Positions 1 to 64,000 of a stretch of DNA of 64,000 nt are shown one piece after another. Numbering within the stretch: position 1 is the first letter of the stretch; each line of letters starts with the position of its first letter. The stretch is from Haloarcula pelagica (GTDB lineage: Archaea > Halobacteriota > Halobacteria > Halobacteriales > Haloarculaceae): NCBI RefSeq assembly GCF_030127105.1, contig NZ_CP126161.1:2170001-2234000 (forward strand), written 5' to 3'. Under the pieces are notes generated by a model. It ran no database searches, was not told the origin of the DNA, and was given only the letters and a program-made list of their open reading frames with translations. The translations under genes and the position numbers were made by a program.

Positions 1-48
1 GATCCGGTGGACTTCCAGCAGGTCGGCACGCTCGGCCACACGAACCAC
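1..48 (-). CDS. Possible N-terminus of a GNAT acetyltransferase (partial)
   Basis: The minus strand reads off the left edge from a GTG at 48 and gives VVRVAERADLLEVHRI. This resembles the first strand and helix of GNAT N-acetyltransferases such as archaeal RimI (VRPAERADLLxVxRIE). Third positions in this frame are nearly all G or C, as in the real genes here. A stop lies in frame about 20 codons upstream, so the start cannot be far away. Only 16 residues are visible, so the family call is an inference from a short motif and the start is uncertain. Confidence 0.35.
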   Translation of the reverse strand, partial: MVRVAERADLLEVHRI

Positions 49-208
49 GGGTGGGTCCGGCGTCGCCGGCCCTTCGGGGGGACACCGTCGTCACGGCCCT
101 CGGTAGGGCCGGTGAGTACAAATGCGTTGTCGCCGATCGCGTGTGAACCGTCGACACCGGGACACGATGGCCACAAAGTTCATATCCGTCAGTCGCGAAC
201 TCTCAGGT

Positions 209-225
209 GCACCCGTTTTGGGTGC
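209..225. terminator. Stem-loop 3' of aconitase, next to a C/G-rich tract
   Basis: GCACCC and GGGTGC arms flank GTTTT. Just to the right, 226-262 is almost pure C with scattered A and T on the plus strand, so the minus-strand transcript running out of the aconitase gene meets several G runs of three to six and then this hairpin. It could act as a 3' end or pause signal, or form a G-quadruplex. The assignment is structural only; no gene is seen between about 50 and 382. Confidence 0.3.
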
Positions 226-382
226 CACCACCCCCCACCACCCACCCCCCTCTTTCCACTTTCGTACCCTGTAGCTGCTGGAGTCCGTCCGAGCGGGGCC
301 GTTCTCGCGGGTGCTGTGACGATCGACATAGCGGCGGCTGGTCGCGGCGGCCCGGAAAAATGGGTCGAAATCGGTATCGTCC

Positions 383-2356
383 TCAGTCGTCGGCGGGTGC
401 GGCGCCGCCCTCGTCGTGTTGCATCTTCGTGTGGGGCAGCTTGCCACCGTCGGCGAGGATCTCGCGTTCGCGCGCGGAGGCGTCCAGCGTCGCCGTCGCT
501 TCCCAGTCGTCGTTGATCCGGATGGTGAACTCCTCCTGTCCGGCGCGGACGGCCTCGGCCACGTCGTCGACGATCTCGATGTCGTCGCCCTGCTCGATGT
601 TGGTGTAGGTCTCCTCGTCGATCTCCAGCGGGACGATCCCGAAGTTGAACAGGTTCGCCTTGTGGATGCGGGCGAAGCTCTGGGCCAGCACGGACTCGAT
701 GCCCAGGTACATCGGGCACAGCGCCGCGTGTTCACGGGAGGAGCCCTGGCCGTAGTTCTCGCCGGCCACGAGCACGCCGCCGTCGGATTCGAGCGCGCGC
801 TCCGCGAAGGTCTCGTCGACACGCGAGAGCGTGAACTCCGACAGCTTCGGCACGTTCGACCGGTACATCAGGATGTCCTGCGTGGCAGGGATGATGTGGT
901 CGGTCGTGATGTTGTCCTCCATCTTCAGGAGGGCCTCGCCGCCGACCTCGGCTTCGAGGGGGTCTTTCAGCGGCACGTCGCCGATGTTGGGGCCCTTGAT
1001 GAGTTCGTCGTCGACGGCCTCGTCGGGCGCGATGAGGTCCGACTCGGAGTTGCCGATGTACTCGTCGGGCATCTCCAGGCCGGGCGCCTCCAGATCGCCC
1101 AGTTCGTCGGACAGGTCACGCGGGTCGACGATCTCGCCTTTGATGGCCGCCGCGGTGGCGACCTCCGGCGAACAGAGGTAGACGTTGTCGTCCTCGATAC
1201 CGGAGCGGCCCTCGAAGTTGCGGTTGAACGTCCGCAGCGAGACGGAGTCGCTTGCCGGAACGTGGCCGATGCCGATACAGGCACCACAGGTCGCCTCGGA
1301 GAAGTTGACGCCGGCCGCCATCATCTCCGCGGTCCAGCCCTCGCGGGCCAGCATCTCGGAGGCCTGCTTGGAGCCGGGGGCGACGATCATCTCGGTCTTC
1401 TTGTCGATGTTGCGTCCTTCGAGCATCTTCGCGCCGGGGAGGATGTCCTCGTAGGCGCCGTTCGTACAGGAGCCGATCATGACCTGCTCGACATCGACGC
1501 CCTCGACCTCGCGGACGGGAACGACGTTGTCCGGCATCGACGGCTCGGCGATGAGCGGTTCCAGCTCCGAGAGGTCGACGACGATCTCGTCGTGGTACTC
1601 GGCGTCGTCGTCGGGCTGGAACTCCTCGTAAACGTCCCCGCGGCCGAGGCGTTCGAGGTAGTCTTTCGTGTTCTCGTCGGTCGGGAAGATCGAGGAGGTC
1701 GCACCGAGCTCCGTCCCCATGTTGGTGATCGTCGTCCGCTCGGGGACCGAGAGGGTCTCGACACCGGGGCCGGTGTATTCGAGGACCTTGCCGACGCCAC
1801 CTTTCACGGAGAGGCGACGGAGCAGCTCGAGGATCACGTCTTTGGCGGTGGCCCAGTCGGGCAGTTCGCCTTCGAGGCGGACGTTGACGACCTCGGGCAT
1901 GTCGATGTAGTAGGCACCGCCACCCATGGCGACGGCGACATCGAGGCCACCGGAGCCGATGGCGAGTTCGCCCAGGCCGCCGGGGGTCGGCGTGTGGGAG
2001 TCCGACCCCAGCATCGTCTTGCCGGGCTCGGCGAAGTTCTCCTTGTGGACGTTGTGACAGATGCCGTTACCGGGCCGGGAGAAGTGCGCACCGAAGGTCC
2101 CGGCGGCCGACCGGAGGAACCGGTGGTCGTCGGTGTTCTTGAAGTCGAACTGGTAGGTCTGGTGGTCACAGTACTGGGCGGCCAGCTCCGTCTGGACTTC
2201 TTCGAGGCCCAGCGCTTCGAACTGGAGCCAGACGAGCGTGCCGGTCGTGTCCTGTGTGAGCACCTGGTCGATCTCGATACCGATCTCCTCGCCGGGTGTC
2301 AGCTCCCCTTCGACGAGGTGGTCGTCGAGAATCTTTTCCGTAAGCGTCTGTCCCAT
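383..2356 (-). CDS. acn: Aconitate hydratase
   Basis: Converts citrate to isocitrate in the TCA cycle in the cytoplasm, using a [4Fe-4S] cluster. The 657-aa protein is a single chain with the N-terminal Fe-S domains followed by the swivel domain, as in the monomeric aconitase/isopropylmalate isomerase family. Cluster ligands are visible as SCTNG near residue 294 and CGACIG near residue 358, and the substrate-binding stretch GSDSHTPTPGGLG lies near residue 115. The start MGQTLTEKIL at 2356 is chosen over the longer frame because it matches where the family begins; the 20 upstream codons are basic and carry the promoter. It is transcribed alone, divergently from the dUTPase-like gene. Confidence 0.96.
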   Translation of the reverse strand: MGQTLTEKILDDHLVEGELTPGEEIGIEIDQVLTQDTTGTLVWLQFEALGLEEVQTELAAQYCDHQTYQFDFKNTDDHRFLRSAAGTFGAHFSRPGNGICHNVHKENFAEPGKTMLGSDSHTPTPGGLGELAIGSGGLDVAVAMGGGAYYIDMPEVVNVRLEGELPDWATAKDVILELLRRLSVKGGVGKVLEYTGPGVETLSVPERTTITNMGTELGATSSIFPTDENTKDYLERLGRGDVYEEFQPDDDAEYHDEIVVDLSELEPLIAEPSMPDNVVPVREVEGVDVEQVMIGSCTNGAYEDILPGAKMLEGRNIDKKTEMIVAPGSKQASEMLAREGWTAEMMAAGVNFSEATCGACIGIGHVPASDSVSLRTFNRNFEGRSGIEDDNVYLCSPEVATAAAIKGEIVDPRDLSDELGDLEAPGLEMPDEYIGNSESDLIAPDEAVDDELIKGPNIGDVPLKDPLEAEVGGEALLKMEDNITTDHIIPATQDILMYRSNVPKLSEFTLSRVDETFAERALESDGGVLVAGENYGQGSSREHAALCPMYLGIESVLAQSFARIHKANLFNFGIVPLEIDEETYTNIEQGDDIEIVDDVAEAVRAGQEEFTIRINDDWEATATLDASAREREILADGGKLPHTKMQHDEGGAAPADD

Positions 2357-2490
2357 AACGTCCGAGTGTCGATTGCGCGAGCGTATAAATCCCGCGTATC
2401 CTTCCCTATTTTTCACCTTTCGATACCCCCGACACGGGGTGGGAACCAGGGAACGGCAAGCCTTTCGTCCTGGCGGTGCCAGCGACTGTC

Positions 2491-2952
2491 ATGTTCAAGA
2501 GCGGGCGGTTCGTCGCCGAACGACTGGACGACCTTCGGGCCGAACAGGTCCAACCCAACGGGGTCGACCTCACGCTCGGGAGCGTCTTCGAACAGGTCGA
2601 GCCCGGACGGATCGGTCGGGAGGGCAAGACCGTCGGGACACGCCGGGAACTCGACGCCGAGGACGGCGTCTACCACCTCGACCCGGGCGGGTACGTCGTC
2701 CAGTACGGCGACCGCGTCGTCATCCCAGAGGGCCACGTCGGCTTTCTGTACCCCCGGTCGTCGCTGTTGCGCAACTCCTGTATGCTGGATACGGCCGTCT
2801 GGGACGCCGGTTACGAGGGGAAAGGCGAGGGGCTGCTGGAGGTCCACCACCCCATCGAACTGGAACGGGGCGCTCGCATCGCCCAGCTCGTCCTCGCGGA
2901 GGCGGCGCACGAGGGGACCTACGAGGGGAGCTACCAGCGCGAGAACCTCTGA
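2491..2952 (+). CDS. dut: dUTPase / dCTP deaminase family protein
   Basis: Probably hydrolyses dUTP to dUMP, or deaminates dCTP, supplying thymidylate precursors and keeping uracil out of DNA. The 153-aa protein has the trimeric family fold, with PRSSLLR near residue 88 and DxGYEGKGEG near residue 104, the two motifs that build the active site between subunits. Haloarchaeal members of this subgroup are usually annotated as dUTP nucleotidohydrolase, but sequence alone does not separate deaminase, dUTPase or bifunctional forms. The start ATG at 2491 (MFKSGRFV) is preferred over one five codons upstream. Two uracil/deamination repair genes lie 6 kb downstream. Confidence 0.85.
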   Translation: MFKSGRFVAERLDDLRAEQVQPNGVDLTLGSVFEQVEPGRIGREGKTVGTRRELDAEDGVYHLDPGGYVVQYGDRVVIPEGHVGFLYPRSSLLRNSCMLDTAVWDAGYEGKGEGLLEVHHPIELERGARIAQLVLAEAAHEGTYEGSYQRENL

Positions 2953-2969
2953 GACTGCCACCCCTCCGG

Positions 2970-3404
2970 CTACGGCTCGTCTTCGAGCGCCCGCTCGCGG
3001 AGCCGTTTCGAGTGCTCGCTCTCGGCGGTCAGTTCGGGCACCGGGGTCGGCTTCCCCTCATCGATGGCGACGAAGGTGGCGTAGGCGCTTGTCGTCCGCT
3101 CGGTCTCGCCGGTGTGAGGGTTCTCCCGGGCGACCTCAATGTGGACCCGGACGCTGGTCCGGCCCGTCGCGTACGCGTACGATTCGATCCGTGCGTTGTC
3201 GCCGATCGGGATGGGGCGCTCGAAGTCCACTCGGGACATCTGTGCGGTGACACAGGACTCCCGGGCGGCCCGCATCGCAGACATCGCGCCGAACTCGTCC
3301 ATCCACTTCATCACGATCCCGCCGTGGGCGCTCTCGTAGTTGTTCGCGTCACCGGGCTGGACCCGTTCGCGGTTGACGATGTGTGTCTCCTCGATGGTCG
3401 GCAT
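2970..3404 (-). CDS. Acyl-CoA thioesterase, hotdog fold (YciA/BFIT-like)
   Basis: A 144-aa cytoplasmic hotdog-fold enzyme expected to hydrolyse acyl-CoA thioesters. The N-terminal region shows the family pattern with N21-N22, HGG at about 28-30 and WMDE at about 34-37, which sits at the start of the hotdog helix and carries the catalytic acid. Single-domain length is normal for the YciA type. It converges on the dUTPase-like gene with 17 bases between stops. The physiological substrate cannot be read from the sequence. Confidence 0.85.
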   Translation of the reverse strand: MPTIEETHIVNRERVQPGDANNYESAHGGIVMKWMDEFGAMSAMRAARESCVTAQMSRVDFERPIPIGDNARIESYAYATGRTSVRVHIEVARENPHTGETERTTSAYATFVAIDEGKPTPVPELTAESEHSKRLRERALEDEP

Positions 3405-3458
3405 ACCCCTGCTTGACGGGCCGGCGTGAAAACGGTGTGTCCGCGTGGCCCGGCGGGC

Positions 3459-5498
<2,040 letters not shown>

Positions 5499-5540
5499 CC
5501 GAGTCGCCTTTTCGAGTTCTCTCCTCCCGCCAGCGACTGC

Positions 5541-6152
5541 TCACTCGTCCGGGTACTTCGGTTCGCGCCGCTCGGCCCGTTCGAGCGCCCGCTCGACGAT
5601 ACTTCGAACGTCGCCGTGGAAGACGCTCCCGTGGCCCGAGTACATGTGTTCGACGCCGTCGGGCATGCGGTCGAGCAGGTCCCGGATGCTCTCGATGAGT
5701 CGCTCGCGGGACTGGCCGGGGTAGTCGGTCCGGCCGAACGACCCGCCCTCGAAGGCGCCGTCGTCGTGGACGACCACGTCGCCCGAAAAGAGCGAGGCCG
5801 CCGAGACCAACGAGACATGGTCGTCGGCGTGGCCCGGCGTGTAGACGACCTCGCAGTCCTCGTCGCCGACCAGCACCGTGTCGCCGTCCGCGATGGCGTG
5901 GTCCCGCCGGGCGTGGTCCGCGTAGGCGTACACCTCGGCGTCGAAGGCGTCGAGGACAGCGTCGAGTTGCTCGACGTGGTCGCCGTGTTGGTGGGTCAGG
6001 ACGACCGCGTCGAGCGTGTCGGTGTGTTCCCGGATGGCGTCGACGACCCCCTCGTAGGCGCCGGCGTCGACGAGCGTCGTCCGGTCGCCGGTCGCGAGGT
6101 AGGCGTTACACGTGAACGTCTCGGCGTCGGCGGTGACGGTGTGAACCTCCAT
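5541..6152 (-). CDS. MBL-fold metallo-hydrolase
   Basis: A 203-aa metallo-beta-lactamase fold hydrolase, glyoxalase II-like in layout. The zinc motif THQHGDH lies near residue 50, a further His at PGHADDH near 113, an Asp at FSGDVVV near 128 and a late His in [10 protein letters not shown] near 172. The start at 6152 ([18 protein letters not shown]) is where the fold begins; the same frame stays open far upstream only because of high GC. The substrate is not predictable. It is followed upstream, on the same strand, by the sugar-binding lipoprotein gene 38 bases away. Confidence 0.88.
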
Positions 6153-6190
6153 GGGCAAGTGGTGGAGCGGGGCCCGCTTCAGTGTCGTGG

Positions 6191-7699
6191 TCAGGCCTCG
6201 CGCTCGATGGTCGACAGCGTCTCGGCGAGTTCCGCCATCGCCGCCGCGGCGGACTGCTCGCCCGCGACGGCGGCGTTGGCCCGGTCGGCGACCGCGCGGG
6301 CCTGCCGGGACCAGACCCGTGTGGCGGGCTGGGAGACGGCGTTCTCGGCGGCGACCCGCAGCGTCGGGAGATACCGGTCGGGGACGCTGCCGAGCCCGTC
6401 GGCCCACAGCGACAGGTCCGGCGGGAAAGTTCCGGCGAACGCGGCGTAGAACCGCAGGAACGCCGGTTCGGCCATCGCGTCGAGCACCGCACGGACGGCC
6501 TCGTGGCGGTCGCTGTGTGGGTTCACCGCGACGACGAACCCGCCCAGCGCGGCCGTCGTCCCGTCTGCTGCCGGCGCCTGTGCGTCGCTCGACGCGCGGG
6601 CGTAGGGCAGCGGCATCGCGCCCAGGTCCCGGCCGAAGGGGCCGTCCGGCCCGCCCATCCTGCGGAGCGCGTACGGCCAGTTCCGGTGGGCGACGGCCCG
6701 GCCCGCGGCGACCGGCTCCCGCGAGGGTTCTTCGGTCCAGTCGAGGACGGCTGCGGGCGCGATGTCCGGTGCGTATCCCTCGAACCCTTCGACGCTGGTG
6801 CCGTCGACGAACCGCTGCATCATCCGGAGGCTCTCGACGACGGGAGCCTCGTCGACGGTAACCGGGCGCTGTCCGACGGGGCCAAAGAGGGTCTCGCGGC
6901 CGCCGAAGTACGCGCCGCCCCACGACGACAGCACTTCGTTGAACGAACAGCAAGCGGTGCCGATGTAGCGGTCCCACTGGGTCGTGAAGCCGTAGTCGAC
7001 CCCGGCGTGGTCCCGAACGTCCGCGATCACCTGGGACCACTCCCGCCAGGACATCGGCTCGGTCGCCCACCCGTCTGTGCCGGGGCTGTAGCCGGCCGCT
7101 TCGGCCAGATCTCGACGGTACATGACCGTCGGCAGGTCGACGAACAGCGGGAGGCCGAACAGTGTGTCCCCGTCGACGGACTCGCTGGCTCGGCGGATCG
7201 GGCCGAGATGGCTGTCGGCCGCCCGGGCGGCGTCGGGGGCCAGCGCGGAGACGGGCCGGAGGTAACCCAGGTCGCGCAACACCGGGAGGTCGCGGTAGCT
7301 GATCGTGAACAGGTCCGGCCGGGACTCGCCGCCGGCGAGGCGCTGTTTGAGCCGCGAGAGCCGCGTCACCGTGTCGTAGGTGGGCTCGGTGATCCGGACG
7401 GTGATCCCGTCCGCCAGCCCGCCCGCTTCGCGGAGCGCGTCCCGGATCGCCGACGGCCCCCCGTCGTCGAGGTGGCTCGCCACGTTCCAGACGACCGTCC
7501 GACCGTCGGGCGTCGAGGTGCCCGTGACCGTCCCGGTCGGCTCCGCGTCGTCCGTCGGGGTCGACCACGCCGTGTCCGTCGGCGTCGACTGGCTCCCCTC
7601 CCGGGATCCGAACCGGCCACAGCCCGCAGTGCCCGCCGCCAGGGCAGCGACGAACGTACGGCGGGTGACAGTCGATCGGGCGGACGACTCGTCGGCCAT
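6191..7699 (-). CDS. Extracellular solute-binding lipoprotein (sugar ABC type)
   Basis: A 502-aa predicted Tat-exported lipoprotein: TRRTFVAAL near residue 13 followed by the lipobox TAGC at about 24-27, then a low-complexity linker rich in Ser, Thr and Asp. The body resembles carbohydrate-binding components of ABC importers (family 1), with ITYRDLPVL-like and WREWSQVI segments. It should sit on the outer face of the membrane and deliver a ligand to a permease, but no ABC permease or ATPase gene is adjacent, so it is an orphan here. The divergent ThuA-like gene suggests a sugar. The start at 7699 places the twin arginines near the N-terminus. Confidence 0.8.
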
Positions 7700-7786
7700 C
7701 GACAGTTCGGTTCCGCCGCCGTGTGGATAAGTCTCGTGGCTCGCCCGATGCCAGCCGTTTTCCCGTCCCGCATCCACCGTCGGGAT

Positions 7787-8506
7787 ATGGTATCCGTCAC
7801 CGTCTGGAACGAGTACGTCCACGAACAGGAGGACGAAGCCGTCGCCGAGGTGTACCCCGACGGCATCCACGCGACGATCGCCGACGCGCTGGCCGACCGA
7901 GGCCACGAGACACGCACTGCGACCCTCCAGGAACCCGAGCACGGCCTCACCGAGAGCGTCCTCGACGACACCGAGGTGCTGACCTGGTGGGGCCACGCCG
8001 CCCACGACGAGGTCGACGACGAGATCGTCGAACGGGTCGCCGCCCGCGTCCGGGACGGGATGGGACTGCTCGTCCTCCACTCGGCACACGCCTCGAAGCC
8101 GTTCCAGCGCCTGCTGGGAACCCCCTGTGATCTGACCTGGCGGGAGGCCGGCGAGCGGGAACGCTGCTGGGTCGTCGACCCGGGACATCCGATCACCGAC
8201 GGTCTGGACGACTCCATCGTCATCGAGGAGGCCGAGATGTACGGCGAGCCCTTCGGCGTCCCCGAACCCGACCGGCTCGTGTTCACCTCCTGGTTCGAGG
8301 GCGGCGAGGTGTTCCGCAGCGGCTGTTGTTACCGCCGGGGCCGCGGGAAGGTCTTCTACTTCCGGCCGGGCCACGAGACGTACCCGATCTACCACCGCGA
8401 CGATGTCCAGCGCGTGCTCGGAAACGCCGTCGAGTGGGCCGCGCCGACAGAGGGCGCCGACGCCCACGCGGGCAACCGTAACGTCGAGCCACGCGAATCG
8501 ATCTGA
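7787..8506 (+). CDS. ThuA-like protein (trehalose utilisation family)
   Basis: A 239-aa soluble protein with the ThuA fold, a class I glutamine amidotransferase-like alpha/beta domain. Visible family features are the N-terminal [11 protein letters not shown], the turn [12 protein letters not shown] near residue 65, the [13 protein letters not shown] strand near residue 92 and the closing [13 protein letters not shown] near residue 190. ThuA proteins are linked to trehalose or related disaccharide metabolism in bacteria, with poorly defined chemistry. It is transcribed divergently from the sugar-binding lipoprotein, 87 bases away, consistent with a shared sugar-related role; that link is inferred. 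Confidence 0.88.
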
Positions 8507-8655
8507 CGCCACCGAACCGCCGGAGGGCGACGACCTGTCCTTCGACGATGGTCGAAAACGGACGGGAGATTGGCCCACACTCCCCCTGGGGGCGTCTCCA
8601 GAACTGAGTCCGCCGAGTGATTTATTGGTGGGAACAGCGTAGTTGTAGACGTACC

Positions 8656-8844
8656 ATGGGGTTCGGGAGCTACGACGAATCAGAACAAGACAATCAGGAG
8701 TACGACACAGACTTCGACGACGACGATGGACTCGACACGGAGGACAACACCCACGAGGGTGATGTCGAGTACGAGTTCACCGCGTCGAACGACGAACTAC
8801 TCGATCGCCTGGAAGACATCAAGGAGACCGAGAAAAACACGTGA
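8656..8844 (+). CDS. Small acidic haloarchaeal protein (DUF5786-like)
   Basis: A 62-aa highly acidic protein, with GFGSYDESEQ at the N-terminus, a central run of Asp and Glu, and a short C-terminal helix DELLDRLEDIKETE. Family resemblance is to a small conserved haloarchaeal protein of unknown function. A TATA-like TTTATTGG lies about 35 bases upstream. Its TGA stop overlaps the GTG start of the next gene by four bases (GTGA), so the two are translationally coupled. Confidence 0.75.
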   Translation: MGFGSYDESEQDNQEYDTDFDDDDGLDTEDNTHEGDVEYEFTASNDELLDRLEDIKETEKNT

Positions 8845-9392
8845 AATCGGGGGTCCGAGCCCTCGGGATCGCGGAGTCGTACCGGGAGTCGACCAGTCAG
8901 CTCGCAGGGGCCGTCGTCCGCGCCAGTCGGGTGGTGGACGGGTTCGTTTTCGGGACGTGTACCGTCGGCGGGAGCGACGCGACCGCCGCCGTCTGTGAGA
9001 TGGTCGAGCGGCTGGCCCGCGAGGACATCCGCTATCTGCTCGTGGCCGGTGTCGCGCCGGCGTGGTTCAACGTCTTCGACCTGCACGAACTCCACGACCG
9101 GACGGGGCTGCCGACCGTCTCGGTGACCTTCGAGGCCTCGCCCGGTCTAGAGTGTGCGATCCGCGAGGCGTTCGACGACCCCGAAGTCGTCGCGGACCGC
9201 CTGGCGACGTACCGCGCCCAGCCAGACCGCCGCCCCGTCACCGTCAACGATCGGCCGGTGTACGTCCGCAGCGTTGGGCTCCCAGACCGTGAGGCGGCCG
9301 ACGTGGTGCGGGCGTTCACCCCCGAAGGAGGCCGGCCGGAACCGCTCCGGGTGGCGCGATTGGCGGCCCGCGCCCTCGACGACGCCGAGTGA
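8841..9392 (+). CDS. DUF99 (UPF0215) protein, endonuclease V-like
   Basis: A 183-aa protein of the DUF99 family, labelled endonuclease dU in family databases and related in fold to endonuclease V (RNase H-like). The family hallmarks GIAESYR near residue 9, DGFVFGTCTVGGSDAT near residue 32 and GVAPAWFNVFDL near residue 71 are clear. The expected role is recognition of deaminated bases, but the biochemistry of haloarchaeal members is not something I can confirm. GTG start, four-base overlap with the preceding small acidic gene; uracil-DNA glycosylase follows 46 bases later on the same strand. Confidence 0.85.
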   Translation: MKSGVRALGIAESYRESTSQLAGAVVRASRVVDGFVFGTCTVGGSDATAAVCEMVERLAREDIRYLLVAGVAPAWFNVFDLHELHDRTGLPTVSVTFEASPGLECAIREAFDDPEVVADRLATYRAQPDRRPVTVNDRPVYVRSVGLPDREAADVVRAFTPEGGRPEPLRVARLAARALDDAE

Positions 9393-9438
9393 GCGGCGGG
9401 ACCGCCGGGCTTGATACGCCCGGGTGCGAACGGGCGGT

Positions 9439-10026
9439 ATGGAACGGATGGACGGGCTCGATGTCGTCGCCTGCGAGCGCTGCCCGGAGCTGTGTGCGTC
9501 GCGCTCGCGGATCGTCAACGGCGTCGGCCCGGCGGACGCCGACCTCCTGTTCGTCGGCGAGGCGCCCGGGGCCAACGAGGACGAACAGGGCGAACCGTTC
9601 GTCGGCCGCAGCGGCGACGTGTTAGACGAGACGCTCCGGGAGGTCGGCCTGGACCGGGCCGACGTACGCATCACGAACTGCGTGCGCTGTCGCCCGCCGG
9701 ACAACAGGGACCCCCACGTCGAGGAACGGGAGAACTGCCGGGAGTACCTCGACCACGAGATCGACGCCGTCGACCCCGAGGTCGTCGTCACGCTCGGGAA
9801 GGTCCCGGCCGAACACCTCCTCGGGCGGGACGTGGCGGTCACCGGCGAGGCCGGCGAGGTGTACGACGTGGCCATCGAGGGGACGCCCCAGCGCGTGCTG
9901 GTCTGTGTCCACCCGGCGGCGACGCTGTACGATCCAAGCCAGAAAGAGACGTTCGCGTCGACACTGGAGAAAGCCGCCGAGTTCACCGACGGCGAGAGCG
10001 GCCAGAAGCGGCTGGGTGACTTCTAG
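9439..10026 (+). CDS. udg: Uracil-DNA glycosylase, family 4 ([4Fe-4S])
   Basis: Removes uracil arising from cytosine deamination or dUTP incorporation. The 195-aa protein starts with the cluster ligands CERCPELC (residues 10-17), then the active-site motif GEAPGANEDEQGEPFVGRSG near 38-57, the second pair of cysteines around CVRC near 77, and the closing motif HPAA near 160. This spacing marks the family 4 enzymes of archaea and thermophilic bacteria. The two stop codons of this gene and the convergent phnE overlap by four bases. It lies directly after the DUF99 gene. Confidence 0.93.
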   Translation: MERMDGLDVVACERCPELCASRSRIVNGVGPADADLLFVGEAPGANEDEQGEPFVGRSGDVLDETLREVGLDRADVRITNCVRCRPPDNRDPHVEERENCREYLDHEIDAVDPEVVVTLGKVPAEHLLGRDVAVTGEAGEVYDVAIEGTPQRVLVCVHPAATLYDPSQKETFASTLEKAAEFTDGESGQKRLGDF

Positions 10027-11015
10027 TTCTTCTCGGTCCGGCCGATCCACTTCTCGGCGTTCAGCAGGTCACGCAGCCCCTCGACGAAGCCCTTGCTCTC
10101 GTGTTCGCCGGGGCGCAGGCGGGCACGAATTCGCGAGGAGAGCAGTTCGATCGAGAGGACGACGATGAACACCATGACGATGCCCGCAGCGGTATTCTGG
10201 AACTGGAGGAGGTCCTGCTGGTTCCGGATGTACAGCCCCAGGCCGCCGGCGCCGACGACACCCAGCGAGATGGCGATGCGGGTGTTGATCTCCAGGATGT
10301 ACAGCGTCCAGGCGATAAAGGAACGGGAGACCTGGCTCAACATCCCGAAGCCGACGGTCTGGGTCCGGGAGGCCCCGGTCGACTGGATGGCCTCGATGGG
10401 GCCTTCCTCGACCTCTTCGAGTTCGTCGGTAAAGAGCCGACCGAGGTTACCGATCGTGTCGGTGGCGATCGCCAGCACGGCGGTCGCCTGGCTCGGCGGG
10501 CCAAACGGGATAAAGAGGAAGATCCAGACGATCGCGGGGATCGCGCGGATGGCGCTCATCGTCCCGCGGAAGATGAAGTTGAAGGGGAACGGCGTCACCT
10601 GCTCGCTGCCCAGCACGCCCAGGACGAGCGCGGGCAGGAAGCCCAGTACCGTCCCGAGGAAGCCAAGCAGGAGAGTCACGACCGCGGCTTTCACGAGGGT
10701 CAGCCGCGGCGACGCGAGCGTCTCGACGAAGGTTCCGGGGGTGGCGAGGCTCGCACCGATCGCCGAGAGACCCGTGATCGCGTTGTTCTTCGTGTACAGC
10801 GTCAGCGACTCGAAGTTCGGCGGGAAGAAGGCGAAGATGAACTCGATGAACGCCGGGACGCCGCTCTGGATCTCGCCGATATCGAACTGGACGAACCCGA
10901 GCCCCAGGTACGTGACCACGACGATCCCGAGTATCAGGAGGAGCGTCCCGACCTGCCGGGCCCGTCGGGTGCGCCGGAGCGAGTTGAGCTGTGCCGTGAT
11001 CGGTTCGGTGCTCAC
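10023..11015 (-). CDS. phnE: Phosphonate/phosphate ABC transporter permease PhnE
   Basis: A 330-aa inner-membrane permease with about six transmembrane helices (first at about 22-42). The binding-protein-dependent transport signature near the cytoplasmic loop reads EEGPIEAIQSTGASRTQTVGFG, about residues 203-224. GTG start at 11015 overlaps the stop of phnC by four bases. It is the last gene of phnD-phnC-phnE, with which it would form a complete importer. No C-P lyase or phosphonatase gene is in the window, so the ligand may be phosphonate, phosphite or phosphate. Confidence 0.92.
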   Translation of the reverse strand: MSTEPITAQLNSLRRTRRARQVGTLLLILGIVVVTYLGLGFVQFDIGEIQSGVPAFIEFIFAFFPPNFESLTLYTKNNAITGLSAIGASLATPGTFVETLASPRLTLVKAAVVTLLLGFLGTVLGFLPALVLGVLGSEQVTPFPFNFIFRGTMSAIRAIPAIVWIFLFIPFGPPSQATAVLAIATDTIGNLGRLFTDELEEVEEGPIEAIQSTGASRTQTVGFGMLSQVSRSFIAWTLYILEINTRIAISLGVVGAGGLGLYIRNQQDLLQFQNTAAGIVMVFIVVLSIELLSSRIRARLRPGEHESKGFVEGLRDLLNAEKWIGRTEKN

Positions 11016-11815
11016 GCGGACTCACCCCCGTCCACGGCTGGTTTGGAGGCCGTCTCGGTGTCGTCGACGCCGATGCTGGTCTGTTGGTCGTCGTCGGTGT
11101 CACCGTAGTAGATGTCGTCGACGATCTCCATCGTCAGGTCCTCTCGACCCCCTTCGAAGACGATCTCGCCGTCGCGGACGCCGATGAAGCGGTCGCCGAA
11201 CTCCCGGGCGATGTTGACCTGGTGGAGGCTCGTGATGGCGGTGAGGTTGCGCTCGCTCGCGGCCTGTTTCATGTAGCGCATCACGTCGCGGGCCGCCTTC
11301 GGGTCGAGGCTGGCGACGGGTTCGTCCGCGAGCAGGAGGTCCGGCTGCTGGACCAGGGCCCGGGCGATGCCGACACGCTGTTTCTGACCGCCGCTCATCG
11401 ATCCGGCCCGCTGGCCGGCCTCGTGGAGCAGGCCCACGGTGTCGAGCGCCTCCAGGGCGGTGCGCTTGTCGCTCTCGCTGTGCCAGGTGAGGAAGCTCCG
11501 GAGCAAGCCGTTCCGGGAGAGCGCCCCGGTCAGGGCGTTCTGGAAGGCGCTCTGGCTCTCGATGAGGTAGTGTTCCTGAAACACCATCCCAACGTCCTCG
11601 CGGGCGCTGGTCGCCGACTGGCCCTGGATGGTCACTTCCCCGTCGGTCGGCTGTGTGAGGCCGTTCAGGACACGGAGGAACGTCGACTTCCCCGCACCCG
11701 AGGGACCGAGCAGGATGACGAACTCGCCTTCCTCGACATCGATATCGACGCCGTCGAGGGCGACGGTGTCCTCGCCGTACACCTTGGTGACGTTGTCGAA
11801 ACTAACTGCGGGCAT
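11012..11815 (-). CDS. phnC: Phosphonate/phosphate ABC transporter ATP-binding protein PhnC
   Basis: A 267-aa ATPase energising the PhnDE importer. Walker A GPSGAGKST at about 37-45, Q-loop VFQEHYLI near 80, ABC signature SGGQKQR near 140, Walker B LLLADEPVASLD near 158-169 and the switch His in SLHQVN near 196. An acidic tail of about 35 residues (from YYGDTDDDQQ) extends past the usual end of the family. It follows phnD by 38 bases and overlaps phnE by four, so the three are one operon. Confidence 0.94.
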   Translation of the reverse strand: MPAVSFDNVTKVYGEDTVALDGVDIDVEEGEFVILLGPSGAGKSTFLRVLNGLTQPTDGEVTIQGQSATSAREDVGMVFQEHYLIESQSAFQNALTGALSRNGLLRSFLTWHSESDKRTALEALDTVGLLHEAGQRAGSMSGGQKQRVGIARALVQQPDLLLADEPVASLDPKAARDVMRYMKQAASERNLTAITSLHQVNIAREFGDRFIGVRDGEIVFEGGREDLTMEIVDDIYYGDTDDDQQTSIGVDDTETASKPAVDGGESA

Positions 11816-11853
11816 GACTCTGATGAGAGAACCTGTAATGATAAACCGGGGGG

Positions 11854-12939
11854 TTAGTTGCCGAAGAAGTCGGCACCGACGCCGAGGGACTCTGCAACGT
11901 CGAGGACACCCTGGTAGGTCTCGACATCCGCTTCGCGGACCTTGCTGAACCAGAGGTCGTCGTCGGTCCCGTCCTCGGCGTCCGCGCCGTCGAAGACGGT
12001 GTCGGACGCCTGGAGGAACGCCTCCTGGATCGCGTTCTGTGCGTCGTCGTCGAGGGCACTGCTGACGACGATCGGCGCACGCGGGAGGCCCTCGTCCTCG
12101 TGGAGCGTCGTCGCGACGCTCTGCCAGTCGTCGGGCGTCGGGCCCGTCTTGGTGTCACGGACGAACCCGCCCATCGCGGCGGCGTCGACCTGCCCCTGCT
12201 CGAGCAGGGTGTAGGACTGGACGTGGCCGCCGGCGAACGTCGGGTCGAAACTGGCCTGGGAGCCGTTCCCCTCCGGGAGGTTGCCCACGTCGATCCCAGC
12301 GTCCTGGATCGCGGCGGTCGGGTAGAGGAAGCCGCTGGTCGAGAGCGGGTCGCTGAAGGCGACGCTGCGGCCTTCGAGGTCGGCGACCTCGCTGATGTCG
12401 CTGTCGTTGCGGGTGGCGATGATACTCTTGTAGGTCCAGCCGCCGTAGCCGTAGCGCTGGAGGATGATGTCGGAGTTGTCGGTCTGATAGCCGATGGCGG
12501 CCGCGAACGGGCCGGTCTCGGCCAGATCGGCCGTCCCCTGCCCCAGCGCCTGGATGACGGCGCTGTAGTTGCTGCCGACGTTCATCTGGGCGTCGAGCGC
12601 GTCCGGAACGTCGAAGTTGTTCGTGATGTACTCTTCGAGGTGGTCCCGCAGCGGCGCGTACTGGACGTAGAGGTCTTCCTGGGGGACGCTCGGTGAGAGG
12701 TTGAAGTTGAGTTCCTCGTTGCCACCGAACGTGACCTCCGGCCCGGAGGGCGTGTCCGTCTCCGTTTCGGTGTCCATGCTCTCGCCGTCGGAAGAGGACC
12801 CGTCGGAGGAGCCATCAGCGCCGCTCCCGTCGCTGCTGCCGGACCCACCGTCGCCGGAATTGTCACCAGAACAACCGGCGACGACGCCGGCTGCCCCGAG
12901 TGCCCCGATACCTTTCAGGAAGTTTCTCCGCTTTCGCAT
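11854..12939 (-). CDS. phnD: Phosphonate/phosphate ABC transporter substrate-binding lipoprotein PhnD
   Basis: A 361-aa exported binding protein and first gene of the phn operon. The N-terminus KRRNFLKGIGALGAAGVVAGC is a twin-arginine signal with lipobox, followed by about 45 residues of Gly, Ser, Asp and Thr linker typical of haloarchaeal surface lipoproteins. The mature domain shows PhnD-family stretches such as QYAPLRDHLEEY near 90, the conserved NYSAVIQALGQGTADLAETGPFAA near 123, and FSDPLSTSGFLYP near 193. It would scavenge phosphorus oxyanions or phosphonates outside the cell. Confidence 0.93.
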   Translation of the reverse strand: MRKRRNFLKGIGALGAAGVVAGCSGDNSGDGGSGSSDGSGADGSSDGSSSDGESMDTETETDTPSGPEVTFGGNEELNFNLSPSVPQEDLYVQYAPLRDHLEEYITNNFDVPDALDAQMNVGSNYSAVIQALGQGTADLAETGPFAAAIGYQTDNSDIILQRYGYGGWTYKSIIATRNDSDISEVADLEGRSVAFSDPLSTSGFLYPTAAIQDAGIDVGNLPEGNGSQASFDPTFAGGHVQSYTLLEQGQVDAAAMGGFVRDTKTGPTPDDWQSVATTLHEDEGLPRAPIVVSSALDDDAQNAIQEAFLQASDTVFDGADAEDGTDDDLWFSKVREADVETYQGVLDVAESLGVGADFFGN

Positions 12940-13060
12940 GCCCGGCGTTTCAACTCTGAACCAATAAAGCGTTCATATGTCTATTATATATAAGACAATA
13001 TCTAGAGCAAGTTCTATATATCTGACGACTGCCTGCAGTAGCGGTTCTCCGGTTGTGCTG
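12940..13060 (-). promoter_or_regulatory. AT-rich promoter region of the phn operon
   Basis: Between phnD and hisH (12940-13233) no gene is convincing. The phnD-proximal part is unusually AT-rich for this genome, with two TATATA blocks, one at about 12984-12992 and another at 13014-13020, plus CTTTATTGG closer to the start (read on the minus strand). Multiple TATA-like blocks are consistent with a strongly regulated, phosphorus-responsive promoter, but which is used cannot be told. The hisH-proximal half is ordinary GC-rich DNA. Confidence 0.5.
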
Positions 13061-13233
13061 CCCAGAACTGGGCGCTCGTCCAGCCACAGCGACCGATCGG
13101 CGTGGCCTGTGTCGCGGTGGGTGCCTGACACGACGACACCTCGCGGGAGTCGACTGCGGGCGCGGGCGGTGGTCACGCACCCGCCGTTGCGCGAACAGGA
13201 ACGCACTTACCGGGGGTCCGCCTACCGGGACGT

Positions 13234-13884
13234 ATGAGTGTCAGACAGACCGCCGCGGAGGTGGTGGTCGTCGACTACGGACTGGGGAACCTCCGGAGTG
13301 TCACCCGCGGACTCGAACGCGCGGGCGCCGAGGTGACACTCACCGAAGACCCCGCGTCGTTCGACGCCGCCGACGGGATCGTCCTGCCGGGCGTCGGGGC
13401 GTTCTCCGAGGGGATGGACAACGCCGGTCCGTTCCGGGACGCCCTGGTCGAACAGGCCGCCGCCGGCAAACCGCTCTTTGGCATCTGTCTCGGGATGCAG
13501 ATGCTCTTGACCACGAGCGAGGAGGCCGACCACGCCGGCGAGGGCGACGCCGAGGGCCTGGACCTGATCCCCGGCCAGAACGTCCGCTTCAGCCGCGACC
13601 AGACCGTTCCTCACATGGGCTGGAACCAACTGGACGTCCAGCGAGATCACCCGCTGGTCGACGGGATAGACGGGGAGTACGCCTACTTCGTCCACTCCTA
13701 CTACGCCGTGCCCGACGACGAGGAGTCGGTCGTCGCCACGACCGACTACGGCGTTGACTTCGCCTCGGTCGTCGCCAACGAGGCCGGCAACGTCTTCGGC
13801 ACCCAGTTCCACCCCGAGAAATCGGGCGAGACCGGGCTCCAGATCCTGCGGAACTTCGTCGACTACTGCGCCGAGCAGCGGTAG
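13234..13884 (+). CDS. hisH: Imidazole glycerol phosphate synthase subunit HisH
   Basis: The glutaminase subunit that supplies ammonia to HisF in histidine biosynthesis. The 216-aa class I amidotransferase starts EVVVVDYGLGNLRSV, has the oxyanion strand GIVLPGVGAFSEGM near residue 48, the nucleophile Cys in GICLGMQML near residue 87, and the His-Glu pair in GTQFHPEKSG near 190. Length is normal. It stands alone; HisF and other his genes are elsewhere, as is usual in haloarchaea. Confidence 0.95.
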   Translation: MSVRQTAAEVVVVDYGLGNLRSVTRGLERAGAEVTLTEDPASFDAADGIVLPGVGAFSEGMDNAGPFRDALVEQAAAGKPLFGICLGMQMLLTTSEEADHAGEGDAEGLDLIPGQNVRFSRDQTVPHMGWNQLDVQRDHPLVDGIDGEYAYFVHSYYAVPDDEESVVATTDYGVDFASVVANEAGNVFGTQFHPEKSGETGLQILRNFVDYCAEQR

Positions 13885-13991
13885 GCGGTCGCTGTTTCTG
13901 TTGTCGCGGCTCTGTTAGAAATCCCAGTCGAAGATACATTCTGCCCTGGTCCCGGTCAGTAAAGGTTGCTCACTTACCGCACCCAGCGGCT

Positions 13992-14004
13992 ACTTCTTAG
14001 AAGT
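13992..14004. promoter_or_regulatory. Short palindrome before the AT-richer lipoprotein gene
   Basis: ACTTCT-T-AGAAGT is a perfect palindrome with one central base, immediately followed by an A-rich block (CATTAAAAAGG) that could be a TATA element. It lies 80 bases upstream of the lipoprotein start. A regulator site is possible; a palindrome this short could also occur by chance. Confidence 0.25.
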
Positions 14005-14083
14005 CCATTAAAAAGGCGTGACCGATACAGAGAGTTAGTCAGCACAGCAGAATGTTTTTGTCACGAGTCGGTAATTCGATCAT

Positions 14084-14503
14084 ATGACACGACCGACGCG
14101 CCGGCGATTCCTCCTGTCCAGCGGTGGTCTCGCTTGTGGGTTCGCCGGGTGCCTTTCGCAAGGTACGAAATCGGAAGATTCCACAGAGACACCATCTAAC
14201 GTGGAGACTCGTGCTGACTTCCGGTTCTACAACGAGACAGGCTCGGAACTCACTCTCATGATGACTGTGACGGACATGGAGGCAAACGAGCGTATCTTAC
14301 AGCGGTCATATCAGTTGGCTCCATCTACCCAGGACGGAGATATGGTGAAAGCGACAGTTGAGGAGTTGCGAGACGCTCTCTACACATATCGGTTCACAAC
14401 CGACATAGGCCATGAGGCGACTCGTCAATATGGGCCATCAACGTCGGAGCAACTCCGCGTTCGAATCAATCCGAATCAAGTACAATTCCGGGCCGTCGCA
14501 TGA
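14084..14503 (+). CDS. Small Tat lipoprotein of unknown function, atypical base composition
   Basis: A 139-aa predicted exported lipoprotein: RPTRRRFLLSSGGLACGFAGC gives a twin-arginine signal and lipobox within 23 residues. The mature part looks like a single beta-sandwich domain (DFRFYNETGSELTLMMTVTDM, then SYQLAPSTQDGDMV), the kind seen in small haloarchaeal surface proteins. I recognise no family. Codons use A and T at third positions far more than in the surrounding genes, and the flanks are AT-richer too, which suggests recent acquisition. Confidence 0.7.
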   Translation: MTRPTRRRFLLSSGGLACGFAGCLSQGTKSEDSTETPSNVETRADFRFYNETGSELTLMMTVTDMEANERILQRSYQLAPSTQDGDMVKATVEELRDALYTYRFTTDIGHEATRQYGPSTSEQLRVRINPNQVQFRAVA

Positions 14504-14727
14504 CTTGGAAGTCATGCAACGAAGGAGATTGTTTCGAACACTCTGAAGTCATTCTGTACTGTTTGAACCCCAGTCCAATGTCCCAGTCCGCTTGGATTAA
14601 CCGATATGCAACTCTCAACGACCGGCTATTTCATCCGATAGAACAGCTGAATGATCGTATTTCAACAGAGCCGCTGTCGCGGTGGCCGGGAGCGAGTGCC
14701 GCGACGGCAGTCGCGGCCGAGCGTGCC

Positions 14728-14990
14728 GGGAGACCGGCGGTCTCCCAAACCTCGCGGTGGGACCGCGAGAACCCGGGGAAGGGCAGGGTTGCCACGAGCA
14801 TCCGGCGGCGAAGCCGCCGGTTTACCGAAAGCCTCGCTATGCTCGCCTTTCGAGCCCTGCGGTCGCGGTGCTCCCACAGGACACCGGAATCGAGGCCGGC
14901 GGCCGAGATTCCGGCCTTTTAGCGTAGATTTTTACGGCGAGTGGTGCCACAGCGGCGCGACGCGCCGCGAGGACACCCGAGCCGTAAAAA
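14728..14990. repeat. Composite stem-loop element, copy A
   Basis: A chain of perfect inverted repeats fills the gap between convergent genes (14504-14994 holds no gene). In order: GGGAGACC/GGTCTCCC; CTCGCGGT/ACCGCGAG; CCGGCGGC-GAA-GCCGCCGG at 14802-14820; CCGGAATC/GATTCCGG at 14884-14914; and outer arms TTTTTACGGC at 14929-14938 with GCCGTAAAAA at 14981-14990. The last three parts have counterparts in the same order at 38232-38331. It begins five bases beyond the stop of the minus-strand SWIM gene. A transcription end or RNA-stability element is the likely role. Confidence 0.7.
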
Positions 14991-14994
14991 GGTA

Positions 14995-15333
14995 CTATAG
15001 GAAGTCCCGAACGTCCGAGTACCACATGTCGTGGTCGTCGACGGCGTCGATGGCCTGGGCGATCCGGACCGCCAGTGCGTGCCAGCAGAGTTCGTCGGGG
15101 CCGAGGTTGTACTCGGCGTCGGCACACGTACAGCCGTCGTCCTCGACGATGTACTCGTCCTTGTGGCCGACGACGACGACGAAGTCCCGGTAGCGTTTCA
15201 CCCGGCTCTCGCCGACGGCCTCGATGGCCTGTTGGCCGCGGTCGCCGTGGGCGGCGACGATACGTTCGACTCCCTCGGGAGTCAACTCCCCGTCGGCTTC
15301 GAGCCGGGTCACCCAGTCGTCGACCGCAGTCAC
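14995..15333 (-). CDS. Small SWIM zinc-finger protein
   Basis: A 112-aa cytoplasmic protein. The central DDGCTCADAEYNLGPDELCWHALAVRIA region carries the CxC...CxH arrangement of a SWIM zinc finger at residues 69-87. SWIM domains bind DNA or proteins, and in archaea and eukaryotes some accompany recombination paralogues, but nothing nearby supports that role. The N-terminal half (VDDWVTRLEADGELTPEGVERIVAAHG) is helical and may bind a partner. It is separated from the divergent kinase gene by 110 bases. Confidence 0.7.
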   Translation of the reverse strand: MTAVDDWVTRLEADGELTPEGVERIVAAHGDRGQQAIEAVGESRVKRYRDFVVVVGHKDEYIVEDDGCTCADAEYNLGPDELCWHALAVRIAQAIDAVDDHDMWYSDVRDFL

Positions 15334-15443
15334 AGTGGCGGTACGGGGAGGGGCGACTAAACAGCGTCGTCTGCCCGTGGACGGCGCCGCCGTGTGGGCC
15401 CGTCCCCGGAAGGGTCAACAGGGAGCGGGCCGTGGGACGGAGT

Positions 15444-17108
15444 ATGGCTCCCGACCTCCCCTGGCCCGCGATCGGCGCGTTGGCCTCGGGGGTCGGATCG
15501 CTGTACCTGCTCGCACGCCTGCGGGAGCACTGGCACAAGCCCGGCGCGAAGTGGTTCGTCGCCACCATCGGGACGATCACCGTCTGGACGGGCGGGTACG
15601 CCGTCGGGATCCTCGTGGCGACGCCGCCGCTTCGGGTGGCGGTCGAGGTGCTGTCGTGGGTGTCGGCGGCCTGGATCGGCTTTTTCTTCCTCTCGTTCGC
15701 GCTGGGGTACACCGGCCGGACCGGGATCCTCGAAAGCTGGTGGTACCGGACGGTCGCCGTCGTCCCGCTGGCGACCTCGCTGCTGGCGGTCGCGAGCACA
15801 CAGACGCCGCTGCTGTGGGGCGGCTACGAGCCGGTCCGCGTGTTGGGCGTCCTCGGCGCCGAGTACACGTTTCTCCCGCTTGGCTACGTCTCGATCATCG
15901 GCGTGATGCTGTTCGTCAGCGTCGGGACGGTCCTGTTGTTCGACACGGTGGTGAGCTACGGGCCGCTGTACCGGCGGGAGGCGATCGCGGTCGGACTGAG
16001 CCCGTTGCCCCCGGGGATCGGCGCGCTGCTGTGGGCGCTGGGACTGGGGCCGCCGGTGAACCTCACCACCGTGCTGTTCCTGCCCCACGTCGCGCTGGAC
16101 GCGTACGCGTTCGTCCGCGGCGGGATGTTCGAGTTCCACCCGGCGACTCGTCGGATCGGCGAACGGGCGGCCATCGACGACATCGGGACCCCGGTCGCTA
16201 TCGTCGATGTCGACGGGCGCATCGTCACGCTCAACCCGGCGGCCGAACGGACCTTCGGCGTCGACACGCAGTCGGTGCTGACCCGGCCGCTAGGGGGGGT
16301 TCTGGGCGAGGAGGCACTCACCGTCGACGGCGAGGGCGAACGGCTCAGTGTCGGCACCGACCGAAATCGCCGGGAGTTCAAGACCCAACAGACCGAACTC
16401 CGTGACGAGACTGGAACCCATCTGGGGTACACGGTCCTGTTTCAGGACATCACCGACGAGATACGGCGCGAACGGCGTCTGGAGGTTCTCAACAGGTTTC
16501 TCAGACACAACGTCCGCAACGAGAGCGTGGTCATCAGAGGGCGAGCCGAGGTGCTGGCTGCGGGACTGGAGGGCGAGGAGGCGGGCCACGCGGAGACGAT
16601 CGAGGCAGCGGTGGGTCGACTGGTCGAATCGGGCGAGAAGGCCCGCACGCTGTCGGAGGTCTCGACGGGGGGTGACGCGTTCGAGACGGTCGACGTGGGG
16701 TCGTTCCTGGCCGACGCCGTCGACTCGCTGGACCCGCCGGCCGGCGAGCGCGTGACCGTCTCGGTCGCCGACGGGCTGGAACTGTCGACCCAGCCGGTGT
16801 TGCTCGAAGTGCTGGTCGAGAACCTCGTCGAGAACGCCGTAGAGCACACCGACGATCCCGACGTTCAGGTGTTGGCCACCGTCGACGGGGGGAGCGTCGT
16901 CCTCACCGTCGCCGACGACGGGCCGGGGATCCCCGAGCACGAACTGGCGGTCCTCGACAGCGGGCGGGAGACGGACCTGAACCACGGGAGCGGCATCGGG
17001 CTGTGGCTGATCCGGTGGGTCGCGACCACCCTGGGAGCGGAACTGACGTTCACCGTCGAGTCGGGGACGACCGTCAGCGTCCGGTTCCCCACGGAGCAGA
17101 CGAACTGA
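15444..17108 (+). CDS. Sensor histidine kinase: 7TM, PAS, kinase core
   Basis: A 554-aa membrane sensor kinase. Seven hydrophobic helices cover about residues 5-220, a PAS domain follows at about 235-345 ([22 protein letters not shown]), and the phospho-acceptor segment is [10 protein letters not shown] near residue 352, the HNVRN form common in haloarchaeal kinases. N-box [11 protein letters not shown] lies near 458, G1 [10 protein letters not shown] near 490 and G2 [11 protein letters not shown] near 515. Unlike the other two kinases of the window it has no SVEHGST repeat after the N-box. The ATG at 15444 starts directly before the first helix. No response regulator is adjacent. Confidence 0.92.
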
Positions 17109-17155
17109 CGCCGTGTGTCGAATCCCTTTTCGCACTCGACGGGTATCCTCGGAGT

Positions 17156-18259
17156 ATGCGCGTCAGCGAGGGGCAGGTGACCGTGACGGTGCCCGAACAG
17201 GCCGACGCCGGGAGAGGCGAGAACGTCTTCTTCAACCCCGTCCAGGAACTCAACCGGGACCTGACGGTGGCGACCCTGCGGGCCTACCGGGAGCGCGAGG
17301 AGCGCGCGGAGTCGTATCTAGACGCCACCGCAGCAAGCGGCGTCCGCGGCGTCCGGGCGGCTGCCGACGGCTGGGAGACGACGCTGTGTGACATCGACGA
17401 GGAGGCGGTCGACCTCTGCGAGCGAAACCTCGAACGGAACGGGCTGGCGGCGTCGGTCAGACACGCGGACGCCAGCGTCCTCATGCACACCGACACGTTC
17501 GACGTGGTCGACATCGACCCGTTCGGGACGCCGATGCCCTTCGCCGACGCGGCGGTCAAGGGCACCCGGAACCTCCTGTGTGTGACCGCGACCGACACCG
17601 CGCCGCTGTGTGGCGCGCACTTCGAGAGCGGCGTCCGGACCTACAGCACCGTCCCGCGCAACACGGAGTACCACGCCGAGATGGGGCTGCGCGTCCTGCT
17701 GTCGGCGATGGTCCGGACTGCGGCCCGCTACGACATCGCGGCCCGGCCGATCCTGAGCCACGCGACTCGCCACTACGCCCGCACCTACCTGGAGTTCGAC
17801 CGCGGCGCGAAAGTCGCCAACGACTGCATCGACGAACTGGGCCACGTCTACCACTGCCAGGAGTGTCTCTGGCGCGACCACGAGCGCGGGCTGCTCGCCG
17901 ACGCGCCCGACGAGTGCCCCGAATGTGGACAGCACCTCCAGACTGCCGGACCGATCTGGCTGGGACGGACCTGCGAGCCCGCGTTCGCCCGCTCGGTCGC
18001 CGAGTTCGTCACCGACGACATGGGGACCGCCGACGACGCCCGCGACCTGTTAGAGACGCTCGCGACGGAACTGGACACGCCGACTCACTACGACCAGCAC
18101 CGACTCTGTAAACGCTGGGGGCGCGGTGCCGACGCGATGGACGAGTTCCTCCAGACGCTTCGGGACGCGGGCTACGAGGCGACCCGGACCCACTTCGGCG
18201 GGACGACGTTCAAGAGCGACGCGGACGTGGCACAGATGCGCGAGGCCGTCGAGACGTAG
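17156..18259 (+). CDS. trm1: tRNA (guanine26-N2)-dimethyltransferase Trm1
   Basis: Methylates G26 of tRNAs with S-adenosylmethionine. The 367-aa protein has the opening [30 protein letters not shown], the SAM-binding motif [12 protein letters not shown] near residue 53, the catalytic DIDPFGTP near residue 119, and a zinc-ribbon CxxC...CxxC (CQEC and CPEC) near residues 235-258. All are Trm1 signatures and the length is typical. Start at 17156 matches the family N-terminus. Confidence 0.95.
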
Positions 18260-18306
18260 CGGCGGCAATGGAGGCGGCGACGGAGCGCCGGTCGCGGGAG
18301 GCGTAG

Positions 18307-18717
18307 TCAGCGGCTGTCGACGCCACCCAGCGCGGCGAGTTTGCGGCTGATATCGTAGCCCAGCAGGTACAGCGGCCGCAGGAAGTAGTTCGCCATCCCG
18401 GCCAGGCCGACCAGGCCGCCCAGCGACTGGACTTCACCGGGCGTCGCAGTCGGCCGGATCACCAGCGGGACGGCGGCGAGTACCAGTGCGAGCCAGAGCC
18501 ATCGCAGGATCTGGTCGACATCGACACCGGCCACACGGCCGACCGTCGTCTCCGGACGCGTGAGAAACAGCCCGATCGCGAGGACGACGAGTCCGGCCGC
18601 AAGCGGGAGTGACGCGCCGACGCCGAGGAGACTCAGTCCGACGAGCAGGAGGCCGGCAACGAGCAGGAGCAGTGTCGCCTGGAGCGTTCCGTCCCGGATG
18701 GCGACTGGGGAGACCAT
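18307..18717 (-). CDS. Small membrane protein of unknown function
   Basis: A 136-aa protein with about four hydrophobic helices: 12-30, 36-52, 68-86 and a weaker one after residue 95. Between helices two and three is a conserved-looking TRPETTVGRVAGVDVDQ. I recognise no named family. A TATA-like TTTTTATAC lies about 25 bases upstream on the minus strand, so the gene has its own promoter. Confidence 0.6.
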   Translation of the reverse strand: MVSPVAIRDGTLQATLLLLVAGLLLVGLSLLGVGASLPLAAGLVVLAIGLFLTRPETTVGRVAGVDVDQILRWLWLALVLAAVPLVIRPTATPGEVQSLGGLVGLAGMANYFLRPLYLLGYDISRKLAALGGVDSR

Positions 18718-18808
18718 ACCCGCTCGGAGGGCAGGCCGTCGTATAAAAACTGCTACCGGCCGCGGCGGTTCTTAACGCCTTTGACCGTCGGCCACGGAAG
18801 CGAAGGCA

Positions 18809-20248
18809 GTGGCCGGCTCCCGCTACAATCCCGTTCGTGCGCTGCTGCTGGCTGTCGGGGGCCTGCTCGCGCGGGCCGGCCTCGTCGACCGTGACCGTAT
18901 CGCACGGGCGACGGACCTCTCCTGGCCGCGGATCGTCACCGGGCTCGCGCGGATGTCGAAATCGACCGCCGACGTGGCGATGGTCGGACTGGCGATCGGG
19001 CCGACCGCGATCGCCGGCGTCGGCTACGCGACGCCGTTCTGGGGGCTGGCCTTTGCCCTGGGTGGCGGCGTCGCCGGCGCGACGATCAGCATGGTCTCCC
19101 AGCGCTACGGGGCCGACGCCCGCGCGGAACTCGGGCTGTCGGTGACGACCAGCGCCGCCGTCGTCGCGGCGATCACCGTCCCCGTCGCGGCGCTGTACTG
19201 GCTCGTCCCTGGACCGCTCGTCGACCTCGTGGGCTCCGGAGCGCGGGCGGTCGCCTACGGCGAGTCGTACCTCCGGGTCGTCGCGCTCGGGGTGCCCTTC
19301 GCCGGGCTGAACCTCGTGGGCAGTCGCACGCTCGTCGGCGCCGACGACGCCTGGTCGGCGATGGTCGTCCGGGCCGGCGGGGCCGTCGTCAACGTCGTCA
19401 TCAACGCCGTCCTCATCTTCGGGCTGGGGTGGGGCGTCGTCGGCGCCGCCGTCGGCACCGTCGCCGCGAACGTCCTCGTCACCGTCGCGCTGGTGGTCGG
19501 GCTGGCTCGTGGTGGCCTCCCGGGCGTCCCCTTTCCCGTGCAGATCCCCGTTTCCCGGCCGTTTCTGGACCGCTCGCTGGCGCGTGACCTCGCGGAGATG
19601 GGGACGCCGCTGGTGGGGACGAACCTCGCCCGGACCGGCGCGCAGTTCCCGCGGCTGTTCATCGTCGGCCTGTTCGGCCCCGATGTCGTCTCGGCGTACG
19701 TCGTCGCGTTGCGGGTGCGTGCGCTGCTCGATACGCCCAACTGGGGGCTGAGCCTCGCCTCCAGTAGCCTCGTCGGTCAGGCGCTCGGCGAGGACGACGA
19801 GTCCGACGCGACCGCCTGGGCGCGAACGGTACTTCGGCTCGGGATCGGTGTCTACGTGCTCGTTGCCGTGGCGCTCGCCCCCTTCTCGAGACAGATCGGT
19901 CGACTGTTCGTCGAGGACCCGACGCTGTTGCCGCTGGTGACCGTCTTCGTCGCCGTCGCGTGTGCGAGCGTCGTCTTCCGTGGCGTCGACGGCGGCGCGA
20001 CCGGCCCGCTCCGAGCCAGCGGGGACACTCGCTGGCCGCTGTACTCGCAGCTCACGGGGATGTACCTGTTCGCCCTCCCGGTGGCGTACGTCGGTGTCGC
20101 CGTCCCCGCGATCGGTGTCACCGCGCTGTACGCCTCGCTGCTCGTCGAGACGGCAGTCCCGGCGGCGATCACGTACTACCGGTTCCGGTCGGGAACGTGG
20201 CGGGTCGTCAGTCGCTCGTACCGGCCGGACGCGGCACTGGACGACTGA
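18809..20248 (+). CDS. MATE family efflux transporter
   Basis: A 479-aa polytopic membrane protein of about twelve helices in two halves. MATE features include DLSWPRIVTGLARMSKSTADVAMVGLAIG at about 29-57 and the repeat in the second half, LAEMGTPLVGTNLARTGAQFPRLFIVGLFG, near 262-291. It should export cationic or other compounds using a sodium or proton gradient. GTG start at 18809, about 25 bases after a TTCTTAAC promoter-like sequence. It differs clearly from the second MATE gene at 29608. Confidence 0.9.
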   Translation: MAGSRYNPVRALLLAVGGLLARAGLVDRDRIARATDLSWPRIVTGLARMSKSTADVAMVGLAIGPTAIAGVGYATPFWGLAFALGGGVAGATISMVSQRYGADARAELGLSVTTSAAVVAAITVPVAALYWLVPGPLVDLVGSGARAVAYGESYLRVVALGVPFAGLNLVGSRTLVGADDAWSAMVVRAGGAVVNVVINAVLIFGLGWGVVGAAVGTVAANVLVTVALVVGLARGGLPGVPFPVQIPVSRPFLDRSLARDLAEMGTPLVGTNLARTGAQFPRLFIVGLFGPDVVSAYVVALRVRALLDTPNWGLSLASSSLVGQALGEDDESDATAWARTVLRLGIGVYVLVAVALAPFSRQIGRLFVEDPTLLPLVTVFVAVACASVVFRGVDGGATGPLRASGDTRWPLYSQLTGMYLFALPVAYVGVAVPAIGVTALYASLLVETAVPAAITYYRFRSGTWRVVSRSYRPDAALDD

Positions 20249-20269
20249 GGGCGAGGGAGAAGACGGGGT

Positions 20270-20671
20270 TCAGTCGAGTTTCCGCTCGGCGGCGGCGACG
20301 GAGGTGGCGGTCTTGCCGTCGTAGCCGGCCTGCCGGGAGCGGCGCTGGAAGGCGTTCTCCGTGACGGTGCTGGTCTCCTCGGCGACCACGCGGACGACAT
20401 CGCCGACGCCCATCTCCTTCAGTTGGACCTGCGCTTCCTTGATCGGCTTCGCTGCCTCGGGCGAGGGCGGCGTGAACGTCGAGATGTCGTTGACGATCGC
20501 GAAGCCCTCGCGGAGTTGCTCGGCGGCGGCGACCGTCTCGTCGGCGGCGACCTGCATCTCCTCGGCGGTGAGCGTCCCGTTGAACTCCAGATACAGCGTG
20601 TTCGCGGCGGCGTCGGCTCGGATCTCGTAGCTCGCGTCCGGGTTCTCGCCGGACTTCGACGTGACTGACAT
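20270..20671 (-). CDS. Hypothetical protein, STAS/SpoIIAA-like fold
   Basis: A 133-aa soluble protein. YEIRADAAANTLYLEFNGTLTAEEMQVAADETVAAAEQLREGFAIVNDIS has the strand-helix pattern of STAS or SpoIIAA-like domains, which act as anti-anti-sigma or lipid-binding modules elsewhere. No regulated partner is visible in the neighbourhood. The fold assignment rests on pattern only. Convergent with the MATE gene, 21 bases apart. Confidence 0.6.
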   Translation of the reverse strand: MSVTSKSGENPDASYEIRADAAANTLYLEFNGTLTAEEMQVAADETVAAAEQLREGFAIVNDISTFTPPSPEAAKPIKEAQVQLKEMGVGDVVRVVAEETSTVTENAFQRRSRQAGYDGKTATSVAAAERKLD

Positions 20672-20729
20672 TGTACTCTGTACGACAACGGGGCGCGGGG
20701 AGCAAATGTGTCCTTACTAGTTAGGATCG

Positions 20730-21593
20730 TCACCGAACGTCGGAACTCGACGCTCGTGACAGCAGGTAGACCGCGACGCCGCCGAGGAGGAGGTCGAGCG
20801 CCAGGAGGACGACCAGGCCGGGGACGACGCCGTCAAGCGTCCCACCGAAGGTCGTCACGTCGAGGACCGTCATCACGTCCCGGTCGACCATCAGCGAACG
20901 AGCCGTGTCGACGCCGTACGTGACCGGGTTCAGGCGGGCGAACGTCTGTATCCAGTCCGGAAGCGTCGACAGCGGGAGGAACGCCGAGGAGAGAAAGAGC
21001 AGCGGAAACTGGAGCAGGTTCGCGCCGATGATCGTCGACTCCTGGTCGCGGGTCACCACGGCGAGCGCGTTCGAGAACGCGACGAACCACAGCGAGAAGA
21101 CGACGCCGACGCCGACGATGGCGACTGCGCCGGCGATCCCGGTGGCGACCTCGGCACCGAGCGCGACGCCGAGTCCGAGGATGATCGCGATCTGGACGGC
21201 GATGCGGAACACCTCCGCGGCCGTCTTCCCCAGGAACACCGCCGTGCGGTTCATCGGCGAGACGAGCACCTTCTCGAACATCCCGTTCTCGATGTCGTTG
21301 ACGAGCCCGACCCCGGAGGTGATCGCGGCCGCCAGCGCGACCTGGATGGCGATCGCGGGCACCAGATACGTCTCGTAGCTGATCCCCGGCAGTCCTTGGT
21401 TGACGGCGGCGCCGGCGACGGTGCCGAACACCTCCGTGAACAACACCAGAAAGATGATCGGCTGAACGAGCGAGACCACCAGCACGAACGGGTTCCGGAC
21501 CGCCTTCAGGTTCCAGCGCTTGAAGTTCACCCAGCAGTCCCCGAGGAACGTGTTCCCCGAGCGACGGACCCCGTCGCTGGTCGGCGAACTCAC
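20730..21593 (-). CDS. ABC-2 type exporter permease
   Basis: A 287-aa membrane protein with six helices, of the ABC-2 (DrrB/NodJ-like) type. The N-terminal cytoplasmic TFLGDCWVNFKRWNLKAVRNPFVLV and the conserved central AFSNALAVVTRDQES...LLQFPLLFLSSAFLPLSTLPDW region are typical. Its start overlaps the stop of the ATPase gene by four bases, so the two are co-translated. It probably exports a hydrophobic compound or serves in cell-surface traffic; the substrate is unknown. Confidence 0.9.
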   Translation of the reverse strand: MSSPTSDGVRRSGNTFLGDCWVNFKRWNLKAVRNPFVLVVSLVQPIIFLVLFTEVFGTVAGAAVNQGLPGISYETYLVPAIAIQVALAAAITSGVGLVNDIENGMFEKVLVSPMNRTAVFLGKTAAEVFRIAVQIAIILGLGVALGAEVATGIAGAVAIVGVGVVFSLWFVAFSNALAVVTRDQESTIIGANLLQFPLLFLSSAFLPLSTLPDWIQTFARLNPVTYGVDTARSLMVDRDVMTVLDVTTFGGTLDGVVPGLVVLLALDLLLGGVAVYLLSRASSSDVR

Positions 21594-22645
21594 TGTGACA
21601 CCTCCTCGGACGCCGACTCGTCGCCGCGCTCTCCCTCCTCCCCGGTGATCGCCAGAAACACGTCGTCGAGCGTCGGCGCGTGGACGTTGAAGCCAGTCAC
21701 CGTCAGGCCGGCGTCCCGCAGCGCGACCAGCAGGTCGGTCCCGTGCTGGCGGGCCTGCTGGGCGGTGACACTGATCCCGTCGTCGGTCTCCTGGACCGTC
21801 GCGTCGACGAAGGCGTCGAACTCCCGTGCGATGGTCGCGGCCCGCTCGCGGGCGTCGCTGCCGTCCTCGATGTCGATGTCAAGCACTTCCCCACCGACCC
21901 GTCGTTTCAACGCCGTGGGACTCCCCTCGGCGACGATCTCGCCGTCGAGGATGACCGCCAGCCGGTCACAGAGCTGGTCGGCCTCCTCAAGGTACTGCGT
22001 GGTCAGGAAGATCGTGGTCCCGCGGTCGTTGATCCGCCGGAAGTAGTCCCACAGCCGGTTGCGGGCCTTCGGGTCGAGCCCGGTCGTGGGCTCGTCGAGG
22101 AAGACGAGCGGCGGCCGGTGGACCAGGGCGGTGGCCGCGTCCAGCCGCTTTTTCATCCCGCCGGAGAACTCCTCGGCACGCTTGTCGGCCACCCCGGCGA
22201 GGTCGACGAGTTCCAGCAGTTCGGTCACGCGGTCGGCCCGCTCGCCCCGGGGGACGCCGTAGGCCTCGCAGGCGAAGCGGACGTTCTCGGCAGCTGTCAG
22301 CTCCGGGTCGATGCTGGTCTCCTGTGCCATGTACCCGATCGACTCCCGGACGGCTCTGGGGTCGGTCCTGACATCGAAGCCGTTGACCCGGACCGACCCG
22401 GCGGTCGGGGACAGAAGCGTCGAGAGCACCTTGATCGTCGTCGTCTTGCCCGCCCCGTTGGGTCCCAGAAAGCCGAAGAACTCGCCTTCGGGGACGGCCA
22501 TCTCCAGCCCGGCGACCGCAGCGGTCCCGTCGGCGTACACCAGTTCGAGCCCCGACACGTCGACCGCCAGCGGGCTGTCGCGGTCGGTTCGCGACCCGCC
22601 GTCCGCCGCGGTCGACGACGGCGGAACGGCCTCTGGTCCTGTCAT
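21590..22645 (-). CDS. ABC-2 type exporter ATP-binding protein (DrrA-like)
   Basis: A 351-aa ATPase paired with the downstream permease. Walker A GPNGAGKTT near residue 56, Q-loop MAQET near 111, ABC signature SGGMKKR near 164, Walker B VFLDEPTTGLD near 180-190, switch His replaced by Gln in TTQYLEEADQL as in DrrA-type ATPases. The C-terminal 100 residues form the DrrA-type regulatory domain. A 31-residue Ser/Asp-rich leader precedes the core. Confidence 0.93.
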   Translation of the reverse strand: MTGPEAVPPSSTAADGGSRTDRDSPLAVDVSGLELVYADGTAAVAGLEMAVPEGEFFGFLGPNGAGKTTTIKVLSTLLSPTAGSVRVNGFDVRTDPRAVRESIGYMAQETSIDPELTAAENVRFACEAYGVPRGERADRVTELLELVDLAGVADKRAEEFSGGMKKRLDAATALVHRPPLVFLDEPTTGLDPKARNRLWDYFRRINDRGTTIFLTTQYLEEADQLCDRLAVILDGEIVAEGSPTALKRRVGGEVLDIDIEDGSDARERAATIAREFDAFVDATVQETDDGISVTAQQARQHGTDLLVALRDAGLTVTGFNVHAPTLDDVFLAITGEEGERGDESASEEVSQ

Positions 22646-22716
22646 GGCCCGTCGTAGGGTCGGCCGACGGATGTAGCTTCGACTTCATCCCGGCGAACAC
22701 GCTTCGAAATCTGTAG

Positions 22717-23115
22717 TCAGAGGTCGTACTCGATTGCCCAGTGGTGGAGGTGTGCGAAGACAGGAAACAGCGACTCGGCCTTCTCCGTGGGCGTGTACTC
22801 GACGCGGGGCGGCACTTCGTCGTAGGCGGTGCGGTCGAGCAGCCCCGCGTCCGTGAGGTCGGCGAGGCGGGCCGACAGCGTGTTCGGCGCCACCGAGAGT
22901 TCCCGTTCGAGGTCGCTGAAGCGGAGCGGCCCCTCGGCGAAGGCAAACGCGGACAGGACCGCCATCGCGTGGGCGCTCCCCAGCAGGTCCAGCAGGTGAG
23001 CGACGGTCCGCTGGATGCGCTCCTGTTCGGCGGGGTCGAACGTCTCCCGCAACGCCGTGCCCTCCTCGCGGGACAGACCCGTGCTCAGGTCCGGGATCTC
23101 GGGTCGATCTGTCAT
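22717..23115 (-). CDS. HxlR-like winged-helix transcription regulator
   Basis: A 132-aa regulator. The winged helix spans about residues 35-115: LLGSAHAMAVLSAFAFAEGPLRFSDLERELSVAPNTLSARLADLTDAGLLDRTAYDEVPPRVEYTPTEKA, the HxlR/DUF24 pattern. There is no cysteine in the protein, so it cannot be a thiol redox sensor like several HxlR family members. Start at 23115 (MTDRPEIPDLS) is preferred over the upstream MYKC. It lies divergent from the two NmrA-like genes, with an inverted repeat in between that could be its operator. Confidence 0.85.
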   Translation of the reverse strand: MTDRPEIPDLSTGLSREEGTALRETFDPAEQERIQRTVAHLLDLLGSAHAMAVLSAFAFAEGPLRFSDLERELSVAPNTLSARLADLTDAGLLDRTAYDEVPPRVEYTPTEKAESLFPVFAHLHHWAIEYDL

Positions 23116-23184
23116 TACCGTCGGTCGGACGCCGACACACTTGTACACTCGTATCTTTGGAGCGAACTCGCTGACAGCGCCAAT

Positions 23185-23202
23185 ACTTCGAAACTACGAA
23201 GT
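23185..23202. promoter_or_regulatory. Candidate HxlR operator in the divergent promoter
   Basis: Perfect arms ACTTCG and CGAAGT separated by six bases sit directly upstream of a TATA-like AGTATAAG (23207-23214), which is about 25 bases before the ATG at 23238. The placement at the TFB/TATA site of the NmrA-like pair, 70 bases from the HxlR-like start, fits a local regulator site. Confidence 0.5.
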
Positions 23203-23237
23203 CGCAAGTATAAGCCCGCTCCCGCCCTACTGCGGAT

Positions 23238-23867
23238 ATGCGACTCACCGTCTTCGGGGCGTCCGGCCGGACCGGCCGCCCGCTCGTCGAACAGGCACTC
23301 GACCGCGGCCACGAGGTCGTCGCGTTCGTCCGGTCCGCGCCGAAGTTCGGCGTCGAGGCCGACGCGCTGACCGTCGTCGAGGGCGACGCCTACACCGGCG
23401 AGGGCGTCGAAGAGGCCGTCATCGGCGCCGACGCGGTCGTCTCCGTCCTCGGGCAGACCGGCGACGGCCCCGACGATCTGTTGACCGTCGCAGGCGACCA
23501 CATCGTCGAGGCGATGACCGACGCCGGCGTCACCCGCTTTGTCACCCTCGTGGGCGCCGGCGTCCGCGAGGAGGGCGAGTCCGTCACGCTCTCGGGACGG
23601 GTCATGGGCACGCTGTTGAAAGTGCTGGCCCGCAGCGTCCTGGAGGACGCCGAGGAACACGTCCGCCGGGTCCGGTCGACCGACCTCGACTACACCGTCG
23701 TCCGTGCCCCCCGGTTGGTCGACGGCGAGGGAACCGGCGACTACCGGGCCGGCGACATCGACCTGGGGTTCGAGTCCGTCGCGCGGGCAGACGTGGCTCG
23801 GTTCGTGCTCGACTGCATCGAGGACGAGCGCTACGTCGGCGCGATGCCGAAGGTAGGGGCGGCGTGA
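23238..23867 (+). CDS. NAD(P)-binding atypical SDR (NmrA/flavin reductase-like)
   Basis: A 209-aa Rossmann protein. It starts MRLTVFGASGRTGRPLVEQAL with the nucleotide-binding GASGRTG at residues 7-13, and continues GADAVVSVLGQ near 69 and YTVVRAPRLVDG near 154, typical of atypical short-chain dehydrogenases that bind NAD(P) as reductase or redox sensor. Lacks the classical YxxxK motif. The stop overlaps the GTG start of the next gene by four bases. Confidence 0.87.
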   Translation: MRLTVFGASGRTGRPLVEQALDRGHEVVAFVRSAPKFGVEADALTVVEGDAYTGEGVEEAVIGADAVVSVLGQTGDGPDDLLTVAGDHIVEAMTDAGVTRFVTLVGAGVREEGESVTLSGRVMGTLLKVLARSVLEDAEEHVRRVRSTDLDYTVVRAPRLVDGEGTGDYRAGDIDLGFESVARADVARFVLDCIEDERYVGAMPKVGAA

Positions 23868-24745
23868 CCCGGGTGCTCGTGACCGCGGCGACGGGGACGG
23901 TCGGCCGCCACGTCGTCGCGGAACTGGCAGGGACCGACGTGACCGTCCGGGCGGCGACCCGTGACCCGGCGGCCGCGAGCGAGCGCCTCGACGCCGACGA
24001 GTTCGTCGAGTTCGACTTCCTTCGACCCGAAACGTGGGGGCAGGCGCTCGACGGCGTCGACCGTCTGTTCCTCGTGCGGGTGCCTGGCGTCGGCGTCGAC
24101 GAGACGACGGCCTTCGCCGACGCGGCCGCCCGTGTCGGCGTCGCCTACGTCGTCTACCTCTCGGCGCTCGGAGCCGAGAAGAACCCGGTTATCCCGCACC
24201 ACCGCATCGAGCGCCACCTCCGGACGACCGGGATGGGGGCCACGTTCCTGCGGGCCTCGTTTTTCATGCAGAACCTCAACGAGGTCCACGGCGAGGACGT
24301 TCGCCGCCGCGACGAACTGTTCGTCCCGGCCGGGGACGGCGCGACGAGTTTCGTCGACGCCCGTGACGTGGGCGCCGCGGCGGCCGCGGTGCTCGCCGAC
24401 CCAGCGGGTGCCGCCGGGAGCTACGACCTGACCGGGCCGGAAGCCACGGACTACGCCGCGGTCGCCGCGGTGTTCACCGACGTGCTCGACCGACCGATCC
24501 GCTACGCCGACCCGTCGATCCCGACGTTCGTCGCCCGCTGGCGTGCCCGGGACGAACCGCTCGGCTTCGTCCTGTTGTTGGTCGGTATCTACACGACCGC
24601 CCGCCTGGGCCTGGCCGGCCGTGTCACCGACGACCTGGGGGCGCTCCTCGGTCGGGAGCCACGGACGCTCCGGGAGTACGTCGTCGACTACGCCGCGGAG
24701 TTCCGGCCGGCCGCTGCCGACGACCGCACCACGACAGCGGCGTGA
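23864..24745 (+). CDS. NmrA-family NAD(P)-binding protein
   Basis: A 293-aa paralogue-like partner of the preceding gene. VTRVLVTAATGTVGRHVVAEL carries the NAD(P) motif (TAATGTVG, residues 7-14), followed by VYLSALGAEKNPVIPHHRIERHLRTTGMGATFLRASFFMQN near residues 99-140, which is the characteristic NmrA/QOR2 substrate-side stretch. A late AAAVLADPAGAAGSYDLTGPE segment is also family-typical. Such enzymes act as quinone reductases or redox-responsive proteins. GTG start; coupled to the gene before it and probably under the HxlR-like regulator. Confidence 0.87.
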   Translation: MTRVLVTAATGTVGRHVVAELAGTDVTVRAATRDPAAASERLDADEFVEFDFLRPETWGQALDGVDRLFLVRVPGVGVDETTAFADAAARVGVAYVVYLSALGAEKNPVIPHHRIERHLRTTGMGATFLRASFFMQNLNEVHGEDVRRRDELFVPAGDGATSFVDARDVGAAAAAVLADPAGAAGSYDLTGPEATDYAAVAAVFTDVLDRPIRYADPSIPTFVARWRARDEPLGFVLLLVGIYTTARLGLAGRVTDDLGALLGREPRTLREYVVDYAAEFRPAAADDRTTTAA

Positions 24746-24802
24746 CCGCACCGTGTCCGTCGCGGGGCCAGTATATTTGTGCCCGCGCGCCGACCACACG
24801 GC

Positions 24803-26053
24803 GTGAACCGGAATCGCGCTATCGGTGTCGGCCGCGACCTCCTGCGGACGGTCCGGGCCGAGCAGGTCTCGTTTCTGGCGGCGGGGATCGCCTACTACAT
24901 GTTCGTCTCCGTGCTCCCGCTGTTGTTGCTGGCGCTTGCTGTCGGATCGCTGCTGGGCGGGGAAGACTTCGCGGCCCGGGTCGTCGGTGCCGTCGGCGCG
25001 GCGCTGTCGCCGGCGGCCTCCGAACTCCTGGAAGACGCGCTGACGAGCGCCGTCGGCCGTGGCGGCGCGACGGTCCTGGGACTGGCGGTGATGGTGTGGG
25101 GTGCGCTGAAGGTGTTCCGCGGGCTCGACCTGGCGTTCTCCCGTGTCTACGGGGCTCACGATCCAAAATCGTTCGGCGCACAGCTCGTCGACGCGCTGTC
25201 GGCACTGGCGGGGATCGGGCTGGCGATCGTCGGGCTGGGTGTCGTCGGGGCGCTGGGGACCGTCTTCGGCGTCGAGGTGGCGCTGGGCGGCCTCGCGCTC
25301 GTCCCGATCCTGACTGTCGCCTTCCTCCCGCTGTACTACGTGTTCCCGGACCGACCGATGAGCGTCCGGGACGCGCTGCCCGGGGCGGCGCTCGCTGCCG
25401 TCGGCTGGGCACTGCTGGGGACGGGGTTCAACATCTACGCCGCCCAGGCCGACGCCTATCAGCTCTACGGCGTCGTCGGCGGCGTCCTGTTACTGGTGAC
25501 GTGGTTCTACTTCGCCGGCCAGATACTCCTTGTCGGGGCGGCGCTGAACGCAAGCCTGGCCGGCGGTCCGGACCGGCAACTACAACAGGACGCGCTTCGA
25601 GAGTCCGGCAAAGCGATGAGCGAGGACGCCGACGCACACACCGGCGAAACGCCGCCGCCCAGCGGTTCCGAGGGGGACGGGCGGGATGTCGACGACCTGA
25701 CCGAGGCGGAACTCGACGCGTTGCGCGAGGAGTTCGAGGAGTTCCGGGAGGATGTCGAGTCGCGCACGCTCCACCGCGAGGACGTGGAATCCGATCTCAA
25801 ACAGTACGTCCGACGACGGATGCGCCGCGGCCACGCCCGCGGCTGGGGACCGTACGTGGTCTTGCTGTACGGGACGCTGATGACGCTCGGCGCGTTCTAC
25901 TACCTGAACGGGCCGTGGGCGATCGGCGCGATGCTCGTCGTCTGGCTGTCGACGCTGGGGCTGTACGTCGTGATGCTCGCCGTCGGCGTCACGTTCCGGG
26001 TGACCGGCCTCCCCCGCCGTGCGGTCGAGCGGGTCCGTGACTGGCGGCGGTGA
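24803..26053 (+). CDS. YihY/BrkB-like membrane protein with extended C-terminus
   Basis: A 416-aa membrane protein. Residues 1-255 form the YihY/BrkB domain with six helices, beginning RAEQVSFLAAGIAYYMFVSVLPLLLL, which is the family signature. Residues 265-345 are hydrophilic and acidic with a predicted coiled coil (LTEAELDALREEFEEFREDVES), then HARGWGPYVVLLYGTLMTLGAF begins two more helices not part of the family. The old label ribonuclease BN for this family is wrong. GTG start about 25 bases after a GTATATTTG promoter element; four-base overlap with the PAP2 gene. Confidence 0.85.
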   Translation: MNRNRAIGVGRDLLRTVRAEQVSFLAAGIAYYMFVSVLPLLLLALAVGSLLGGEDFAARVVGAVGAALSPAASELLEDALTSAVGRGGATVLGLAVMVWGALKVFRGLDLAFSRVYGAHDPKSFGAQLVDALSALAGIGLAIVGLGVVGALGTVFGVEVALGGLALVPILTVAFLPLYYVFPDRPMSVRDALPGAALAAVGWALLGTGFNIYAAQADAYQLYGVVGGVLLLVTWFYFAGQILLVGAALNASLAGGPDRQLQQDALRESGKAMSEDADAHTGETPPPSGSEGDGRDVDDLTEAELDALREEFEEFREDVESRTLHREDVESDLKQYVRRRMRRGHARGWGPYVVLLYGTLMTLGAFYYLNGPWAIGAMLVVWLSTLGLYVVMLAVGVTFRVTGLPRRAVERVRDWRR

Positions 26054-26940
26054 CCCGCGCCGTCGGTATCAGCGACCTCCTGTCGTCGCTCCCGGGGGTC
26101 GTCGTGGTCCTGTTCGCCCTGGTGACGCAACTGGGTGACTTCTGGCTGACGTTCTCGCTGTCGGCGCTGCTGTACTGGCTCGGGGCACAGACGCCGCGTA
26201 TCGGCCACGGTGTCACCCGCGAGCGGGCGGCGATGGTCGTCGCACTGTTGGCCGCGGCCGTCGCCGTGACCGTTTCGCTGAAAGGTCTCTTCGGGCTGCC
26301 GCGACCGGCCGGTGCCGGCGTGGCGGCCCACGCTGACTCCCTGCCCGCCGCCGTCAGGGGCCTGTACGTCTCGATGGCGACCGGCGAGGGCTACGGCTTC
26401 CCCAGCGGGCACGCGACGACTGCGGTGTTGGTCTGGGGCGGTCTGGCGTGGTCAGTTCGGATCGGCCGGCACCGCCAGCGGGTGGCGGTCGCCGCCGGCC
26501 TGGCGCTGTTGATCGGGCTCTCGCGGCTCGTGCTCGGCGTCCACTTCCTCGTGGACGTGTTGGCCGGGTTCGCCGCCGCAGGGGCGGTGCTGTGGCTGGC
26601 GCTGACACGACTCCGAACGCCCGACCGCGTGTTCGGGCTGGCTGCCGTCGTCGCGGCCGTCGGCATCGGTACGAGCGGACTAACCCAGAACGCCGCTGCG
26701 GCACTGGGGATCGGCGTCGGCGGTGCGATCATTTGGCGGCTCCTCGGCGGACAGAGTCCGGCGGCGACGCCGGCGGGTGCCCGGCTGACAGCGGCACTGG
26801 GCGTCGCCGTCGTCCTCACCGCGGCCGGCGCCACCCTCGCGGTTCGGCCGGCGCCGCTGGCGACCGGTCTCGCGGCCGCCGTCGGGACGGCGCTCTTGCT
26901 GGCGATGCCACTGGCCGGCGAGCGGCTCGCGAAAAAATGA
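26050..26940 (+). CDS. PAP2 family membrane phosphatase
   Basis: A 296-aa membrane protein of the type 2 phosphatidic acid phosphatase superfamily. The three motifs are visible: KGLFGLPRP near residue 77, PSGHATT near 117, and SRLVLGVHFLVDVLAG near 158, giving the catalytic His of motif 3. About eight helices; the C-terminal 100 residues are hydrophobic and outside the core. It would dephosphorylate a lipid phosphate such as polyprenyl pyrophosphate or archaetidic acid. GTG start coupled to the BrkB-like gene. Confidence 0.88.
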   Translation: MTRAVGISDLLSSLPGVVVVLFALVTQLGDFWLTFSLSALLYWLGAQTPRIGHGVTRERAAMVVALLAAAVAVTVSLKGLFGLPRPAGAGVAAHADSLPAAVRGLYVSMATGEGYGFPSGHATTAVLVWGGLAWSVRIGRHRQRVAVAAGLALLIGLSRLVLGVHFLVDVLAGFAAAGAVLWLALTRLRTPDRVFGLAAVVAAVGIGTSGLTQNAAAALGIGVGGAIIWRLLGGQSPAATPAGARLTAALGVAVVLTAAGATLAVRPAPLATGLAAAVGTALLLAMPLAGERLAKK

Positions 26941-26953
26941 GCGGTGTCGGCGC

Positions 26954-28315
26954 TCAGAACGTTTCGAGGTACCGGTCGAGTTCCCACTGGGAGACATCGA
27001 CCAGGTAGTCCTTGAACTCCTCGCGCTTGGCCTCGACGAACTTCTCGGCGACGTGCGGGCCGAGCGCGTCGAGGACGACTTCGTCCTCTTCGAGGGCGTC
27101 GACGGCCTCGCCGAGGTTGGTCGGCAGGGTGTCGATACCGTACTCCTCGCGCTTCTCCTCGTCGAACTCGTAGATGTTCTCCCGCACCGGGTCCGGGCAG
27201 TCGAGTTCGTTCTCGATGCCGTCCAGCCCGGCGTGGATGAGCGCGGCGAAGGCGAGATACGGGTTACACGACGGGTCGGGGAAGCGGGCCTCGATGCGCG
27301 AGGCGGCCGGGACGCGGGCGGCCGGCTTGCGGATCAGGGCCGAGCGGTTGCGGTCCGACCAGGCGACGTAGACGGGTGCCTCGTAGCCGGGGACGAGCCG
27401 CTTGTAGCTGTTGACCGTCGGGTTGGTGACGGCGGCCAGCGCCGGGGCGTGTTCGAGGATGCCGGCGGTGAACTGCTTTGCCGTCTCCGAGAGGTCGAAC
27501 TCGTCGTCGCCGTCGTGGAAAGCGTTCTCGCCGTCCTCGGTGAACAGCGAGATGTGGGTGTGCATACCGGAGCCGTTGATGCGCGGGATCGGCTTGGGCA
27601 TGAACGTCGCGTGCAGGTCGTGTTCGGCCGCGATGGCGCGGACGACCGACCGGAAGGTGCCGACGTTGTCGGCCGTCGACAGGGCGTCGTCGTACTCGAA
27701 GTTGATCTCGTGCTGGCCCTGGGCGACCTCGTGGTGGGAGGCTTCGATGTCGAAGCCCATCTCTTCGAGGCCGTAGATGATGTCACGGCGCACGTCGCTC
27801 GCCAGGTCCTTGGGTGCGAGGTCGAAGTAGCCGCCGGCGTCGTTGGTCTTGGTGGTCGCGCGGCCGTCCTCGTCCTCCTCGAAGAGGAAGAACTCCGGTT
27901 CGGGGGCTGCGTTGACCGTGTAACCCATCTCCTCGGCGCGGTCGAGGGCGTCCTGGAGGACGCCACGCGGGTCACCTGCGAACGGTGCGTCCGTCGAGGT
28001 GTTGTGCACGTCACAGATGAGTCGGGCGCTCGCGCCGCCGTCGATGTCGTCGCGGCTCCGCCACGGGAGCAGGGCGAACGTCGACGGGTCCGGGACCAGG
28101 CGCATGTCCGACTCCTGGATGCGGACGAAGCCGTCGATGGACGAGCCATCGAAGTAGATGCCTTCGGTGAACGCCTTCTCGGCCTGGTCGGCCGGGACGG
28201 AGACGTTCTTTACCGTACCGAGGATGTCTGTGAACTGCAGTCGAAGGAAGTCGACGTTCTTCTCTTCGATCTCGTCGAGCACCGCCTGTGCCTCGTCGGA
28301 GAGTTCGCTTGTCAT
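26954..28315 (-). CDS. glnA: Glutamine synthetase, type I
   Basis: Makes glutamine from glutamate, ammonia and ATP, and is the main route of ammonium assimilation. The 453-aa protein has the FDGSSIDGF entry at about 54-62, the metal-site EPEFFLFE near 137, [10 protein letters not shown] near 204, ATP-site [12 protein letters not shown] near 252, and [13 protein letters not shown] near 308. Length fits the short GSI-alpha type. The start at 28315 ([10 protein letters not shown]) is preferred over a longer frame. Divergent from an Lrp-type regulator, a pairing known in other haloarchaea. A TATA-like TTTTAGTAG lies about 30 bases upstream. Confidence 0.97.
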
Positions 28316-28441
28316 CTTTGAACACCGGATAGGAACACTGGCACTACTAAAACCCTGCCGTTTTGCGCAAAGATTCCGGACTCGCCCCGACCATCTGGAC
28401 GTTCGTAAAATTCTAATGCCCACGGGGCGTGATTGGATGTA

Positions 28442-28903
28442 ATGACGTACGAAAATCTCGACCGCAAGTTAGTGAATGCCCTGCTGGGAGACGGACGCGC
28501 CAGTCTCCGCAGCCTCGGTGAAGATCTCGATGTCTCTGTCACGACGGTGTCGAACCACCTCTCGACACTCGAAGACGAGGGGATCATCAACGGCTACACA
28601 CCAAAGGTCGACTACGGGGCACTGGGGTACGATGTCACGGCGATCGTCCAGTTGAAGGTCGAGGGGTCGTCCCTGCCGGATGTCACCGAGGACCTCAGGC
28701 ACCACAAACAGATGATCTCGGTCTACGAAGTCACCGGCGACTACGACATCATCGCCATCGGGAAGTTCACCGACACCGACGGGATGAACGCTCAGATCAA
28801 GGAGCTGTTGACCGACCCCGACATCAAGGAGTCCAACACCTCCGTCGTCCTCAACGCCGCAAGCGAGAACGAACAGTTCGACCTCGACCTCAACGACGAG
28901 TAA
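28442..28903 (+). CDS. lrp: Lrp/AsnC family regulator divergent from glnA
   Basis: A 153-aa regulator with an N-terminal helix-turn-helix (residues 5-55, with [25 protein letters not shown]) and a C-terminal RAM ligand domain starting [17 protein letters not shown] and including [15 protein letters not shown]. Haloarchaeal Lrp proteins beside glnA are reported to influence nitrogen and amino-acid genes. The start ATG at 28442 is chosen; an ATG three codons earlier is possible. The 126-base gap to glnA must hold both promoters. Confidence 0.92.
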
Positions 28904-28991
28904 CTGCGCCGCCGTTCTGCCGTCCACGACCGGTGAGCGGTCGCGCCGTGTGGGGACGCGTGTCGTCCGTCGGTGGACCGACGGATTCTTG

Positions 28992-29005
28992 ACTGACCAG
29001 TCAGT
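28992..29005. promoter_or_regulatory. TetR-type operator palindrome
   Basis: ACTGAC-CA-GTCAGT, perfect six-base arms, lies 13 bases before the ATG of the TetR gene, within the region where RNA polymerase would start. Autorepression of the TetR-MATE pair is the obvious reading. Confidence 0.7.
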
Positions 29006-29017
29006 TAGTTACCGGTA

Positions 29018-29611
29018 ATGAGTAACGGCGACACTGCAGACGACATCATGGGCGCGACGTACTGTGCGTTGTGTGCCCACGGGTACGCGGACCTGACGAT
29101 GCAGGACATCGCCGACGAGTCCGACAAGAGCAAAGCGGCCCTCCACTACCACTACGACAGCAAACACGAGTTGCTGTGTGCGTTCCTGGAGTATCTCTAC
29201 GACGGGTTCGTCGAGCGGACCGATCCCGACGACGGCACGCCCCGCGAGCGGTTGCTGGGGCTGATCGACGCCGTGCTGGACAAGCCCGACGACGAAGACG
29301 AGGAGTTCGGGACGGCGATCTTAGAGATCCGCGCCCAGGCACCGTACGAACCCGGGTTCCGCGAGCGACTGACCCGCTTCGACGACTATCTGATCGAGCA
29401 ACTCACCGCGATCCTGGAGGACGGTATCGAGGACGGGAGCTTCGACCCCGAACTCGACCCCGAGGACACGGCGCAGTTCATCGTGACGGTCCTGACCGGC
29501 GCGGCGACCGAGCGGGTCACCACCGGCCGGCCGGTCGCCTGTACCAAGGGGATGTTGACCGAGTACGTCGAGACCCACCTGCTCGCCGGCCAGCGGGAGG
29601 TCGAGGCGTGA
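29018..29611 (+). CDS. TetR/AcrR family regulator
   Basis: A 197-aa regulator. The helix-turn-helix spans residues 8-52 (GYADLTMQDIADESDKSKAALHYHYDSKHELL), with the YHYxxKxxLL pattern of the TetR family. The rest is the helical ligand-binding domain, with RAQAPYEPGFRERLTRFDDYL near 110. It overlaps the MATE gene by four bases and so most likely controls that exporter in response to a transported drug or metabolite. Confidence 0.93.
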   Translation: MSNGDTADDIMGATYCALCAHGYADLTMQDIADESDKSKAALHYHYDSKHELLCAFLEYLYDGFVERTDPDDGTPRERLLGLIDAVLDKPDDEDEEFGTAILEIRAQAPYEPGFRERLTRFDDYLIEQLTAILEDGIEDGSFDPELDPEDTAQFIVTVLTGAATERVTTGRPVACTKGMLTEYVETHLLAGQREVEA

Positions 29612-31095
29612 GCCCCCGGAGCACGGCCGAGCGAGTCGCCGACCGTCTCGGGAGCCTGTTCAAAGGACAGGACGAACTCGACCTCACGAGCGGCGACATC
29701 GGGAAGCCACTGCTGTATCTCTCTTTCCCCATCGTCATCACGAACCTGCTCCAGGTCGCGTACAACCTCGCGGATACGTTCTGGCTCGGCCAGTACTCCA
29801 CGACGGCGCTCGCGGCCATCTCGTTTGCCTTCCCGATGATCTTCCTGTTGATCTCGCTGGGGATGGGGCTGTCCGTGGCCGGCAGCGTCCTGGTCGCCCA
29901 ACACACCGGGGCGGACGAACCCGAGAAGGCGGAATACGCCGCCTCACAGACGCTGACGTTCGCCGTCGGCGCCTCGGTCGTCCTGGGCGCAGTCGGCTTC
30001 TTTTTCGTCGAGGACTTCCTGTCGCTCCTGGGGGCGTCCCAGCAGGTCCTGCCGGGCGCGACGGGCTACCTGCAGGTCGTCTCGCTGGGCCTGACGACGA
30101 TGTTTGGCTTCTTCGTGTTCATCTCGCTGATGCGCGGGGCCGGCGACACCATCACCCCGATGCTCGTGATGTTCGGGACCGTCGTCCTCAACATCGCGCT
30201 GGACCCGTTCCTCATCTTCGGGTGGGGACCGTTCCCCGAACTGGGCGTGATCGGGGCCGCTGTCGCGACCATCTTCTCGCGGGGCGTGGCCTTCGCCGTC
30301 GGCATCGCGATCATGCTGCGGGGGACCCGGGGAATCCAGATCCACCTCCGTAACATGGTGCCGGACTTCTCGTACCTGGGGAAACTGCTGCGTCTGGGCA
30401 TCCCGGCCTCCGTCGAGGGGACCGGCCGGGCGCTGTCGGTCAACGCGATGTTGTTCATCGTCGGGACGTTCTCGGTGACCGTCGTGGCCGCCTTCGGCGT
30501 CGGCATCCGCGTGTTCTCGCTCGTGTTCATGCCCGCCATCGCGATGGACCGGGGCGTCGAGACGATGACGGGGCAGAACCTGGGCGCCGACCGGCCCGAC
30601 CGGGCGGCGACGGCGAACCACTTCGCCGCGAAGGTCTCGTTCGCCATCCTCACCGCGCTGGGCGCGGTCACCATCTTCGCCGCGCCGACGGTCGTCAGCG
30701 TGTTCAGCGACGACCCCGAGGTCGTCAGGATCGGCGCCGAGTTCCTCCAGTGGGTCGCTCCCACGTTCGGCTTCATCGGGATCGTCCGGGCGTACTCGGG
30801 CGGGTTCCGTGGCGCCGGGAAGACGCTCACGGCGGCCGCGCTGGCGGTGACGATGCTGGGGATCATCCGTCTGCCCGTCGCGTGGGTCGCCTCCCGTCCC
30901 GTGTCGATCCCGGCCTGGCTCGGCCCGACGCTGACGGACCTGTTCGCACAGTCGCTGGGCGAGCAGGGGATCTGGCTCGCCTTTGGCGTCTCGAACGTCC
31001 TCGCGGCCGGCATCGCGGCGGCCTGGTTCCTGCGGGGAACCTGGCGGGACGCCGACGCGCGGGCCGCGGGCGGTCCGACGACTGCGGACGACTGA
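29608..31095 (+). CDS. MATE family efflux transporter, TetR-linked
   Basis: A 495-aa membrane exporter with twelve helices. DLTSGDIGKPLLYLSFPIVITNLLQVAYNLADTFWLGQY at about 25-62 is the MATE N-terminal signature; the second half repeats it at LLRLGIPASVEGTGRALSVNAMLFIVGTFS near 258. GTG start inside the stop of the TetR gene. Probably exports a small organic compound that also binds the TetR protein. Confidence 0.93.
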   Translation: MSPRSTAERVADRLGSLFKGQDELDLTSGDIGKPLLYLSFPIVITNLLQVAYNLADTFWLGQYSTTALAAISFAFPMIFLLISLGMGLSVAGSVLVAQHTGADEPEKAEYAASQTLTFAVGASVVLGAVGFFFVEDFLSLLGASQQVLPGATGYLQVVSLGLTTMFGFFVFISLMRGAGDTITPMLVMFGTVVLNIALDPFLIFGWGPFPELGVIGAAVATIFSRGVAFAVGIAIMLRGTRGIQIHLRNMVPDFSYLGKLLRLGIPASVEGTGRALSVNAMLFIVGTFSVTVVAAFGVGIRVFSLVFMPAIAMDRGVETMTGQNLGADRPDRAATANHFAAKVSFAILTALGAVTIFAAPTVVSVFSDDPEVVRIGAEFLQWVAPTFGFIGIVRAYSGGFRGAGKTLTAAALAVTMLGIIRLPVAWVASRPVSIPAWLGPTLTDLFAQSLGEQGIWLAFGVSNVLAAGIAAAWFLRGTWRDADARAAGGPTTADD

Positions 31096-31185
31096 TCGTC
31101 CGGTCGGACCCCCTGCCGGAGTTCCCGTGGCCGTGTGACGGCCGTCTGACGAAAACTCTTGTGAACGCGTGCCAACCAGCCGGAC

Positions 31186-32580
31186 ATGAGCTCCGGTGCC
31201 GACGCAGACGACAGCGCCGATAGCCTGTTGTCCGTCTTCGGGACGCCGCTGCTGTCGGCGCTGGAGAGCGACACGGACCGACAGGCCGCGTGCGCGCTCT
31301 GCCTGCTCGCCGACGCCGACGCGTCGGTCGTCCCCGCGCTGACCGAGCGCCTCGTCGGGCGACTCGCCGACGCGGACGACACGCGCCCCATCGTCAGGAC
31401 GCTGGCGACGCTTGCGGCCGATCACACCGACGCCGTCCGCCGCGTCGTCGCCGATCACGAAAGCCGGGACCGACTGTCGAGTGCCATCGCCGACGCCCAG
31501 CCCTGGGAGTTCGACCGCGCCGCGGACGGCGGTGGTGTCGTCGGCGCGGTCAGACAGGCCGTCGACAGCGAGCAGGCGGGACCGACCGGGCCGGGGGTCG
31601 TCGAGCGCGAGACGGATACCACCGGTCGGGCGGCCGACCCCGACCGCGCGGCCGACCGGGAACACCGCGGGGACCCGGCGGCCGTGGCGCGACGCGATCG
31701 GATCGCCCGCGCCGAGGCGTCCGAGGTCTTCCAGGCGATCAGCCTCCTCGGACGGTTCGAGGAGATCACCGTCGTCGAACCGGAGCAGGCGGTCCGGTAC
31801 GGCTCGGTGTTGCGGACTCGCGCGACGATCGACGGGGAGGCCCACGGCGTCGCGTTGTGGCTGTTCGACCCGCCCGACGAGGGCGAGGCCCGGCGGGCCT
31901 TCGGCGCCGGCGTCGCCGAGGCGCTGGCCCAGTGGGACGGCCTGGCCGTCCACGAGGGGATCGCGACCGTCCACGACTGGGGGGACTACCCCCGTCCCTG
32001 GGTGGCGACGCCGTACCTCGACGGGACGCTGGCCGACCGCGGTCGAGCGAGCGTCGAGCGCGCGCTGCGGGAGACAGCCCACCTGGCCGGCGCCGTCGCC
32101 CACTGTCACAACACCGGCGTCGTCCACGGCGGACTCGACCCGAAGACGGTCGTCTACCCCTCCAGCGAGCTCTCCGGGCTGCCCGCCCCCCGGCTGGACA
32201 ACGTCGGCGTGCTCGCGGCGGTCCGGGAGCACGTCCAGCCTGCGGAGTATCTGGACCCCCGGTACGCCGCCCCGGAGTACTTCGACCGGTCGTACGGGGC
32301 CGTCGACGCCGCGACCGATGTCTACGCGCTCGGGACGCTGTGTTACCGGTTGCTGACCGGATGCCCGCCGGTGGCCGGCGACTACGACACCGTCCGACAG
32401 GCTGTCCTGACCGAAGGACTGCCGGCACCCAGCGAGCGGGTCCCACGGCTCCCCGACGCAGTCGACTCGATCGTCGAGAAGGCGACCGCCAGGCGGAAAC
32501 TGGGGCGCTACGAGACCGCGGCGGGCGTCCGGCGGGACTGCTGGCGACTCCTGCGCTCGTTCTCAGACGAGGAGTCCTGA
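31186..32580 (+). CDS. Ser/Thr protein kinase-like protein, predicted pseudokinase
   Basis: A 464-aa protein. Residues 1-120 are helical, HEAT-like (AACALCLLADADASVVPALTERLV). From about 180 to 460 it follows the eukaryotic-type kinase fold, with AHCHNTGVVHGGLDPKTVVY near 303, YAAPEYFDRSYGAVDAATDVYALGTLCYRLLTGCPPV near 362-398, and TARRKLGRYETAAGVRRD at the end. However the lysine motif is replaced by HGVALWLFD, HRD-K-N by HGG-P-T, and DFG by DNVG, so catalysis is not expected. It may bind a ligand or scaffold a partner. No target is visible next to it. Confidence 0.8.
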   Translation: MSSGADADDSADSLLSVFGTPLLSALESDTDRQAACALCLLADADASVVPALTERLVGRLADADDTRPIVRTLATLAADHTDAVRRVVADHESRDRLSSAIADAQPWEFDRAADGGGVVGAVRQAVDSEQAGPTGPGVVERETDTTGRAADPDRAADREHRGDPAAVARRDRIARAEASEVFQAISLLGRFEEITVVEPEQAVRYGSVLRTRATIDGEAHGVALWLFDPPDEGEARRAFGAGVAEALAQWDGLAVHEGIATVHDWGDYPRPWVATPYLDGTLADRGRASVERALRETAHLAGAVAHCHNTGVVHGGLDPKTVVYPSSELSGLPAPRLDNVGVLAAVREHVQPAEYLDPRYAAPEYFDRSYGAVDAATDVYALGTLCYRLLTGCPPVAGDYDTVRQAVLTEGLPAPSERVPRLPDAVDSIVEKATARRKLGRYETAAGVRRDCWRLLRSFSDEES

Positions 32581-33525
32581 CTGCAACGCGGCCACCAGCA
32601 GCGTCACCGTGAGCACGCTGGCGACCGTCGTCACGAACACCGTCGCGCTGACGAACTCCCCGGGTGCGACCTCGGCCCCGTCAGCGCTGAACGCGCCGAC
32701 GAGGATCAGCGTCGTCACGCCCGTCGGCGTCGCTAACAGGAGGACGACCACGCGGGCGGCGGTCGCGTTCCCGAAGCCCACGAGGGCGATCGTCGCGAGG
32801 ACTGCCCCGACGGCGACGAGCGGTGCCAGCAGGAGTCTCAACGCGCTCGCGACCCCGACCGGGCGGAGCGTCCCGCCGGCGTCGACCGAGGAGAGCTGGA
32901 TGCCCAGGATCAGCAACATGACTGGGATCGAGGCGTTGCCAAGCAGTTCCAGGGTTTGCATCAGCGTCGACTCCGTGGGCGGGACCACGCCCAGCCACCG
33001 CACCGCCAGCGCGGCGACGACGGCGTACACGAGCGGCACGCCGAACACCCGGCGCATGTCCGCAAGCGGATCGCTCCCGCTGCCCCGGGCGGCGACGTAG
33101 ATCCCGACCGTGTACAGCAGGACGCCCTGGAGCGCGGTCACGAGGACGGCGACGCTACGGCCCGTCGGCCCGAAGGTGAAGTCCGCCAGCGGGATGCCGT
33201 AGTTGCCCGTGTTCGGGAAGACGCTCGCGAGGACGAACGCGCCCAGGAACGGCTCCGTGTGGCCCCAGAGCCGGCCGATCACTTCCGCGATCACCAGCAT
33301 CCCGGCGGTGAACAGCCCCACGGCGGCGACGACGGCGAAGATGGTCCCGCCGGCCAGTTCCGAGGTGGTCAGGCTGTGGACGACCAGCGCCGGCGCCAGC
33401 ACGTACACCGTGATCGTGTTGAGCGGGTCCGGATCGACCCCCTCGTACCGGCCCAGGACGAACCCGACGACGGCCACGCCGACGACGGGGAGGATGGCCG
33501 ACGCGAAGATACCGAGCAGCGACAC
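32563..33525 (-). CDS. AEC family transporter (auxin efflux carrier-like)
   Basis: A 320-aa membrane protein with about ten helices. SVFPNTGNYGIPLADFTFG near residue 116 is the conserved AEC broken-helix motif, mirrored by LLLATPTGVTTLILVGAFSADGAE in the second half. Members carry organic acids such as malate or other anions. GTG start at 33525 follows the first in-frame position after the upstream stop region. Its end overlaps the end of the pseudokinase gene by 18 bases, in a convergent arrangement. Confidence 0.87.
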   Translation of the reverse strand: MSLLGIFASAILPVVGVAVVGFVLGRYEGVDPDPLNTITVYVLAPALVVHSLTTSELAGGTIFAVVAAVGLFTAGMLVIAEVIGRLWGHTEPFLGAFVLASVFPNTGNYGIPLADFTFGPTGRSVAVLVTALQGVLLYTVGIYVAARGSGSDPLADMRRVFGVPLVYAVVAALAVRWLGVVPPTESTLMQTLELLGNASIPVMLLILGIQLSSVDAGGTLRPVGVASALRLLLAPLVAVGAVLATIALVGFGNATAARVVVLLLATPTGVTTLILVGAFSADGAEVAPGEFVSATVFVTTVASVLTVTLLVAALQSGLLV

Positions 33526-33568
33526 TGTCTGACGCTCTCGCGGCGAGGGGCAGAACCCTTTCGACTCG

Positions 33569-34521
33569 TCAGCGGTCGCCGGTGTCGACCCGGGGGTCGA
33601 GCAGCCCGTACGAGAGGTCCTGGACGACGTTGCCCAGGACGCCGACGGCGATGATGACCAGGGTCCCGCCGAGCAACACCGGGAGGTCCCGCTGCTGGAC
33701 CGACCGGAACAGGAGGAGTCCGAACCCCTCGATGCCGAACAGCACCTCGACGACGAACACCGCAAGGACCAGCAGCGCGAGCGCCTCGGTGAACACCAGC
33801 GAGCAGATCGGGATGGCGGCGTTCCGGAGGACGTGTGCGGCCACGCGGCGCGGCCCGGCGCCTTTCGCCCGGACCAGCCGGACCACGTCAGTCGAGACGT
33901 ACTCCAGAGCGTGGGCGCGGGCGTAGCTCACGACTGCCCCCAGGAGCGTCGTCGCGGTCAGGACGACCGGGAGGACGTGCTCGAACACGGCTGCCGGCGG
34001 GTCGATCACCCCGCCGGCCGCAAGCGAGAGGGCCATCCCGCCGACCCAGAAGTTCGGGACGGCGAAGACGAGGTAGCTCCCGGTGAGCCCCAGGTTCGGG
34101 GGCGGCCGTCCGGGCGGAGCGCGGCGGCCACACCGAGGGCGACGCCGGCGGCGACGGCCAGTGCGAGCGCCGGGAGGACGTACGCCGCCGTCCGCCCGAC
34201 GGCGCCCATCACCAGCCCGAGCACGGGTTCGTCGACGCGAAAGGAGGTCCCCCAGTCGAGTGTGACCATGTTCCCCAGCCAGTCCCCGTACTGGACCCAC
34301 AGCGGCCGGTCGAGTCCCCGGGCGGCGAGATACTGGTTCCGGACCCGGTCGAGGGCCGCTTCCTCCGTCCCAGCCCACTTGAGCGCCCCCAGTCGCTGGT
34401 TCAGCACCCAGTCCTCGGTCAGGGTAAACAGGCCGAACACGGCCGTCAGGACGACCCAGGCCGCCCCGAGGCCCAGTGCCAGCCGCTGGACCAACCGCCG
34501 GAGGAGCGTCACCGGGACCAC
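33569..34521 (-). pseudogene. dppB: Dipeptide/oligopeptide ABC permease DppB, frameshifted
   Basis: The N-terminal half, from a GTG at 34521 (MVPVTLLRRLVQRLALGLGAAWVVLTAVFG), is in one frame and the C-terminal half, from about NLGLTGSYLVFAVPNFWVGG onward, in another. Together they give a normal DppB of about 317 aa, including the EAA-like loop RAKGAGPRRVAAHVLRNAAIPI. Adding one base to the G5 run at 34098-34102 restores a single frame across DGRPPNLGLT. Either the gene is broken or the sequence has an indel error there. It lies divergent from dppC-dppD-dppF, with which it should form the pore. Confidence 0.85.
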
Positions 34522-34695
34522 TCCGCGGCGGGGTGGAGCGAGCGACTGCGACTCGGCCGGGCGTGGTGGGCAGGAGCGGAGGAGGGAGCGGGCGGCATCG
34601 TCACTGCCCGGTGTGTCCCGTCGGCTGAAAAAGCCGGCGGCGCTCCGAAGGGGGAGGTTTTATACTCCCTCGTGACACGGCTTGGCATACCCTCC

Positions 34696-35874
34696 ATGGA
34701 CGAGCCGGACGGTCCCCGTTTCCAGCGTGTCGATTGGCAGTCGGTCGACGACGGATCGCGCCGCCTCAGGGCCGAACACGGCGTTCTGTTGGCCGGGCTG
34801 CTCGGGGTGGCCGCGCTCGTCTGCTATCACCGGTTCGTCGCACACGTCTATCTCGTCGGGTCCTGGAAGCCGCTACCGATCGACTGGGTGGCGATGGTCG
34901 GCGTGGTCGTCCTGACGGCCTACGGCGTCGTCCCGGTGCTCCGCCGGCCGGCAGCGGTCGGGCGTCTCCTGCACGGGGCTCGCTCCCGCCGCGGACTCTC
35001 GTTCGGCCTCGGGATACTCCTCGTGTTCGGGCTGCTCGGGACGGTCGTCCCGGTGCTGATCGGCCGGCCGGAACTGAACTTCGCCGACGCGTTCCAGCCG
35101 CCGCTCGGGTTCACCGCCGAGCGGTTCGGCCCGTCCTGTTACGGCGAGACGACCGTCGGCGAGGGGATCACGCGGTACTGCCACGGCTCGACGTACTACC
35201 CCTACGGGACCAACCACCGCGGTCACCCGATGGAGTACATGGTCGTCTACGGCGCCCGGACGGCGGCCTACGTCGTCGTCTTCGCCGCGGCGTTTATCCT
35301 CCCGCTGGCGACGGCCGTCGGCGTCGTGGCGGGCCTTCGTGGCGGCCGGCTCGACGACCTTCTCATGGGCTACGTCGACGTGCAACTCTGTGTCCCCGCA
35401 CTCTTTGTCTACTTCATCGGGTACATGTACGACGGCCCGTCGCTACTCCTGTTGTTGCTCACCTTCGGACTCCTCAGCTGGGGCGGGGTCGCCCGGCTGG
35501 TCCGCAGTGAGGTCCTCCAGCGCCGGGAGGCCGGCCACGTCGTCCTGGCGCGCAGCCTCGGTGCCTCCGACCGGTATCTCGCCCGCCGGCACGTCCTCCC
35601 GAACGTGACCAACACGCTCGTTCCCGCCGTGTTTCACCTCTGTGCGATCCTCGTCCTGGCCGAGGCCGGCGTCGCCTTCCTCGGGTTCAGCGACGTGGAA
35701 CTGTACTCCTGGGGGTCGACCATCGCCGAGGGGTTACGCACCGAGGACATGCACCCCCATCAGGTCTGGTGGATCTCGACGCTCCCGGCGCTCGCACTGA
35801 CGCTGCTGTTGCTGGGGTTCAAACTCGTCGGCGACGGCCTGCGTGACCTGCTTGACCCACAGACCGACACCTGA
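34696..35874 (+). CDS. dppC: Dipeptide/oligopeptide ABC permease DppC
   Basis: A 392-aa permease, longer than usual because about 120 residues lie between the first helix pair and the core. The core has the EAA motif VLARSLGASDRYLARRHVLPNVTNTLVP near 287, and the closing AEAGVAFLGFSDVELYSWGSTIAEG typical of DppC. The extended loop (FGPSCYGETTVGEGITRYCHGSTYYPYGTNHRGHP) carries two cysteines and is probably extracellular; that loop is common in haloarchaeal members of the family. Start at 34696; TATA-like TTTTATAC lies about 38 bases upstream. Confidence 0.9.
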   Translation: MDEPDGPRFQRVDWQSVDDGSRRLRAEHGVLLAGLLGVAALVCYHRFVAHVYLVGSWKPLPIDWVAMVGVVVLTAYGVVPVLRRPAAVGRLLHGARSRRGLSFGLGILLVFGLLGTVVPVLIGRPELNFADAFQPPLGFTAERFGPSCYGETTVGEGITRYCHGSTYYPYGTNHRGHPMEYMVVYGARTAAYVVVFAAAFILPLATAVGVVAGLRGGRLDDLLMGYVDVQLCVPALFVYFIGYMYDGPSLLLLLLTFGLLSWGGVARLVRSEVLQRREAGHVVLARSLGASDRYLARRHVLPNVTNTLVPAVFHLCAILVLAEAGVAFLGFSDVELYSWGSTIAEGLRTEDMHPHQVWWISTLPALALTLLLLGFKLVGDGLRDLLDPQTDT

Positions 35875-35877
35875 ACT

Positions 35878-36918
35878 ATGTCCCGACACGACCCACCACG
35901 ACACGACGGCGGATCGCCCCCGCTCCTCCGGGTCGAGGACCTCCGGACGCACATCCACACCGACCGCGGGACCGTCCGCGCCGTCGACGGCGTGAGTTTC
36001 ACGGTCGACCGCGGTGAGGCGGTCTGTGTCGTCGGCGAGTCCGGCAGCGGCAAGAGCGTCACCTGCGAGTCCCTGACCGGCCTCGTCCCCAGTCCGCCGG
36101 CCGAACGCGTCGACGGTCGCGTCACGTTCGACGGGACCGCGCTCGACGACGACGCCGCGCGGGCGGCCGTCCGCGGGGACCGGATCGGCCACGTCTTCCA
36201 GAACCCCCAGCACGCGCTGGACCCCGTCTACACCGTCGGTGCGCAGTTGCGCGAAGCCATCACCGCCAACGCGGACGGATCCGCCGACGCGGCTCGGCGG
36301 CGGGCCGTCGCGCTGCTCGACCGTGTCGGTATCCCCGACGCCGGGAGCCGGGTCGACGACTACCCACACGAGTTCTCCGGCGGGATGTGCCAGCGCGTCG
36401 CCGTCGCGACGGCGCTTGCGGCCGACCCGGACCTGCTGATCGCCGACGAACCGACGACCGCCGTCGACGTGACGGTCCAGGCCCGCCTGATCGACCTCCT
36501 CCGGGGGTCGCTCGACGACGGGCTGGCGCTCCTGCTCGTCACCCACGACCTCCGTGTCGTCGCCGAGGTCGCCGACCGGGTCCTCGTGATGTTCGGCGGC
36601 ACCATCGTCGAGCGTGGCCCGGTCGAGGCGGTCTTCGAGCAGCCAGCCCACCCCTACACGCGGACGCTGCTTGCCAGCTACGACGGGTTCGAGCGCCGGG
36701 CCGACCGGCCCGCCCGCGACGACCTGCCGACGGACGGCTGCCGGTTCCGCGCGGAGTGTCCCCACGCCGTCGACGCCTGTGCAGGTGGCGATCAGCCACC
36801 GGCCTACGCCGTCGGCGACGACCACACCGCATCGTGTGTCCACTACGGTCCCGACGGCGACCCGGACCGACTGGCTGGGGCCGCCGACCAAGCAGAGTCG
36901 GAGGTCGTCGATGACTGA
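35878..36918 (+). CDS. dppD: Dipeptide/oligopeptide ABC transporter ATPase DppD
   Basis: A 346-aa ATPase. Walker [10 protein letters not shown] near residue 53, Q-loop [12 protein letters not shown] near 104, signature SGGMCQR near 165, Walker [13 protein letters not shown] near 184, and switch His in VTHDL near 222. The C-terminal oligopeptide/dipeptide domain includes [14 protein letters not shown] and the cluster-like cysteines in [14 protein letters not shown], probably an Fe-S or metal site of the family. Begins three bases after dppC and overlaps dppF by eight (ATGACTGA). Confidence 0.93.
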
Positions 36919-38161
36919 GGACGACAGCGCGCCGCTGCTTGCAGTCCGGGACCTGGAGCGCCACTACCCCGTCACCGAGGGACTCCTCCAGCGGGAGGTC
37001 GGCCGAATCCGGGCGGTCGACGGTGTGAGCTTCACCGTCGAGCGCGGGGAGACGCTGGGGCTGGTCGGCGAGTCCGGGAGCGGCAAGAGCACGACCGCCC
37101 GCACGATACTCGGACTCGAAACGCCGACGGCCGGAAAGATATTCTTCGAAGGAAACGATATCGACGACCTTTCAGGCGCCGCCGAGCGTGCGTTCCAGCG
37201 CCGCGTCCAGTTGGTCGTCCAGGACCCCGACGAGGCGTTCAACCCGCGGATGACTGTCGGCGAGGCCGTGGCCGAACCGCTCGCTCTCCACGGGATGGAC
37301 GACGCCGACCGGCGACGCGCGATCGTCACCGATCTGCTCGAACGGGTCGGGCTGGCGGCGGCGGACAGCGAGCGGTACCCACACGAGTTCTCCGACGGGG
37401 AGAAACAGCGCCTGGCTATCGCCCGGGCGCTCGTGGTCGACCCGGACCTGCTGGTCGCGGACGAACCCACGAGCGCGCTGGACGCCCGCGTCGAGGCCGA
37501 GATCCTCGGGTTGCTCGCCGACATCCGCGAGGCCTACGACGTGTCGATCCTGTTCATCAGCCACAATATCGACATCGTCCGGCGGTTCTGTGACCGGGTG
37601 GCCGTGATGTATCTCGGCGAACTCGTCGAGACCGGCCCGACGGACGCCGTGCTGTCGGCGCCGGCCCACCCGTACACCCGACTCCTGCTCGACTCCGTCC
37701 CGAGCCTGGACCCGACCGACCGGGGCCTCCCGGAGCCGCTGACCGACACCGTCCCCGACCCGGCCGATCCACCCACCGGCTGTCGGTTCCACCCGCGCTG
37801 TCGCTCGGTGATCCAACCGGACGGTGTGGACCTCCCGACGGACACCTGGCGGGCCGTCGCAGCGTTTCGGTTCACCCTCGACGCCGAGGCACTGCCCGAC
37901 GGACTCGACGACACGGCCGCGGTTCGGGAGACGTTCGACATCCCAGTTGATATTTCTCACGAGGGTATCGAAGCCGCGGTCGACGGCGCCGCGGCGGCCG
38001 TTGCCAGTGGTGACCTCGACCGCGCCCGCGAGCGCCTCGCGGCCGCCACGTCGACCGTCTGTGCTAGCGAGACGCCCGAGACGGCGTCCGTCGACGGCTG
38101 TTCGGTCCAGTGCCACCGCTACGACGATTCGACACCTGGTGAACCGCTCGTCGAGGACTGA
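36911..38161 (+). CDS. dppF: Dipeptide/oligopeptide ABC transporter ATPase DppF with C-terminal extension
   Basis: A 416-aa ATPase. Walker [10 protein letters not shown] near residue 54, Q-loop VVQDPDEAFNPR near 104, signature SDGEKQR near 165 (Asp replacing the second Gly), Walker B LLVADEPTSALD, and switch His in FISHNID. The oligopeptide domain ends near CRFHPRCRSVIQPDG at about residue 305. About 110 further residues follow, helical, ending in a Cys-containing stretch (STVCASETPETASVDGCSVQC). No solute-binding protein gene accompanies this operon. Confidence 0.92.
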   Translation: MTEDDSAPLLAVRDLERHYPVTEGLLQREVGRIRAVDGVSFTVERGETLGLVGESGSGKSTTARTILGLETPTAGKIFFEGNDIDDLSGAAERAFQRRVQLVVQDPDEAFNPRMTVGEAVAEPLALHGMDDADRRRAIVTDLLERVGLAAADSERYPHEFSDGEKQRLAIARALVVDPDLLVADEPTSALDARVEAEILGLLADIREAYDVSILFISHNIDIVRRFCDRVAVMYLGELVETGPTDAVLSAPAHPYTRLLLDSVPSLDPTDRGLPEPLTDTVPDPADPPTGCRFHPRCRSVIQPDGVDLPTDTWRAVAAFRFTLDAEALPDGLDDTAAVRETFDIPVDISHEGIEAAVDGAAAAVASGDLDRARERLAAATSTVCASETPETASVDGCSVQCHRYDDSTPGEPLVED

Positions 38162-38231
38162 GAAGTCGCTATCGACGCGAAAACGGAGCGAAGTCAGCGA
38201 GCGGTGCGGAGACGGTGGGGAGGCCAAGCAT

Positions 38232-38331
38232 CCGCGGCCGAAGGCCGCGGTTCTCGGAATCGCCTGCGGCGATTCCGCCTTTTTCCCCAAGTTTTTACGC
38301 GGGGGTCGAGCGCGAGGCCCTCGCGTAAAAA
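38232..38331. repeat. Composite stem-loop element, copy B
   Basis: Between dppF and the convergent thermosome gene (no gene in 38162-38337). In order: CCGCGGCC-GAA-GGCCGCGG at 38232-38250; GGAATCGCC-TGC-GGCGATTCC at 38256-38276; a T-run; and outer arms TTTTTACGCG at 38292-38301 with CGCGTAAAAA at 38322-38331. The order, the GAA loop, the GGAATC/GATTCC stem and the TTTTTACG/CGTAAAAA arms match copy A at 14802-14990. It begins six bases past the thermosome stop and could end transcription from both sides. Confidence 0.75.
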
Positions 38332-38337
38332 GTGGGC

Positions 38338-40014
38338 TTACATCATGCCGCCCATGCCGCCGCCCATGCCGCCCATGCCGCCGGGTGCGCCGCCGGGCGC
38401 GCCGCCCTCGTCGCCGTCACCGGAGGTCGAGAGGTCGCCCGCGGCGATGATGTCGTCGATCTTGAGCACCAGGTTCGCGGCCTCGACGGCCGAGGACAGC
38501 GCCTGACGCTTGGCGTGGGCCGGCTCGACGACGCCCGTTTCGAGGGTGTCCTCGACATCGCCGGTGAAGACGTTCAGGCCGGCGCTGACCTCGCCGTCCT
38601 CGTGGGCCGCGCGCAGGTCGACCAGCGTGTCGATGGAGTCCAGCCCGGCGTTCTCGGCCAGCGTGCGCGGGATGATCTCCAGCGCGTCGGCGAAGGCCTC
38701 GACGGCCAGCTGTTCGCGGCCCTCGACGGAGTCCGCGTAGTCGCGCAGGCGAGCGGCGACCTCGATTTCGGGTGCGCCGCCGCCGCCCAGAACCGTGCCG
38801 TTGGCGACGGTGCTGGCGACGACATCCAGCGCGTCCGTGACGCCGCGTTCGAGCTCGTCGACGACGTGGTCGGTCGAACCGCGAAGCAGCAGCGTGACGC
38901 CGTGGGCGTCCGCACCGGTCCCTTCGACGTAGAAGAGGCCCTCTGCCTGGTCGCGTTCGACCGAGCCGTGACCGAGGTCGTCCTCGGTGGCCGAGTCGAG
39001 GTCGGAGACGACGCGGGCGCCCAGGACTTCCTTCAGGAACTCGATGTCGGACTTCTTGGCCCGCTCGATCGCGAGGATACCCTGCTGGGCGAGGTAGTGC
39101 TGAGCCATGTCGTCGATGCCCTTCTGACAGAACAGGACGTTCGCGCCGGTCGCGGCGACCTGGTCGACCATCTCCTTGAGCTGTGCTTCTTCCTTGTCGA
39201 GGAACGTCTGGAGCTGGCTCGGGTCGTCGACGGAGAGCTGGGCGTCGACATCGGTCTCGTCCAGTTCGATGGCGGTGTCGACGAGCAGGACCTTCGCGTC
39301 GTCGACGTTCTCGGCCATCTCCTCGTGGACGGCGTCCTTGTCGATGACGGCGCCTTCGAGCAGTTCGGAGTTACCGGCCGAGCTGCCGGTCTGGGTCTCG
39401 ATGTTGAGGTATTCGAGGTCGGCGACGACGGAGCCGTCTTCGGCTTCGACGGTGACGGCGTTGACGGCGTCGACGATGAGCTGGGCGAGCAGCTCCTTGT
39501 TGAGCTCGGCGCCCTTGCCGGTCATGGAGGTCTCGGCGACCTTCCGGAGCAGTTCCTCGTCGTCGGGGTCGACATCGGTCGCGATGTCGGCGACGATGTC
39601 CTTGGACTCGCTCGCAGCCATGTCGAACCCTTTGATGATCGCCGACGGGTGGATGTCCTGTTCGAGGAGGTCCTGGGCGTTCTTGAGGAGTTCGCCCGCG
39701 ATGGCGACGGCGGAGGTGGTCCCGTCGCCGGCCTCGTCTTCCTGGGTCTCTGCGACCTCGACGATCATCGAGGCCGTCGGGTTGTCGATGTCCATCTCCT
39801 GGAGGATCGTTACCCCGTCGTTCGTGACGGTGACATCGCCCATCGAGGAGACGAGCATCTTGTCCATCCCCTTCGGACCGAGTGTCGATCGAACGGACTC
39901 GGCGACCGCGCGAGCCGCGGAGATGTTGTGTTCCTGTGCAGATTTGTCCTTCATCCGCTGGGAGTCCTCTCCCAGGATGATCATCGGCTGTCCCTGCATC
40001 TGACGCTGGCTCAT
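38338..40014 (-). CDS. ths: Thermosome (group II chaperonin) subunit
   Basis: A 558-aa subunit of the archaeal double-ring ATP-dependent folding chaperonin. N-terminal [16 protein letters not shown] near residue 40 and GDGTTSAVAIAGELL near 97 form the ATP site, with [11 protein letters not shown] and the catalytic Asp in between. [30 protein letters not shown] near 297-326 is the apical region; VLGGGGAPEIEVAARLRDYA near 400 returns to the equatorial domain. The C-terminus is the usual GGM repeat tail ending in MGGMM. A second subunit lies at 54966. Promoter and 3' element are listed separately. Confidence 0.97.
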   Translation of the reverse strand: MSQRQMQGQPMIILGEDSQRMKDKSAQEHNISAARAVAESVRSTLGPKGMDKMLVSSMGDVTVTNDGVTILQEMDIDNPTASMIVEVAETQEDEAGDGTTSAVAIAGELLKNAQDLLEQDIHPSAIIKGFDMAASESKDIVADIATDVDPDDEELLRKVAETSMTGKGAELNKELLAQLIVDAVNAVTVEAEDGSVVADLEYLNIETQTGSSAGNSELLEGAVIDKDAVHEEMAENVDDAKVLLVDTAIELDETDVDAQLSVDDPSQLQTFLDKEEAQLKEMVDQVAATGANVLFCQKGIDDMAQHYLAQQGILAIERAKKSDIEFLKEVLGARVVSDLDSATEDDLGHGSVERDQAEGLFYVEGTGADAHGVTLLLRGSTDHVVDELERGVTDALDVVASTVANGTVLGGGGAPEIEVAARLRDYADSVEGREQLAVEAFADALEIIPRTLAENAGLDSIDTLVDLRAAHEDGEVSAGLNVFTGDVEDTLETGVVEPAHAKRQALSSAVEAANLVLKIDDIIAAGDLSTSGDGDEGGAPGGAPGGMGGMGGGMGGMM

Positions 40015-40037
40015 AATCAGACGGAGATTGTATGTGG

Positions 40038-40051
40038 TTCTATATAAAAGT
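40038..40051 (-). promoter_or_regulatory. TATA promoter of the first thermosome gene
   Basis: On the minus strand CTTTTATATAGAA lies about 25 bases before the ATG, the distance expected for an archaeal TATA box in a nearly leaderless message. The second thermosome gene has TTTATATAGAA at the same distance, so the two chaperonin promoters look alike. Confidence 0.7.
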
Positions 40052-40136
40052 ACGGGTTGTCGCCGGCCAGTCGCCGTGGCGCCGTTCCTGCTCGAACCGA
40101 AGAAATCGCAGTACTACGAGGGTATCGGCCCGATAT

Positions 40137-40153
40137 TGTGACATTCGGTCACA
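40137..40153. promoter_or_regulatory. Inverted repeat upstream of the thermosome promoter
   Basis: Arms TGTGAC and GTCACA separated by five bases, about 90 bases upstream of the thermosome TATA box and just 3' of the hypothetical gene at 40188. It could be a heat-shock or other regulator site, or a 3' end of the upstream gene. No A/T tract follows either side to favour a terminator. Confidence 0.3.
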
Positions 40154-40187
40154 CGGGACATCGTGCCGATGAGTTCGCGTTTATATA

Positions 40188-40577
40188 TTACTCGATCAGT
40201 TCCTTCCAGTGGACGGTCGCCGTCCCGACGACGAAGGCGTCCCTGCCGTCGGCGTTGCGGCGGAACTGGAGCGTGTTCTCGCCCTCGTGGAGCAGAGCCG
40301 GGACGACGGTGTCCATCCAGTACTGCCAGCCGTCGCCGGTCGCGATGTCGAACCCGGAGAGGGCCTCGCCGTTGACGAGTAGTTCGTGGTCGTAGTCGCC
40401 GACATCGTAGACCTGCATCTCCACGTAGGGATCGACCGGGTCGGCGACCGGTACGTCGAAGGCGACCTTGTCGCTGCGGTCGCCGACGAACTCCGCCCAC
40501 GGAACGTCGAGCGAGTCCGCCGACGGACCGAGATGCTGCTGGAACGTACAGCACGCGTAGTTGGCACGGTGAACCAT
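40188..40577 (-). CDS. Conserved haloarchaeal hypothetical protein
   Basis: A 129-aa protein without signal peptide or helices. The sequence alternates short strands (DKVAFDVPVADPVDPYVEMQVYDVGDYDHELLVNGEALSGFDI, then WMDTVVPALLHEGENTLQFRRNADGRDAFVVGTATVHW), resembling a beta-sandwich or galactose-binding-like module. No named family recognised. Same strand as the thermosome gene, 173 bases upstream of it. Confidence 0.65.
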   Translation of the reverse strand: MVHRANYACCTFQQHLGPSADSLDVPWAEFVGDRSDKVAFDVPVADPVDPYVEMQVYDVGDYDHELLVNGEALSGFDIATGDGWQYWMDTVVPALLHEGENTLQFRRNADGRDAFVVGTATVHWKELIE

Positions 40578-40689
40578 ACCGGACCTGTGGGGCGCCGCCC
40601 TCAAAAAGGGATACCGACGGCACCGGACCGTGGTCCCGCGCCCCCGCGCCGGGGTAACATTCACTGTCTCTGGCCGCCTACAGCCGTGC

Positions 40690-42663
40690 GTGAATCGCAC
40701 GGCAGCCCTGGACGCGGTCGTCTTCGGGGTCGACATCCAGAGTGGCGACGTGCGTGGGGACGCTCCCTCCTACGCGCTCGTGGTGTTCGACGGGGAGTCG
40801 GTCGAACGCGACGTGGTCTCGCGCCGGAAGCTCCGCCGGCGGATCGAGGCCGAGGAGCCAGCGATGGTCGCCACGGACAACATGTACGAACTGGCCGCCG
40901 ACAAGGACCAGCTGGTCCACTTCCTCGGTCAGTTACCGGACGGGACGCGGCTGGTCCAGGTGACCGGCGACGAGCGCCCGGAGCCGCTCTCGCGGGTCGC
41001 CAAGCGCCACGGGGTCCCCTACGGCAAGGAACCGATGCAGGAGGCCGAGGCCGCTGCCCGCCTGGCGGCCGCGAACGTCGGCCAGGAGGTGTCGGCCTTC
41101 ACCGACACGACCGAGGTGAAGGTCGCCCGCGGGCGCTCGACCGGCAAGGGCGGCTGGTCCGAGGACCGCTACACCCGCCGCATCCACGGCTCGGTCAAGA
41201 CCCGCGCCCGGGAGGTCGAGTCCGAACTGGAGGCGGCCGGCCTGGAGTACGACCGCGACGTGACCGAGAAGTACGGCGGCTTCTCGAACGCCGTCTTCCG
41301 CGTGCAGGCACGGCCACAGGACATCCCCGTCTCCCGGAACCGCTCGGGCGACACTCGCGTCGAGATCGAACGGGTCCGCCGGGACGGCATCGAGTTCCGG
41401 CCGCTGGCCAAGCGGCGGGACCACGTCGTCGTCGGGGTCGACCCGGGGACGACGACGGCCGTCGCCATCGTCGGCCTCGACGGCGAGGTGCTCGACGTGT
41501 ACTCCTCGCGCACCGACGACACGGCCGCGACGACCGAGTGGATCATCGAGCGGGGGCGCCCGGTCGTCGTCGCAGCCGACGTGACGCCGATGCCAAACAC
41601 CGTCGAGAAGCTCCGCCGGTCGTTCAACGCCGCCGGCTGGGAGCCAGAGCGGGACCTCCCGGTCGACGAGAAGAAACACCGGACCCGCGAGGAGGCCTAC
41701 GACAACGACCACGAGCGGGACGCGATGGCAGCCGCGCTGTACGCCTACGACCGCCACGAGGACCAGTTCGACCGCATCGCGAGCAAGGTCCCGCCACAGG
41801 AGGAGGTCGGGCCGGTCGTCGCCCGCGTCGTCGCCGGCGAGGAATCCGTCGAGGCGGTCCTCTCGGACATCACCGGGGAGGACGAGGACGACGAGGAGGA
41901 GACCGCCCACGAACCCCGGGAACTGACCGAGGAAGAGGAGGAGATAAATCGGCTCCGGTCCCGGATCGACCGGCTGGAGTCCCACGTCGACGACCTCAAA
42001 GACACCATCCAGCGCAAGGACGACCAGCTCCAGGAGAAGGACAAACAGTTAGAGAAGGCCCGCAGCGAGGGCCGGCGCGAGGTCCGCAAGGACCGCGAAG
42101 TCACGCGGCTCCAGCGGCGCAACGAGGCGCTGGAGCGGGACCTAGAGGAGGAACGAGAGCGACGCGAGGAATTGGCCGACAAGCTCGACCGTCTGAAGGC
42201 CCTCTGGAAGCTCGATCACTCGAACTTCGCCGATGTCTCGGAGAAACAGGAGGGGTTGGTCCCGGTCAAGGTCGTCGAGCAGTTCACCCGTAGTGACATC
42301 GAGGCCGCCGACGAGCGGTTCGGGCTGGTCGAGGGCGATATCGTGTTGCTCCGGGACGCCTCCGGCGCCGGCCGGTCGACGGCCGAACTGCTCGCGGACA
42401 TCGAGCCCCGCGTCGTGCTCCGCTCGGGCAACCTCTCCGAGGCCGCCGACAAGGTGCTGTTCGACCACCGCGTCCCGGTCGCGCCCGCGGAGATGGTCAC
42501 CGTCCAGGAGGTCGACGAACTCGCGGTGGCCCGCGAACACGAGGTCGAGGCGGCGCTGGCCGACTGGGAGGAGCGCGCCGAGGACCGCAAGCGCGAGCGC
42601 AACGCCGAGATGGTCGACCAGATCATCAGCGAACACCGCGCCGACCGCCCGGTCGAAGACTGA
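40690..42663 (+). CDS. DUF460 protein: RNase H-like domain plus coiled coil
   Basis: A 657-aa archaeal protein of the DUF460 family. An N-terminal region (1-230) precedes an RNase H-like domain whose first strand is HVVVGVDPGTTTAVAIVGLDGEVLDVYSS near residue 243, with a second acidic site in YDNDHERDAMAAALYAY near 337-353, where KKHRTREEAYDNDHERDA carries conserved acids. A long coiled coil (about 420-515, LTEEEEEINRLRSRIDRLESHVDDL) follows, and a small C-terminal domain. The domain type suggests nuclease activity, but function is unproven. GTG start at 40690. Confidence 0.82.
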   Translation: MNRTAALDAVVFGVDIQSGDVRGDAPSYALVVFDGESVERDVVSRRKLRRRIEAEEPAMVATDNMYELAADKDQLVHFLGQLPDGTRLVQVTGDERPEPLSRVAKRHGVPYGKEPMQEAEAAARLAAANVGQEVSAFTDTTEVKVARGRSTGKGGWSEDRYTRRIHGSVKTRAREVESELEAAGLEYDRDVTEKYGGFSNAVFRVQARPQDIPVSRNRSGDTRVEIERVRRDGIEFRPLAKRRDHVVVGVDPGTTTAVAIVGLDGEVLDVYSSRTDDTAATTEWIIERGRPVVVAADVTPMPNTVEKLRRSFNAAGWEPERDLPVDEKKHRTREEAYDNDHERDAMAAALYAYDRHEDQFDRIASKVPPQEEVGPVVARVVAGEESVEAVLSDITGEDEDDEEETAHEPRELTEEEEEINRLRSRIDRLESHVDDLKDTIQRKDDQLQEKDKQLEKARSEGRREVRKDREVTRLQRRNEALERDLEEERERREELADKLDRLKALWKLDHSNFADVSEKQEGLVPVKVVEQFTRSDIEAADERFGLVEGDIVLLRDASGAGRSTAELLADIEPRVVLRSGNLSEAADKVLFDHRVPVAPAEMVTVQEVDELAVAREHEVEAALADWEERAEDRKRERNAEMVDQIISEHRADRPVED

Positions 42664-42756
42664 CGACCGTCAACGCGCCGGAGAGCGTCTGTTGACGACG
42701 TTTCGAGAGCTGTGGCGCAGGGAACGGTTATATCTCCGATCGGCGTACCGTCGGCT

Positions 42757-43911
42757 ATGGTAGGGGACACAGCTTGCCTCAGGCAGGCACTGGATACGCT
42801 CGACGATGTCTTCTACGTCTACGACAGCACGGACGGGCTCGTCTACTGGAACCGCCGGCTCGAAGACCTGTTCGATCTCACCGAGGCGGAACTCACGGGC
42901 ATGAACCCGACGGAGTTTTTCCTCCCGGAGGACCGGTCGGCGATCGCGGCGGCAGTGGCCGATATCTACGAGACGGGCGAGACAGTCGTCGAAGCGGTCG
43001 CCCGGACCACGGAGGGGCGTGTCCGGTTCGAACTGACCGGCCGGCTGCTGACCGACGACGACGGAACGGCGGTCGGTTTCGCCGGCACCGGCAGAGACGT
43101 GACCGACCGCCGCGACGAGACCTGGCAACTCGCCCGCGAGAACGAACGGCTCGCGGAGTTCGCGGACGTGCTGGCACACGACCTCCGGAACCCGCTGTCG
43201 GTCGCCAGCGGCCACCTGGCGCTGGCCCGTGCTCGCGTCGACGACCCCGAGGCGACCGAGCAGTTGGACCGGCTGGCAGCGGCCCACAGCCGTATCGAGA
43301 CGATCATCGCCGACATCCGCAGCGCGGCCCGCGAGGGGGTGCTGGCAACCGAGACCGAGCCGGTCGACCTGGCTGCTGTCGCGGCGAGCGCGTGGGACGC
43401 GATCCGGGCGCCGGACGCGACGCTCGACTGTCGCGCAACCGGGACCGTCGAGGCCGACCGGGACCGGCTTCAGCGGCTGCTGGAGAACCTCTTTCGCAAC
43501 GGTGTGGAGCACGGTTCGACGAGCAATCGGACGGAGTCCGATGACAGCGTGGAGCACGGCTCCACGGGCAGTCGGCCGGGGGCCGACGACAGCGTCGAAC
43601 ACGGCTCTTCGCCCGTCCGGATTCGGGTCGTCGACACGGAGACCGGCTTCGCCGTCGAGGACGACGGCCCGGGCATCCCGTCCGACGAGCGCGAGCGGGT
43701 CTTCGAGCCCGGCATCAGCCTCGCGGACGGCACCGGTTTCGGGGCTCGCGATCGTCCGGTCGATCACGCAGGCCCACGGCTGGGCGGTGACGATCACGGA
43801 GGGGGGAGTCGGGCGGTGCTCGGTTCGCGTTCGACTGCCCCGAGGGCTCAGGGGAGGCCGCCGGCTCCGCCCATCCCGAAGGCGGCCATGAGGCTGGAGA
43901 CGAGCCCGTAG
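42757..43911 (+). CDS. PAS sensor histidine kinase with repeat insert, C-terminus frameshifted
   Basis: A soluble kinase: PAS domain at about residues 10-120 (DDVFYVYDSTDGLVYWNRRLEDLFDL), phospho-acceptor AHDLRNPLSV near 140, N-box LLENLFRNGVEHG near 243, the SVEHGST repeats at about 249-284, and G1 VEDDGPGIPSD near 300. After DGTGFG the frame given here reads GARDRPVDHAG, but the expected G2 continuation LAIVRSITQAHGWAVTITEGG lies one frame over. Removing one G from the G4 run at 43741-43744 restores it, with a stop at 43891. The last part of the ATPase domain is therefore lost unless this is a read error. Confidence 0.85.
   Translation: MVGDTACLRQALDTLDDVFYVYDSTDGLVYWNRRLEDLFDLTEAELTGMNPTEFFLPEDRSAIAAAVADIYETGETVVEAVARTTEGRVRFELTGRLLTDDDGTAVGFAGTGRDVTDRRDETWQLARENERLAEFADVLAHDLRNPLSVASGHLALARARVDDPEATEQLDRLAAAHSRIETIIADIRSAAREGVLATETEPVDLAAVAASAWDAIRAPDATLDCRATGTVEADRDRLQRLLENLFRNGVEHGSTSNRTESDDSVEHGSTGSRPGADDSVEHGSSPVRIRVVDTETGFAVEDDGPGIPSDERERVFEPGISLADGTGFGARDRPVDHAGPRLGGDDHGGGSRAVLGSRSTAPRAQGRPPAPPIPKAAMRLETSP
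43501..43603 (+). repeat. 45-bp minisatellite in the second kinase gene (units B-A plus tail)
   Basis: Unit B spans 43501-43545, unit A 43546-43590, then a 13-base partial unit. The 94 bases 43510-43603 equal the minus strand of 3788-3695 exactly. The flanking kinase codons differ freely between the two genes, so the match is confined to the array. Confidence 0.95.
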
Positions 43912-44045
43912 ACGACGAGTCCGAGTCCGCCGACGACGAAGGCGATGCCGGCCGCGATCAGCGGCGCCTGTGACGCGACGAGTCCGATGCCACCGAGTGC
44001 GACGACGATGCCGGCGATACCGACCGCGCCGAGTTTGTCGAGCAT
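43848..44045 (-). CDS. Small two-helix membrane protein (DUF7470-like)
   Basis: A 65-aa protein that is almost wholly two hydrophobic helices (AVGIAGIVVALGGIGLVASQ and LIAAGIAFVVGGLGLVVYGLV) with a Gly-rich end. It matches a small haloarchaeal membrane family of unknown function. It converges on the frameshifted kinase gene, with the stops overlapping. Confidence 0.7.
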   Translation of the reverse strand: MLDKLGAVGIAGIVVALGGIGLVASQAPLIAAGIAFVVGGLGLVVYGLVSSLMAAFGMGGAGGLP

Positions 44046-44083
44046 ACCCCGACTCGTTCGGCCGGCGGAGAAAAGCCCGTCGG

Positions 44084-44494
44084 TCAGTGCTCGAACTCGG
44101 TGTCGATCGCCTGTGCGGCCGCGACCATCTCCGTGATGGCGTCCTGGCGGCGCAACAGCGTCATGGTGTTGCCCTCGACATCGAACGTCCCGCTCAGCAC
44201 CGATTCGGAAACGTCGAGGTCGCCCTGGAGCAGGGCTTTCCAGGCGGCGTATGGCCCCCGGAGCGCGAAGTCGTAGTCGCCGTCCGCACTGATCGCGGCG
44301 TCGGTGCAGTCGCCGTCGTCGACCTCGACGAGGACAGTCACCGAGTCACCGTCGTAGTCGTCGGCCGCACGGATCTCGAACTCGAAGGTCGCGACGAACT
44401 CCTCTGTGGCCGTCTCGAAGGCCGCCCGGTCGTTGAGGCGCTCGCGCCACAGTCTCGCCCACTCGGCGGCGTCGTCGGGTAGTGTCACAGTCAT
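44084..44494 (-). CDS. SCP2-type sterol/lipid-binding domain protein
   Basis: A 136-aa single-domain protein. WARLWRERLNDRAAFETATEEFVATFEFEI, then LRGPYAAWKALLQGDLDVSESVLSGTFDVEGNTMTLLRRQDAITEMV resembles the SCP2 fold, in which the KALLxGxLDxxxALLxGKLKVxGDxxLL pattern is the signature. A lipid or other hydrophobic ligand is expected. Lies 14 bases after the lipoprotein gene and probably shares its transcript. Confidence 0.75.
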   Translation of the reverse strand: MTVTLPDDAAEWARLWRERLNDRAAFETATEEFVATFEFEIRAADDYDGDSVTVLVEVDDGDCTDAAISADGDYDFALRGPYAAWKALLQGDLDVSESVLSGTFDVEGNTMTLLRRQDAITEMVAAAQAIDTEFEH

Positions 44495-44507
44495 TGTCGA
44501 CGCTCCC

Positions 44508-45002
44508 TCAGACGCTCTCGAAGTCCGCCGCCGGGATCAGTGCCTCGACGCGGTTGTCCGTGAGCAGCGTGACGAGCGCGTCGGACGGGCCGCTGACGAG
44601 GAAGGCGCCGCTCTCGGCTTTCGCCGCTTCCAGCGTCATCGGCGTCTCCGAGAGGTGCTGCTGGAAGGACCGGGCGCTCTCGGCGAACAGCTCCGCCCGC
44701 CGGCGCTGGAACTCCAGTTGGGCCTGGGTCTGGTTGATCGAGCCGTTCTGGACGCGCGAAGTGATGTCGCTCTGCATCGACTCCAACTTCTCTTGCTCGG
44801 GCTGGACGGCGGCCATCACCGTCGCCGTGTCGGACTCCTCGGTGGTCTGGATCGTCGTCTCGGTCGGCGTCTCGTCAAGGGCCGTCTCCGTGGAGTCGAC
44901 TGACTCCTCGTCGCCGTCAGAGGAGACACAGCCGGCGAGAGAGGCAGCCGTTCCCGAGGCAGCGACCTTCAAAAAGTCTCTGCGGTCGTGCTCGTCGCTC
45001 AT
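44508..45002 (-). CDS. Small Tat lipoprotein of unknown function
   Basis: A 164-aa lipoprotein. HDRRDFLKVAASGTAASLAGC is the twin-arginine signal with lipobox (Cys 25), followed by an acidic, Thr-rich linker. The mature domain is helical (EQEKLESMQSDITSRVQNGSINQTQAQLEFQRRRAELFAESARSFQQHL), with a glutamine-rich coiled region. No family recognised. Divergent from aIF1A. Confidence 0.75.
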   Translation of the reverse strand: MSDEHDRRDFLKVAASGTAASLAGCVSSDGDEESVDSTETALDETPTETTIQTTEESDTATVMAAVQPEQEKLESMQSDITSRVQNGSINQTQAQLEFQRRRAELFAESARSFQQHLSETPMTLEAAKAESGAFLVSGPSDALVTLLTDNRVEALIPAADFESV

Positions 45003-45107
45003 CGTGTCAAGACAGTTCGGAGTCGCGCGAATAAGAATTGTGGTTGGTCGGTCGGGCACTCAAGCTAGTCGACAGAAGTTAAACCTCCCGGGAACGAACG
45101 TCCGCGT

Positions 45108-45395
45108 ATGAGCGACAACGACAGCCGGAAAGACCTGCGGATGCCCGACGACGACGAGGTGTTCGCGATCGTCACAGACATGCTGGGCGCGAACCGCGTC
45201 AAGGTCCGCTGTATGGACGGCGTCGAACGCACCGCCCGCATCCCGGGGAAGATGCAGAAACGCATCTGGATCCGGGAGGACGACGTGGTACTCGTCGAGC
45301 CCTGGGACTGGCAAGACGAGAAGGCCGACATCACCTGGCGCTACGAGAAGCAGGACGCGGACCAGCTCCGCGAGGAGGGACACATCCAGGAGTAG
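45108..45395 (+). CDS. eif1A: Translation initiation factor aIF1A
   Basis: A 95-aa OB-fold factor that binds the A site of the small ribosomal subunit. [62 protein letters not shown] covers the fold and matches eIF1A/IF1. The C-terminus is the acidic haloarchaeal type. First gene of the aIF1A-RIO1-KH cluster, with a TATA-like GTTAAAC about 25 bases upstream. Confidence 0.96.
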
Positions 45396-45428
45396 CGACC
45401 AGATGACCCGATCAACGAGGGCCGACAC

Positions 45429-46394
45429 GTGACAGAGGCGGAGTTCGGACTCCTCGACACCGAGGAGGCCGAGTCACCGGGCGACGAGTGGGAGGAACTC
45501 GACGTTTCCGACACCGAGGCCGACCGCATCGCCCGCAAGCGGGACCGCGAGTTCAGCGAGTTCCGCAAGCGCATCAAGGACGCAGACCAGTTCAAAGTCG
45601 AGGCAAGCGTCTTCGACGACGCCACCTACGGCGCGCTGTACAAACTCGTTCAGGACGGCCACATCGACGCCTTCGGTGGCCCGATCTCGACCGGCAAGGA
45701 GGCGAACGTCTACACCGCACTGGCGGGCGACGAGGAGGTCGCCGTCAAGGTGTACCGCATCAACGCCTCCGACTTCACCGACATGCGGGGTTACCTCGAC
45801 GGCGACCCGCGCTTCGAGGGGATCGGCTCGGACAAGAAGAAAGTCGTCACCGCCTGGGTCCGCAAGGAGTCCTCGAACCTCAAGCGGGCCCGCAAGGCCG
45901 GTGTCCGCACACCCAAACCCATCGCCGTCGAACGGAACGTCCTCGTCATGGAGTACCTGGGCACCGAGGAGGGACGGGCCCGCCGGCTCAGCGAGGTCCA
46001 CATCGAGAACCCCCAGATGGCCTTCGACGTGGTCAAAGAGTACATGCGCCGGCTCTACGACGCCGGCCTCGTCCACGGCGACCTCTCGGAGTACAACGTC
46101 GTCTTCCACGAGGGGCAACTGTACATCATCGACCTCGGACAGGCGGTCACCGTCTACCACCCCAACGCCGAGGAGTTCCTTGAACGGGACTGCCGGAACG
46201 TCGCGAACTTCTTCGCCCGCCAGGGGGTCGCGGCCGACCCCGACGACCTGCTCGCCTACGTTCGGGAACACGCGACCCCGCGGGACGACGACGACACCGA
46301 ACGCGGCGCCGACGACGATGCGGTCGCGGCCGAGCGCGACGGCGGGACCGACGAGACGGGCGACACCGACGGGACCGACGACTCGCCCGAGTGA
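45429..46394 (+). CDS. rio1: RIO1 family Ser/Thr kinase
   Basis: A 321-aa atypical kinase/ATPase acting in small ribosomal subunit maturation. The N-terminal segment (1-80) leads to the flexible nucleotide loop STGKEANVYTA near residue 88, the lysine in VAVKVYR near 104, the catalytic VHGDLSEYNVVF near 215 and the metal-binding IIDLGQAV near 233, all intact. The C-terminus (about 280-321) is a long acidic tail. GTG start, 33 bases after aIF1A, so the two are likely one operon. Confidence 0.95.
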   Translation: MTEAEFGLLDTEEAESPGDEWEELDVSDTEADRIARKRDREFSEFRKRIKDADQFKVEASVFDDATYGALYKLVQDGHIDAFGGPISTGKEANVYTALAGDEEVAVKVYRINASDFTDMRGYLDGDPRFEGIGSDKKKVVTAWVRKESSNLKRARKAGVRTPKPIAVERNVLVMEYLGTEEGRARRLSEVHIENPQMAFDVVKEYMRRLYDAGLVHGDLSEYNVVFHEGQLYIIDLGQAVTVYHPNAEEFLERDCRNVANFFARQGVAADPDDLLAYVREHATPRDDDDTERGADDDAVAAERDGGTDETGDTDGTDDSPE

Positions 46395-46452
46395 CCCAAA
46401 CCGCCCTTTCAGTCAGGCAAAACGCTAAGAGGCGCACCTGTCGACTGGACGT

Positions 46453-47955
46453 ATGGGCACTTGGCGCGACCGACTCCCCGAGCGGCTCCGGACCGCAGTC
46501 CGCGACCGCGTCGCCGTCGACACGCGGGCGCTGGGTGTCTTTCGGCTCTCGCTGGGCGTGCTTCTCCTCGCTGATCTCCTCCTCCGTGCGCGGGACCTCC
46601 GGGCGCACTACAGCGACAGCGGGGTGTTCCCCAGGGCGGCCGCGATCGAGCTGTACGACCCGCTGTCGTTCCACCTGGCGGTCGGCGACGTACCGCAACT
46701 GGCCGCGCTGTTCGCGCTCCAGGGGGTCGTTGCGCTCGCCTTCCTCGTTGGCTACCGGACCCGGCTGGCGACGCTGCTGACGTGGGTGTGCTGGCTCTCG
46801 TTGCACGCCCGGTTCCCCATCGCGCTCAACGGCGGCGACACGCTCTTGCGGCTCTCGCTGTTCTGGTCGCTGTTCGTCCCGCTTGGCGCGCGGTTCTCCG
46901 TCGACGCGCTCCACCGCGAGGCCCCGCCCGAACGGATCGCCTCGCTGGGCACCGCGGCGTTGCTGGGCCAGGTCCTGTTCATGTACGGCACCAACGCCGC
47001 GTTCAAGCACATGGGGACGATCTGGGCGACCGGCGACGGCCTGACCTACACCCTCCGGCTCGGCCACTTCACGACCGCGTTCGGGGAGTTCCTCGGGACG
47101 CTCCCGCTCGTGACCACGGTCCTGGGGTACACCGTCTTCGTCCTCTGGACGCTCTCGCCCGGTCTCCTCCTGTTGACCGGGTGGAGACGCGCTGTCCTCG
47201 CGGGCCTGTTCGTGGGGATGCACGTCGGGATGGCGCTCTCGATGCATCTGGGGCTGTTCCCGGCGGTCGTCGTCGCGGCGTTGCTCCTCTTCCTGCCGAC
47301 GCCGGTCTGGGACCGCTTGCTCCCGCCCGAGCGGGTCGACCGATTCCGCCGGCCCGCGCTGGAGGAGTTTTTGCGCGGGCTCTACCCGACGCTGTCGACA
47401 CCCGCCCTGCTCGCCAGACTGCACGGCCACCTCCGGGTCGTCGCCGTCGTCGTCATCCTCGTCTCGCTGTTGTTCGTCGGCGCGTTCAACGCCCAGGTGC
47501 TGACCAACCGCGCCGGCGTCGGCCCGCAGGACACCACCCCCGAACCGCTGGAGACCTACGGCGAGACGCTGTATCTCACCCAGTACTGGAACATGTTCGC
47601 GCCCGACCCGCTCCGGAAGACGGGGTGGTACCGCCTCCCCGGCACCCTGGAGAACGGAACGACGATCGACGTGGCGCGGGGCGGCCCCGTCACCGCCGAC
47701 CGCCCGGCCGGACTGGACGACCTCGCGACACAGTACCCGAACCAGCGCTGGCGCAAGTACCTGAGCAACCTCCGACAGCCGGGGTACGCGGCCGAGCGGG
47801 AGCTGTTCCTCCAGTATCACTGCGAGCAGTGGAACCGCGAGCACGACACCGACCTCGAATCGATCGAGTTCGACTACGTCACGCTGTGGGTGACCGACAA
47901 CGGGACCGTCCGGCAGGGGACCGACTTCCTCGGGAGTCACACCTGCGCGGCCTGA
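46453..47955 (+). CDS. HTTM domain membrane protein (gamma-carboxylase-like)
   Basis: A 500-aa membrane protein. DTRALGVFRLSLGVLLLADLLLRARDLRAHYSDSGVFPR at about 23-62 and the later NAAFKHMGTIWATGDGLTYTLRLGHFTTAF near 182-211 mark the HTTM domain, shared with vitamin K-dependent gamma-carboxylases. There are about ten helices, then a hydrophilic tail (residues 365-500, QYWNMFAPDPLRKTGWYRLPG). In bacteria the family is widespread and of unclear activity. It sits between rio1 and the KH gene, with its own promoter-like AACGCTAAG 20 bases upstream. Confidence 0.87.
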   Translation: MGTWRDRLPERLRTAVRDRVAVDTRALGVFRLSLGVLLLADLLLRARDLRAHYSDSGVFPRAAAIELYDPLSFHLAVGDVPQLAALFALQGVVALAFLVGYRTRLATLLTWVCWLSLHARFPIALNGGDTLLRLSLFWSLFVPLGARFSVDALHREAPPERIASLGTAALLGQVLFMYGTNAAFKHMGTIWATGDGLTYTLRLGHFTTAFGEFLGTLPLVTTVLGYTVFVLWTLSPGLLLLTGWRRAVLAGLFVGMHVGMALSMHLGLFPAVVVAALLLFLPTPVWDRLLPPERVDRFRRPALEEFLRGLYPTLSTPALLARLHGHLRVVAVVVILVSLLFVGAFNAQVLTNRAGVGPQDTTPEPLETYGETLYLTQYWNMFAPDPLRKTGWYRLPGTLENGTTIDVARGGPVTADRPAGLDDLATQYPNQRWRKYLSNLRQPGYAAERELFLQYHCEQWNREHDTDLESIEFDYVTLWVTDNGTVRQGTDFLGSHTCAA

Positions 47956-48023
47956 GAACCGGTCGCAGGACGCCCCGCACGCCGAAGTTTTAAACAGGCT
48001 GACCGTCTTACGGCAATATACTT

Positions 48024-48572
48024 ATGCAACACGTGAAGATTCCGCAGGACCGGATCGGTGTTCTCATCGGCGACGGTGGTGAGACGATGCGCGAGATCGA
48101 GGAGCGTGCCGAGGTCCGCCTCGACATCGACTCCGAGGACGGGTCGGTCAAGGTCGAGACCGTCGGCGACCCCGTGACGGCGCTGAAAGGCCCGGATATC
48201 GTCAAGGCCATCGGCCGCGGGTTCGCCCCCGACGACGCGCTGGCGCTGCTGGACGACGACATGATGATGTTCGAACTCATCGACATCGAGGCCGCCTCCC
48301 GGAACAAGAACGACTTCCGCCGCCAGAAGGGCCGACTCATCGGCGAGGGCGGCCGGACCCGTGAACTCATGCAGGAACTGTCGGGTGCCGCGGTCGTCAT
48401 CTACGGGTCGACGCTGGGGATCATCGGAGGTCCCGAACAGGTCGACGCGGTGCGGGAAGCCGCCGAGATGCTGCTCGACGGCGCCCCCCACGGCTCTGTG
48501 TACTCGTTCCTCGAACGCAAGCACAACGAGATGAAACACAAGGGCCTGGAGTACCACCAGTTCACGGGCTGA
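48024..48572 (+). CDS. KH-domain rRNA assembly protein (Krr1/Dim2-like)
   Basis: A 182-aa protein with two KH domains. The first has VLIGDGGETMREIE (residues 13-26), the second the less canonical RLIGEGGRTRELMQELSGAAVVIYG near 110. The end YSFLERKHNEMKHKGLEY is typical of archaeal Dim2/Krr1 homologues, which bind 16S rRNA 3' regions and work with RIO1. A TATA-like TTTTAAAC lies about 35 bases upstream. The usual close neighbour rio1 is separated from it here by the HTTM gene. Confidence 0.93.
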   Translation: MQHVKIPQDRIGVLIGDGGETMREIEERAEVRLDIDSEDGSVKVETVGDPVTALKGPDIVKAIGRGFAPDDALALLDDDMMMFELIDIEAASRNKNDFRRQKGRLIGEGGRTRELMQELSGAAVVIYGSTLGIIGGPEQVDAVREAAEMLLDGAPHGSVYSFLERKHNEMKHKGLEYHQFTG

Positions 48573-48573
48573 G

Positions 48574-49806
48574 TCATTCGGCCCCGAACACCTGTACCGA
48601 TCCGCCGGTCGCGTAGAGTCGTCCGCCAGACAGCGCCAGCTCCGGTGGAATCCGCCGTTGCTCGGTCGTCCACAGCTCGCTCCCGTCGGCTGCCGACCGC
48701 GCGCTGAGACGGCCCTGGAGGTTCACGTAGACTGTCGACCCTGCTGCGACCGGTGCGGAGGCGAGCGAGTCGGGCGACCACGTCCATCTGGTGCTCCCGT
48801 CAGCCATATCCAGACCGACGAAGGTCACGTCGTCACGTTCGATGCCCGCGGCAGTGATCAGGGTCGATCCCGCGATAGCGGGCCAGTACGGGAGCGCGTT
48901 CCGCCCCTCGGGCAACTCGACGATCGCCGTCGCCCACCGCTGTTCCCCGGTGTCGAGCTGGATCGCGTGGAGGCGCCCGTCACTGGCCGCGACGTACGCC
49001 GACCGGGCGACGATCACGACCCGGCGGAGGACCCGCGCGACGGAGGAAAACCGGAACCGACGGTCGCCAGTCGCGCGGTCGAGGCCGACGAGTGCCCCCT
49101 CTGCGGTCGGGACGGCGACGGTCTCACCGGAGACCGCGGGTGTACCGGTAGACCGCTCGAATCGCCGCCGCCACCGGACCGACCCGGAGTCGAGTTCGAG
49201 CGCCGCGAGCGTGTCCCGGCCGGCGTAGACGGTCCCGTCGGCGATCGTCGGGGAGGACGCGACGCGCTCGCCGACCGACCACGACCACTGGTCGGCCCCC
49301 GTCTCGGCGTCGAGGGCCCGGACACCCGCGTTGCCGGCGCCGACGACGACGGTGCCGTCCGCGACTGCAGGCGCCTCGAAGATCGTCCCCGTCCCCGGCG
49401 TGTGCCAGCGCTGGCGCCCCGTCGCCGCGTCGAAGGCACGGACGCCGCCGCTGTCGTCGGCAGCGTAGACGGTCCCGCCGACGACCGCGACGCTTCCGAG
49501 TTCGGCCTCCTCGGCACTGATCCGTCCGACCGCCGTCGGTTTCGACTGCGGCCCGGCCGCCTCGGGAACGCTGGCGCTGTTTCGGGGGCCGCGCCGATGG
49601 CCCGGCCAGTCGGCTCCGCTCCGACTGGTCGGCGGCGTGGGATTCGCCGTTGCCGTCGCCGGCTCGCGTGTCGTCGCTTCGGCGTCGTCCGTGTCCCTCA
49701 CGGTTCCTTCACCGGGCGACTGCAGCTCCAGACAACCGCCCACCGAGCCGGCGATCCCGGTCGAGAGCGCCGTAAGGAATCGCCGCCTACCGGAGTCGCC
49801 TGTCAT
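48574..49806 (-). CDS. Tat lipoprotein with PQQ-like beta-propeller (second of tandem pair)
   Basis: A 410-aa exported lipoprotein. GRRRFLTALSTGIAGSVGGC carries the twin arginines and lipobox; a Thr/Pro-rich linker to about residue 80 is followed by PQQ-like repeats with the DxxTGxxxW pattern (AFDAATGRQRWHT, ALDAETGADQWSW, ALELDSGSVRWRR, QLDTGEQRWAT). It would be surface-bound and may bind protein or ligand; the PQQ catalytic acid residues of dehydrogenases are not obvious. Its start overlaps the stop of the upstream paralogue by four bases. Confidence 0.87.
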   Translation of the reverse strand: MTGDSGRRRFLTALSTGIAGSVGGCLELQSPGEGTVRDTDDAEATTREPATATANPTPPTSRSGADWPGHRRGPRNSASVPEAAGPQSKPTAVGRISAEEAELGSVAVVGGTVYAADDSGGVRAFDAATGRQRWHTPGTGTIFEAPAVADGTVVVGAGNAGVRALDAETGADQWSWSVGERVASSPTIADGTVYAGRDTLAALELDSGSVRWRRRFERSTGTPAVSGETVAVPTAEGALVGLDRATGDRRFRFSSVARVLRRVVIVARSAYVAASDGRLHAIQLDTGEQRWATAIVELPEGRNALPYWPAIAGSTLITAAGIERDDVTFVGLDMADGSTRWTWSPDSLASAPVAAGSTVYVNLQGRLSARSAADGSELWTTEQRRIPPELALSGGRLYATGGSVQVFGAE

Positions 49807-51116
49807 GCCGGCGGCTCCTCCGTCTGGACCGCGACCAACTGCCCGCGGACGGTGTAGAGGAGCGTCCCGCCGGCGACGACGGACTGGTGTGCGCTCTGGC
49901 CGGGGCCGACCGTTCCCCGGACGGTTCCGTCGGCGAGATCGATCCGGTAGTTGCCGACGTACACCGCCTCGGGGGTCACAGTGGGATGGCCGCGGACGAG
50001 TCGCCTGGTGCCGAGCGAGGTGCTCCAGCGGACCGTCCCGTCCGACGGCGTGAGGAGCCGAACCGTCCCACTCTCGTCGGCGACGACCACGCCGGCCGGT
50101 GACCGGGCCGGGCCGACCGGGATCTCCGTCCCAATCGACCGGGACCACTGCGTGGCTCCGTCGTCGCGGTCGAACGCCAGCACGTTGCCGTCCCCGGTGG
50201 TCACGTAGACCCGGCCGCCGTCGACCGTCGCCGTCCGGTAGCGACCGCCGTTGCCGGTGCTGGTCCACTGTTCCTGCCCGGTCGCGGCGTCGAGCGCGTA
50301 CATCGTGTCGCCGGAGCCGACGTAGACGGTCCCGTCGGCGACCGCCGGCGTCGCGGCCATCTGTGTCCCGGTGTCGGTGCGCCACTGGCGGCGGCCCGTC
50401 GCCAGGTCGACCGCGATGACGGCCCCCTCGGTGTAGCCGTACTCGACGACCGCGTAGACGGTGTCGTCGACGATGGTCACCGGAACGTTCGGCGGATAGC
50501 CGATCTCGTGGGCCCACTGCTCGCTCCCGTCGCGCACCGAGACAGCGTGGATCTTTCCGCCGACCGATCCGAACACGGCGGTCCCGTCGGCGACTGCCGG
50601 CGTCGCGTACACGTCGTCACCGACCGAGGCCCGCCACCGTTCGCTCCCGTCCCGTCCGTCGAACGCGAGCAGCGCGCCCCCGTAGACACCCATGAGAACG
50701 GTGTTGTCGACCACGGCGGGACCGGCCCCGGGGAAGATGTTCGCGTCGATGTCGGCTCGCCACTTCGTCTCGGCGTCGACGCCCGGCCCGGTCGCGTCGG
50801 CCGCGTAGGCGGTGTTCTGTGCGTCGTAGTAGGCGGTCGACCACTCGCCGGCGATCGCCCGGTTCGGCTCGGGCGTCTCGAACGCGGTCCGCGTCTCGGT
50901 CGGGGTCTCCGGAACCGCCGTCTCGGACCGCGCTCCCGGGGTCGGTGTCGCGGCCGCCGTCTCCGGGCGGCCCGTCGGCGTCGCGGTCGTTCCCTGAATA
51001 TCGCTCCGCAGACACCCGCCGATCCCGGCCGTCCCCAGCGTGGTCGCGACCGAAGCCAGGAGTCGCCGCCGGGACACGCGCCGTGGCTCGTCGCTCCCCT
51101 CACTACTCGAACCCAT
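49803..51116 (-). CDS. Tat lipoprotein with PQQ-like beta-propeller (first of tandem pair)
   Basis: A 437-aa paralogue of the next gene. RRVSRRRLLASVATTLGTAGIGGC is the signal with lipobox, then a linker of Thr, Pro and Glu to about residue 90. The propeller repeats include AFDGRDGSERWRA, SVRDGSEQWAH, AVDLATGRRQWRT, ALDAATGQEQWTS and AFDRDDGATQWSR. Sequence identity between the two proteins is moderate and concentrated in the repeats. The pair form one transcription unit, divergent from the BAAT-like hydrolase. Confidence 0.87.
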   Translation of the reverse strand: MGSSSEGSDEPRRVSRRRLLASVATTLGTAGIGGCLRSDIQGTTATPTGRPETAAATPTPGARSETAVPETPTETRTAFETPEPNRAIAGEWSTAYYDAQNTAYAADATGPGVDAETKWRADIDANIFPGAGPAVVDNTVLMGVYGGALLAFDGRDGSERWRASVGDDVYATPAVADGTAVFGSVGGKIHAVSVRDGSEQWAHEIGYPPNVPVTIVDDTVYAVVEYGYTEGAVIAVDLATGRRQWRTDTGTQMAATPAVADGTVYVGSGDTMYALDAATGQEQWTSTGNGGRYRTATVDGGRVYVTTGDGNVLAFDRDDGATQWSRSIGTEIPVGPARSPAGVVVADESGTVRLLTPSDGTVRWSTSLGTRRLVRGHPTVTPEAVYVGNYRIDLADGTVRGTVGPGQSAHQSVVAGGTLLYTVRGQLVAVQTEEPPA

Positions 51117-51234
51117 GCCCCGAACAGTCGGGCGCGGTCACTTGACCGTTGGGACTGGTCGGGGCGTCGGGTCCATAGGCCGTGACGGCTCGTGTGGTCG
51201 CCGCTCGGAACTGTCAGGATCGTGTGAGATATGT

Positions 51235-51260
51235 GTTTCTCGTACTCAGCTACGAGAAAC
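51235..51260. promoter_or_regulatory. Perfect 26-bp inverted repeat, candidate operator
   Basis: Arms GTTTCTCGTA and TACGAGAAAC, ten bases each with no mismatch, flank CTCAGC. It lies in the 189-base divergent gap, 45 bases before the start of the BAAT-like hydrolase and 118 bases from the first beta-propeller start. Perfect arms of this length are the best palindrome seen in any promoter gap of the window. Confidence 0.6.
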
Positions 51261-51305
51261 TGGCTTCTCAGACCGCTTTTTGCCCTCCCTGCCCCAGATG
51301 GCTGC

Positions 51306-52679
51306 ATGGACGGACCGACGACACACGTCGACAGGCGGACGCTGCTGCGTTCGCTGTCGGCGGGTGGCGCCGCCACGCTCGCTGGCTGTACGGACCCCCT
51401 GACCACGGACGGCGGGAGCGAGACGCCGCGGATCGAGATCGAGTCGGGGCGCCGCCGGGACGCGCGCCTGGTTCCCACGCTCGTCGGATTCGTCCCCGAA
51501 ACTGACGTGACGGTGACCGCACGAGCGACCGACGCCGAGGACCGCACCTGGCGGAGCCGCGCGGTCGTGACGACGGACCGTCAGGGCACCGCGTCGCTGG
51601 CCTCGACGGCGCCCGCCGCGGGCAGCTACGCCGGCGCGCGGTCGATGGGGCTGGTCTGGTCGATGGGACTGACGTACCGCCGCCCGCCGACGTACTTCGT
51701 CCAGGACGGCCCCGAACAGACGGTCACCCTGTCCGCACGCGTCGGCGACGAGGTCGTCGCCGAGCGGACGGTGACGCGCGTGTTCGCCCCCGACGGCGTC
51801 ACACACGAGCGCGTCCGCGACGAGGACCGCGGGCTCGTCGGCCACTACTTCGAACCCCCTGGCGAGGGTCCCCACCCCGGTGTCGTGGCGCTCCACGGCA
51901 ACGGCAACTCCCCGCTGACGAACTTCGGCCGGATGCTCGCCGCCCGGGGGTTCGCCGTCCTCGCGCCCAGGTGGTTCGGCGAGGAGGAACCCATCCCGGA
52001 CCAGTTGGTCGAGATTCCGCTCTCGTCGGCCCGCGCCATGGCGACCTGGCTCCAGTCCCGCGAGGCCGTCACCGACCGGATCGGCGTCCTCGGCCACTCC
52101 AAGGGCGCTGAGTTCGCGCTCATGGCCGCTTCCCGGTACGATGTCTTCGACGGCGTGGTCGCTATCGCGCCAAACGCCTTCGCGTTCATGGCCCCGGGCA
52201 TGGTTTCGGCGGGTCCGTCCTGGGCCGTCGACGGCGAGCCGGTCCCGACCTTATCGCGCTCGGGCAACAGCGAGATCCGCCGGAAGGAGGGGCGTCTCGT
52301 GATCGCCGACCAGATCCGAGCGGACCTCTCCGCGGCCGACCAGGCACAGCTCGACCGGGCGGCGATCCCGGTCGAACAGATCACCGGCGACGTGTTGCTC
52401 GTCGGCGGACTGGACGACACCATCTGGCCGATGGAGGAGATGATCCCGCGCCTGACCGCGCGGCTCGACACCGAGTCGTTCCAGCACCGCGTCGCGTCGC
52501 TGGTCTACGACGAGGCCGGCCACGTCATTACCGTCCCGCACAAGCCGACGACCTACCACCACCTCGGCGGCCAGCTCTATCTGGGCGGCCAGCCCGAGCC
52601 CGCCGCGGCGGCCGAAGCCGACGCCTGGCCGCGGATTGTCCGGTGGTTCCGCGACGCGCTCTCGGGCTCGGCTCAGTGA
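51306..52679 (+). CDS. Tat lipoprotein alpha/beta hydrolase, BAAT/acyl-CoA thioesterase type
   Basis: A 457-aa protein. DRRTLLRSLSAGGAATLAGC gives a twin-arginine signal and lipobox. Residues 40-165 form a beta-sandwich like the N-terminal domain of BAAT/acyl-CoA thioesterases, and the rest is an alpha/beta hydrolase with the nucleophile Ser in GHSKGAEFAL near residue 263, Asp in GGLDDTIWP near 365 and His in EAGHVITVP near 405. The export signal is odd for an enzyme of acyl-CoA substrates, so an extracytoplasmic ester or thioester is more likely the target. Confidence 0.85.
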   Translation: MDGPTTHVDRRTLLRSLSAGGAATLAGCTDPLTTDGGSETPRIEIESGRRRDARLVPTLVGFVPETDVTVTARATDAEDRTWRSRAVVTTDRQGTASLASTAPAAGSYAGARSMGLVWSMGLTYRRPPTYFVQDGPEQTVTLSARVGDEVVAERTVTRVFAPDGVTHERVRDEDRGLVGHYFEPPGEGPHPGVVALHGNGNSPLTNFGRMLAARGFAVLAPRWFGEEEPIPDQLVEIPLSSARAMATWLQSREAVTDRIGVLGHSKGAEFALMAASRYDVFDGVVAIAPNAFAFMAPGMVSAGPSWAVDGEPVPTLSRSGNSEIRRKEGRLVIADQIRADLSAADQAQLDRAAIPVEQITGDVLLVGGLDDTIWPMEEMIPRLTARLDTESFQHRVASLVYDEAGHVITVPHKPTTYHHLGGQLYLGGQPEPAAAAEADAWPRIVRWFRDALSGSAQ

Positions 52680-52720
52680 CCCGGAAACAGTTATCGGGGA
52701 GCCGCGCCAACCGTGCTGTC

Positions 52721-53674
52721 ATGGACGGCGAACGCGAGGACGGCGAGGGCCGACCCGCCGTCGCCGCGGCCACCTTCTCGCTGCTGGCAAACGAGCACCG
52801 AATGGCGATCATGCGGGCGCTCGCTGCTCCGGGTGAGGACGGTCACGACCCGGCAGGGCTGACCGACCGCCAGGTGTATACCGCGGACGCCGTCGGCCCG
52901 CCGACGAAGAGCTACTCGGAGCTGAAAGCCGCGACCGACATCCGCGACAACGGCCAGTTCAACTACCACCTCAACGAGCTGCTCGGGACGTTCGTCCGGA
53001 AGGCCGACGACCGGTACCGGCTGACATGGCTGGGACTGCTCGCGGACCACATGGCCTCGACCAAGCTCGAAACCGACGGAGTCGGCCGGGCGTTCGACGC
53101 GGACGCGGACTGTCTGGCCTGCGGGGCGACGCTCCGGGCGGTCTACACCGACGAACAGTTCTTCGAACTGAGTTGTCCCGACTGCGGTATCGGCTACGAG
53201 CAGATGCACGTCGCCGCTCGCGGGGTCGAGAGCCACACCGACGCCGGCCTCCTGCGAGCGGTCGCCAGCCGTGCCCACCACGAACGGGGCATCTTCGCGA
53301 CCGGCGTCTGTCCCCGCTGTTCCGGCTCGGTCGAGCGCCGCGTCGTCCTCCCGCCCGACGCCGACCGCGCCCGGACGGTGCCACAGCCGCTCGTCTACTG
53401 CCGGTGTACGGCCTGTCACGCGCCCGACTTCCCGACAGTCGGTAGCCTCCTGCTGGCACACCCCGCGGTCGTGGGGTTTTACCACGACCACGGCGTCGAC
53501 CTCCGACGGACCCGGCCGTGGACGCTCCCGTTCGCCGCCAGCGACGCGGCCGTCACCGTCGAGTCGTCCGACCCGACCCGTCTCTCGGTCCGTGCCCGGC
53601 GTGACGGCGAGACGCTGGTCGTCGCCGTCGACGAGACGGGGGCGGTCCGAGGGGTCGAACGTGACCGCCAGTGA
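52721..53674 (+). CDS. ArsR-like winged-helix regulator with zinc ribbons
   Basis: A 317-aa protein. Residues 15-110 are a winged helix (FSLLANEHRMAIMRALAAPG...YSELKAATDIRDNGQFNYHLNELLGTFVRKADDRYRLTWLG), as in haloarchaeal ArsR-type regulators. After it come two zinc-ribbon-like pairs, CLACGATL...CPDCGIGY near 127-150 and CPRCSGSV...CRCTACHAPD near 195-225. The regulated genes are unknown; the nearest candidates are the hydrolase before it and the ATPase after it. Confidence 0.8.
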   Translation: MDGEREDGEGRPAVAAATFSLLANEHRMAIMRALAAPGEDGHDPAGLTDRQVYTADAVGPPTKSYSELKAATDIRDNGQFNYHLNELLGTFVRKADDRYRLTWLGLLADHMASTKLETDGVGRAFDADADCLACGATLRAVYTDEQFFELSCPDCGIGYEQMHVAARGVESHTDAGLLRAVASRAHHERGIFATGVCPRCSGSVERRVVLPPDADRARTVPQPLVYCRCTACHAPDFPTVGSLLLAHPAVVGFYHDHGVDLRRTRPWTLPFAASDAAVTVESSDPTRLSVRARRDGETLVVAVDETGAVRGVERDRQ

Positions 53675-53748
53675 CACTCCGCCCCATCCAGCCGGCCGAC
53701 GGGCGTAACATATAATCCGACAGCCGGTCAAGGCACTCAAAGAACATC

Positions 53749-54810
53749 GTGGGAAAGGATAGCACCGGTTCGGGCGGAACGGACACCGACAGTGACACCG
53801 GCCGGACCGTCGCCGAAGTCGTCGACAAGCTCGAACAGATCCGCACGGACGCAGACTCCGACTCGGTCACCGACGGGGTCCTGCTGGACCAGCTCGAAGA
53901 AGTCGAACAGCGCCTGCTGTCCTTCGGCGAGGCCCTGGGCGGTCCCGCCGAAGACGTGACGGACCTCCCCTTTACCGAGGAGGCCGGGCTGGACCACATG
54001 CCGGAACCGCTGTACGTCCGCCACGACACGGAGATGCTGAACCAGGTCACGTCCTGGCTCCTTCAGGACCAGCACATCGGCCTCGTGAGCCCCTACGGCT
54101 CCGGGAAGTCCGCGTTCCGCGAGATCGTCCTCCGGGATCTCGGGAAACACGACCGCTTCGTCGTCACCCACCTGGACAACCCCGGCGAGACGACCGCCCG
54201 CAAGCTCTACCAGACGATCCTCACCGCCGGCTACTCCGCGGGCTACTCGGTCGATTTCGGCCGGTACTCGCAGGTCCGCAACGGCATCCCGTGGGCGACC
54301 GCGGACGCCAAGCAGGCCGTCCGCGAGGTCGTCCGGCGGGTACGCGAGGACGACCGAACGCTGTTGCTCGTGGTCGACGAGATCGAAGTGCTCGACGCCG
54401 ACCTGCTCTCGCCCCTGCAAGTCGCCGGTGACGCCGGCGTCCGCCTGTTCCTCTCGGGGACGCCCGAGGGCAAGCGCCGCGTCGCCGAGATCCGCGGAAC
54501 GTTGGACTCCCGACTGCGCTACTACGAGGGGATCGACCCGTTCTCGCCGAGCGACATCGCCGAGTACATCGCCCGGTCGCTGGCGTATTTCCGGGGCGAA
54601 GAGTACGACGGGGGGGCGCCGGACCTCTTTACCCGAGGCGCAATCGAGGACATCCACGAGCGCACCGAGGGCAACCCCCGCGAGGTCCGGATCGAGTGTC
54701 GCGAACTGTTCACCCGGGCCGCGTTCGTCTGGTACCGCACGGGCCAGGACATCGACCGCATCACGATCACGCCCGAACTCCGTCACCGCCGGTTCGGGAT
54801 GAGCCGGTAA
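53749..54810 (+). CDS. AAA+ ATPase, Orc1/Cdc6-related
   Basis: A 353-aa ATPase. An acidic N-terminal segment with a coiled-coil-like helix (VAEVVDKLEQIRTDADS) to about residue 80 precedes Walker A in SPYGSGKSAF near 117, Walker B in LLLVVDEIEVLDA near 205, and the sensor SGTPEGKRR near 240. Some of the helical lid (FTRGAIEDIHERTEGNPREVRIECREL) resembles Orc1/Cdc6 proteins, but there is no C-terminal winged helix. It is not a replication initiator on the evidence; possibly a remodelling ATPase. GTG start about 33 bases after ACATATAATC. Confidence 0.72.
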   Translation: MGKDSTGSGGTDTDSDTGRTVAEVVDKLEQIRTDADSDSVTDGVLLDQLEEVEQRLLSFGEALGGPAEDVTDLPFTEEAGLDHMPEPLYVRHDTEMLNQVTSWLLQDQHIGLVSPYGSGKSAFREIVLRDLGKHDRFVVTHLDNPGETTARKLYQTILTAGYSAGYSVDFGRYSQVRNGIPWATADAKQAVREVVRRVREDDRTLLLVVDEIEVLDADLLSPLQVAGDAGVRLFLSGTPEGKRRVAEIRGTLDSRLRYYEGIDPFSPSDIAEYIARSLAYFRGEEYDGGAPDLFTRGAIEDIHERTEGNPREVRIECRELFTRAAFVWYRTGQDIDRITITPELRHRRFGMSR

Positions 54811-54930
54811 GCGGGCGGGAATCGCTGCCGAGCGCCGATCCGCCGAATACGTACTTAAACTGCCCACGGTACGCTCTCACATACCACTTTGGCGCCGTCT
54901 GTGACGGCCTCCCGGCACACCTCCAGTAGA

Positions 54931-54941
54931 TTTATATAGAA
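54931..54941 (+). promoter_or_regulatory. TATA promoter of the second thermosome gene
   Basis: TTTATATAGAA lies 24 bases before the ATG at 54966 and matches the promoter of the other thermosome gene (minus strand of 40038-40051). A GGCGCC block about 40 bases further upstream also occurs at a similar distance in both. Confidence 0.7.
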
Positions 54942-54965
54942 GGACAATCAATCATCGTCCTGAAC

Positions 54966-56666
<1,701 letters not shown>

Positions 56667-56986
56667 GAGCGGCGAGCGTAACGAGACGCTCCGAACACGC
56701 GAACGGGAGAAGCGACACGCGACCGAAACCCACGTTTTGCAGCTTTTTCGGACGCTTCGCGTCCTCAGTCGTGCTTCGCCGCTTTCGAACCGGCGCGCAG
56801 CGGGCCGGATGGCCCCGACTACTACCGTTCTGTCCCGCTTGCTGAGAGCGCCACTCTATTCGCACGTCTCCATAGCTGCACGGCTCGTGGTTGACTCCAG
56901 AGTCGCCCTCCGCCGAGCAGGCTCGCCTGCCCTGGCCACACTCGACTCAGACAGGTCTTTGTAGCGACCGGCCCTTGGTCCGCTGG
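56667..56986. other. Intergenic stretch with a third stem-loop 3' element
   Basis: No gene is supported here. After the thermosome stop comes a purine-rich stretch, then CCCACGTTTTGCAGCTTTTTC and a perfect hairpin GGACGC-TTC-GCGTCC at 56750-56764. Read on the sense strand, the TTC loop and preceding T-run equal what copies A and B show on their sense strand. The remaining 200 bases up to the ATP-grasp gene show nothing clear; the short open frames lack haloarchaeal codon bias. Confidence 0.5.
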
Positions 56987-57850
56987 ATGCTCCGACTCGC
57001 CGTCGCGACCCAGGCGGAGACCTTCGAGCGGCTGCAGGACCCACTCTCCGAGCGCGGTATCGAGGTCGGCCACGTCGAGACCGCCGAACGGGCGATTCCG
57101 CTCGCCGGATCACCCTTCGAGGAGTACGACGTGGGCTTCGTCTACCCGTCACGGATCATGGAGGGGGCCGTCGCCGACGCGATGCTGGGGGTCCCGTGGG
57201 TCAACGACCGCGAGGCGATCCTGCGCTCGCGGAACAAGGCCGACGTGTTGACGCGACTCGGACGAGCGGACGTGCCGGTTCCCGAGACGGTCGTCGTGTC
57301 GAACCCGGCCGACGAAGCCGACCTCGCCGCCGCCTTCGAACGGATCGGACCGCCGGTCGTCGTCAAACCAAACTCCACGACCCGCGGCGTCGGTGTCACG
57401 ATCGCTCACGACCTCGATTCCTTCCTGGGCATCGCGGACTACCTCGATCTGGTCCACGACTATCGCGCGACCGGCGACCGCTCTTTTCTCGTCCAGGCGT
57501 ACCTCCCCGACGCCAGGGACTACCGGGCGATGGTCGTCGACGGCGAGTACGTCGGGGCCGTCGAGCGGCGACTCCCGGCCGACGACCGCGACCGGGGCCG
57601 CTGGAAGCACAACGTCCACCGCGGCGCCGAGGCGACGGGCGTCACACTCCCCAGGGAGCACCGCCGACTGGCCGAGCGAGCGGCTGACGTACTCGACATC
57701 GACTATCTCGGTGTGGACCTGCTCGTCACCGACGACCGTGCGGTCGTCAACGAGACCAACGCCAGACCGACCATCGACAGCGCGACGAAGTACGAAGCGG
57801 GGTTCTGGGACGATCTAGCGGGACTGATCGAGCGGACCGCACAGCGGTGA
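56987..57850 (+). CDS. RimK-like ATP-grasp ligase
   Basis: A 287-aa ATP-grasp enzyme. The N-terminal domain holds AVATQAETFERLQDPLSERGIEVGHVE, then SRNKADVLTRLGRADVPVPETVVVSN opens the ATP-grasp core; VVVKPNSTTRGVGVT near residue 125 is the nucleotide lysine loop, and NETNARPTIDSATKYE near 258 is the metal site. Members ligate an amino acid, often glutamate, to a carboxylate of a protein or cofactor. The acceptor is not predictable. Start at 56987 (MLRLAVATQ) is favoured over an upstream ATG in a poorly conserved stretch. Confidence 0.85.
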   Translation: MLRLAVATQAETFERLQDPLSERGIEVGHVETAERAIPLAGSPFEEYDVGFVYPSRIMEGAVADAMLGVPWVNDREAILRSRNKADVLTRLGRADVPVPETVVVSNPADEADLAAAFERIGPPVVVKPNSTTRGVGVTIAHDLDSFLGIADYLDLVHDYRATGDRSFLVQAYLPDARDYRAMVVDGEYVGAVERRLPADDRDRGRWKHNVHRGAEATGVTLPREHRRLAERAADVLDIDYLGVDLLVTDDRAVVNETNARPTIDSATKYEAGFWDDLAGLIERTAQR

Positions 57851-57898
57851 GTATCTCGCGAGCGAAACGGGCACACCGGACGAAATAAAAAGCGACCG

Positions 57899-58282
57899 TC
57901 AGAGCTCGATGTCTGCCGAGTCCTCTTCGCGGTCGAAGGTAACTTCGAGGATCCCGTTGTTGTACGTCGCCGAGGCGGAGTGTTCGTCGACGCGGCTGGG
58001 GAGCGTGAGCCGTTCGTGGTACTCCCGGTCGTGGCTGCCGGCGTCGATGGTCAGTACCGTGCCGTCACACTTCAGGTCGATCGCCTCCTTCTGGACGCCG
58101 GGTACGTCGGCGACGACGCGGACCTCGTCGTCGGTTTCGTGGACATCGACGTGGATGTTCCCGCCGTCGGTACTCGTATCACGGTCGATGTGGACATCCC
58201 CCTCGGCCCCCATCATCTCGTCCATCATCCGTTCGATCTCCCGGAAGAACTCGTCGAACGGGTCGTCGTCGTCACGCTTCAT
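57899..58282 (-). CDS. hsp20: Small heat-shock protein, Hsp20 family
   Basis: A 127-aa ATP-independent chaperone. The N-terminus (KRDDDDPFDEFFREIERMMDEMMG) precedes the alpha-crystallin domain from about residue 38 (IHVDVHETDDEVRVVADVPGVQKEAIDLKCDGTVLTIDAGSHDREYHERLTLPSRVDEHSASATYNNGILEVTF). The C-terminal tail is very short and lacks a clear IxI motif, which usually mediates oligomer assembly. Divergent from gap. Confidence 0.93.
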   Translation of the reverse strand: MKRDDDDPFDEFFREIERMMDEMMGAEGDVHIDRDTSTDGGNIHVDVHETDDEVRVVADVPGVQKEAIDLKCDGTVLTIDAGSHDREYHERLTLPSRVDEHSASATYNNGILEVTFDREEDSADIEL

Positions 58283-58398
58283 TACTACTCCACGGTAGGG
58301 TCGTCCGTCCCAAAAGCCTTCTGACGGGGTCAGTATCTCGCGGTCGGGGTGTCGACCTCCGGGGAACTCCTGTGGGAAACGGTCGCACCGATCGCGTT

Positions 58399-58430
58399 CT
58401 GTTCGGTACATAACGCGCACAAACGAACAG
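58399..58430. promoter_or_regulatory. Spaced inverted repeat before gap
   Basis: Arms CTGTTCG and CGAACAG separated by 18 bases in the gap between hsp20 and gap, ending 57 bases before the gap ATG. A dimeric regulator binding two half sites is possible, but the spacing is wide and chance cannot be excluded. Confidence 0.3.
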
Positions 58431-58486
58431 TATCCCGCGCCAACTCCGAAAACTCTTTACTCTGAACCGGCGGGGTTCTAGGCGGT

Positions 58487-59494
<1,008 letters not shown>

Positions 59495-59555
59495 CGCTGT
59501 CGCTCGGTAGCACGTTTTTCTGCGATCGGACGCCGACCGATAGTGTCGCGTTCCG

Positions 59556-59855
59556 TCAGGTCTCGACAGTGAAACCTTCGTCTGCGAGGGCCGCACGGAG
59601 TCGGTCCCCGTGCTCGCCCTGGAGTTCGATGCGGTCCTCGGCGACGGTGCCGCCGACCGCGAGATGGCGTTTCAGCGTCGAGGCGAGGGCCGCGAGGTCC
59701 ACCGCCGACGGATCGAACCCCGCGACGACGGTCACCGGTTTGCCGTACCGGCGGGTGTCGACGCTGATAGTGACGCGCTGCTGTGAACTGGCGAGGTCGT
59801 CCCCGAGACCGAGTTCCTCGGGGAGTCCCGTGATGTCTGTGAAATCCTGACTCAA
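59556..59855 (-). CDS. SUI1/eIF1-like translation factor
   Basis: A 99-aa SUI1-domain protein. RVTISVDTRRYGKPVTVVAGFDPSAVDLAALASTLKRHLAVGGTVAEDRIELQGEHGDRLRAALADEGF matches the eIF1/YciH fold, with the conserved R-x-GK-x-(V/T) and GGT segments. It would bind the small subunit P-site area and tune start-codon choice. Lies between gap and pgk on the other strand. Confidence 0.88.
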   Translation of the reverse strand: MSQDFTDITGLPEELGLGDDLASSQQRVTISVDTRRYGKPVTVVAGFDPSAVDLAALASTLKRHLAVGGTVAEDRIELQGEHGDRLRAALADEGFTVET

Positions 59856-59986
59856 TGCGTCTAAAGAGAGGGGCTCGACGGAGAAAAGGGGTCGGTCGGC
59901 GCGTCCCGGACGGACGAGCCGGGCCGGTCCGGACCGCCGCGGCGGACTCGGAAACGACTATACACGCGGCGAGTGTTCCCTCGCAC

Positions 59987-61192
59987 ATGACGTTCCAGAC
60001 GCTCGACGACATCGAGGACGGGCAGCGCGTCCTCGTCCGCCTCGACCTCAACTCGCCGGTTGAGGACGGCGAGGTACAGGACAACCGTCGCTTCGACCGC
60101 CACACCGAGACCATCCGCGAACTGATCGACCGCGACTTCGAGGTCGCTGTCATGGCCCACCAGGGCCGGCCCGGCCGGGACGACTTCGTCTCGCTCGAAC
60201 AGCACGCCGACATCCTCGCGGACCACATCGACCAGGAAGTCGCCTTCGTCGACGAGACCTACGGCCCACAGGCCATCCACGACATCGCCGATCTGGAGGC
60301 CGGCGACGTGCTCGTCCTGGAGAACACCCGGATGTGCGACGACGAACTCCCCGAGGAGGACCCCGAAGTGAAGGCCCAGACCGAGTTCGTCCAGACGCTG
60401 AAAGGCGAGTTCGACGCCTACATCAACGACGCCTACTCGGCGGCCCACCGCTCGCACGCCTCGCTCGTCGGGTTCCCGCTCGTGATGGACGCCTACGCCG
60501 GCCGAGTGATGGAGACCGAGTACGAGGCAAACACCGCCATCGCCGAGAAGGAGTTCGAGGGCAACGTCACGATGGTCGTCGGCGGGACGAAAGCGACCGA
60601 CGTGATCGACGTGATGACCCACTTAGACGAGAAGGTCGACGACTTCTTGCTGGGCGGAATCGCCGGCGAACTGTTCCTGCGTGCGGCGGGCGTCCCGGTC
60701 GGCTACGACATCGACGACGCGAACCTCTACGACGAGCAGTGGGAACAGAACAGCGAGAAGATCGAGGCGATGCTCGACGAACACGGCGACCAGATCACGC
60801 TGGCCGTGGACCTGGCCTACGAGGACGACGAGGGCGACCGCGCCGAACAGGCCGTCGCGGACATCGAGGAGAAGACCGTCTCGTACCTGGACGTGGGCTC
60901 TGAGACCGTCATGGAGTACTCGCCGATCATCCGCGACTCCGAGGCCGTCTTCGTGAAGGGCGCGCTCGGGATGTTCGAGGACGAACGCTTCTCGGTCGGT
61001 ACCGCCGGCGTGCTCGAAGCCATCGCCGAGACCGACTGCTTCTCCGTGGTCGGCGGCGGCGACACCTCCCGCGCGATCGAGATGTACGGCATGGAAGAAG
61101 AGGAGTTCGGCCACGTCTCGATCGCGGGCGGCGCGTACATCCGTGCGCTGACCGGCGCGAAACTCGTCGGCGTCGAGGTCCTCCAGCGCTGA
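59987..61192 (+). CDS. pgk: Phosphoglycerate kinase
   Basis: A 401-aa enzyme forming 3-phosphoglycerate and ATP from 1,3-bisphosphoglycerate. RVLVRLDLNSPVEDGEVQDNRRF near residue 14 and HQGRPGRDDF near 62 are the substrate loop; VLENTRMCDDE near 110; NDAYSAAHRSHAS near 148; VVGGTKATDVI near 195; and the C-terminal nucleotide site VVGGGDTSRAIE near 352. The start at 59987 matches the family; the longer frame upstream is GC bias. A TATA-like ACTATACAC lies about 28 bases upstream. Confidence 0.96.
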   Translation: MTFQTLDDIEDGQRVLVRLDLNSPVEDGEVQDNRRFDRHTETIRELIDRDFEVAVMAHQGRPGRDDFVSLEQHADILADHIDQEVAFVDETYGPQAIHDIADLEAGDVLVLENTRMCDDELPEEDPEVKAQTEFVQTLKGEFDAYINDAYSAAHRSHASLVGFPLVMDAYAGRVMETEYEANTAIAEKEFEGNVTMVVGGTKATDVIDVMTHLDEKVDDFLLGGIAGELFLRAAGVPVGYDIDDANLYDEQWEQNSEKIEAMLDEHGDQITLAVDLAYEDDEGDRAEQAVADIEEKTVSYLDVGSETVMEYSPIIRDSEAVFVKGALGMFEDERFSVGTAGVLEAIAETDCFSVVGGGDTSRAIEMYGMEEEEFGHVSIAGGAYIRALTGAKLVGVEVLQR

Positions 61193-61214
61193 GAACTGCT
61201 CCCTGGCGGGGTGT

Positions 61215-61376
61215 TCAGGCGGTGCGTTTCGTCTCCGCGTGACGGCGGTCCCACGTGTCCTCGCGGTCGTCGGCGTCGGCGACGAACGGCCGTCGCTCCC
61301 GGGGGCGGAGCCGGGCGTGTCGCGCTGTCCAGTCGCTGTCGTCGTCGCGGGTCACTGCCGTGCCCTTCGATGGCAT
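61215..61376 (-). CDS. Small hypothetical protein, Arg/Asp-rich
   Basis: A 53-aa open frame, MPSKGTAVTRDDDSDWTARHARLRPRERRPFV at the start, with both strongly acidic and basic stretches and three Trp. Third positions are nearly all G or C. No family recognised. It is in the otherwise gene-free stretch between pgk and riboflavin synthase, oriented away from the latter. Coding is plausible but only composition supports it. Confidence 0.5.
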   Translation of the reverse strand: MPSKGTAVTRDDDSDWTARHARLRPRERRPFVADADDREDTWDRRHAETKRTA

Positions 61377-61430
61377 AGCCGCCGGTACTCCCGTCTCGGA
61401 TAAATTCTTTGCGCTCGACGGTGAATAAAA

Positions 61431-61450
61431 GTAACTCGGATGCGAGTTAC
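61431..61450. promoter_or_regulatory. Candidate RbkR-type operator before riboflavin synthase
   Basis: Perfect arms GTAACTCG and CGAGTTAC separated by four bases, directly after a TATA-like GAATAAAAG (61422-61430) and 85 bases before the riboflavin synthase ATG. A repressor here would cover the transcription start. In archaea, riboflavin genes can be controlled by the kinase-regulator RbkR; I infer that this is such a site and have not compared it with a curated motif. Confidence 0.5.
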
Positions 61451-61534
61451 ACGTTCGATCGCGTCCCCGTCCCTGCCGTCGGTGGCGACCACCGGAAACG
61501 AAGGGCTTTCCGCGCGCTCGGACCTACGAAGCGT

Positions 61535-62110
61535 ATGTTCACCGGCATCGTCGAGGCGACCGGCGAGGTAACGGCAGTCGAAGAAGACGAGGGGGGCCGC
61601 AGGCTCCGGATCGACGCGCCGTTCGGGGAGTTCGAGCACGGTCAGTCGATCAGCGTCAGCGGCGCCTGCCTCACCGTCGAGGCGTTCGGCGACGGCTGGT
61701 TCGAGGTCTTTCTCGCCCGCGAGACGCTCGCCCGGACGTTTCTCGGTGAGATCCGCGAGGGTGACCGGGTCAACCTCGAACGGGCGATGCCCGCCGACGG
61801 CCGCTTCGACGGCCACATCGTCCAGGGGCACGTCGACGCCACCGCCGAGGTCGTCGGTATCGAACAGGAGGGAGAAGACTGGACGTTCTCCTTCTCGCTG
61901 CCCGACGCCCAGCGGGACTACCTCGTCGAGAAGGGGTCGATCACCGTCGACGGGATCAGCCTCACCGTCGCGGCCCGCGGCGACGACCACTTCGATGTCG
62001 CGATCATCCCGACGACCTACGACGAGACGACCCTCTCGGAGAAGTCGGTCGGGGACCCCGTCCACCTGGAGGTCGATGTCGTCGCCAAGTACGTCGAACA
62101 GCTCGTCTGA
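61535..62110 (+). CDS. ribE: Riboflavin synthase alpha chain
   Basis: Makes riboflavin by dismutation of two 6,7-dimethyl-8-ribityllumazine molecules. The 191-aa protein is two lumazine-binding repeats, the first beginning MFTGIVEATGEVTAVEEDEGG with VSGACLTVEAF, the second from HIVQGHVDATAEVVGIEQEG with VDGISLTVAARG. This is the bacterial-type trimeric enzyme rather than the archaeal RibC form, which is usual in haloarchaea. Start at 61535 gives the invariant MFTGIVE. Confidence 0.95.
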   Translation: MFTGIVEATGEVTAVEEDEGGRRLRIDAPFGEFEHGQSISVSGACLTVEAFGDGWFEVFLARETLARTFLGEIREGDRVNLERAMPADGRFDGHIVQGHVDATAEVVGIEQEGEDWTFSFSLPDAQRDYLVEKGSITVDGISLTVAARGDDHFDVAIIPTTYDETTLSEKSVGDPVHLEVDVVAKYVEQLV

Positions 62111-62125
62111 ACGGCAGCCGCGTCG

Positions 62126-62410
62126 CTACTCGACCTGCGGTGCGGACTCGTCGGTCCGACCGGGCAGTTCCAGTTCCAGTTCGAGCTCCGGGTCGTCGAC
62201 GCCGTCGAAGTCCACTTGCAGTTCGACGGGCTCGCCGAAGGCGAAGGGAAGCTCCCACTCGTCGGTCGTGAGGGTGAGCTCGTCGTCCTGCTGGAGCTGT
62301 TCGCCCAGGTCGACGAGAAACGCGCCCGCCTCGCTCGCGTCGAGGCGAAACGTCTGTTCGAACTCGCGGCCGGTGCGGATCGTCGTCCGTTCGGATGTAT
62401 CGTCCGACAT
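62126..62410 (-). CDS. amphi-Trp domain protein
   Basis: A 94-aa acidic protein. RTGREFEQTFRLDASEAGAFLVDLGEQLQQDDELTLTTDEWELPFAFGEPVELQVDFDG matches the amphi-Trp domain, a small haloarchaeal and bacterial module with a conserved Trp in an amphipathic beta-sheet. Function unknown. Convergent with riboflavin synthase, 15 bases apart. Confidence 0.75.
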   Translation of the reverse strand: MSDDTSERTTIRTGREFEQTFRLDASEAGAFLVDLGEQLQQDDELTLTTDEWELPFAFGEPVELQVDFDGVDDPELELELELPGRTDESAPQVE

Positions 62411-62462
62411 CGTCGTGGCCCTTCCCGCTGGAGACAGCTAAGCCCACCGCTTGCGCCCGCCT

Positions 62463-63497
62463 TCAGGGCTCGAACTCGGTCTGTTCGGCCCGGTGGTGTG
62501 AACCGTCGTCGGTGTCGTGCGCCCGGGAGTACGCCTGTCGGTACGCCCGTAGCTTCCGCACCAAGACGAGCGCGAACACCGAGTCGTAGACGACCACGAA
62601 CCCGAAGAAAGCGACGAGGTAGTTGACGTTGTACACCTCCGAGAGGACGATGGTTACCGGGCTCGCCAGCGTGTTGTACGTCGCGTGGATGAGCGCCGCG
62701 ATGAGCAGGCCCTTGACCACGATCGGCCCGGCGTCCTCGGGGTTGAACTTCGCCAGCCCGAGGTAGTAGCCGGCGAACGCCGAATAGATGACGTGGCCCG
62801 GCCCCGCCAGCGCCCGGATCGCGGTGATCCCGCTCGTCTCGCCGATCGTCCGGAGCGTCCCGCTGACGATCTCGGTGTTCTGGGTGATATACAGCGCGTT
62901 CTCGATGGTCGCAAAGCCCAGTCCCGCCGCGGCGCCGTACACCGCGCCGTCGATGACCGCGTCGAAGCGGTCGTCACGGAACGCGTAGAGGCGCACCGCG
63001 AGCAGTTTCACGCTCTCCTCGACGGGACCGACAACCAGGAAGAAAAAGAAGAACTGGCCGGCCGGCGGGAAGAGCCCGAAACCCGAGCCGATCGCCTGGA
63101 CCGGGCCGCCGATGAAGACGTTGAGAAGCCCGGCGAAGCCGGCGAACAGCACCCCGAGCAGGAAGGTCCCGACCAGCAGCGTCAGGGGCTCTTGGGTCGT
63201 CACGTCGGCGTACCAGATGTAGGCCGCGAGCGCCAGGGCCGGCACCGCCGACAGCAGCGCCATCCCGGCGACGACGGGTTGGTCGCCGATCGCGCCCAGG
63301 CTCCCGAACGCGATCTGGAGCCCGAGGATGACGATCGCCAGCAGGACCGTCAGCCATCGGATCGTCCGCAGGGAGACGTGGTAGAACCAGTGGGCGAACC
63401 GGTCGAGCACCGAGCGGGGCTCCCAGTCCGCGATCTCGTAGAGATCCTCGGATGGATCGGCGTTCGCTTCGACCGGGTCCCGCCGTCGCCGTGCCAT
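62463..63497 (-). CDS. prsW: PrsW family intramembrane metalloprotease
   Basis: A 344-aa membrane protein with about eight helices. The PrsW motifs are present: VEESVKLLAVR near residue 168 (EExxK), GLGFATIENALYI near 194 (FxxxE), and GHVIYSAFAGYYLG near 236 (HxxxG). In Bacillus PrsW cleaves an anti-sigma factor; haloarchaea lack that pathway and the substrate here is unknown. The N-terminal 45 residues are soluble. Confidence 0.9.
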   Translation of the reverse strand: MARRRRDPVEANADPSEDLYEIADWEPRSVLDRFAHWFYHVSLRTIRWLTVLLAIVILGLQIAFGSLGAIGDQPVVAGMALLSAVPALALAAYIWYADVTTQEPLTLLVGTFLLGVLFAGFAGLLNVFIGGPVQAIGSGFGLFPPAGQFFFFFLVVGPVEESVKLLAVRLYAFRDDRFDAVIDGAVYGAAAGLGFATIENALYITQNTEIVSGTLRTIGETSGITAIRALAGPGHVIYSAFAGYYLGLAKFNPEDAGPIVVKGLLIAALIHATYNTLASPVTIVLSEVYNVNYLVAFFGFVVVYDSVFALVLVRKLRAYRQAYSRAHDTDDGSHHRAEQTEFEP

Positions 63498-63584
63498 ACG
63501 CCCGTTCAGACCGCGCGCTACCTAACGGTTTGGCACTGTCACCGAGACGAGAGGGTTTTGACCCCCGCTCCCGTACCGCGTGAT

Positions 63585-64000
63585 ATGACTCTTCGGGCGG
63601 GTGTACTCGCTGTCCAGGGCGATGTCTCGGAGCACGCGGCGGCGATCGAACGGGCCGCCACAGCCCACGACGAGGCGGCCGAGGTCGTCGAGATCCGCGA
63701 GGCGGGGCTCGTCCCCGACTGTGATGTCTTGCTCATGCCGGGCGGCGAGTCGACGACCATCTCGCGGCACATCCACCGTATCGGCATCGACGAGGAGATC
63801 GAGGCCCACGTCGCGGCCGGCAAGCCCGTGCTCGCGACCTGTGCGGGGCTCATCGTCGCCGCCAGCGACGCCCACGACGACCGGGTAGACACGCTGAACC
63901 TCCTCGATGTCACCGTCGAACGCAACGCCTTCGGCCGCCAGAGAGACAGCTTCGAGGCCGCACTCGACGTGGACGGGCTGGGCGAGCCGTTCCCGGCCGT
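63585..64000 (+). CDS. pdxT: Pyridoxal 5'-phosphate synthase glutaminase PdxT (partial)
   Basis: The first 138 residues of the glutaminase that feeds ammonia to PdxS for vitamin B6 synthesis; the gene runs off the right edge. It opens MTLRAGVLAVQGDVSEHAAAIERA, has LLMPGGESTTISRH near residue 52, and the nucleophile Cys in ATCAGLIVAA near 86. The His-Glu pair of the triad lies beyond the window. PdxS is not seen. Confidence 0.93.
   Translation, partial: MTLRAGVLAVQGDVSEHAAAIERAATAHDEAAEVVEIREAGLVPDCDVLLMPGGESTTISRHIHRIGIDEEIEAHVAAGKPVLATCAGLIVAASDAHDDRVDTLNLLDVTVERNAFGRQRDSFEAALDVDGLGEPFPA

Follow-up and report, generated by a model that had tools for sequence, protein, structure and literature searches.

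A recurring mosaic of covarying hairpins and T tracts behind haloarchaeal stop codons, probably a two-way transcription stop

Two places in the window (the whole 64,000-nt stretch of DNA that was analysed, lying on the 3.53-Mb contig C1 in a haloarchaeal genome of 4.46 Mb, here G000) carry a series of hairpins and T runs beside a minus-strand stop codon, which raises the question of whether the two are copies of one element and what such an element does at the ends of genes. The plus-strand order is an M1 hairpin, M2 (GGGGAAGGGCAGG), GCATCC, hp1 with a GAA loop, GGTT, hp2, a T run, a spacer, a second T5, hp3 with T5 and A5 arms, and the stop codon of the minus-strand gene (Table 1). A sequence-only reading had described a common order of GCATCC, two stems, a T run and a last pair of arms, and all of these parts are present in both copies A and B. 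Its limits for copy A, 14802-14990, were too narrow: M1-M2, a 48-nt module beyond what that reading described, begins at about 14684, two more hairpins precede GCATCC, and a further ~60 nt with hairpins separate hp1 from hp2. Copy B has at most a remnant of M1-M2. The spacer between the T runs differs, being AGCGTAGA in A and CCCCAAG in B. The proposed distance of within six bases to the minus-strand stop stands, at 4 nt (A) and 6 nt (B), but it is measured from the right-hand end of each copy and not from its start. Both copies had been placed between convergent genes, which holds for B, whereas a small plus-strand ORF (14084-14503) precedes A; it has a lipoprotein-like signal (by eye) and no Pfam match, and was missed by the gene-calling script. 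Chance matches of the two motif patterns in shuffled sequence averaged 0.00 and 0.01, and the four folds of A and B on both strands are stabler than those of shuffles (z -4.1 to -5.4). The 112-aa product of the gene adjoining copy A has no Pfam or NCBIfam match but contains, by eye, a CxC..CxH motif which we take to be SWIM-like; the best named relative of the thermosome protein beside copy B is from Halomicrobium katesii (83%), which makes Haloarculaceae the probable family of the genome.

Table 1. Parts of copies A and B and the genes that adjoin them, in window positions.
Feature	Position	Strand	Remark
Copy A, M1: GGCCGGGAGCGAG, hairpin CCGCGAC/GTCGCGG, CCGAGCG	14684-14723	+	module model R2
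Copy A, two extra hairpins, GGGAGACC/GGTCTCCC and CTCGCGGT/ACCGCGAG	14728-14769	+	also in L002/L003 and L303
Copy A, M2, conserved unpaired GGGGAAGGGCAGGG	14775-14788	+	
Copy A, GCATCC, hp1 (GAA loop), GGTT	14798-14822	+	GCATCC 14798-14803, hp1 14802-14820
Copy A, hairpins inserted between hp1 and hp2	14824-14883	+	similar insert in L308 and L328 (by eye)
Copy A, hp2 (CCGGAATC..GATTCCGG)	14884-14914	+	
Copy A, T4, spacer, T5	14917-14933	+	T4 14917-14920, T5 14929-14933; several congeners share the spacer here
Copy A, hp3, T5 and A5 arms	14929-14990	.	A5 arm 14986-14990; T5 on both strands
112-aa gene adjoining copy A	14995-15333	-	stop codon 14995-14997
Oligopeptide-transporter type ATPase gene, convergent, ends before copy B	36911-38161	+	
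Copy B, GCATCC, hp1 (GAA loop), GGTT	38228-38252	+	GCATCC 38228-38233, hp1 38232-38250
Copy B, hp2 (CGGAATCGCC..GGCGATTCCG)	38255-38277	+	
Copy B, TTTTTC, spacer, second T5	38280-38296	+	first T5 38280-38284
Copy B, hp3 (TTTTTACGCG..CGCGTAAAAA)	38292-38331	.	T5 on both strands
Thermosome gene, stop adjoins copy B	38338-40014	-	stop codon 38338-38340; PF00118

The two copies belong to a large family. The pattern GCATCC-GAA-GGTT matches eight times in the own genome, six times with the full architecture, against two matches of a reversed control. A covariance model (R1) built from four own-genome copies with this pattern returned 25 matches there up to E 10, with 12 below 1e-11 and 18 at E ≤0.0025, all on C1. 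R1 matches 31 of 32 genomes of the genus at E ≤1e-3 (517 matches in all, between 6 and 51 in each positive genome), the sole negative being a genome that is 71% complete. At 1e-4 it matches 128 of 146 genomes of the family, from 22 of 22 genera, with copy counts limited by how many candidates were scored; in five family genomes scored in more depth, the copies number 39 to 48 per genome. The order as a whole yielded 228 matching genomes out of 392; a phylum-wide draw of 196 genomes gave 20 positives, all from this same order. A plasmid search gave one partial match only (Halovenus salina). Rfam has only chance-level matches under the element and no matching family, and no published description was found in the literature searched, which leaves out most subscription journals, so that an earlier description is possible. 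The claim of a composite element repeated 3' of genes is thus upheld by the genome, genus, family and order searches together with the position data, and the check proposed for it, a search for further copies and their placement, yielded the 18 own-genome copies and a non-random placement.

The stems change in sequence but keep their pairing. In an alignment of 107 matches fitted by the model and drawn from 95 loci (A3), 98.8% of 1,362 stem cells are paired and 307 are changed on both sides; shuffles average 70.7% paired with 87 two-sided cells, and no shuffle or slid partner comes near. The hp3 flanks outside the T5/A5 helix are an independent case of covariation: they vary but pair (CCAC/GTGG, CGAC/GTCG, CTAAA/TTTAG, TGAAC/GTTCA, GTA/TAC), with at least 4 bp in 48 of the 106 distinct copies parsed from 185 loci tried, whereas 300 shuffles gave 25.7 such copies on average and 35 at most. 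The arms themselves are exactly T5 in 103 and exactly A5 in 100 of these 106 copies, and two T runs are present in 111 of 125 copies. With covariation in the R1 alignment, in M1-M2 and in hp3, the suggestion that structure is conserved over sequence is supported, and with it the interpretation put forward by the sequence-only reading.

An RNA acting on one strand is expected to accumulate G-U pairs in excess on that strand. A stem finder that scores G-T and A-C alike, applied to 124 of the 125 copies, counted 23 G-T and 33 A-C pairs in hp1, 17 and 18 in hp2, and 60 and 78 in hp3, beside 923, 1,143 and 1,262 Watson-Crick pairs respectively; G-T is therefore not in excess over A-C, and the constraint on the stems lies on both strands, such that both RNAs matter, or on DNA shape. 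The 34 tRNAs used as a wobble control gave 717 Watson-Crick, 54 G-T and no A-C pairs, although ARAGORN's own rules favour G-T. Among copies differing at one or two stem pairs, 1,387 differences are two-sided and 156 one-sided. These counts would suit an element acting at the DNA level, a set of palindromes kept at convergent ends for a cruciform or for a protein or topoisomerase site, as in bacterial BIMEs, with termination as a side effect. The retention of hp3 in tandem contexts, the pair of inverted copies that bounds a 10-kb inversion relative to G006, and the preference of REP elements for convergent and tandem sites (described in the accessible part of PMC3733652) point the same way. We nonetheless consider this unlikely: it gives no obvious role to the T5 tracts that both strands carry at fixed places, a hairpin needed in the RNA of both strands would exclude G-T and A-C equally, and contig C1, which carries the own copies, lacks a Y1 (RAYT-type) transposase. 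As a tentative and rather doubtful extension, the element may be a shape-coded boundary, free in sequence and with pairing kept on both DNA strands, that is read throughout an archaeal order as an insulator or a two-way stop and whose stem pairs are changed jointly by a templated process and not through G-U intermediates.

The M1-M2 module, searched with its own model (R2), has 2 to 21 copies per genome in 31 of 32 genomes of the genus. Its hairpin covaries (49 of 300 cells two-sided) around near-invariant unpaired bases, and the conserved GGGGAAGGGCAGG and a CTCCGT-like loop recur at unrelated loci. Of 21 module sites inspected, 17 continue into hp1, hp2, T tracts, hp3 or variants of these, while at L262, L263, L268 and L271 the module has decayed or passes into a different hairpin. 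This conservation, and the T5 directly after hp2, might be read as a structured plus-strand RNA in which M1-M2, hp1 and hp2 end at T5 and form a 3'UTR regulator or a processed small RNA. Such a role appears quite improbable, as no more than 49 to 53 of the 125 copies contain the module, which has no plus-strand gene upstream in 9 of 32 cases, no TATA-like box is seen upstream by eye, and the stems have neither a G-U excess nor a match in Rfam. A resemblance of M1-M2 to HDV-like ribozymes was set aside since there is no P2 strand and no Rfam match. Another repeat, similar to GGACTGAAAGGGCGAG, occurs at L268, L271, L055 and L058, twice directly behind M1-M2.

The position of the element was assessed on 125 copies, 18 own and 107 from relatives, out of about 517 genus matches; 80 of the relatives' copies were taken from the best matches listed and not at random, and the sample therefore leans to strong scores. 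Neighbour genes were called by a codon-usage script, and eight contexts that it left unresolved were excluded. The remaining 117 copies comprise 61 convergent, 55 tandem and one divergent context. In the same order, the own genome's 307 gene pairs divide into 61, 184 and 62 (binomial p = 9e-15 for the convergent and 2e-10 for the divergent share, with the own genome as sole background and copies that come from many genomes and are non-independent). A convergent setting is a property of 61 of the 117 resolved copies and not of all. No more than 75 nt separate the match end from the right-hand stop in 43 of the 61 convergent copies and in 26 of the 32 '--' copies, while an equally short distance between the match start and the left-hand stop is seen in only 17 of the 61 convergent copies; the anchor of the element is thus the gene beside hp3. 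This neighbour can also encode a stable RNA, either a tRNA or RNase P RNA; in '++' contexts the minus gene is uncalled, though some hide RNA genes (RNase P at L034). Neighbours confirmed by family search are ordinary genes such as thermosome, topoisomerase I, GatB, EF-2, TrkA, NifU-like protein, FKBP isomerase (the left gene of L031), proteasome beta, PAN, DNA polymerase II small subunit and aCPSF1. The gene for aCPSF1, the archaeal termination nuclease, precedes the element in three relatives (L136, L181, L227), one identified by NCBIfam and the others by sequence cluster.

The element is best explained as a vertically kept mosaic 3'-end element (an optional 48-nt module, hp1, hp2, two T5 tracts, and hp3 in which T5 pairs with A5) that probably stops transcription in both directions. 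T5 runs within 200 nt 3' of a stop are scarce (21 in 384 kb), and in a Haloferax volcanii reporter 95% of the transcripts were terminated by a T5C sequence, according to the accessible part of PMC7237163; together with the provision of T5 behind the gene for both directions, these favour a two-way terminator, and termination by the element is plausible. A transcript from the hp3 side would run into T5 at most some 5-10 nt past its stop codon, or past the end of a tRNA or RNase P RNA, and would terminate there. A polymerase from the opposite side, on a convergent gene or in stray antisense transcription, would make hp1 and hp2 first and then reach two T5 tracts, the first often TTTTTC, and would be stopped before the neighbour gene. 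Either T5 may be the one used, and hp1 to hp3 may aid termination or protect the 3' end. Back-to-back element pairs (G005, G017) are consistent with one element per convergent gene. Several findings fit this two-way stop poorly: nearly half of the resolved copies are non-convergent, the conserved M1-M2 is superfluous for a T-tract stop, the thermosome element is found in only 9 of 30 congeners, and the minus direction has T5 ahead of the hairpin, unlike a bacterial terminator. Of 23 '++' contexts, moreover, 19 retain the A5 arm; the simplest model offers no reason for this, and it weakens a simple two-gene explanation of the inverted repeat. A general-terminator hypothesis for the element as a whole was rejected, as CCAC precedes the T run in only 2 of the 21 stop-proximal cases in the 384 kb; one of the two sits at copy B, the other at L045, a weak match to the element. 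A two-way stop would bear on how transcripts end in gene-dense, G+C-rich archaeal genomes and how convergent genes avoid antisense read-through, and a defined recurring element with natural variants is a direct test bed for both. Stems with near-perfect pairing, free sequence and no wobble bias are an unusual form of covariation which could mislead RNA-gene finders.

Among known systems, the element shares with the archaeal T-tract terminators of H. volcanii T5 runs, often TTTTTC, directly 3' of genes, and its copies likewise have a T run downstream of the stop codon; it differs in having T5 on both strands within a recurring mosaic of covarying hairpins, none of which is described in the accessible part of that source (PMC7237163). 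With bacterial hairpin-plus-U-run intrinsic terminators it has in common hp2 followed by T5 on the plus strand, but it has several hairpins, a second T5, an archaeal polymerase to act on and, on the opposite strand, a T5 that precedes its hairpin. REP/BIME elements, as far as the accessible parts of PMC3733652 and PMC2817692 describe them, are also palindromic, mosaic and extragenic, lie 3' of genes in convergent or tandem arrangement and avoid divergent gaps, as the element does with one divergent context among 117. In contrast to REP palindromes, the stems of the element are not conserved in sequence, vary with compensatory change and lack a G-T excess, and the element has T5 tracts built in and no RAYT nearby. 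REPs carry a GTAG or CGTC tetranucleotide at one end (in the accessible part of PMC3733652); no such tag is constant in alignments A2 and A4, and GTAG occurs, as far as seen, only in the spacer of copies of the A type. A REP/RAYT reading was rejected, since own-genome Y1 matches lie only on contig C3 and element copies only on C1. The element probably works as a T-tract terminator does; it is placed as REP/BIMEs are, but departs from REPs in sequence, tag and transposase. The Y1 transposase gene on C3 appears split into two frames and is present in two copies (G000:C3:11149-11510 and 226429-226790). RepRanger (PMC12306157) covers archaea, and the accessible main text contains no word beginning 'Halo'.

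The element stays at the same genes for long periods. In 102 of 125 copies the 3'-facing neighbour gene is shared with a copy in another genome, and genes in multi-genome clusters make up 82 of 96 right-hand and 61 of 88 left-hand neighbours. At the gene adjoining copy A, 23 of 30 congeners carry the element by R1 (E 1e-3 or better), with differing stems, which indicates that it is old there; four more congener loci were recognised by eye (L306, L314, L320, L329). At the thermosome gene R1 finds it in 9 of 30 congeners, in four directly at the stop. A strict ungapped hp3 finder recovered 15 and 5 of 30 loci respectively, but it misses bulged arms, and the R1 counts are relied on. Among 38 thermosome loci of other archaea, an hp3-like T-run/A-run hairpin follows the stop in six by eye (L051, L055, L061, L063, L078, L082). 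In many haloarchaea the thermosome stop is instead followed directly by a second 3' repeat, which starts with GCGAGG and has CCTCGC arms, with the element absent there (most of L274-L293, and L051, L066, L086, L095 and L096).

The patchy presence at the thermosome gene, decayed copies such as L262, the near-identical own copies L002 and L003, and the exact 186-nt spacing of tandem copies in G005 could be taken as signs of a miniature mobile element whose insertions fall next to stop codons and gradually disappear. This seems very unlikely given that the same gene ends are occupied in many species and that orthologous sites carry different stems, and the identity of L002 and L003 is equally explained by recombination between inverted copies. 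Element copies do recombine: L002 and L003, which are inverted, bound the 10-kb segment that is inverted relative to G006. This is the topA segment (L240, G000:C1:857000-876000, compared to L241). The tandem array in G005 consists of three element copies and is present twice in that genome (G005:C1:56438-56897 and 3341502-3341961).
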